Shown in pieces: positions 1-32,106 of a DNA stretch of 32,106 nucleotides. Source of the DNA: Melioribacter roseus (GTDB lineage Bacteria > Bacteroidota > Ignavibacteria > Ignavibacteriales > Melioribacteraceae); NCBI GenBank assembly GCA_020723165.1, contig DYJK01000033.1, forward strand, positions 1 through 32,106, in the 5' to 3' direction. A model generated the notes under the pieces. That model saw only the letters and a program-made list of their open reading frames with translations, ran no database searches and was not told the DNA's origin. The position numbers were made by a program, and so were the translations under genes. The stretch's first letter is position 1. Every line of letters begins with the position of its first letter.

Positions 1-132
1 AATACAAAAATAATATCATACTTAAAGCAGCAACACAAAATGACCTTTATACCCAGAGTGACAGAACAAGTTTAGAAGAAAAAGTCTGAATGGTGCTTGG
101 TTTGTTTTACGATTGGTGAAGAGATTCTTCTC

Positions 133-156
133 CGGAGGTGTCCTACGGACGCTCCG
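133..156. repeat. G+C-rich nested hairpin just downstream of the SIR2-like gene
   Basis: CGGAG (133-137) pairs with CTCCG (152-156), and inside this GTCC (140-143) pairs with GGAC (147-150) around a TAC loop. It lies 8 bases past the stop of the minus-strand SIR2-like gene and stands out as a G+C-rich island in A+T-rich DNA. It could end that transcript or be a copy of a dispersed extragenic element. There is no clear T-run on the minus-strand side, so a classical terminator is not certain. Bases 1-132 hold nothing else I can support. Confidence 0.4.
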
Positions 157-163
157 CTCAGAA

Positions 164-1282
164 TTAGTGTGGGAAGATTTCATCAAGAAGATTTTTATCG
201 AGCAAAATTTCTTCGAACGAAGAGTAGATAAATTTGGAATTGTGCGAAAGGGATTTGTAGCTGAGGTCCAATGTTTCTTTCTTTTTGGGATTGATAACAA
301 CTAGATCGGTCCCGGGTGTAATATGTTTTTTGAATAGAGCTTTGATGTGAAGGTCGGCATCGGAAAGTGAGTAGCCGATGAAAACAATTTTTTTTGTTAC
401 ACGGATTTCCCGTGATGCTTCAACCAATAGCTGCTGTATGATCGGGTGATAAATAGTTTTCAAGTATGAGGGCGGAACGATCAATGTACTGAACTCGGTT
501 CCATCAATAGGACAGCTATACTCGTATTCAAGGTTATCGGGATATGTATAGCCGAGGAACTTCCCTTTGTTCAAATCGATTTTTCTATCCCACGGTGTAA
601 GCAAAGTTTGATTGCAGCAGTTGCAGTATTTCCAATTCAGACTGCCGTGCAGCTTAATAATTTTTATTGGTATCGGCGTGATCGATTCTTCTACCGGGAC
701 CGGTGCACGCGGATTAACCCAAAAGTTATATTGTGCAAGTTCGGGAAGTTTTTCGTAATTCATCAGGGGGATTGAGTAATCGATATAACAGTGATCTTTG
801 AAATGGAAATCGAAAGCTTGTTCGAGCAGTGTATCGTAATTTAATGTGATAACAGATGAGTTTGGTACCCGGCTGATGAGTGTTTTCCAGAAGATATCGT
901 AGTAGCCGCTGTTTTTATTTGTGTGAAAATTTACAATGTAATGGATCAGTTTAATCAGATACTCTTTTATGTCGCGTATCTTTTCGATCGAGTATTTCAG
1001 GTTAAGACTCTCATTGTGCTGTATAAAATAATCGAGAAATCCGAATACAGCTTCAAGCTGAGGGTAGTGATCGGAATGAACATTGTATTCAAAATTGTCT
1101 TTTATAAATTCAAGAACGATTCTGCCGATATCTGAATTTTCAATTTCTTCTATACCGCCGGAAATTATTTGGGGTAAGATATCTCTCTGCAGAGGTACTC
1201 CATCCGGGCGCGAAGCACCGGCACCAAGAACAAATACAATATCCCTCTTATGGGGGTAATGGAGAAACTTTAATGTTTTCAA
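164..1282 (-). CDS. SIR2-like NAD-binding domain protein
   Basis: A 372-residue stand-alone SIR2-like protein. Visible motifs are the nucleotide-binding GAGAS at residues 20-24, the TLNYD segment at 146-150, the LHGS segment with the candidate catalytic histidine at 211-214, a cysteine group (C220, C222, C223, C257) that may be a degenerate zinc ribbon, and FIGYSLSDAD at 301-310. These are hallmarks of the SIR2_2-type family, many of whose members are NAD hydrolases in anti-phage systems; that role is inferred here. The start is a TTG: an in-frame TAA lies three codons upstream and no ATG precedes the GAGAS motif. No partner such as HerA or an Argonaute is adjacent. It follows rsmG on the same strand after a gap of about 175 bases, so it may have its own promoter. 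Confidence 0.8.
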   Translation of the reverse strand: MKTLKFLHYPHKRDIVFVLGAGASRPDGVPLQRDILPQIISGGIEEIENSDIGRIVLEFIKDNFEYNVHSDHYPQLEAVFGFLDYFIQHNESLNLKYSIEKIRDIKEYLIKLIHYIVNFHTNKNSGYYDIFWKTLISRVPNSSVITLNYDTLLEQAFDFHFKDHCYIDYSIPLMNYEKLPELAQYNFWVNPRAPVPVEESITPIPIKIIKLHGSLNWKYCNCCNQTLLTPWDRKIDLNKGKFLGYTYPDNLEYEYSCPIDGTEFSTLIVPPSYLKTIYHPIIQQLLVEASREIRVTKKIVFIGYSLSDADLHIKALFKKHITPGTDLVVINPKKKETLDLSYKSLSHNSKFIYSSFEEILLDKNLLDEIFPH

Positions 1283-1457
1283 TTGTGATTAATTTATTTC
1301 TCTACAAAAGTAAAAATTTCGGATGCCAATTACTTTTAAATCATTATGAAACAAAGTTCTTAGCCGAAAGAAGCAAAGTTTGAGTTAACAGTTTAAAATT
1401 AACATTGAGAAAAAATGTATTGCGACTAATTTATTATGAAAGGTTAAACGGGAAAAA

Positions 1458-2141
1458 TTATTTTGTGATTTCGATAAGAATCAGCTTCTTCCCTTTTTCA
1501 TTGCGTGCGTTTGATGGTTTGTACGCTAATTCGAAAGTAGTAAATTTTTTTATGTGGGATTTGTATTTCATTTCGGCAGTTTTGAATTCATCGTTTAAGT
1601 CGCCCCCCTTAACAGCGGCTAAGTACGCCTTCTCTTTGATCAAGGGTAATGAATATCTGAAAAGTATAATCAACGGAACAGTGGCCCGGCTAACGACAAG
1701 ATCAAACGTGTTTGTATATTTTTCTTTGAACTCATCGCTTTCAACTCTACAGTTTTCAGCGATTACATTATTCAACTTTAGTTTAGAAATGAACTCCTTC
1801 ACGGCATCAATTTTTTTTGAAGTTGAATCGGCAAGTACACCCCGAAGCATTGGTCGTGTGATTGCTAATGGAATACCCGGAAAACCGCCGCCGGTACCGA
1901 TATCCAAAAATTTTGTGATTTTGTTAGGAAGAAATTCACATAGAAACGAAGAGACGAACACATGATTTTCGATGATCTTTTGAACGTCGCGGCGTGAAAT
2001 AAGATTAACTTTTGAGTTTTTATGAGCTACTAAAGATGCAAAATTAGCAAGTCTTTCAAGCTGATATTCATCGGGATTAATAGAATTTTCCCAAAAGAGC
2101 ATTTTCAGTTCGCGCAGATACTGCTCTTGAAGATCCAACAA
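1458..2141 (-). CDS. rsmG: 16S rRNA (guanine-N7) methyltransferase RsmG
   Basis: This enzyme transfers a methyl group from S-adenosylmethionine to N7 of a conserved guanine in the 530 loop of 16S rRNA. The SAM-binding loop FLDIGTGGGFPGIPL is clear in the first half, and the 227-residue length fits the family. The start is uncertain. The TTG used here has a good SD (GAGGG about 6 bases upstream) and lies 18 bases after the mnmG stop. An ATG 13 codons further in (2102) has a weaker SD but gives the usual family N-terminus. The mnmG-rsmG pairing is one of the most conserved bacterial gene orders and normally marks the vicinity of the replication origin. Confidence 0.95.
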   Translation of the reverse strand: MLDLQEQYLRELKMLFWENSINPDEYQLERLANFASLVAHKNSKVNLISRRDVQKIIENHVFVSSFLCEFLPNKITKFLDIGTGGGFPGIPLAITRPMLRGVLADSTSKKIDAVKEFISKLKLNNVIAENCRVESDEFKEKYTNTFDLVVSRATVPLIILFRYSLPLIKEKAYLAAVKGGDLNDEFKTAEMKYKSHIKKFTTFELAYKPSNARNEKGKKLILIEITK

Positions 2142-2159
2142 AGCCCTCGAGTAGAAAAT

Positions 2160-4034
2160 TTAACTCCGCAAATATACTAATAAAACAGAAATATCTGAAG
2201 GGGTTACACCTGAGATTCTTGATGCTTGGCCGATAGAACGGGGTTTTACTTTATTTAGTTTTTCACGTCCCTCTGTTGATATAGATTTCAAGTTAGTATA
2301 ATTAAAATTTAACGGGATTAATACATCCTCCAATTTTTCCATTTTTTCAATCAATTCTATCTGTCTTTGAATGTAACCATCATATTTGATTTCAATTTCT
2401 ACTTGTTCAATAGTTTTTTCATCCAGAGCGAGTTTTGTAATGATTTCATTTCCGTTATTAAAATTTTTAAGGAGACCGGTTAAGGAAACTTCGGGACGCT
2501 TGGTTAAATGATCTAGTGATTCTGAATTGTCTAATTTTGAAGAACTTATTGATTCTAAATAATCATTAATTTTAGATGGTGTTATTTTCTGTTGTGTTAA
2601 TGCATCTTTAGATAACGAAATAAAAGTCTCCCGTTCTTTCAGTTCATCATACATCTCCTTTGGTGTCAATCCGAATTCGTAACCATACTTTAATAATCTT
2701 CTATCGGCATTATCCTGGCGAAGAATCAGCCGGTGTTCTGCACGCGAAGTAAACATTCTATAAGGTTCATTGGTAGATTTACCAACAAGGTCATCAATCA
2801 AAACACCGATATAAGCTTCGCTGCGCTTCAAAACAAATTCTGGTCTGTTCTGAATTTTTAATGCAGCATTAATTCCGGCAACTATTCCTTGCCCGGCAGC
2901 TTCTTCGTAACCAGATGTTCCGTTAATTTGCCCGGCAAAGTAGAGACCTTGAATCAATTTTGTTTCTAATGTTAAATCAACCTGGTAAGGCGGAAAATAA
3001 TCGTACTCAACCGCATAACCGGGACGAACCATTTCAACCTCTTCAAGCCCTTTAATTTTCCTCAACGCTTCAAACTGAATCTCTTCTGGAAGCGAAGTTG
3101 AAAAACCATTAATATAGATAAGATCGGAATCCAATCCCTCCGGTTCGAGAAAAAGCTGGTGTCTTTCTTTATCGGCAAAACGATTTATCTTATCTTCGAT
3201 TGATGGACAGTAGCGAGGTCCCACTCCGTGGATTAATCCGGTGAACATTGGAGAGCGGTCAAAACCTTTTTCTAAAATTTTATGAACTGTTTTGTCAGTG
3301 TAAGTTATATGACAGCTCAATTGTGGTAAATAAGGAAAATCTTTTTCCGGGGTTCTAAGTGAAAACGGTTTGGGAGGGATATCACCCGGCTGCTCTTCGA
3401 GAATATCCCAATTAATAGTTTCTTTTTTTAGTCGGGGCGGAGTGCCGGTTTTTAATCTTCCGGATTCAAAGCCCATTTTTATTAAAGAATCTGTTAAGCC
3501 GATGGCTGGTTGTTCGCCGTACCTTCCCCCTTTTGTTGCATTCAAGCCGGTATGCATTAAACCATTTAAAAAGGTACCAGAGCAGACGATCAATGATTTA
3601 CATTTTATTTCATTTCCTTTTACAGTTTTTATTCCGGAAATCTTCTTTCCCTCTTCAAGTGCTTCAACTATTGAGTCTTCAATTATCTCTATATTTTGTG
3701 TGGAGCTGACAAATCTAGCCGCAACTTCCGAATAGATTTTTCGATCATTTTGACTTCTTCCAGCCCATACAGCCGGCCCTTTCGATTTATTAAGAGTTCG
3801 GAATTGAATACCGGATTGATCGGCAATTAATCCCATAGCTCCGCCCAAGGCATCAATTTCGTGAACTAAATGTCCTTTTGCGCTGCCCCCAATAGCCGGA
3901 TTACAAGACATTCTACCAAATGCGTTTTTGTCCATAGTTACTACAGCAACAGAGCATCCCATTTGAGCTGCCGCAACAGCAGCTTCTATGCCGGCATGTC
4001 CCCCACCCACAATAATTACATCGTAATACTTCAT
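2160..4034 (-). CDS. mnmG: tRNA uridine-5-carboxymethylaminomethyl modification enzyme MnmG (GidA)
   Basis: FAD-dependent subunit of the MnmE-MnmG complex, which installs the (carboxymethyl)aminomethyl group on wobble uridine 34 of certain tRNAs. The FAD-binding [10 protein letters not shown] is at residues 10-19, with the family signatures [20 protein letters not shown] and [13 protein letters not shown] following. At 624 residues it is full length. The ATG is preceded by GAAAGG at proper spacing. Its partner mnmE lies immediately upstream on the same strand, separated by about 120 bases that hold two parS-like sites, and rsmG follows within 20 bases. Confidence 0.97.
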
Positions 4035-4077
4035 TTTTACCTTTCTATAACACTATCCTTTTCGTACAAAATAACCG

Positions 4078-4091
4078 GTTTCACATGAAAC
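4078..4091. promoter_or_regulatory. parS-like centromere site 1
   Basis: GTTTCACATGAAAC followed by A, in the gap between mnmE and mnmG. The chromosomal ParB-binding consensus is TGTTTCACGTGAAACA; this site differs at the centre (CA for CG) and at the first flanking base. An identical 14-mer lies 63 bases away. Position beside mnmG/rsmG is typical for parS. ParB binding itself is inferred. Confidence 0.7.
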
Positions 4092-4140
4092 AAAGGAATG
4101 AAGAGTGTAGAATTTAATTTTGTATTCTTCGTTCGATTTC

Positions 4141-4154
4141 GTTTCACATGAAAC
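4141..4154. promoter_or_regulatory. parS-like centromere site 2
   Basis: Second exact copy of GTTTCACATGAAAC, ending 3 bases before the stop codon of mnmE. Two identical near-palindromes in about 120 bases of otherwise ordinary spacer argue for a functional protein-binding site rather than chance. Confidence 0.7.
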
Positions 4155-4157
4155 ATC

Positions 4158-5525
4158 TCATTTTCCAATGCAGAATTTTGCAAAAATATTATTCAAAATA
4201 TCATCAGAAGTAACTTTTCCGATGATTTCTCCTAGAGAACTTTCTGCATTTCGAAGATCAACCGAAATAAATTCACCGGTTAATCTCTCGTTAATGGATT
4301 TCTTTGCACTTTCAAGATGATATTTAGCTTTCTTGAGAGAATTGAAATGCCGGAGATTAGAAACTATTGCTGATTTCTCAGAATAAATTTTTGTTCCAAT
4401 AGCTTTTTCTTTTAGTTTTTCAAAAAGTGTTTCAATTCCATCGCCGGTCTTTGCAGAGATACCAACATCAAACCTTTCATCATGAATCTCTTTAATATCA
4501 ATTTTATTTACTGCGGTCAGTATTCTATTTTTTTCAGTAATTCCAGTTAACTCCTCATACAAATCACTACTAAAACCTACAGTAGCATCATTCAAAAATA
4601 AAACGATATCAGCATTTTGAACTGCCTCCCGGCTTCTGTTCACGCCTTCGATCTCGATTGCATCAACACTAGTTCTAATTCCAGCGGTATCAAATAACCT
4701 GAACAAAATTCCATCTATGTTTAGTTCTTCACGGATAATATCGCGAGTAGTACCCGGTATTTCGCTTACAATTGCGCGCGCTTCTTTCAAAAGATAGTTC
4801 AACAACGAAGATTTCCCAACATTCGGCTTCCCTACCAGCGCAACGTTTACCCCATCTTTTATTATTCGTCCAAATGAGTAACTCGCAAGCAGCCGGTCAA
4901 TTTCTGATTCAATACTATCTATATTAGAAAGGATTTCTTTCAGGGACATGAATTGAAGATCTTCTTCAGCGAAATCTAATTCTAATTCAATTAATGAAGA
5001 TGTGTTGATGAGAAGTTCTCTCAGCTGATCGACTTTCTGAGAAAGCAATCCATCCAATTGATTCCGGGCGCCGCGGAGTGAAGCTTCTGTATTTGAGTTA
5101 ATTACATCGGCAACGGCTTCGGCTTGTGCGAGATCTATTCTTCCATTCAGAAATGCACGCTTTGTAAACTCACCAGGTTCTGCCAAACGAACATCTTGAT
5201 CTATCAACAATGAGATTATTTTTTGAACAATTAACGGACTGCCGTGAGTGCTTATTTCTATCGAATCTTCACCCGTATATGAATTAGGTAAACGGAAAAT
5301 TGAAATTAAAACATCATCAACCGGTTCATTATCCTGATCATAAATTTTTCCGTAATGGATTGTATGGCTTGCCGAATCTGAAATAGGTTTTTTGCCTTTG
5401 AAGATTTTGTCAATCGCTGAAAAACTATTTGGTCCGCTGATACGAATAATAGAGATTGCACCGATTCCGGGTGGCGTTGCTAATGCAACAATTGTATCTT
5501 CGTTTTGTGATATTAATTGTGTCAT
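4158..5525 (-). CDS. mnmE: tRNA modification GTPase MnmE
   Basis: GTPase partner of MnmG in wobble-uridine modification. The 455-residue protein begins MTQLISQNEDTIVAL and runs through the formyl-tetrahydrofolate-binding N-domain (LNGRIDLAQAEAV), the G domain with GKPNVGKSSLLN, GTTRD, DTAG and NKID, and ends with the diagnostic FCIGK whose cysteine is conserved in the family. The reading frame stays open a further 128 codons upstream, but that stretch is antisense to the start of clpB and resembles nothing, so the ATG at 5525 is chosen; it gives the usual family length. It diverges from clpB and is first in the mnmE-mnmG-rsmG order. Confidence 0.97.
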   Translation of the reverse strand: MTQLISQNEDTIVALATPPGIGAISIIRISGPNSFSAIDKIFKGKKPISDSASHTIHYGKIYDQDNEPVDDVLISIFRLPNSYTGEDSIEISTHGSPLIVQKIISLLIDQDVRLAEPGEFTKRAFLNGRIDLAQAEAVADVINSNTEASLRGARNQLDGLLSQKVDQLRELLINTSSLIELELDFAEEDLQFMSLKEILSNIDSIESEIDRLLASYSFGRIIKDGVNVALVGKPNVGKSSLLNYLLKEARAIVSEIPGTTRDIIREELNIDGILFRLFDTAGIRTSVDAIEIEGVNRSREAVQNADIVLFLNDATVGFSSDLYEELTGITEKNRILTAVNKIDIKEIHDERFDVGISAKTGDGIETLFEKLKEKAIGTKIYSEKSAIVSNLRHFNSLKKAKYHLESAKKSINERLTGEFISVDLRNAESSLGEIIGKVTSDDILNNIFAKFCIGK

Positions 5526-5562
5526 ATTATTTTCTTTGGAGGTTGCAAAATTATAATAATTG

Positions 5563-5574
5563 GTTAGTACTAAC
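5563..5574. promoter_or_regulatory. Perfect palindrome upstream of mnmE and clpB
   Basis: GTTAGTACTAAC is a perfect 12-base palindrome in the 200-base divergent spacer, about 40 bases upstream of the mnmE start and 150 upstream of clpB. Its TTAGTA half-site recurs in the inverted repeat at 5619-5649. A shared repressor is possible. It is not the CIRCE/HrcA sequence. Confidence 0.4.
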
Positions 5575-5618
5575 AAGAAAGTATTATTGCAGAAAATAAG
5601 AATATCACGAGATATATT

Positions 5619-5649
5619 ATTACTAATTCGAACTATAATAATTAGTAAT
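5619..5649. promoter_or_regulatory. 10-bp inverted repeat upstream of clpB, candidate operator
   Basis: ATTACTAATT (5619-5628) and AATTAGTAAT (5640-5649) are perfect inverted repeats separated by 11 bases, about 78 bases upstream of the clpB ATG. The half-site TTAGTA is shared with the palindrome at 5563-5574. Spacing and position fit a dimeric repressor or a transcript hairpin controlling the chaperone gene; neither can be decided from sequence alone. Confidence 0.45.
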
Positions 5650-5726
5650 GTTTTCCCCGGGAAACTTTCGAAGAATATTTTTTGAATGAACGTTAAATTA
5701 GCATTGTAAAATTCTGGTGAATTAAT

Positions 5727-8345
5727 ATGGCATACAATTTCAATAAGTTTACCGTAAAAGCACAAGAGACTATTCAAAATGCAATCGAGATTGCTCAGAA
5801 CTACAACAATCAAATTGTTGAGCCGGAACATCTGCTTGCCGCTATTCTGCAAGATCAAACAAATGTCGGTTTTACTATTATTCAAAAAGCCGGCGGTAAT
5901 ATCAATCAAATGAAAATTAAAATTGGCGAGTTGCTTGAAAAACTGCCAAAAGTAACCGGCTCCGGAATTGGTAACCAGCAGCTATCAATTAACACGGCTA
6001 AAATTTTTGACAACTCGGTGGATGAAACAAAAAATCTGAAGGATGAATATGTATCGAACGAGCATATTCTTTTGGCTTTGAGCGAAGATAAGACTTCTGC
6101 CGGAAAACTTTTGAACGATAACAGTATAAACAAAAATGTAATTCTATCTGCGCTGAAAGATATTCGAGGAACACAGCGGGTTACATCACAAAACCCGGAA
6201 GACACATATCAAGCTTTACAAAAATATGGACGAGCTCTCAACGAACTAGCACGAACGAATAAACTCGATCCGGTAATCGGGCGTGATGAAGAGATCCGCC
6301 GTGTACTTCAAGTCCTATCACGCCGAACGAAAAACAACCCGGTCTTGATAGGCGAACCCGGCGTTGGTAAAACAGCAATTGCCGAAGGAATTGCACACCG
6401 CATTGTTGCCGGTGACGTTCCCGATACGCTAAAGACAAAAAGAATTGTTGCACTTGATATGGGTGCACTTGTTGCCGGAACTCAATTCCGGGGACAATTT
6501 GAAGAACGTGTTAAAGCCGTTGTTAAAGAAGTTCAAGAATCGGATGGAGAAATAATCCTATTCATTGATGAATTACATCTTCTCGTCGGTGCCGGAAAAA
6601 CCGAAGGCGCAATGGATGCAGCAAACATTTTGAAACCGGCTCTTGCACGCGGTGAACTTCATGCGATTGGCGCTGCTACCCTTGATGAGTATAGGAAATA
6701 TATTGAGAAAGATGCCGCACTCGAAAGAAGATTTCAACCGGTACTTGTCACCGAACCAAACGAAGAAGATTCAATTTCTATTTTGCGCGGATTGAAAGAG
6801 CGTTACGAAGTTCATCATGGCGTACGGATTACCGATGGTGCAATTGTAGCGGCAGTTCAGCTTTCCAATCGTTATATCACGGATCGTTTTCTTCCAGACA
6901 AGGCAATCGATCTGATAGATGAATCAGCGTCTAAACTTCGAATTGAAATTGATTCAATGCCCGAAGAACTTGATGCGATCGAACGTAAAGTAAAACAATT
7001 AGAAATAGAACGTGAAGCATTAAAACGGGAGAAAGATTCTGAATCGGCAGCACGGCTTGAAGAGCTTCAAAAAGAATTGAGCGAGCTTCAAGAAGAGCGG
7101 AATAGATTGAAAGGACATTGGCAGCTAGAGAAAGAGAAGATTCAAAAAATACGTTCGATGAAAAGTGAAATTGAAAAAGCAAAAACAGATGCCGATAGAT
7201 TCGAGCGAGAAGGAAATCTCGGCAAAGTAGCCGAACTCAGGTATGGCCTGATAAATGAACTCGAACGGAAAATGAAAAAAGAAACCGAAGAATTAGCTGT
7301 GATACAAAAGAGCAGTAAGATGCTGAAAGAAGAAGTCGATGCCGAAGATGTTGCCGAGGTTGTTGCAAAATGGACCGGTATCCCGGTAAGCAGAATGCTT
7401 GAAAGTGAACGTGGCAAACTTTTAAGGTTGGAAGAAGAACTTCACAAAAGAGTCGTTGGTCAGGATGATGCTGTTGCCGCTGTTGCAAATGCAATCAGGA
7501 GGTCGCGCGCCGGTCTGCAAGATACAAACCGCCCGATCGGATCATTTATTTTCATCGGTACAACGGGAGTAGGGAAGACAGAACTTGCACGCGCACTCGC
7601 TGAATTTCTTTTCAACGATGAACACGCAATGGTGCGGATTGATATGAGTGAGTACATGGAAAAATTTTCAGTGTCACGTTTAATTGGTGCGCCTCCCGGT
7701 TATGTAGGTTACGATGAAGGTGGGCAGCTAACTGAAGCCGTACGGCGCAGACCATACTCTGTTGTTTTGCTTGACGAAATAGAGAAAGCACATACCGATG
7801 TGTTTAATATTCTTCTTCAAGTTTTGGATGATGGGCGTTTAACAGATAACCAGGGGAGAACGGTTGATTTCAAAAATACAATTATAATTATGACTTCTAA
7901 TCTCGGTTCGCATTTGATCCAGGAAAAACTTTCCGACATTGATGAGAATAATTTTGATTACATAATTGGCGAACTTCGCGTTGATCTATCCGAACTTTTA
8001 AGGAAAACAATCCGCCCGGAATTTTTGAACAGAATTGATGAGATTGTTCTCTTCAAACCATTGCTAAGGAGCGAGATCGAAAAAATTATTGATCTGCAAT
8101 TACAGAGAGTTGGAAAAATGCTTGCAGAAAAAGGGCTCCAGGTTGAAATGGAAGAAGGGGTAAAAGATTTCTTGATGCAGCATGGATACGATGTTACATA
8201 CGGCGCTCGTCCGCTCAAACGCACTATTCAAAGATATTTAATCAATCCGCTTTCTGCCGAACTGCTGATGAACAAGTATGAGGATGGTGATACAATTGTT
8301 ATTCGTTATCCCGGTGCCGGGAATTTAGCGTTTGGAAAGAAATGA
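5727..8345 (+). CDS. clpB: ATP-dependent disaggregase ClpB
   Basis: Hexameric AAA+ chaperone that works with DnaK to extract polypeptides from aggregates. The 872 residues show the Clp N-domain (residues 1-150, [10 protein letters not shown]), first AAA+ module with GEPGVGKT near 209-216, the long charged coiled-coil middle domain (about 410-530) that distinguishes ClpB from ClpA/ClpC, and second AAA+ module with GTTGVGKTE near 611-619, then [10 protein letters not shown] near the C-terminus. It starts with ATG after GGTGA. It is transcribed divergently from mnmE and is probably controlled from the spacer that carries the TTAGTA inverted repeats. Confidence 0.98.
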
Positions 8346-8351
8346 TAACAG

Positions 8352-8371
8352 CCCCTCTGTTTGAATAGGGG
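8352..8371 (+). terminator. Weak hairpin after clpB
   Basis: CCCCT (8352-8356) can pair with AGGGG (8367-8371) around a 10-base loop, starting 6 bases after the clpB stop. No T-run follows, so this is a weak terminator candidate. Confidence 0.3.
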
Positions 8372-8538
8372 AATAGTAGAAGTATGAACACGGTCTTACT
8401 ATCCCTCACGTGAAAGCAGATCTTTGTTGATAAATAAAATCTACAAAGAGAAAAACTTTAAGTTGCTAGCCGCTTATACTTTATCCTTGGGTCCTTCCGT
8501 TTAGCTTAATGAGAAAGTAGAGTACGCTTCCATTTGGT

Positions 8539-8567
8539 TTGACAAAGGATATTGTGAAAGCTAAGTT
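8539..8567 (+). promoter_or_regulatory. Candidate promoter for the small membrane protein
   Basis: TTGACA (8539-8544), 17 bases, then TAAGTT (8562-8567), about 110 bases upstream of the next gene. The -35 is perfect and the -10 weak. The rest of the 332-base gap after clpB holds only a short inverted repeat (TCTTTGT ... ACAAAGA near 8420-8450) and nothing that reads as a gene. Confidence 0.35.
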
Positions 8568-8677
8568 GCATTAACAAAAAAATGTGAACCGGGAATATCA
8601 TTATAAGTAATTTAATCAGCAGCTGTTCGTTAGAAATCTGCAAGACCGGTTAAGGGAAAATATAATCAAGGTGGTTA

Positions 8678-9142
8678 ATGAAATTACTTAAGAATAATAC
8701 CTTCCTCTTAATTCTGTTTTTAACAATTGTATTGCTAACGCTGTTTTTAAATCTATTCCTCGGTGTATATCCCATTCTTAATCTTATTAAGTATATGGAA
8801 AGTAATAATTATGGATGGGCAATACCGTTAACAGTTTTATTTCTTGTGGGGTTGTGGCTGATAAAAAGAAATATGCAAAGAAAGATTATCAATGAGCGGA
8901 TTGAAATATTTAATGCAACCATGCGTACAATGCAAGATATTCTTCAAAACTCGGCTTCCTCGATGCAACTTTTGGTACTGGATATGAAAGACGAGGGAAT
9001 GCATGAAGAAATAATAAGAAAAGCGGAAAAAAATATTGATGAGTTAAAAGCAGTAATTAAAACATTAGCAGCAATTGATCCAACGACAATTGAGTTGAAA
9101 GAGCTGAATCGAAATCTATCGGTAATAAAAATGAACGAATAA
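8678..9142 (+). CDS. Small inner-membrane protein with DHp-like helix
   Basis: 154 residues with two predicted membrane helices (about residues 8-38 and 48-64) and then a cytoplasmic amphipathic region. The segment MRTMQDILQNSASSMQLLVLD resembles the dimerisation helix of histidine kinases, but the phospho-accepting histidine is absent and no ATP-binding domain follows. A role as a dimeric membrane scaffold or regulator is inferred; I do not recognise a named family. The start ATG has a strong SD (AAGGTGG). It stands alone between clpB and the YdeI-like gene. Confidence 0.75.
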   Translation: MKLLKNNTFLLILFLTIVLLTLFLNLFLGVYPILNLIKYMESNNYGWAIPLTVLFLVGLWLIKRNMQRKIINERIEIFNATMRTMQDILQNSASSMQLLVLDMKDEGMHEEIIRKAEKNIDELKAVIKTLAAIDPTTIELKELNRNLSVIKMNE

Positions 9143-9204
9143 ATTCAGCGTTGTTAGTTATTATAATTGTAAAACCGCATTGTAATTAAGTTTATATACA
9201 AAAA

Positions 9205-9786
9205 ATGAGTCCAATATTTTTTAGATCACCCACCGAACTGAGAGACTGGTTTAAACAAAATCATTCTTCCGAGGATGAGCTGTGGGTTGGTTACTACAAA
9301 AAAAGTTCCGGCAAGCCGGGCATAACATGGCAAGAATCAGTAGATGTAGCGCTCTGTTTCGGATGGATCGACAGTATCCGAAGAAGTATAGATGCTGTCA
9401 GCTATAAAAATAGGATTACTCCGCGGCGACCTGGAAGCAATTGGAGTGCTATCAATATTAAACGCGCTAATGAATTGATTGAACAAGGACTAATGCATGA
9501 AGCCGGACTGAAAGCGTTTGAAGCGAGAAAGAAAAATAAATCTGCAATTTATTCAAATGAACAAAAACGCGTAGAATTAGAGGAGCCGTACAATAAAATT
9601 TTCAAAAAAAACAAAAGAGCATGGAAATTTTTTCAGTCAATGCCGCCATATTACAGAAAAACTGTTAACTGGTGGATTGTTAGTGCAAAGAAGGAAGAGA
9701 CTCGTTTGAAGCGTTTGCAAAAACTGATTGATTGTTCTGCACAAGAAAGAAAAATACCGGAGATGCAAATTGGTAACAAAAACTAA
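9205..9786 (+). CDS. YdeI/OmpD-associated family protein
   Basis: 193 residues matching the YdeI/OmdA family often annotated as bacteriocin-protection proteins. Characteristic are ELRDWFKQNHSSEDELWVGYYKK, ITWQESVDVALCFGWIDSIR, the basic PRRPGSNWSAINIKRANELI and the C-terminal helix PPYYRKTVNWWIVSAKKEETR. The molecular function of the family is poorly defined. The ATG has no obvious SD, only an A-rich leader, which is common in this group of bacteria. No operon partner. Confidence 0.85.
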   Translation: MSPIFFRSPTELRDWFKQNHSSEDELWVGYYKKSSGKPGITWQESVDVALCFGWIDSIRRSIDAVSYKNRITPRRPGSNWSAINIKRANELIEQGLMHEAGLKAFEARKKNKSAIYSNEQKRVELEEPYNKIFKKNKRAWKFFQSMPPYYRKTVNWWIVSAKKEETRLKRLQKLIDCSAQERKIPEMQIGNKN

Positions 9787-9811
9787 AAATGATTTGTGAC
9801 CAGCTTTTAAA

Positions 9812-9920
9812 GAGATTGTCTCGAAAGTAAAATTTTTTAAAGAATAGCACGCGGATAAAATCAGATTTAAACAGATTTACGCAGATTTTTTAATTGAACG
9901 ATTACTTTCGAGACAATCTC
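9812..9920. repeat. 19-bp perfect inverted repeat flanking a 71-bp core
   Basis: GAGATTGTCTCGAAAGTAA (9812-9830) returns as its exact reverse complement at 9902-9920. The core holds an ACGCGGATAAAATCAGATTT...CAGATTTACGCAGATTT stretch, a type of low-complexity extragenic sequence common in bacterial genomes. With no ORF inside, this looks like a small non-autonomous element or a long hairpin. It fills the first half of the 314-base gap before the GWxTD gene. Confidence 0.65.
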
Positions 9921-9940
9921 AACAAGGGTCGGGTTAGTTT

Positions 9941-10015
9941 TCTCTCTGCGCACTTTGCGAAAAATCTTTTCCCGAAGGGATGGCTATGCCAGCATTCTCC
10001 GCGTTAAAATCTTCA
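9941..10015. repeat. CTCTCTGCG-type extragenic element, apparently interrupted
   Basis: CTCTCTGCGCACTTTGCG and, further on, CTCCGCGTTAAAATC look like two halves of the widespread CTCTGCG...TCTCCGCGTTAAAA extragenic sequence. Between them lies the 28-base unit that recurs at 13148-13175. Related stretches occur at about 18440-18476 and 19020-19065. Confidence 0.45.
9964..9991 (+). repeat. 28-bp double-hairpin dispersed repeat, copy 1
   Basis: Reads ATCTTTTCCCGAAGGGATGG then CTATGCCA. It folds as TCCC-gaa-GGGA followed by TGGC-tat-GCCA. The same 28 bases with a single mismatch lie in reverse orientation at 13148-13175. Confidence 0.65.
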
Positions 10016-10100
10016 CTTTTTGTTAGTTAATAATCACTGTCTCTTCATCAAGCTTTTCTCTGCATCTTAATTTATATTTCACTGTAATTAAAAATTCCCT

Positions 10101-12275
10101 ATGCAAAAAATGGCTTCATACTGCCTTCTTCTTTTTCTCATTCTCCCCAAAATAATTTTTTCCTTTGCAGACACACTTTACACAGACAAGTGCAAGCTCG
10201 GTGTTGAAACACTCGCAAAAAAAGATACAGCAGCGGCAGTTCATTACTTCAATCAATCTATAATATTGTATAACGACGCACCTTCATACTTCGAGCTTGG
10301 TAAACTTACATATTCGTACAAACCGATTGCCGATATAGGCACTGCATTCGATCACGTGTACGAAGCAGTTGAACTCGATCCGCAAAATATTGAGTACCGG
10401 CTCTACCTTGCATTCTTACGAGAAGAACGTTACTACGATAAACGTATAAACTTTTTGCAGAGAAGTTATGCCGCAACTGATTACCAGGATATTTTAAAGA
10501 TGGACAGCACTTGTGCCGCAGCGTGGGCAAACCTTGGCAGATTGAAAGCAGAAGACTTCTGGGAGTACCAAACATCGGAATCAAAACTCGATACCAACAA
10601 GGCAATCGATCCAACCGAAAGATACGCACACGAAGGGGATGTTGAAGCCGAGCAGTTTAGAATAGAGTATGAATACAAGAAACAAGATTACGGTCTGCTC
10701 AGCTATTCAGGTTTTGTACTGGAAGATTTTCTTCAAGCAGAAAATTCACTTATTCGTGCCATAAAATTTAACCCGGCGCTGGCAAGCTCAAGCCTCGATC
10801 TCGCAAAACTTTATTACTCTGTAAAAAATTTCGGGTTTGCAATTACTGTTTTAGAAAATGCTGTTAAGCACGATTCAACAAATAAAGATTATCATTTGTA
10901 TCTCGGTCTGTTTTATTACTCGGTTAACCTGATTACAAAATCGGAAAAGGAATTCTCGAAAGCTTTTTTGCTAATGAACAAAAAGGAGAGAGACGATTAC
11001 ACATACAATTCCGTATTGATGATGATAGAACAAAGATTTCCGTACAAGCTTGAATCACTGCCGGGCGAACAAGTTAGGGATATTATAAAACTTTTCTGGC
11101 AAATCTACGATCCGCTCTACATTACCGATCAAAACGAAAGAATAGTTGAGCATTATGTGCGGATGGTTTATGCAAATATGTTTCTAGGATCGCGTAAACT
11201 TGAAATTGCCGGCTGGCAGACAAACCGCGGTGAAGTAGCATTGCGTTACGGAATTCCGCCGCGTGTTATCCGCTACCGCGATGATATTCAACTCGGACCC
11301 AAAACCGAAGTATGGGAATACGGCGACAAATCTTTTGCATTCACCGATCAATTTAAAAACAATGAATATGAATTCGCACTAGAACACAGATCGCAAGTTC
11401 CGATCAATACATTTGAAGAGATAAAGAAACTCCGCAAAGAAAAATTCCAGGAGTATCATCCAAAGTTTGAAGGACACTCATTCAACGCATCAAAAAATTT
11501 TTACCAGTTCCGCTCGCAGAAAAACAAAACTGATCTCTATGCTTGTTATTCAATCAATCTGCAAGATTCTCTGCAAGGGGATTATTATTTCAACAAGGGT
11601 CACCGTGCCGGGCTTTTCTTTTTTGACAAGAACTATTACAAAATATTTGAGAGCAAGAAATCGTTTCCTTTTGAACCGGGGAAAAATAAGATAGTGAAGA
11701 CGCTCTATTCACCGGCGTTGCCCGATTCGGGATTTATCTCTTTTGAAATTCTGCGCAATAATGATATGGGTGTTCATGCGCTCAAAGAGAAATTCACAAT
11801 CAAAAACCTTTCAGGCGGCACACTTGCGCTGAGTGATATAGTTCTTGCCGATCGGCTTTCAACCGATTCAAATTTTGTAAACGGTTTTGAACGAAAAGAT
11901 ATTTCTCTACTGCCAAATCCGGGAAATTACTTCGGCACAAACAATCTTCCGTATCTCTATTATGAAGTTTACAACCTAAAGAAAGGGGAGGATAACCTTA
12001 CTAATTTTGAACAAGAAATTACAATCGAAAGTGCCGAAGAGAAGAGCGGCTTTGAAGAATTTTTAAGTTCGATTGGAAGTCTATTTGGTCTGGGCGGAGC
12101 GGACAAAATTACGCTCACTTCAAATTATCAAACGTTTGAGACCGATCCGCAAATTTTTCTGCAGATTGATATGGGCGAATACGAACCGGGCAATTATAAA
12201 ATTACTCTGCTCGTAAAAGATAACTTTGGCGGAATAGAAACTGCAAGAACTGCTTTATTTTATTGGGAAAAATAA
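10101..12275 (+). CDS. Secreted TPR / GWxTD-domain protein
   Basis: 724 residues. A cleavable signal peptide (hydrophobic run to about residue 23) suggests export. Residues 25-310 contain TPR-like helical repeats (ENSLIRAIKFNPALASSSLDLAKLYYSVK is one of them). The GWxTD domain follows, with GWQTN at residues 371-375 and RGEVALRYGIPPRVIRYRDD after it; N replaces the usual D of GWxTD. The C-terminal third is beta-rich. GWxTD proteins are common in Bacteroidota/Ignavibacteria and related phyla, with no established function. An alternative ATG lies 3 codons downstream. Single gene, followed by a good terminator. Confidence 0.85.
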   Translation: MQKMASYCLLLFLILPKIIFSFADTLYTDKCKLGVETLAKKDTAAAVHYFNQSIILYNDAPSYFELGKLTYSYKPIADIGTAFDHVYEAVELDPQNIEYRLYLAFLREERYYDKRINFLQRSYAATDYQDILKMDSTCAAAWANLGRLKAEDFWEYQTSESKLDTNKAIDPTERYAHEGDVEAEQFRIEYEYKKQDYGLLSYSGFVLEDFLQAENSLIRAIKFNPALASSSLDLAKLYYSVKNFGFAITVLENAVKHDSTNKDYHLYLGLFYYSVNLITKSEKEFSKAFLLMNKKERDDYTYNSVLMMIEQRFPYKLESLPGEQVRDIIKLFWQIYDPLYITDQNERIVEHYVRMVYANMFLGSRKLEIAGWQTNRGEVALRYGIPPRVIRYRDDIQLGPKTEVWEYGDKSFAFTDQFKNNEYEFALEHRSQVPINTFEEIKKLRKEKFQEYHPKFEGHSFNASKNFYQFRSQKNKTDLYACYSINLQDSLQGDYYFNKGHRAGLFFFDKNYYKIFESKKSFPFEPGKNKIVKTLYSPALPDSGFISFEILRNNDMGVHALKEKFTIKNLSGGTLALSDIVLADRLSTDSNFVNGFERKDISLLPNPGNYFGTNNLPYLYYEVYNLKKGEDNLTNFEQEITIESAEEKSGFEEFLSSIGSLFGLGGADKITLTSNYQTFETDPQIFLQIDMGEYEPGNYKITLLVKDNFGGIETARTALFYWEK

Positions 12276-12305
12276 ATTAATTCTCTTCACTATTAATTAA
12301 ACCCG

Positions 12306-12333
12306 TCCCGCTCTTTTTTGTGGGATCCTTTTT
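12306..12333 (+). terminator. Rho-independent terminator after the GWxTD gene
   Basis: TCCCGC (12306-12311) pairs with GTGGGA (12320-12325), one G-T pair, with an 8-base T-rich loop, followed by TCCTTTTT. It lies between two convergent genes. Confidence 0.6.
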
Positions 12334-12350
12334 AAGCGGTTATATGGCAC

Positions 12351-12779
12351 TTAGTGTTTTAATTTGGTTTCCAGGCTTTTAAGAAATTCTTCGGCAGTTA
12401 GAATATCTATTTTGCTACGCTTATAATCTATTTTATTTCTAGTAATAATAAGTGTAATGCCATTATTTACTGCTGTGAAATACTGAATTGCATCCTCAAA
12501 ATCATTGAATTCAGAATTAAGGGATTGTTCTATTACTCTTTCATCTATTGGTAGAATATTTATTAGAGTTTTGAGTTTCCTTAAGCTTTTTAAAGCTAAT
12601 AAATTTGTAGTTTGTTTCTTCAGAAGATAGTGGAGATTTGCAAAGATAAGTGGGGATGTGTAAGCAATAATTTCATTTTGATCAATTAACGTAAATAATC
12701 GAGCTGCGTGAATATAGTGTGGTTCTCTTTCAGCGAGTAAATCTAATATTATATCTGAATCAACAAAAAGTTTAATCAT
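12351..12779 (-). CDS. PIN-domain ribonuclease toxin (VapC-like)
   Basis: 142-residue PIN domain protein, close to the PIN_3 type. Acidic residues expected to bind Mg2+ are visible: D7 in LFVDSDIILDLL, E18, D96 in DFEDAIQY and D118 in TRNKIDY. Such proteins cleave RNA, often tRNA or rRNA. The start ATG overlaps the stop of the upstream antitoxin gene by 4 bases (ATGA), implying translational coupling. Family and pairing give a type II toxin-antitoxin system; the RNA target cannot be told. Confidence 0.88.
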   Translation of the reverse strand: MIKLFVDSDIILDLLAEREPHYIHAARLFTLIDQNEIIAYTSPLIFANLHYLLKKQTTNLLALKSLRKLKTLINILPIDERVIEQSLNSEFNDFEDAIQYFTAVNNGITLIITRNKIDYKRSKIDILTAEEFLKSLETKLKH

Positions 12780-13045
12780 TTGGAATATTTTACTTCAATG
12801 TAATTTCTATAAATCTCTTTCAAATTAATATTTTCTGGTAATTTGATAATCCCGGAAAGTTCAAGAACATTTGGTGATATTTCAACTTCTGTGATACTTT
12901 CTTTATCAGACTTGTCAGACGCGGCTGATATCAGATTAAAATACTTTTCAACCATTACCGAGAGACTCTGTTTATTTTTTTGAGCATATTTTTTAGCACG
13001 ATCAATGGCTTTTTTATTGAGCTTTAACGTTAGTTTGGTATTCAT
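12776..13045 (-). CDS. Antitoxin of the PIN toxin (DUF6364-like)
   Basis: 89 residues. The N-terminal part NTKLTLKLNKKAIDRAKKYAQ with the following KQSLSVMVEKYFNL is the ribbon-helix-helix-like region of DUF6364-type antitoxins, which bind operator DNA as dimers; the acidic C-terminal tail (EISPNVLELSGIIKLPENI) would wrap the toxin. The ATG has a good SD (AAAGG). It is upstream of and overlaps the toxin gene, the usual antitoxin-first order. An inverted repeat just upstream is a candidate operator. Confidence 0.82.
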   Translation of the reverse strand: MNTKLTLKLNKKAIDRAKKYAQKNKQSLSVMVEKYFNLISAASDKSDKESITEVEISPNVLELSGIIKLPENINLKEIYRNYIEVKYSK

Positions 13046-13062
13046 CTAATTCCTTTCAAATA

Positions 13063-13094
13063 ATACGTAAATTATCTTGGAATAAGATACGTAT
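13063..13094. promoter_or_regulatory. Candidate operator of the PIN toxin-antitoxin operon
   Basis: ATACGTA (13063-13069) and TACGTAT (13088-13094) are inverted repeats 18 bases apart, and ATCTT / AAGAT form a second inverted pair between them. The site lies 18-49 bases upstream of the antitoxin ATG, where autoregulating antitoxins normally bind. Confidence 0.5.
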
Positions 13095-13147
13095 CGTTAA
13101 TCCAATTTTCAAGTTCAGCTTTTAGACATTTAACGGCATGTTATGTT

Positions 13148-13175
13148 TGGCTTAGCCATCCCTTCGGGAAAAGAT
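13148..13175 (-). repeat. 28-bp double-hairpin dispersed repeat, copy 2
   Basis: Reverse-complement copy of the unit at 9964-9991 with one mismatch out of 28. It sits between the toxin-antitoxin operon and the T9SS protein gene. A loose ATCAAC/GTTGAT inverted pair follows. Confidence 0.65.
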
Positions 13176-13251
13176 CAACCCACCTATTAGTTCTCACCGC
13201 ACATGGCGGATCTGTTGATTATGAGTATGCCCCGTAAGCGGTTTGGTTGCG

Positions 13252-14004
13252 CTACTTTAACAATATGATTTTCCTTGTAAATAAATAATCTCTTGTTGAT
13301 AACACTACGAAATATATCCCCGATGCTTTTTGTTTTGCATTCCACACCAATTCATACTTACCGGGATATTTTTCTTTATGCTCAATTATCTCTGTCAATT
13401 CACCCAATGAATTAAATACTGATATGTTAACAAAACTTGTCCGTGTTATTTCATACTCTATTTTAGTTGCCGGATTAAATGGGTTGGGATAGACCGATAT
13501 TATTCTACAGTTCTGCGGAATGGATTTTAAGTCATCTTCAATCCCCAAGCCCGTACTTTTCGCAAGAAAATTCTGTACTAATGAATCAACGTAAATTCCA
13601 TTTCGTTTAACTTTTAGTTTTATTTCAAAGTTATATATCAGGTCTATAGAAAATGCTGAATCAAACGGGACTATTTCCGGAATATTTTGTGGTTTTGGCT
13701 CTTGATGAAAATACAATTCATAAATATCATTTTGTTCCTTATGAGAGCAAATGAAACCTACCATCTTTGAAATATCAATTTGATTTCCCGAACTGTCTTT
13801 GCAGAGAATGAACGAATTAAAACCGGCAGTAACTCTTATTGTGTCGGAATCTATTCCGGCGTGTATTTTAAAAATCATCTCCGGGGGCGTGCAGCCGCTG
13901 ATTATTTTTACCGTATCAACCTTTGGCACAAAAGTGATGTTTTGGGAAAGACTAATTGAATAAGAAATAATTAAAACAACAATCAATAAAAATGTTTTCT
14001 TCAT
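13252..14004 (-). CDS. Secreted protein with type IX secretion C-terminal sorting domain
   Basis: 250 residues. It opens with a signal peptide (KKTFLLIVVLIISYSISLSQ) and ends with a T9SS type A sorting domain over about residues 165-250: VYPNPFNPATKIEYEI, then NISVFNSLGEL, GKYELVWNAK and GIYFVVLSTRDYLFTRKIILLK. The domain directs transfer across the outer membrane by the Por/T9SS machinery. The central part (30-160) is beta-rich and unrecognised; a GCTPPEMIFKIHAG segment near residue 38 is the only notable feature. Single gene. Confidence 0.88.
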   Translation of the reverse strand: MKKTFLLIVVLIISYSISLSQNITFVPKVDTVKIISGCTPPEMIFKIHAGIDSDTIRVTAGFNSFILCKDSSGNQIDISKMVGFICSHKEQNDIYELYFHQEPKPQNIPEIVPFDSAFSIDLIYNFEIKLKVKRNGIYVDSLVQNFLAKSTGLGIEDDLKSIPQNCRIISVYPNPFNPATKIEYEITRTSFVNISVFNSLGELTEIIEHKEKYPGKYELVWNAKQKASGIYFVVLSTRDYLFTRKIILLK

Positions 14005-14127
14005 AATATTATTTGGCTGTTAATACTGCCATGGTCTTTAAATTTATCCCGTGCTTTTTATCGGGGCGGTCGGCTTGGAAAACTTGTTAGGCTATTTGCA
14101 TATATATTTCCATTTACTAAACAGGTT

Positions 14128-15261
14128 CTATTTAAATAAATCAGCCTGAATAGAAAACTTCAAAAGAGAGAACGCATTTTTAACTGCCAATATCCGAAAG
14201 CTCCCTTTTCCTACTACATCAATCTTTTTCTTCCTTTTATCAGCAAAATCCGATATTCCCCTGATGGCTATTGTTTTTGGTGCAGTACTTTGGATAAATG
14301 CTGCATCATAAACACCTGATGATTCCATTTCAATTGCAGCAACTTTACGATTAAAACCTTTAATCCAATTTATAAATGTTATTCCTTTTGCGACAGCTGG
14401 ACCACTTCCTAATATTTTATCATCTCCTACTATTAGTTTGCATTCTAATGGGAAATTGAGACCAATTTTTTCTAATGCACTTTTGGTTTCTTCATCAACG
14501 ATCATACAACTTTGTTTTTTTATTAGTTTTGTCCACCTCTTGAAAACTGTTTCGTTACTAGTTCTAAGTAGCTGAAATCTATTAAGTAGACGAGGATTAG
14601 TAGGTAATTGATTACCAGATGGAACAAATGATAAACTCTCACTCCCAGAAATCTCTGAATTTGCTAAATACTCCAAAACACTATCTGGGATAAATACATC
14701 ACCTGGTTGAAGGTCATTTGTTATCGACCCAGCTATTCCAATTACTACTACGTTTTTCGTTTTGTATTTAGTTAAAATTGCAGACATAATATTTCCAGAA
14801 CGTGTATTTCCCATTTTACCAGCTGGAATTATAGCAACTTTGTATGTTTTATCTGCGCTGAAAGATTTCAGATTACCATAATAAATTGATATCGCTATAT
14901 CATCAAGTTCATGGGCTTTAAAACCTTTGCCGAATATATCAATTAAATGATCAAACTCTTCTTTTAGAGCGACGTATACAACTATATCAATTCCACCATC
15001 GAACTTGTTTAGCCACGATTCATCAGAATTTCCCAGTTTATCGAATGTTTTATCAAATGAAGCAATAGCCATACGGTTTAGAGAATCTATTATCATAGCT
15101 CTATCAGATTTATACGATGACGTATCGCCATAAAGTCTAACTTGGTTCATATTTTCAGTTAGTCTACTTCGCAGAATATTAAATGTCGGTAAATCGGTAC
15201 TACTAATCTTCTTCGACATTATTTCTAAGCTTATTTCATAAATATCAAATATATTTTTCAT
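14128..15261 (-). CDS. Nucleosidase-fold effector with shared N-terminal adaptor domain
   Basis: 377 residues in two parts. Residues 1-78 are a helical domain with RLTEN at 33-37, LYGD at 43-46 and SDRAMIIDSLN at 52-62; a homologous domain opens the TPR protein at the other end of this operon. Residues 90-370 are a purine-nucleoside-phosphorylase / MTA-SAH-nucleosidase fold: VALKEEFDHL (97-106), GIAGSI (175-180), GDVFIP (187-192), AIEMESSGVY (309-318) and RGISDFAD (334-341), so the candidate catalytic E101/E102, E313 and D338 are present. This fold cleaves N-glycosidic bonds of nucleosides; some defence-associated relatives cleave ATP. The substrate is unknown. Good SD (AAGGA). It is last in a four-gene operon, 17 bases after the preceding gene. 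A housekeeping Pfs would lack the N-terminal domain. Confidence 0.85.
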   Translation of the reverse strand: MKNIFDIYEISLEIMSKKISSTDLPTFNILRSRLTENMNQVRLYGDTSSYKSDRAMIIDSLNRMAIASFDKTFDKLGNSDESWLNKFDGGIDIVVYVALKEEFDHLIDIFGKGFKAHELDDIAISIYYGNLKSFSADKTYKVAIIPAGKMGNTRSGNIMSAILTKYKTKNVVVIGIAGSITNDLQPGDVFIPDSVLEYLANSEISGSESLSFVPSGNQLPTNPRLLNRFQLLRTSNETVFKRWTKLIKKQSCMIVDEETKSALEKIGLNFPLECKLIVGDDKILGSGPAVAKGITFINWIKGFNRKVAAIEMESSGVYDAAFIQSTAPKTIAIRGISDFADKRKKKIDVVGKGSFRILAVKNAFSLLKFSIQADLFK

Positions 15262-15278
15262 GAAAAATCCTTATCTAT

Positions 15279-16031
15279 CTAAATGTTTATAATTCCTGTC
15301 CATACTTGAGAAAAAGAGCAATCAAAGAATTTATAACCTAAACTTTCTTGCCATCCAAATTCAGCATAGACTGATTTCTCTACTTCAGAAAGCTGTTGTA
15401 CTCTTAATCCAAATACAATTTCCACAACATCTTTAAGAATACGAAATAAAGTAAAACGTATTTGGGGGTCAATAGAGGAATACTTAATAGAACTTTTAGG
15501 AAAATAATACCAACATCTATGGATAGTGATACCTTTGGGTGGCAACTTTGTTATCCAATAATGAGGACCAAAAACCATTTCAAGAAGCACATCACTTTCT
15601 CGAATTATTAAAGTGCCACTAATTGAAGGTATTTTGTAAGGGCTAATATTTGCTTTTACTATTTGTGTGTTGTTAAGTTTTTCAATTGCCGCAACAGCGC
15701 CGTTAACATCAATATCTAAATGCCGAAATAGCAATTGCTCTTCATTAATATCCATGTAGCGTAAAGAAAGTTTCCAACCATCCTTAATTTTTTTTTCACA
15801 TAAATTCATAAAATCTTTTAGATCATTCGGAAGAATAAATTGAAAGGTTTCATAAATCGGCAATCCAATTGTATTTGCCAATATAATAAGTCTTTCTGTT
15901 TTGGATGATTCTTCTTTTAAAAGTGCATGAGCAAAAAGACTATCCTCGTTTACATTTTTTTTAATCATTCTCGCCCAGTAATTCATACTAGTATCTTGTC
16001 CGGTCAAAGTATGTAAATCATTTTTGAGCAT
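15279..16031 (-). CDS. Unrecognised 250-residue protein of the adaptor/nucleosidase operon
   Basis: I do not recognise this protein. The ATG at 16031 is preferred because GGAGA lies 8 bases upstream; a TTG six codons earlier is possible. No signal peptide or membrane helix is visible. The central stretch SISGTLIIRESDVLLEMVFG faintly recalls the beta-hairpin of ATP-grasp / PEP-synthase-type nucleotide-binding domains, but the rest (charged N-terminal helices, a Trp/Tyr-rich middle ITIHRCWYYFPKS, a C-terminal EFGWQESLGYKFFDCSFSQ) does not confirm this. It lies between the radical SAM gene (31-base gap) and the nucleosidase gene (17-base gap), so it is probably co-transcribed and part of the same pathway. 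Confidence 0.75.
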   Translation of the reverse strand: MLKNDLHTLTGQDTSMNYWARMIKKNVNEDSLFAHALLKEESSKTERLIILANTIGLPIYETFQFILPNDLKDFMNLCEKKIKDGWKLSLRYMDINEEQLLFRHLDIDVNGAVAAIEKLNNTQIVKANISPYKIPSISGTLIIRESDVLLEMVFGPHYWITKLPPKGITIHRCWYYFPKSSIKYSSIDPQIRFTLFRILKDVVEIVFGLRVQQLSEVEKSVYAEFGWQESLGYKFFDCSFSQVWTGIINI

Positions 16032-16062
16032 ATATAATTCTCCGATCAATTAAAACAATCAA

Positions 16063-17016
16063 CTAACATGAGCTACTGTTAAAAGTATTTGTAACCTGAG
16101 GTGGATTACCAAGATTGCTAATTATTTTTAACATACTATCATCAAAACTGTTATATAGTAACGGGTATCTAATATCATTTAGAATACATGATTTAATAAA
16201 TCCGTCGGTTGTTACTCGTAGATGTATTTTTGCACATATTTTACATTCACGAAGTCGACAATGTGACTGAAAGAAATAGATTTTCGGTTTATCATTTATT
16301 AAACCATAATATTCAGCTAGATTTACGATTAACCCTAATTTCATGGAAAATCTATCCAAAAGTTTCTTAGTCATTGAAATAAACTCATCACTGATTTTCG
16401 AATGTATTGAATTGTCACAAATTTCTAAAATTTTTAAAATGATCTCATTTTCTATACACCAAAATGCTAATTTTTCTAAACGAGAATAATCTCCGTCGTA
16501 GACACAAGCGATACTCACTTTTTGACCTAACTTTTTAAGAGTAAGAATATGTTCCAGAATTAATTCTGATGATAAACCATTTTTTGAATCTTTGGATATT
16601 TTTCCGTCAGCGTAATCAACTCCAATAACAAGATCATCTATTAATCTATCGGTCACAATAGGAATGAGTTTATCTAAGAGTATTCCGTTTGTATTGAAAC
16701 CAACAGTTGGAATAGCAAGCTCTTTTTTTAAAAGTCGAAGCATATTATAGCAATCTGGATGTAGCAGTGGTTCACCACCTGTTAATCTGACCTTAATTAA
16801 TCCATACCGTAAAGCGTTTGTAACTATGTATCGTAGGTGCTCAATATTCATATACTTCGATTTGATATCACCTTGTCCCTCATTATGACAATAAGAACAA
16901 TTCATATTGCAGATATCTGTAATTGAAATTCTAAGGTAACCCGAAGGGATATTCATATGCGTATAGCTATGAACCTCAACTGGTATATCAAGTTCGTTGC
17001 GTAGTTTATTTTCCAA
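16063..17016 (-). CDS. MoaA-like radical SAM enzyme
   Basis: 317 residues. The radical SAM [4Fe-4S] motif CNMNCSYC has cysteines at 36, 40 and 43; GGEP at 80-83 binds the SAM amino group. A second cysteine group (C258, C261, C277, with C253 nearby) in CKICAKIHLRVTTDGFIKSC matches the place of the C-terminal cluster of MoaA, but the second-to-third cysteine spacing is 15 rather than 13. The MoaA C-terminal glycine tail is missing; the protein ends in SSSC. It is therefore unlikely to be the molybdenum-cofactor enzyme, and no other moa gene is nearby. The start is TTG with AGAGGA upstream; no ATG precedes the core motif except M21. 27 bases separate it from the TPR gene. Substrate unknown, possibly a nucleotide or a peptide. 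Confidence 0.88.
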   Translation of the reverse strand: MENKLRNELDIPVEVHSYTHMNIPSGYLRISITDICNMNCSYCHNEGQGDIKSKYMNIEHLRYIVTNALRYGLIKVRLTGGEPLLHPDCYNMLRLLKKELAIPTVGFNTNGILLDKLIPIVTDRLIDDLVIGVDYADGKISKDSKNGLSSELILEHILTLKKLGQKVSIACVYDGDYSRLEKLAFWCIENEIILKILEICDNSIHSKISDEFISMTKKLLDRFSMKLGLIVNLAEYYGLINDKPKIYFFQSHCRLRECKICAKIHLRVTTDGFIKSCILNDIRYPLLYNSFDDSMLKIISNLGNPPQVTNTFNSSSC

Positions 17017-17043
17017 TATTATTTATCCTCTTTAAAAAGATTG

Positions 17044-18123
17044 TTACTTTGTAATAAGTGCTTCACCACGTTTAATTGTTTTAAGTAGTTTTTCTGCTTT
17101 ATAAGTGTTTCTTGGCATCAGTATTTCATTTTTGAGTAGATTATAAGCATGTTGTGCTACAAGCAAAGCTTCTGGATCTTTAAGAATATATAAACTTTTC
17201 GATAATTCTATATCAGCCATTGCCTCTCTATACGTTTTTAATAAGCTAAATTCTTCTCGAAGAAACGTAAGTGCAATAATCCTACTTTTTGATTTAAGTT
17301 CCTCATTTTTTGCTTCGACAAACATTCTTTTCAAGTGTACTTTATGTTCATCTATCCCAGTGAGCCGTTTTCTTGCTTCCTTATAATATTCTATTGCTAA
17401 GTTGATGTTTCCTTTATTCTCATATAGTTCGGCCAAGTAATTATAAAATACTCCAGTCTCTCTATAGTTTTTATCTTTATTGAAATACTCCAATGATTTT
17501 TTTAATAATTTTTCAGCCCCCTCAAGGTTCCCAATACTCATTAGCCGGTAAGCATCACCTTTGGCCAATATTGAGCCACAAAACTTATAATCCTTTTCTT
17601 TTTTACTTAACTTTAACATTTGTTTAGATATAACAGTCCCATCTTCCCATAACTCTCTTGTACCAGTAAAATAAAGTATCTGCCAATAGAGATTTTTTGC
17701 CTCTTCATATTCTCCATTTTGAGCAAGGGATGAAAATTGATTTAATAAGTTACTATAATTACTTGCGATCTTTGGAAAACGAGTCCATGCATTAAGTGGA
17801 AGTAATTCTATTGATGAGGGTTGAGATTGTCTTGTTTTGTTTAAAATAATATTCGAATCATTTTTACTTATTTCACATAAATCGTTAAAAGAATAATTGA
17901 GAACCTCAATTGATAATTTATTTAGTTCATATATAATCTTTGCTCTATCTGTCTTTTGTATTTCATTATCACCATACAATTCGGATTCTTGAATATTTTC
18001 ATTTAGCCTTTGCTCAAAAGTTAATGCTGAAAAGTAATACTTGTTTTCGCGACCGATCATATTTATGAGAATATTCAATCCTCTTTTATAAACGTAAAAA
18101 GGATGTTCCGAATATTCTTTCAT
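17044..18123 (-). CDS. TPR protein with shared N-terminal adaptor domain
   Basis: 359 residues. Residues 1-84 form the same helical domain found in the nucleosidase protein of this operon: RLNEN at 39-43, LYGD at 49-52, TDRAKIIYELNKL at 58-70, SFNDL at 78-82. From about residue 120 to 340 the chain is a TPR array (GEYEEAKNLYWQILYF, NLEGAEKLLKKSLEYF, YNYLAELYENKGNINLAIEYYKEARKR). Homology of the N-termini suggests homotypic contact between this protein and the nucleosidase; TPRs would supply ligand or partner recognition. It is the first gene of the operon, with ATG after GGAAG and a strong hairpin about 80 bases upstream. Function is inferred, not established. Confidence 0.85.
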   Translation of the reverse strand: MKEYSEHPFYVYKRGLNILINMIGRENKYYFSALTFEQRLNENIQESELYGDNEIQKTDRAKIIYELNKLSIEVLNYSFNDLCEISKNDSNIILNKTRQSQPSSIELLPLNAWTRFPKIASNYSNLLNQFSSLAQNGEYEEAKNLYWQILYFTGTRELWEDGTVISKQMLKLSKKEKDYKFCGSILAKGDAYRLMSIGNLEGAEKLLKKSLEYFNKDKNYRETGVFYNYLAELYENKGNINLAIEYYKEARKRLTGIDEHKVHLKRMFVEAKNEELKSKSRIIALTFLREEFSLLKTYREAMADIELSKSLYILKDPEALLVAQHAYNLLKNEILMPRNTYKAEKLLKTIKRGEALITK

Positions 18124-18203
18124 AATCGCTTCCTAAATATTTCCCAATAGTAAACTGATAATATTATTCAATAGCCGAACATATACTTATACAGAATACT
18201 CCT

Positions 18204-18224
18204 CATTCATACTTTGTATGAATG
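18204..18224. promoter_or_regulatory. Perfect hairpin/operator upstream of the four-gene operon
   Basis: CATTCATAC-TTT-GTATGAATG, a perfect 9-base inverted repeat, begins about 80 bases upstream of the TPR-gene ATG. It could be an operator for a dimeric regulator or a leader hairpin of the operon. Confidence 0.45.
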
Positions 18225-18279
18225 GTAGTTCGTACTGATTTATGTCTTAATACTGTGTACTGCTCTTTGTTACAACATT

Positions 18280-18414
18280 CAACTAAATTGATCTGCCCAC
18301 GGCGCGGTTGTTAAAGGATCGGGGTGGTTCGGGCGGAGAAATATGGAGGAAGGTTAACATCTACACTCCTTAAATACTGGACAAAATTTAACTCGTACAG
18401 AATTTTTTGTCAAT
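18280..18414 (-). repeat. 135-bp dispersed mini-gene repeat, copy A
   Basis: Aligned to the reverse complement of 26976-27110 it matches at 120 of 135 positions with no gap (counted by eye). Read on the minus strand it begins with a promoter (TTGACA, 17 bases, TAAATT), then AAGGAG, ATG, a 25-codon ORF and TAG, and ends 3 bases after the stop. Flanks of the two copies do not align, so these are the element's true ends. Confidence 0.85.
18283..18360 (-). CDS. 25-codon micro-ORF in repeat copy A
   Basis: Begins MLTFLHISPPEPP and ends NNRAVGRSI. AAGGAG lies 5 bases before the ATG, and TTGACA-N17-TAAATT (18408-18413 / 18385-18390) precedes it at promoter distance. The other copy encodes the same length and frame with 5 changed residues. 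All six base differences inside the ORF change amino acids, so selection for the peptide is not shown. It may be a real small protein, or the ORF may be incidental to a DNA or RNA element. Confidence 0.4.
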   Translation of the reverse strand: MLTFLHISPPEPPRSFNNRAVGRSI

Positions 18415-18436
18415 CAATTTATTTACCGCAGCAAAC

Positions 18437-18476
18437 TTTCCTCTCTGTCTCTTCGTGTCTCCGTGGTAATCTTTTA
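18437..18476. repeat. CTCTCTGTCTCTTCGTGTCTCCGTGG-type extragenic element
   Basis: A stretch of the widespread CTCTGTGTCTCCGTGG extragenic class. The broken HepT reading frame runs into it and stops there, so this element or an associated deletion probably replaced the rest of that gene. A relative lies at about 19020-19065. Confidence 0.45.
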
Positions 18477-18572
18477 TCGAATGTTAAGAAATAAAAATGG
18501 CGCAACGTAAAATAAAATCCCCTTTGATGCAGATTCAAACATGTCCTCTAAATAAATCGTATAATTTCTCAT
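18474..18572 (-). pseudogene. 5' remnant of a HepT-like (DUF86 HEPN) toxin gene
   Basis: Directly behind the MNT gene, an ATG overlaps its stop as ATGA (18569-18572), the usual MntA-HepT arrangement. The frame begins MRNYTIYLEDMFESASKGI, matching the start of DUF86/HepT proteins (typically xxYxxYLEDILESIEK), then loses similarity and stops after 32 codons, where the full protein would be over 100 residues. The catalytic RxxxxxH motif of HEPN ribonucleases lies further on and is missing. I read this as a truncated toxin gene. Confidence 0.6.
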
Positions 18573-18865
18573 ATTGAAATAGCATGATTCATTATAGAAT
18601 TTTTTATACCTGGTTTAACAACAGATTTCATTACTAGATCAACATTAATTCCTATTCTATCCGTAAGAAAATTTTCCAATTCGATAAACTTCAGTAGTCC
18701 CGGAACTTTCGAAAACGTAACCAATAAATCAAGATCGCTTGCAGAAGTTTGTTTGTCCCTCGTGTATGAACCAAAAACCTCAACTGATTCTACGTAGAAT
18801 TTCTCTTTTAAAATTGGATTCAATTCTCTTAGCAGAACTAATATTTTTGATAAATCTTTTTTCAT
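18569..18865 (-). CDS. MNT-type nucleotidyltransferase (MntA-like antitoxin)
   Basis: 98 residues from the ATG at 18865; an upstream in-frame TTG would add 5 residues and is less likely. The nucleotidyltransferase signature GSYTRDKQTSASDLDLLV has G32-S33 and the metal-binding D44 and D46. MntA proteins neutralise their HEPN partner HepT by adding AMP to it. Here the partner gene survives only as a fragment, so this may be an orphan antitoxin or a decaying pair. It is isolated on the minus strand between two repeat-rich gaps. Confidence 0.85.
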   Translation of the reverse strand: MKKDLSKILVLLRELNPILKEKFYVESVEVFGSYTRDKQTSASDLDLLVTFSKVPGLLKFIELENFLTDRIGINVDLVMKSVVKPGIKNSIMNHAISI

Positions 18866-18953
18866 AATGAAAAGATGCAATAATTAAACTATTAATTCAA
18901 TAATGACTTCATATATTAGTACTGATGTAACACGGCTATAGCTGCAAGGGATT

Positions 18954-18968
18954 ATCCGGCAGCCGGAT
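18954..18968. repeat. Short perfect palindrome
   Basis: ATCCGGC-A-GCCGGAT, a 7-base perfect inverted repeat, in the 290-base gap before bacterioferritin. The same gap holds a CTCTCTGTTTCTCCGTGCC stretch at 19023-19041 related to the element at 18437-18476. No gene seen in the gap. Confidence 0.5.
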
Positions 18969-19157
18969 TGAGTTCACAAATGGTTTAACACATAAATATG
19001 AAATTAGAACCGACGACCTTTTCTCTCTGTTTCTCCGTGCCTTTGTGGTTATGTTGTCCTTTTACTCTACTCCTAAGTAGCTAGCCACGGGTTATTAGTT
19101 TTTATTTGGTATTTTTGAGAAGAAATTTTTACACATCTGTTTAAAAGGAGAATAACG

Positions 19158-19661
19158 ATGCACGAGAAAAGCCAGGTTCTATTGAACAAAGCTGTTGCAG
19201 ACGAACTGCACGCAGTACACCAGTATATGTATTTCCATTTTTTATGCGATGATATGGGCTATGATTTGATCGCCAATCTATTTAAGAAAACTGCTATCGA
19301 AGAAATGCTTCACATCGAAAGACTTGCCGAGAGAATTTTATTTTTGAAAGGTGAAGTAGAAATGATTGCCGCACACCCGGTCGAAAAAATCCACGATGTG
19401 AAAGGTATGCTGAAAAAAGCAGCACAGATGGAACATGAAAGCGCAAAAGAATACAACGTGTGGGCAAATGAATGTTCCGCCAATGCAGATTCTGTTTCAA
19501 AGCAATTGTTTGAAGGTTTAGTTGCAGATGAAGAACGCCATTTCGATCAATACGATACCGAAACGGAAAATCTCGAAAAGTTCGGCGACCGCTACCTGGC
19601 ATTGCAGTCAATCGAAAGAAGCAAAACACTCAACACCGCACCGGGCGTTACAGCGCAATAA
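19158..19661 (+). CDS. bfr: Bacterioferritin
   Basis: 167 residues. All six di-iron ferroxidase ligands are present at positions equivalent to E. coli Bfr minus two: E16, E49, H52, E92, E125, H128. M50 corresponds to the haem-ligating M52, so haem binding at the dimer interface is likely. It oxidises Fe(II) and stores iron in a 24-mer cage in the cytoplasm. Strong SD (AAAAGGAG) before the ATG. The next gene starts 9 bases after its stop, so the two are probably one transcript. Confidence 0.92.
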   Translation: MHEKSQVLLNKAVADELHAVHQYMYFHFLCDDMGYDLIANLFKKTAIEEMLHIERLAERILFLKGEVEMIAAHPVEKIHDVKGMLKKAAQMEHESAKEYNVWANECSANADSVSKQLFEGLVADEERHFDQYDTETENLEKFGDRYLALQSIERSKTLNTAPGVTAQ

Positions 19662-19670
19662 TAGGTAACT

Positions 19671-20084
19671 ATGAAATTTGCACGATGGGTTTTTATAATT
19701 GCCGGGGTGTATGGAATTGTTGTTGTTACCCCACTCTATTTTTCCGAATACCAAATCGGTTTGGATTACCCTCCGGCAATTACCCATCCCGAATACTTCT
19801 ACGGATTTGTTGGTGTTGTTCTCACTTTCCAGATTCTTTTCCTGGTTGTAGCAGTTAACCCGGTACGCTACAGAATTATTATTCTTCCGGCAGTGATTGA
19901 AAAATTTTCTTACGCTGTAGCTATATTCATTTTGTTTGCACAGCAGAGAGTTCATGCTATGGTTCTAAGCAGCGGAATAATAGATTTAATTTTAGGCGTG
20001 ATGTTTTTAACAGCATTCTTCAAATCGAAAGAGAAAAAGGAGAAGGAAATTCCTTCCATCGGCAGCCAGGAAGAAAATAAATAA
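19671..20084 (+). CDS. Four-helix membrane protein of unknown function
   Basis: 137 residues with four hydrophobic segments (about residues 4-25, 43-64, 69-90 and 95-115) and a short Lys/Glu-rich C-terminal tail. No motif I can name. It follows bacterioferritin by 9 bases, which hints at a link to iron or stress physiology, but the pairing alone does not prove that. Confidence 0.75.
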   Translation: MKFARWVFIIAGVYGIVVVTPLYFSEYQIGLDYPPAITHPEYFYGFVGVVLTFQILFLVVAVNPVRYRIIILPAVIEKFSYAVAIFILFAQQRVHAMVLSSGIIDLILGVMFLTAFFKSKEKKEKEIPSIGSQEENK

Positions 20085-20186
20085 AATAACTCCGGCATTC
20101 ACCGGCAGCAGATAACCAACCAAGAATTATTATCCTTCATATCAAAATTAAAGTTATCTTTAAAGTAATAATTAATAGGAAAAGTA

Positions 20187-22088
20187 ATGATTTCATTTGA
20201 AGAACTAGGTGTAGAAGAAAATATAATCCATGCAATTAAGGAACTCGAATTCGAATCACCGATGCCGATCCAGGAAAAAGTAATTCCCCATTTGATGAAA
20301 GAAAAATCAGAAGATATAGTTGGACTAGCACAAACCGGTACCGGTAAAACAGCCGCTTTTGGAATTCCGATCATTCAAAAAGTTGATACAAGTAATAATA
20401 AAGTTCAGTACCTGATATTAAGCCCGACCCGCGAACTATGCCTCCAGATTACAGACGACCTTGCAAGTTTTGCTAAGTATAAACCCGAAGTAAAGATTGC
20501 CGCTGTGTTTGGCGGTGCAAGTATCGAAAGACAAATTCAGAAAATTCAAAAAGGTGTACATATTGTTTCGGCAACTCCCGGCAGATTGGTTGATCTTATC
20601 AATAGATTGATTGTTGATCTATCCAAAGTAAAAACTGTTGTGCTTGATGAAGCAGACGAGATGCTCAACATGGGTTTCCGCGATGATCTCGAAACAATTT
20701 TGCAAGAAACTCCAAAGCAGAAGAACACTCTATTGTTCTCTGCAACTATGCCTAAAGAAGTTATGGCAATTGCCAATACATACATGAATGACCCGGTTGA
20801 AATAACTATCGGTAAACGGAATGCCGGTGCGGAAAATGTTGAACACATAGCTTACCTTGTTCATTCAAGGGAGAGATACCTTGCGCTAAAAAGAATTGTG
20901 GATTTTCACCCTGAGATTTATGGAATTGTCTTTTGCAAAACACGCGTTGAAACTCAAGAAGTTGCAGATCAGCTGATGAAGGACGGGTATAATGCGGATG
21001 CTCTGCACGGCGAGCTTTCCCAGCAGCAGCGGAATATTGTAATGAATAAATTCCGCAACAAACATATACAGCTTCTTGTTGCAACGGATGTAGCCGCACG
21101 CGGACTCGATGTGGAAAATTTAACCCATATAATTAATTACAACTTACCGGAAGAGCTTGAAATTTATACACACCGCAGCGGAAGGACCGGCCGCGCCGGA
21201 AGAAAAGGTGTTTCGATAGTAATTGCCGGGATGAAAGAAAAAGGCCGGCTTCAGCAGATCGAAAAGAAGATTAATAAAAAATTTACATTTACACACGTCC
21301 CACCGGGTAAAGAGATCTGCGCGAAACAACTTTTATATTTGATAGACCGCGTTGAAAAGGTTGAAGTTGATTATTCCCAAATCGACCCGATGCTGCCGGA
21401 TATCTACAGAAAGCTTGAATGGCTTGACCGTGAAGAGCTTATCAAAAAATTTGTATCGGTTGAATTCAATAGATTTTTAGATTACTACAAAAACTCTCCC
21501 GACCTGAACATACCATCGGAACATCGAAGCACCGGTAAATCGAGGGGAAACGTTTCCGGCTTCACAAGATTTTTTATTAACCTCGGCAGAATGGATGAAT
21601 TGAGACCGAATACCTTAATGGGATTGATAAACGAATACACCGGCATAAAAGATATCGAGATTGGAAAAATAGAACTACTCAAGAATTTTTCTTTCTTTGA
21701 AGTTGATTCGGAATTTACAGAAACTGTTATGAATGCATTCAGGGACAAAAGTTATAAAAAAAGAAAGATAACGCTCGAAGTTGCCGAATCGAAAGGACGG
21801 GATGGCGGAAGGGAGCGCAGTGGAAGAGGGCGATCCGACCGTGGAGAGAGCAGACGTTTCGACCGCGGCGATAGAAGAAGTTCAGGGTTCGGCGAAAAAA
21901 GAAGAGAGCCACGATTTGAATCGAAAGAAAAAAGATTTAAAGAAAAAGATTCTAAAGAGCGGGATTGGAAACGTGAAAAACCAGAAAGGAAAAGGGAAGT
22001 GACTTCGTGGGATAAAAAGAAGAGTACCGGGAAAAAACCATGGGAATTCGAACGTGCCGGCAGAGATAAAAAACCTAAGTCCAGGTAA
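20187..22088 (+). CDS. DEAD-box RNA helicase with DbpA-type RNA-binding domain (CsdA/DeaD-like)
   Basis: 633 residues. Helicase motifs in order: Q motif FEELG...PMPIQEKVIP (4-34), AQTGTGKT (48-55), PTRELCLQ, DEAD (154-157), SAT, ATDVAARGLDVENL, HRSGRTGRAG. A DbpA-type RNA-binding domain follows at about 465-545 (RGNVSGFTRFFINLGRMDEL ... IGKIELLKNFSFFEVD). The last 85 residues are an Arg/Gly/Ser/Lys-rich tail (GRDGGRERSGRGRSDRG), as in CsdA/DeaD. It unwinds short RNA duplexes and likely acts in ribosome assembly or cold response. SD is AGGAAAAG. No operon partner. Confidence 0.95.
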   Translation: MISFEELGVEENIIHAIKELEFESPMPIQEKVIPHLMKEKSEDIVGLAQTGTGKTAAFGIPIIQKVDTSNNKVQYLILSPTRELCLQITDDLASFAKYKPEVKIAAVFGGASIERQIQKIQKGVHIVSATPGRLVDLINRLIVDLSKVKTVVLDEADEMLNMGFRDDLETILQETPKQKNTLLFSATMPKEVMAIANTYMNDPVEITIGKRNAGAENVEHIAYLVHSRERYLALKRIVDFHPEIYGIVFCKTRVETQEVADQLMKDGYNADALHGELSQQQRNIVMNKFRNKHIQLLVATDVAARGLDVENLTHIINYNLPEELEIYTHRSGRTGRAGRKGVSIVIAGMKEKGRLQQIEKKINKKFTFTHVPPGKEICAKQLLYLIDRVEKVEVDYSQIDPMLPDIYRKLEWLDREELIKKFVSVEFNRFLDYYKNSPDLNIPSEHRSTGKSRGNVSGFTRFFINLGRMDELRPNTLMGLINEYTGIKDIEIGKIELLKNFSFFEVDSEFTETVMNAFRDKSYKKRKITLEVAESKGRDGGRERSGRGRSDRGESRRFDRGDRRSSGFGEKRREPRFESKEKRFKEKDSKERDWKREKPERKREVTSWDKKKSTGKKPWEFERAGRDKKPKSR

Positions 22089-22275
22089 TTATTAATCCAA
22101 TAATTATTCAATCCTTTGACCAGTTGTAACCCGTTTCATCATTGTATAATCTTGAACTTGCCGAAAGATTATCAGTGTGCTATTCCTTTTATTTATTTAT
22201 TCTTTTTCTTTCAGTAGTTTTGCACAACTATAAATTCTATCAACACATCAGTAAGAAAACGGAGTAGAAACAATC

Positions 22276-24414
22276 ATGAAAAAAGGGATACTCATTATGC
22301 TGGCAATGATGTTAAGCATGGCATCCGCACAAACAATCAAATCACCAAACGGAAAGCTAACCCTCAAATTTCAGCTAACAAGCGAGGGCACGCCCACATA
22401 TGAATTGATGCTCGGCAAAAAAAGTGTAATTGAAACAAGCCGCCTCGGCATTGAAGTAAAGAATGGGAACGGTTTTACGGAAGGATTTGAAATTTCAAAA
22501 GTTGATACAACTCTTGTTGATGAAACATGGCAGCCGGTCTGGGGCGAAGTAAAAGAAATTGTAAACAATTACCACGAACTCGCTGTAACATTAACACTGT
22601 CATCGGAAAAAAATAGATATGTAGTAATCCGCTTCCGGCTTTTTGATGACGGGCTCGGTTTCCGGTATGAATTTCCTTTGCAAGAGAATTTAAACTACTT
22701 TATTATATCTAACGAGCTTACCGAATTTAATCTTGCCGGCGATCATAAAGCATTCTGGATGCCGGGCGATTACGATACAAATGAATATTTCTACACAACA
22801 ACAAAACTAAGCGAGGTTGATGCAACATTTGGTGTTAACGTTAATGAAATTACTGCAAAAACTGTAATTGGAAAAAATGCCGTACAAACTCCGCTTATGA
22901 TGAAAACAGCAGACGGGTTATACATCAACATTCACGAAGCTGCATTGGTAAATTACCCGGCTATGAATCTTGTGATTGATCAAAAAACATTTGTGCTTAC
23001 TTCACATCTTGTACCCGATGCCGTTGGCAACAAGGCATATATGCAGACACCGCATAACACACCGTGGCGTACGGTTATTGTCTGTGAAAGAGCTGAAGAC
23101 ATTCTTGCATCAAAATTAATTTTGAATTTGAACGAACCATCAAAGATTGAAAACACAAGCTGGATTAAACCAACAAAGTATATCGGGATCTGGTGGGAAA
23201 TGCATGTAGGTACTGCTTCGTGGAGTTATGCTGATGTTAGAAATGTAAAATTGGATTTGACCGATTGGAAAAATTTAACACCAAACGGAAGACACGGCGC
23301 TACAACCGAACGCACAAAATTTTATATCGACTTTGCTGCTAAGCAAGGTTTTGATGCCGTACTCATTGAAGGTTGGAATATCGGGTGGGAAGATTGGTTC
23401 GGTCAATGGAAAGAAGAGGTTTTTGATTTCGTTACTCCGTACCCTGATTTTGATGTAGCAGAACTTCAAAAGTATGCGGAACAAAATGGCGTTAAGTTAA
23501 TTATGCATCACGAAACATCTGCATCTGCAACTAACTATGAAAGAAGGATGGACGAAGCTTACCGGTTCATGAAAAAGTACGGGTACGACGCAGTTAAAAC
23601 CGGTTATGTTGGAAGAATAATTCCACGCGGAGAATTTCACGACGGGCAATGGATGGTAAATCATTATGTGCATGTTGCGAAAGAAACCGCTAAAAATAAA
23701 ATTATGCTTGACGCTCACGAGCCGGTACGCCCGACCGGGCTGCACAGAACATATCCGAACTGGCTTGCATGTGAAGCTGCACGCGGAAATGAATTCAACG
23801 CATGGAGTCAGGGCAATCCGCCGGAACATGAAACGATTCTTCCGTTTACACGCTTAATGGGCGGACCGATGGATTATACACCGGGAATTTTTGAAATCAA
23901 GATGAGTCATTATTACCCCGACAGAAAAGAACAGGTTCACACAACACTCGTTAAACAGCTTGCACTTTATGTTACAATGTATAGTCCTTTGCAGATGGCT
24001 GCCGATTATCCCGAAAATTATGAAAAACATCTTGATGCATTTCAATTCATCAAAGATGTAGCGGTTGATTGGGACGATACAAAAATTCTTGAAGCTGAAC
24101 CCGGCGATTATATTACAATTGCACGCAAGGCAAAAGGGAAAGAAGAATGGTACCTCGGTTCTATAACGGACGAGAATGCACGCGAGACAAAAATTAAACT
24201 CAGCTTCTTGAATCCAAAACAATGGTATGTTGCGACTATTTATGCAGATGCAAAAGATGCACATTGGGAAAAAAATCCGATGGCGTACGAGGTTAAAAAA
24301 TATTTGGTGAAAGACAAAACAGAATTGAAATTGAAACTTGCCGAAAGCGGCGGATGTGCTATTAGTTTCAAACCGGCTAGTGAAGAGGAAGTTAAATCGG
24401 TAAAGAAATATTGA
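22276..24414 (+). CDS. GH97 alpha-glucosidase (SusB-like)
   Basis: 712 residues with a signal peptide (MKKGILIMLAMMLSMASAQT), so exported, probably periplasmic. It follows SusB closely: KYIGIWWEMHVGTASW, EGWNIGWEDWFG, HHETSASATNYERRM, HEPVRPTGLHRTYPN, ARGNEFNAW, LPFTRLMGGPMDYTPGIFE. E413, E482 and E506 have spacings of 69 and 24, the same as E439, E508 and E532 of SusB, which are the Ca2+/base and acid residues of the inverting enzymes. The retaining-type Asp nucleophile is not indicated. It should release glucose from alpha-glucans. Unlike SusB it has no SusC/SusD genes next to it. Confidence 0.93.
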   Translation: MKKGILIMLAMMLSMASAQTIKSPNGKLTLKFQLTSEGTPTYELMLGKKSVIETSRLGIEVKNGNGFTEGFEISKVDTTLVDETWQPVWGEVKEIVNNYHELAVTLTLSSEKNRYVVIRFRLFDDGLGFRYEFPLQENLNYFIISNELTEFNLAGDHKAFWMPGDYDTNEYFYTTTKLSEVDATFGVNVNEITAKTVIGKNAVQTPLMMKTADGLYINIHEAALVNYPAMNLVIDQKTFVLTSHLVPDAVGNKAYMQTPHNTPWRTVIVCERAEDILASKLILNLNEPSKIENTSWIKPTKYIGIWWEMHVGTASWSYADVRNVKLDLTDWKNLTPNGRHGATTERTKFYIDFAAKQGFDAVLIEGWNIGWEDWFGQWKEEVFDFVTPYPDFDVAELQKYAEQNGVKLIMHHETSASATNYERRMDEAYRFMKKYGYDAVKTGYVGRIIPRGEFHDGQWMVNHYVHVAKETAKNKIMLDAHEPVRPTGLHRTYPNWLACEAARGNEFNAWSQGNPPEHETILPFTRLMGGPMDYTPGIFEIKMSHYYPDRKEQVHTTLVKQLALYVTMYSPLQMAADYPENYEKHLDAFQFIKDVAVDWDDTKILEAEPGDYITIARKAKGKEEWYLGSITDENARETKIKLSFLNPKQWYVATIYADAKDAHWEKNPMAYEVKKYLVKDKTELKLKLAESGGCAISFKPASEEEVKSVKKY

Positions 24415-24441
24415 ACCGGCATGTTGTGTGAATTAATTTGT

Positions 24442-24459
24442 AAATCGTTAAAACGGTTT
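24442..24459 (+). terminator. Hairpin after the GH97 gene
   Basis: AAATCGTT and AACGGTTT pair (one G-T) around a minimal loop, followed by TCTTTCT, 28 bases past the GH97 stop. Plausible terminator. Confidence 0.45.
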
Positions 24460-24540
24460 TCTTTCTATTCTTTTATCCATTAACGCCCAGTTTAAAAGTC
24501 TGTGTGAAATTATGTCAATGTGTTCGAACTCATCCCCCGA

Positions 24541-24610
24541 CCCCTTCTCTTAAAAAGAGAAGGGGCTGTTTTAAAAGTCCCTCTCTTAGTTTAAAAGAGG
24601 GATTTAGGGT
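24541..24610. repeat. Double-hairpin CCCCTTCTCTT / CCCTCTCTT extragenic element
   Basis: CCCCTTCTCTT-AAA-AAGAGAAGGGG is a perfect 11-base hairpin (24541-24565). A second weaker hairpin CCCTCT...AGAGGG (24579-24601) and then ATTTAGGGTGAT follow. Elements of this look are dispersed in many Bacteroidota-like genomes. The rest of the 344-base gap before the HTH gene holds no gene and no recognisable toxin remnant. Confidence 0.6.
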
Positions 24611-24681
24611 GATTTTGTTATTTGCACCAGATTTTCATACAACCTCTTAAGCCGGTGCTAATAAAAACGAGTTCAATTTAT

Positions 24682-24702
24682 AAACTGTTTCAACAGTTTT
24701 TT
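24682..24702 (+). terminator. Rho-independent terminator-like hairpin upstream of the HTH gene
   Basis: AAACTGTT and AACAGTTT form an 8-base perfect stem followed by a run of T. With no gene ending directly before it, it may close a leader or read-through transcript. Confidence 0.5.
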
Positions 24703-24758
24703 ATTCTAATTTTTTAATTCACACAACGGGTTTAGTTAATAATTATAAAAGGAAATAG

Positions 24759-25046
24759 ATGAGTAAGTCATATAGAAAAATAAAAAAAGGTCTAGGAGAA
24801 GCAATAAAATTTATGGAAGGTAATTTAGCCGGCGCTAAAGTATTTCAGCCACAAACAATAGATGTAAAAAAATTGCGGACAGAAATTGGTATGACACAAG
24901 AAAAATTTGCTCTTGCATTTGGAATTAGTCTCCACACTCTTCGCCATTGGGAAAGAGGCGATCGTTCTCCTCAAGGTCCGGCATTAGTTCTACTCAATCT
25001 TATGGCAAAACAACCCGACACTGTAAATAGATTACTTTATCAATAA
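24759..25046 (+). CDS. NadS-like HTH transcriptional regulator / antitoxin
   Basis: 95 residues. The C-terminal half is an XRE/HTH fold: VKKLRTEIGMTQEKFALAFG, then GISLHTLRHWERGDRSPQGPA with the recognition helix, and ALVLLNLMAKQPDTVNRLL. This matches the NadS/HigA-like family, normally downstream of a RelE/HigB-type toxin. No toxin ORF is present in the 344 bases upstream or 189 downstream, so it is either an orphan antitoxin or a plain regulator. Good SD (AAAGGAAA). Confidence 0.85.
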   Translation: MSKSYRKIKKGLGEAIKFMEGNLAGAKVFQPQTIDVKKLRTEIGMTQEKFALAFGISLHTLRHWERGDRSPQGPALVLLNLMAKQPDTVNRLLYQ

Positions 25047-25235
25047 TTCAAACAACATCTCTCAAACACCATAAGATAAAAGCGTTGCTATAACAACTAA
25101 ATCTCGCTCAGAAGGATTCAAGGGATCAGCACCTCTTTTGAAGAATCTCAAACATTTATGTTACTCAATATACCGGTGATTTTTTGAAAATCATTTACCA
25201 TATTCACTCCCGGCAATCCAACGAAAGGAAAAAAA

Positions 25236-25655
25236 GTGGACCGCAAGGAATTTTTAATAAATCTAACAAAGAGCACAGCATTTGTATGTACTTCATGTTA
25301 CCTCGCCTCTTGTTACGGCGACGAAAACAACCCGGCTGCACCGCCGCAAAATGTTGATTTCACAATTGATATTTCTCAATCACCTTATTCCGCTCTGCAA
25401 AATGTCGGTGGATCGGTTTACAAAGACGGGCTCATTATTGCAAGGATAGGTACAAACACTTTCACTGCGCTATCACAAGTATGCACTCACCAGGGAACAA
25501 CGGTACAGTATGAGCATAACCAGGGCAGAATGCATTGCCCGAATCACGGTTCAAATTTCAAAACTGACGGAACAGTTATCAACGGACCGGCGGCAAGTCC
25601 GTTGAAAAAATATAACACTTCCTTAAACGGAACAATGCTGAGAGTGTTTTCGTAA
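25236..25655 (+). CDS. Rieske [2Fe-2S] lipoprotein
   Basis: 139 residues. The Rieske cluster ligands are C83 and H85 in VCTHQGTT and C101 and H104 in MHCPNHGSNF. The N-terminus (RKEFLINLTKSTAFVCTSCYLASCYG) is hydrophobic and ends in an LASC lipobox (C26), so a membrane-anchored lipoprotein on the periplasmic side is likely. It starts with GTG after a strong SD (GAAAGGAAAA). No cytochrome b or oxygenase partner is adjacent, so its electron partner is unknown. Confidence 0.88.
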   Translation: MDRKEFLINLTKSTAFVCTSCYLASCYGDENNPAAPPQNVDFTIDISQSPYSALQNVGGSVYKDGLIIARIGTNTFTALSQVCTHQGTTVQYEHNQGRMHCPNHGSNFKTDGTVINGPAASPLKKYNTSLNGTMLRVFS

Positions 25656-25712
25656 TATTATTGTACATCACAACGTAGAGACGTTCCAATAGAAATTACG
25701 CAATTAAATGTA

Positions 25713-25725
25713 GGGCGAATCGCCC
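25713..25725. repeat. GGGCGAATCGCCC palindrome
   Basis: GGGCGA-A-TCGCCC, part of a TGTAGGGCGAATCGCCCC extragenic sequence, between the convergent Rieske and ada genes. Preceded by GTAGAGACGTTCC, another commonly repeated extragenic word. Confidence 0.55.
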
Positions 25726-25781
25726 CATGTAACATCATTTGCTCTATATAAACAGTAGAAGAAATTTCAAAATTAAATATT

Positions 25782-25802
25782 GAACGAATCGGCGATTCGT
25801 TC
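25782..25802. terminator. Perfect 10-bp hairpin at the end of ada
   Basis: GAACGAATCG-G-CGATTCGTTC, perfect stem, whose last base is the last base of the ada stop codon on the other strand. It could terminate either of the convergent genes. The CGAATCG core is shared with the palindrome at 25713. Confidence 0.5.
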
Positions 25803-26851
25803 TACAAAGCTCTCTCAAGTTCAAGCAGTCTTTTTTTACGCCAGACTTTACCGCCGTAACCGCGCAAGTCCCCGTCTTTGCCTATTACGCGGTGACACGG
25901 AATAATAACAGCAATACTATTGAACCCGTTTGCCGATGCAACAGCGCGTACTGCTTTTATATCGCCGATACGCTTTGCAAGCTCTTCGTAGCTGATCGTT
26001 TCACCGTAAGGAATATTCAACAGCTCGTTCCAAACTTTTTTCTGAAACTCTGTGCCGCTTATAACAAGAGGCAGCGAAAACTCTTTCAGTTTCCCTTCAA
26101 AATATTGTGCAACTTGTTCTTCTACTTTTTTTATCAACTTATGTTTTTGAATTACCGGTACAAGGTTGTGGATTTTTGTTATCCGTTTAATCTGTGTCTT
26201 TAACATACGTCTGTCTTCAAACTCAAGCATGTAAAGACCTTTATCGGTAACCCCGGCAAACATTGATCCCAGGGGGGTGTTGATTTTTTCTATCGATAGA
26301 AGATCTACCTCTTTACTTTTTAATGGTGCTTTGCCGGTAAGATTTTTCAACGCATCGATAAACCCGCTTAGAGATTCGTAACCGCTTGTGTAGGCAGTCG
26401 GAGTAACTTTTTCACCGTTGCCGATTTTATTCACCGCTTCACCCAATCTTTTTGTACGCATGTAAGTAATGAATGTTGTGTTGTAATTTTTCTTGAACCA
26501 TCTTCTAACCCTATTCGGTTCAAATCCGAGTTTCTTAATATCATCGTCTTTCCATCTTTCGCCGGGTGAGCTTTCAACTCTATTTAATAATTCCGTTACC
26601 CACATCGGCGCCGTGCCGCTCAACTCTAGCGGATTGCAAATTTTACACGGTCTGTAGCCGGTATCGATTGCTTCTTCTGCAGATGAGAAAAATTCCACGT
26701 TCTCTGCTTTCGGTTTACGCGCCGTGCATGTCGGTCTGCAGAAGACGCCGGTTGTTTTGACTGCAACATAAAACACTCCTTCGTAAGAAGAATCTTTTTC
26801 CACGAGTGCTTTATACATTATTCCGTTTGAAGGTAATTCTCTAATCATCAT
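25802..26851 (-). CDS. ada: Ada: methylphosphotriester- and O6-methylguanine-DNA methyltransferase/activator
   Basis: About 349 residues. The N-terminal Ada metal domain has FCRPTCTARKP and CKICNP (Zn ligands; the first Cys accepts methyl from phosphotriesters). An AraC-type HTH follows (RWKDDDIKKLGF ... GYESLSGFIDALKNLTGKAP). The C-terminal O6-methylguanine methyltransferase has the IPCHRVIGKDGDLRGYGG active site. Methylation of the N-terminal Cys normally turns it into an activator of its own gene. The start is one of two adjacent ATGs (26851, 26848); an ATG at 26818 is also possible; the longer TTG start at 26875 is not needed. No SD is clear. Confidence 0.93.
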   Translation of the reverse strand: MMIRELPSNGIMYKALVEKDSSYEGVFYVAVKTTGVFCRPTCTARKPKAENVEFFSSAEEAIDTGYRPCKICNPLELSGTAPMWVTELLNRVESSPGERWKDDDIKKLGFEPNRVRRWFKKNYNTTFITYMRTKRLGEAVNKIGNGEKVTPTAYTSGYESLSGFIDALKNLTGKAPLKSKEVDLLSIEKINTPLGSMFAGVTDKGLYMLEFEDRRMLKTQIKRITKIHNLVPVIQKHKLIKKVEEQVAQYFEGKLKEFSLPLVISGTEFQKKVWNELLNIPYGETISYEELAKRIGDIKAVRAVASANGFNSIAVIIPCHRVIGKDGDLRGYGGKVWRKKRLLELERAL

Positions 26852-26976
26852 GTGCAAGTTTAATAATAAGTACAAAATTAATCTTCCGAAAAATTGACAA
26901 GGAATTTTTTTGCTTTTCCCCGTTTCACGCTTGTCCGCCGAAGGAGGGTTTACCGGTTCACGCCAAAATTATTATG

Positions 26977-27005
26977 TTGACAAAAAATTTCGCACGAGTT
27001 AAATT
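26977..27005 (+). promoter_or_regulatory. Promoter-like pair within repeat copy B
   Basis: TTGACA (26977-26982), exactly 17 bases, TAAATT (27000-27005), conserved in both copies, and 24 bases from the micro-ORF ATG. Confidence 0.5.
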
Positions 27006-27029
27006 TTGCACAGCTTTTTAGGAGTGTAG

Positions 27030-27107
27030 ATGTTAACCATACTCCATATTCCTCCGCCCGAACCACCCCCACCCTTTAACAACCGCGCCTTGGGCAGATC
27101 AATTTAG
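27030..27107 (+). CDS. 25-codon micro-ORF in repeat copy B
   Basis: Begins MLTILHIPPPEPPPP and ends NNRALGRSI, with a proline-rich middle. AGGAG lies 5 bases before the ATG. The promoter pair, SD, start, frame and stop are all conserved with copy A. The base changes are all amino-acid changing, so coding is not proven. Confidence 0.4.
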   Translation: MLTILHIPPPEPPPPFNNRALGRSI

Positions 27108-27357
27108 TTGTAGGTTTAATAAGCATATATAGCTGCTAGGACATACACAATTTTAAATAGATAATGAAGGATTGGTATTCATCCGCCTAAGTGGATACCG
27201 CTACATGCATACTAGTTTGACGAAAGGCAAAGCTATGTTCTTTAACTAATAAATCAATGCAGTATAAGTAATAGTTATACCATTTTATATAGAATAAAGT
27301 CAAAACAATATACTCACATCGAGTAATTGAATATCCAATATATTAAAGGATTCTATT

Positions 27358-28836
27358 ATGAATACACCAAAACTTTTCCTTGCGGCGGTTTTGATCGTCA
27401 TCTCCTTCAACAGTTGTTTCAATAAAAACACTACTACTGATATTGAAGGATTATGGATAGCGACTGAAGTAACACCCTCTCAATTTGGAGATGCAGATGA
27501 AGTTGCTTTGCTAATAAACCGGGATAGTAATAAAATACTGACAGCCCGCGCCTTTTTCTCACGGAACAATAAGTTCAAAATGGAATGGAAGATTATTAAT
27601 GTACAATATGATAGTATTGCAAGAAGACTTTCTGTGATTGATTCGGATTTAGATACTATAATATGCAGCCTGGATGCTAATAATGAAATTCTTGCAGTCC
27701 ATTTACCGGACAAAACCGATGATCCAGTAGATTTTGTTCGGTCAGACAAAGATCTCACTAATTTATTTTACGCGCGTATTCCGAATGAAAATGGTAAAAT
27801 AGTTTATAGTTATAATAAGCCGGAACAAATTGATGATTATTTATGGACAGATTCCATTTTCAAATGTGTAAAAGATTCAACTGCGTTTTACAAGCTGATG
27901 GATCGGATTATTCAACAAAAATCCGGACGGCTGGAATCCATATTAATCATCAAAGACGAGAAACTTATACTTGAAGAATATTTTTTCGGCTATAATAGAA
28001 CGAAGCTTCATCGCATTAACTCATGCACCAAAAGTGTTACATCTTTGCTGTTAGGAATAACTTTGAACCGTAATAAATTAAGCAAAGTCGATCAATCGAT
28101 CTTTAACTTTTTTCCTCAATACGATTCTTATAAAACACCGGAAAAGGAAAAAATAACACTAAAACATGTTTTAACAATGACGGCTGGATTTAATGAGGAA
28201 GATGATTTTGAAGATCACGGACCGGATAATTTTGTTCGATATATACTTAATAGTCAAATGGATACAAATCCGGGAGAGAAATTTAGATACAGCGGTAAAT
28301 GTTCAAATCTTCTCGGTGGTATCATTTATACACTTGAAAATAAGCAAGCCGATGAATTTGCAAAAGATGTTTTGTTCAACAAGCTGGGTATTTCGGAATT
28401 TGATTGGGAAAAAGAAAATGGTGTACTTCCTTGTGACGCTGGTCTTCAATTGTATCCGAGAGATATGGCTAAAATTGGTTTGCTGGTTTTAAATAATGGT
28501 TATTGGAATGGTGAACAAATTGTCCCCAAAGTATGGATAGAGGCATCAACAAAACCATATGTAGCCGAAAGCGATTTCTTCGATTATGGCTATCAATGGT
28601 GGTACAGATCAAAACGCAATAAAAGCTGGTGGAATGATCCGGTTCGTGGGAGTAAATCCGAACACGACATGTTCTTAGCGCTCGGTGCCGGTGGGCAGTA
28701 TATTATGGTTATTAGAGATCTGAATATGGTCATAGTAACTACGTCATCCGATTATAATAAAGATGGTATGGATCATCAAAAAGTACCAATGGTTATAGAA
28801 GAAATTGTTCCACTTTTTGAGGATTCAAATTTGTAA
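27358..28836 (+). CDS. NylB-like serine hydrolase lipoprotein
   Basis: 492 residues. The lipobox FNSC (about residue 20) suggests a lipoprotein. Residues 25-130 form a lipocalin-like beta domain (GLWIATEVTP...). The catalytic part is of class C beta-lactamase / 6-aminohexanoate-dimer hydrolase type: SCTK with S222 and K225, YSGK with Y311, and GAGGQYIMVIRDLNMVIVTTS near the end. The likely reaction is hydrolysis of an amide or ester; the substrate is unknown. SD AAAGGA. The truncated gene at 31232 is a close paralogue. Confidence 0.87.
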   Translation: MNTPKLFLAAVLIVISFNSCFNKNTTTDIEGLWIATEVTPSQFGDADEVALLINRDSNKILTARAFFSRNNKFKMEWKIINVQYDSIARRLSVIDSDLDTIICSLDANNEILAVHLPDKTDDPVDFVRSDKDLTNLFYARIPNENGKIVYSYNKPEQIDDYLWTDSIFKCVKDSTAFYKLMDRIIQQKSGRLESILIIKDEKLILEEYFFGYNRTKLHRINSCTKSVTSLLLGITLNRNKLSKVDQSIFNFFPQYDSYKTPEKEKITLKHVLTMTAGFNEEDDFEDHGPDNFVRYILNSQMDTNPGEKFRYSGKCSNLLGGIIYTLENKQADEFAKDVLFNKLGISEFDWEKENGVLPCDAGLQLYPRDMAKIGLLVLNNGYWNGEQIVPKVWIEASTKPYVAESDFFDYGYQWWYRSKRNKSWWNDPVRGSKSEHDMFLALGAGGQYIMVIRDLNMVIVTTSSDYNKDGMDHQKVPMVIEEIVPLFEDSNL

Positions 28837-28903
28837 AACATAAAAACAATCAATAGCTCTGTTTGAAATTAAGTTTATCACAAGCCGATTAAAGGAAAAT
28901 TAA

Positions 28904-29401
28904 ATGGTAAAGTATGAATTCCATGAAACAACGCGGATGTTAGCAGTTCATGGTTCAGAGCTTGCATCTTTCTATAGGAGAGCAAGTGCTTTTATTCTTG
29001 ACATAGCTTTTGCAGCCGGTTTATTTTCTATGATCATATCCCTGGTTGAACCATTGTTGATTAAGCAAGGGTGGATTCATAGTAAGTATGAAATTGTCTT
29101 TGCGCTTAATATGAATTGGTACAGCATTGTTTGGACTATACTATACTTTGGACTGGCAGTTTATTTTGGAAACGGAAAGTCACCAGGTAAATGGATTTTG
29201 GGTATTCGTATTATTTCTTTAACGCATGAAAGAATTTCATTTTGGCATAGCATTGAACGTGCCCTCGGGTACGGTTATTCATTCCTGGAACTATGTTTTG
29301 GTTTCATTCAATATTTCATCTATCCCAACAGAAGAACTTTACATGATCGTATTGCCGAAACGATTGTGATCCGTGAAAATAAAAAAAGACTTTCATTATG
29401 A
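28904..29401 (+). CDS. RDD-family membrane protein
   Basis: 165 residues with three hydrophobic segments (about 28-48, 65-85 and 110-130). The RDD signature appears as YRRASAFILDIAFA, GKSPGKWILGIRII and RRTLHDRIAETIVI. The family is small membrane proteins of mostly unknown, possibly ion-transport, function. Good SD (AAAGGAAAA). It lies 67 bases after the NylB-like gene on the same strand and is followed by a strong hairpin, so the two may form one unit. Confidence 0.85.
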   Translation: MVKYEFHETTRMLAVHGSELASFYRRASAFILDIAFAAGLFSMIISLVEPLLIKQGWIHSKYEIVFALNMNWYSIVWTILYFGLAVYFGNGKSPGKWILGIRIISLTHERISFWHSIERALGYGYSFLELCFGFIQYFIYPNRRTLHDRIAETIVIRENKKRLSL

Positions 29402-29421
29402 ACTTAGAAGAAACTCATTGG

Positions 29422-29445
29422 CTGTCGAGAACCATTTCTCGACAG
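29422..29445 (+). terminator. Perfect 10-bp hairpin after the RDD gene
   Basis: CTGTCGAGAA-CCAT-TTCTCGACAG starts 21 bases after the stop. No T-run follows, so termination strength is uncertain. Confidence 0.55.
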
Positions 29446-29600
29446 AATTCGCATTGGTAGTATGGACGGCGGACAAGTAAATAAAAATTGTTGCAACTAT
29501 TTGGCATTGCTATTCTGGGCTGCCGGTTAGCGTACAATATTTTTTTATTTACTTTTCCCTATTGGAAAGATAGAAATCGTTAGTCATAAAGGTATATAAG

Positions 29601-31199
29601 ATGAAAACAATATGTAATCTTTCAATTAAATCATTAGTATGGTTACTTATTTATTTAAACTCGTCAGTCTTATTACATTCCCAAGAATTAAATAAATTGA
29701 AACTGCTTGATGAGTATGTCAGTATCAAAATGGAAAGAGATAAGATTCCGGGTTTATCTGTCTGTTTAGTAAAAGATGATAAAATTATTTGGGCAAAGGG
29801 ATACGGGTGGGCAAACACAGAGAGAAAAATACCAATGACCATAGGCTCTGTGCTTGGAATTGCATCTATTTCAAAATTAATAACAGCAACTGCAATTATG
29901 CAGTTATACGAACAAGGATTAATAGATATATATAGCCCAATGAATAAATATCTTCCTTTTAAAATTCAGCATCCGAATTACCCTAGTGATGAATTAACCA
30001 TTGCACAAATATTAAATCATACTTCGTCAATAAGTAATGGTCCTTCTTTATGGAGGACCTATTCTTGTCTTGAAACTGAAATTAGTTTAGGAGAATGGAC
30101 AAGAGACTACTTTATTTCTGGAGGAAAATATTATAATAGCGATGGTAATTTTGGTAGATTCAAACCTGGCGAGGGATTTCAGTATTCAAATGCCGGTTAC
30201 GGGCTGCTTTCTTTTCTGGTAGAATTTGTCTCCGGAAAATCTTTTAATGATTATTGCAGAGATAATATTTTTAAACCATTAGAAATGACCAATTCCTCAT
30301 TCAATGTTTTAGATTTAGATGAAAAAGATTTTGCAACTATGTATTCATATGGATATGGATGGGATCTTGAAAAGGATTTAATTCAAAAGGATATTGATCG
30401 CAAAAAGATAATTCAATCGGACTATTTTTTCCCTCTTTGTAATTACACTTCTCCAACCTTTGCTGCCGGAGGACTTTACACGAGTGCTGAGCAGTTATCG
30501 AAATTCTTAATTACAATTATGAATGGTGGTACTTATAAAGATCACCAGATTATAAGTAAGAAAAGTATTGATAGAATATTCAGCCAAAGTGTTCCTTCAA
30601 CATATTTACCCGGCCAGTTTGCAGCTTTCGGGCTCGGCGGATACGCTATGAAACTATCAAATGGTGAATCTGTCTGGGGACACACCGGAGCCGACCCCGG
30701 ACTATCTACATATATGCTCTTTAATCCTGAAATTAAAATGGGTGCCATTGTACTTGCAAATCGTTTTGTTGATATAAGAGATTTAATAGAATGGTTGTTT
30801 GCCGAAGGATTCTCAGAATTCAATGACAAACCAATTGAAAAATTCAATAGAAATTGGGAACAGTATTCAAACAAAAAAGCAAAACATAAAATTGATATTG
30901 TTGTCGAGTCAAATTATTTACCGGGAGGTTCACAATTATATATAATAGGTAATCATAGATTTCTTGGACAATGGATCAGAACCGGTATTCCATTGTTACC
31001 TCAAAAAGATGGAACCTGGTTAAGATCTTTTTCCTTTCCCGATTCAACAAAATTAGAATTTAAAATTACACGCGGCTCATGGGAGACCGAGGCAGTTAAT
31101 TCCGATGGCACAATTCCGCCGAATTTTTCTTTAACTGTTGAAAAAGATACCATACTGAAAATTAAAATTGAAGATTGGAAAGACCTGGTTCAAAATTAA
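29601..31199 (+). CDS. Secreted beta-lactamase-family serine hydrolase with CBM20-like C-terminal domain
   Basis: 532 residues with a signal peptide (to about residue 27). The catalytic domain (about 35-420) has SISK with S89 and K92, YSN with Y195, and HTG at 361-363, the three motifs of class C / PBP4-type enzymes. Residues about 434-530 (ESNYLPGGSQLYIIGNHRFLGQWI) look like a starch-binding CBM20-type or related immunoglobulin-like fold, seen in a few such hydrolases. Whether it binds glycan is inference. SD AAAGG. It differs from the NylB-like neighbours, so it is not a recent duplicate of them. Confidence 0.85.
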   Translation: MKTICNLSIKSLVWLLIYLNSSVLLHSQELNKLKLLDEYVSIKMERDKIPGLSVCLVKDDKIIWAKGYGWANTERKIPMTIGSVLGIASISKLITATAIMQLYEQGLIDIYSPMNKYLPFKIQHPNYPSDELTIAQILNHTSSISNGPSLWRTYSCLETEISLGEWTRDYFISGGKYYNSDGNFGRFKPGEGFQYSNAGYGLLSFLVEFVSGKSFNDYCRDNIFKPLEMTNSSFNVLDLDEKDFATMYSYGYGWDLEKDLIQKDIDRKKIIQSDYFFPLCNYTSPTFAAGGLYTSAEQLSKFLITIMNGGTYKDHQIISKKSIDRIFSQSVPSTYLPGQFAAFGLGGYAMKLSNGESVWGHTGADPGLSTYMLFNPEIKMGAIVLANRFVDIRDLIEWLFAEGFSEFNDKPIEKFNRNWEQYSNKKAKHKIDIVVESNYLPGGSQLYIIGNHRFLGQWIRTGIPLLPQKDGTWLRSFSFPDSTKLEFKITRGSWETEAVNSDGTIPPNFSLTVEKDTILKIKIEDWKDLVQN

Positions 31200-31231
31200 A
31201 ATAAAATATTTTTTAAAGTCAGGAGAGAATT

Positions 31232-32068
31232 ATGAAGGTATTAGAATTTCTCGTATTGATTATTTTTTTCAACTTCCTTTTTATTGGATGCCAAAATAAT
31301 CCTGATCAAAATAATGGATCTTCCGACAAAAATAAGGGACAGCATTATATCTCAATTGATGGACTATGGCGAGTAACACCAGAGACAGCAATAAAATTTC
31401 CACACGGAACTCTTGAGCCGGCAATCCAAATAAGCGGTGATGCTTTTGGTAAACTAACAGTACGGGGCTGTTTTCTTTGGGATCATCGCTTCTACGACTA
31501 TTGGGAAATTGATAGTATTCAATTTATAGATTCTACAAATCAATTGGTGCTTGTTGATAAAGAGGGCAGTACATACAGAGGATTAGTTGATCAAAAGAAA
31601 GAAAGTATACAGGGGATTGCTTACTCCTGGGGTGGAGACCCTGATACCAATAAACTTGATTTTATACGCGAAGAAGAAATTGATGTAAACAAATTATTTA
31701 TTCCTTACCCTCCCGGTCCAGATAGAAGTGTGAAATACACTTATCAGCAACCTGAACAAATTGATGAATATTTGAATACTGCTTCGATATTCAATTTTGT
31801 AGAGGACACAACTGCTTTCTACAATTTGATTGAAAGAATAATCAAACAAGAATTCGGTCGCCTTGAATCTTTTTTAATTATCAAAGATCAGCAACTAATC
31901 CTTGATGAATATTTTTACGGCTACGATAGAACTCAACTTCATCACATCCATTCATGCACAAAGAGTATAACTTCTCTGCTTTTAGGAATATCATTGGAAC
32001 GTCATAATAAACTTAATGTTAATCAACCGGTTTTTAATTTTTTCCCGCAATTTGTAATAACTCCATAG
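31232..32068 (+). pseudogene. Truncated NylB-like serine hydrolase, paralogue of the gene at 27358
   Basis: 278 residues with lipobox FIGC, the lipocalin-like N-domain (SIDGLWRVTPETAIKFP) and the start of the catalytic domain with SCTK (S241, K244). It matches the gene at 27358 in order (EQIDEYL, ESFLIIKDQQLILDEYFYGYDRTQLHHI, NFFPQ) and then diverges at residue 274, ending in VITP and a TAG. The tyrosine and GGQ motifs are lost, so it cannot be active. The break falls where IS-like repeats begin. Good SD (AGGAGAG). Confidence 0.75.
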
Positions 32069-32106
32069 AAATGTCATAGATACGACTCGATAGAAATGTC
32101 AGTAAA
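32054..32106. mobile_element. Candidate insertion-sequence end interrupting the hydrolase gene
   Basis: The hydrolase similarity ends about 32055 and is followed by TGTAATAACTCCATAGAAAT; ATAGAAATGTCA occurs at 32065-32076 and again at 32090-32101, a 25-base period. Repeated TAGAAATGTC words close to a TG end are seen in some IS21-like elements. The window ends here, so no transposase is visible. Confidence 0.4.

Follow-up and report, generated by a model that had tools for sequence, protein, structure and literature searches.

What might a radical SAM enzyme resembling MoaA be doing in an operon that closes with a nucleosidase? The question is raised by a gene on a contig of Melioribacter roseus (GenBank assembly GCA_020723165.1, contig DYJK01000033.1), all 32,106 nucleotides of which form the window analysed here; the genome, 3.81 Mb in size and 98% complete, has it as contig 157. 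An initial annotation had described the gene product as an atypical, MoaA-like enzyme outside a molybdopterin context, which might produce a derivative of a nucleotide that the nucleosidase uses or that acts on it as a signal.

The operon and its surroundings

The gene stands second among four on the minus strand, which run from 18123 to 14128 in the order TPR protein, radical SAM protein (hereafter rSAM), 256-aa protein and nucleosidase, separated by gaps of 27, 13 and 17 nt (Table 1). The start codon of the rSAM gene is TTG, and GAGG sits 10 nt before it. Promoter and terminator scans gave results no better than those of shuffles. The G+C content of the stretch containing the operon is low, which fits a horizontal gain and is no proof of one.

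Table 1. Positions of the operon genes and of their domains and motifs in the window
Feature	Position	Strand	Evidence
TPR protein, 359 aa, first operon gene	17044..18123	-	SNAP 26.3 and TPR_14 24.0 bits, just over cut-offs
N-terminal domain of TPR protein, common with nucleosidase	17878..18099	-	35% identity, 74 residues, E 3e-9
MoaA-like radical SAM protein (rSAM)	16063..17016	-	317 aa, TTG start; PF04055 1.3e-21
rSAM core CxxxCxxC, residues 36-43, then HNEGQ (44-48)	16888..16911	-	invariant in 8/8 family rows
rSAM C-terminal C253-x4-C258-x2-C261-x15-C277 with I-H265-L-R267	16186..16260	-	four Cys, H and R invariant in 8/8
Novel 256-aa protein, possibly ATP-grasp-like	15279..16049	-	42% identity to L118:10897-11700
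Nucleosidase (PNP/UDP phosphorylase superfamily), 377 aa, last operon gene	14128..15261	-	PF01048 3.9e-17
N-terminal domain of nucleosidase, common with TPR protein	15034..15249	-	same alignment as for TPR protein
Low-GC stretch containing the operon	12351..18880	.	31.7% G+C vs 37.9% in rest of window

Other genes of the window are of interest in their own right. An MntA-like nucleotidyltransferase (PADLOC PDC-S09, 3.2e-23) is encoded at 18569-18880 on the minus strand, with no HEPN partner recognised in the list of open reading frames, and two overlapping small genes at 12351-13045 (minus strand) read like a PIN-type toxin and an antitoxin. The SIR2-like protein at 164-1282 (minus strand; PF13289, 1.1e-10) is another possible defence gene. 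On the plus strand, the genes at 27358-28836 and 31232-32068 read as two similar serine hydrolases, the second being the shorter and ending close to the edge of the contig.

Cysteine motifs and fold of the radical SAM protein

The CxxxCxxC core that had been claimed for the protein is borne out, residues 36-43 reading CNMNCSYC (C36-x3-C40-x2-C43). At the other end, three cysteines had been placed with a spacing of C-x2-C-x15-C instead of the x13 of MoaA. This spacing is correct for C258, C261 and C277, but the group was incomplete as described, with a fourth cysteine, C253, lying five residues earlier; the C-terminus thus counts four cysteines, arranged as C253-RLRE-C258-KI-C261-x15-C277. Judged by the PF04055 match and by the same pattern in seven relatives, this arrangement is real and beyond chance. 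The last spacing is x15 in seven of the eight family members and x18 in the one from Bradyrhizobium (L059).

The AlphaFold model of the rSAM has a mean pLDDT of 76.6 and is nearest to MoaA (PDB 1tv7; Z 23.2, rmsd 3.3, 272 residues). The four conserved C-terminal cysteines and the MoaA-like fold would fit a C-terminal half of the twitch kind, with one auxiliary 4Fe-4S cluster; residues 253-260 have pLDDT values under 50. Two of the three arginine positions of the MoaA triple mutant 2fb2 (17, 266 and 268) are retained: R29 and R267 of the rSAM, invariant in 8/8 family rows, align with Arg17 and Arg268. In MoaA, the auxiliary cluster is held by three cysteines and the substrate, GTP being bound at the open iron. 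With its fourth cysteine, the rSAM may have an auxiliary cluster that is closed, or that binds the substrate otherwise than in MoaA.

Related to MoaA, yet distinct from it

Compared with NCBIfam, the rSAM found its three strongest matches, among the best 25 of 74 rows, in MoaA models (TIGR02666, TIGR02668 and NF001199), and it stayed under the cut-off of each. The top match reached 111.6 bits against a cut-off of 284 (residues 26-285), the two others 107.4 against 231 and 102.6 against 325. An archaeal MoaA used as a control (L063) gave 416 against 231, 385 against 325 and 269.8 against 284 bits, and was over two of the three cut-offs. Throughout the genome, at 98% completeness, no protein exceeded a MoaA cut-off, the rSAM itself being the top match, nor was MoaC found, which 10 of the 20 genomes searched possess. 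This genome-wide check covered two genes, MoaA and MoaC, and for these it agrees with the claim of a setting outside molybdopterin synthesis.

The lack of a MoaA glycine tail, also pointed out in the initial annotation, is confirmed by the ending FNSSSC, without GG, and is weak evidence taken alone. All 31 MoaA-type rows of bacteria, of which the phylum search supplied 29 and plasmid records 2, carry a GG tail, but none of 31 CHNEGQ-type rows with x13 spacing does; since these include L063, with its scores over two cut-offs, the absence of GG is not diagnostic against MoaA. The cysteine at position -5 occurs in 8/8 family rows versus 0/62 MoaA-type rows, and so does the IH-x-R motif ([IM]H-x-R[VI][TS]), at whose position 40 of the 62 MoaA-type rows have R-x-R; these rows were labelled by motif and source, with an NCBIfam scan only for L063 and a fragment of L070.

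In a tree of 54 rows, the rSAM family forms a clade with a support of 98/95 and falls outside the MoaA clade (99/96), rather than clustering tightly with true MoaA. The 26 MoaA rows are a random draw from the 62, and the tree came with warnings of joined long branches; L059 is such a long branch, and its position is less sure. Long or odd rows were left out (L081, L117, L054, L043, L051 and the second radical SAM proteins of L058 and L098). The tree contains no reference maturases or viperins; for the latter, 148 phylum genomes supplied none, but neither did 14 control genomes, so that this search is uninformative on absence. Taking scores, motifs and tree together, we regard the rSAM as related to MoaA yet distinct from true MoaA on the level of sequence, and the label of an atypical, MoaA-like enzyme was well chosen.

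Rows that join the window family in the tree at 97/89, among them L066, L106 and L088, again have nucleotide-handling neighbours. The first two named are actinobacterial loci (L066:7494-10954 and L106:7585-11023) with genes for a cytidylyltransferase-like protein, a PPDK-type ATP-grasp protein and a CHNEGQ radical SAM protein, and the locus of L088 has a nucleoside diphosphate kinase gene as a neighbour. A divergent CHNEG radical SAM protein with another C-terminal cysteine layout is encoded on a viral contig (L054:71-1231, minus strand), which by reading has a high G+C content and an actinobacterial character.

A small and scattered family

The seven relatives show 29-62% identity to the rSAM and come from four bacterial phyla and one phage contig. 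The phage contig (L118) carries the closest one with 62%, followed by those of Spirochaetia (L055, 56%), Ignavibacteria (L057, 44%), Alphaproteobacteria (L056, 43%), Clostridia (L058 and L098, 35-37%) and Bradyrhizobium (29%). Searched with the single rSAM sequence, 315 of 395 genomes of the phylum contained a match, and the best 29 beyond its own gene (L004-L032, 26-35% identity) were MoaA-type rows ending in GG. The 62% relative was retrieved by a pattern scan of viral contigs (CN..C[ST][YF]CHNEG), and an alignment search of genome contigs with this viral relative yielded 63 loci from 95 stretches; six of the 63 belong to the family, together with the viral contig and the window. L096 was rejected as a family member, and L084, L111, L116 and L117, being fragments or remote, were judged by the core motif alone.

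Besides the own genome, the family was found at E <= 1e-40 in a single genome out of 340 of the class, G625, already listed as L057, and in none of 394 phylum genomes. The clade, which lies outside the MoaA clade, is small, rare and patchy, and as part of the explanation preferred below we view it as horizontally spread.

Neighbours of the rSAM gene

All three of the closest loci (window, L118 and L055) share the TPR-rSAM pair, with the TPR gene directly upstream. The gene of the 256-aa protein directly follows the rSAM gene in two of them, window and L118. This third gene is not constant because the 272 bases that follow the L055 rSAM gene show no trace of it, by a method that finds the L118 copy at 1.7e-14. 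The nucleosidase accompanies the rSAM in the window only, and the phage copy shows none. On the phage contig (L118:8179-13537), the genes for the TPR protein, the rSAM and the 256-aa protein are followed by a B12-binding radical SAM gene, while the opposite strand encodes a terminase-like protein (1.8e-6) and a phage exonuclease (2.2e-52).

Nucleotide-handling neighbours are present at five of the eight loci with the window nucleosidase counted, a raw number for a kind of neighbour that may be common; the available stretches of L055, L118 and L059 (the last by reading only) have none. The alphaproteobacterial rSAM gene (L056) is followed downstream by genes for a HIT protein (3.6e-9) and, under the cut-off, a MazG-like protein (7.4e-4), and in L057 a HIT-like gene that runs off the contig stays under the cut-off as well (1.1e-3). 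Both clostridial loci have a pol-beta nucleotidyltransferase upstream and a NUDIX gene downstream (L058, 2.2e-13; L098, by reading), and on the other strand a second radical SAM gene and a P-loop protein, which in L058 weakly matches thymidylate kinase. As a whole, these two loci (L058:7337-11332 and L098:7370-11311) look like an uncharacterised nucleotide pathway. In L056 (8619-11913), the rSAM also adjoins a protein whose sequence resembles, by reading, class I tRNA synthetases and has no Pfam match over cut-off.

The TPR protein, the nucleosidase and their common domain

Beyond the two models named in Table 1, further TPR models stayed under their cut-offs on the 359-aa protein. It is 38% identical to the TPR proteins of L055 and L118, with which it has the TPR part in common. 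Its residues 9-82 are homologous to residues 5-76 of the nucleosidase, a match that a genome-wide search recovers at 2.0e-5, and this common N-terminal domain found no match in Pfam or in the plasmids.

The nucleosidase matches two PADLOC models, PDC-M60C (2.3e-25) and 'Effector, PN-superfamily' (2.1e-13), the latter being a label which we take to belong to CBASS (Cap17). By these sequence matches it is assigned to the phage-defence PNP effector class. Its catalytic domain (residues 90-375) is 49% identical to a protein that is encoded on a Klebsiella plasmid and carries the annotation TIR domain-containing. The corresponding plasmid locus (L047:7989-14983) encodes a response regulator and an ATP-binding protein alongside the nucleosidase-TIR protein, with an IS5-like element lying in between, and by analogy recalls a Detocs-like system into which a TIR domain has been fused. 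PMC11249213 and PMC10952713 describe Detocs as a system of three genes, with a PNP effector that splits ATP into adenine and ribose-5'-triphosphate. The genes PDC-M60 A, B and C are consecutive Agrobacterium genes, B being annotated as a response regulator, and their arrangement recalls that of the three-gene Detocs.

The 256-aa protein

No recognisable family was found for the third protein in Pfam or NCBIfam. Its model, built from two sequences, is poor (pLDDT 47); Foldseek on this model listed 50 matches, all of them ATP-grasp proteins and none at E <= 0.001, including Ddl, RimK, rifampin phosphotransferase, MdnB/MdnC, PsnB, TTL and GARS. VIA gave mostly TTL with Z up to 7.2, which is in the noise range, and its top row was an unrelated binder outside the ATP-grasp proteins (7.3). 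Sequence-profile comparisons lent no support to an ATP-grasp relationship, and the profile matched the PPDK-type ATP-grasp proteins of L066 and L106 with a probability of 0.2%. The protein is possibly ATP-grasp-like, going by this model.

Searched alone, the 256-aa protein had no relative in genome contigs, viral contigs or plasmids. The alignment of the window and phage copies retrieved nothing beyond the phage contig L118 and, among 235 class genomes, nothing beyond the own genome, and the phage copy by itself had no match in plasmids or phages. A weak match in G081 (28%) contains three stops.

What the operon may do

Starting from the observed family, cysteine pattern, gene order, common domain, effector class and patchy spread, the explanation we prefer, with a probability of about 40%, is that the rSAM is a radical enzyme of the twitch type, directed at nucleotides and working for a mobile conflict or defence operon; its substrate, product, signal and role in defence are what we infer. 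SAM would be cleaved at the N-terminal 4Fe-4S cluster, and an auxiliary cluster would be held by up to four C-terminal cysteines. A nucleotide or nucleoside is the likeliest substrate because of the fold, the retained arginine positions and the neighbours. The rSAM, together with the 256-aa protein where present, would yield a modified nucleotide that may be sensed by the TPR protein or may itself be antiviral; the TPR protein might engage the nucleosidase through the common N-terminal domain, and the nucleosidase might then destroy a nucleotide pool such as ATP. The earlier suggestion of a nucleotide derivative, made by the rSAM and either used by the nucleosidase or serving as a signal to it, would fit this scheme, for a nucleosidase found with the rSAM in the window only.

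The shape of the operon, with an adaptor bearing a common domain, a PNP effector, a patchy spread and a phage-borne copy, argues for a conflict system, and a role in defence is possible on the same grounds. Parts of PMC8195603 and PMC7159879 describe how common adaptor domains unite effector and signalling parts in bacterial conflict systems. We call the operon mobile on the basis of its patchy spread, its low G+C and the one phage copy.

Alternatively, the rSAM and an ATP-grasp-like ligase could modify a precursor peptide or a protein in the manner of RiPP pathways, which we consider unlikely. SuiB (Z 20.0) and PqqE (19.4), both acting on peptides, come directly after MoaA in the list of folds, ahead of viperins at about 18-19; the SPASM subfamily model TIGR04084 aligns to residues 32-277, with 28.3 of 225 bits; and the peptide ligases MdnC and PsnB are among the weak matches of the 256-aa protein. 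A passage of Kaur et al. 2020 (PMC7159879) suggests a peptide role for the radical SAM effector of another conflict system. However, the intergenic gaps of the operon are too small for a precursor, and no convincing small reading frame adjoins it. No SPASM or maturase model was over its cut-off, or near it, among the best 25 of 74 NCBIfam rows, headed by the three MoaA models, which also speaks against a known maturase; Pfam gave no SPASM family at E <= 1.

About as improbable is an enzyme for a nucleoside antibiotic or toxin, for example one swapping sulphur for oxygen like AbmM, in which case the nucleosidase would serve for self-resistance or processing. With the single sequence, AbmM (8wm2) is indeed the top PDB match (59.7 bits) and has CHNEG in common with the rSAM, and the second radical SAM, P-loop, nucleotidyltransferase and NUDIX genes of L058 and L098 recall nucleoside clusters as presented in parts of PMC12691670. 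The family profile, in contrast, favours MoaA with 111.8 bits over AbmM with 84.5, which comes after two MoaA sequences; its significant alignment is limited to profile positions 26-132, in the N-terminal half, and its C-terminal stretch scores -1.9 bits. The four operon genes of the window include no transporter or tailoring gene, and the architecture of TPR protein and common domain looks like that of a conflict system.

A divergent, relocated MoaA (GTP 3',8-cyclase) working for molybdopterin synthesis, to which both the top NCBIfam match and the nearest fold would lead, is rejected and refuted for practical purposes by the scores under three cut-offs, the missing MoaC, the position outside the MoaA clade and the altered C-terminal cluster.

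The nucleotide-directed conflict enzyme can be extended to a bolder, rather doubtful proposal. The operon would then be a new immune module, in which a four-cysteine, MoaA-related rSAM and a ligase-like protein make a nucleotide signal or chain terminator, a TPR adaptor passes it on to an ATP-destroying nucleosidase, and a phage has acquired the core of TPR protein, rSAM and ligase-like protein. Judged by their listings, none of the open-access papers found deals with this operon. Viperin is, to our knowledge, the only radical SAM enzyme with an established antiviral nucleotide product. If the proposal is true, immune nucleotides would have a wider chemistry, with a second radical SAM lineage, related to MoaA, linked to an effector nucleosidase. 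The variant with four cysteines raises the question of whether the substrate-binding auxiliary cluster of MoaA can be closed off or reused. With four genes, the module is small and directly testable.

Comparison with known systems

Compared with MoaA (1tv7), the rSAM has a near full-length sequence match, the nearest fold, the CxxxCxxC core, a single C-terminal cysteine group and the equivalents of Arg17 and Arg268. It differs in carrying four cysteines as C-x4-C-x2-C-x15-C, whereas MoaA has three as C-x2-C-x13-C, in its IH-x-R instead of R-x-R, in scores far under the cut-offs, in its separate clade and in a genome without MoaC. To the sulphur-swapping AbmM of albomycin it is linked by the match in the N-terminal half and by CHNEG after the core; the C-terminal part has no significant alignment, the fold match (Z 17.2) is below that of MoaA, and the neighbours in the window differ from those given for AbmM in parts of PMC12691670.

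Prokaryotic viperins have in common with the rSAM the radical SAM core, a possible nucleotide substrate and a possible role in defence, and those with bound CTP or UTP match its model with Z 18.0. The viperin model NF038283, however, is matched in the N-terminal part only and with 42.2 bits of a cut-off of 180, on which we reject this identity, and PADLOC pVip is matched over residues 30-142 (1.6e-13); the rSAM differs further by its C-terminal four-cysteine group.

Likeness to Detocs and to the PNP effectors of CBASS (Cap17) comes from the nucleosidase, through its matches to PDC-M60C and 'Effector, PN-superfamily'. The operon itself is not Detocs because there is no kinase or response regulator among its proteins; scans of these four proteins and of proteins flanking the operon showed neither a sensor kinase nor a response regulator. 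In the window, the nucleosidase is instead fused to a domain that it has in common with the TPR protein.
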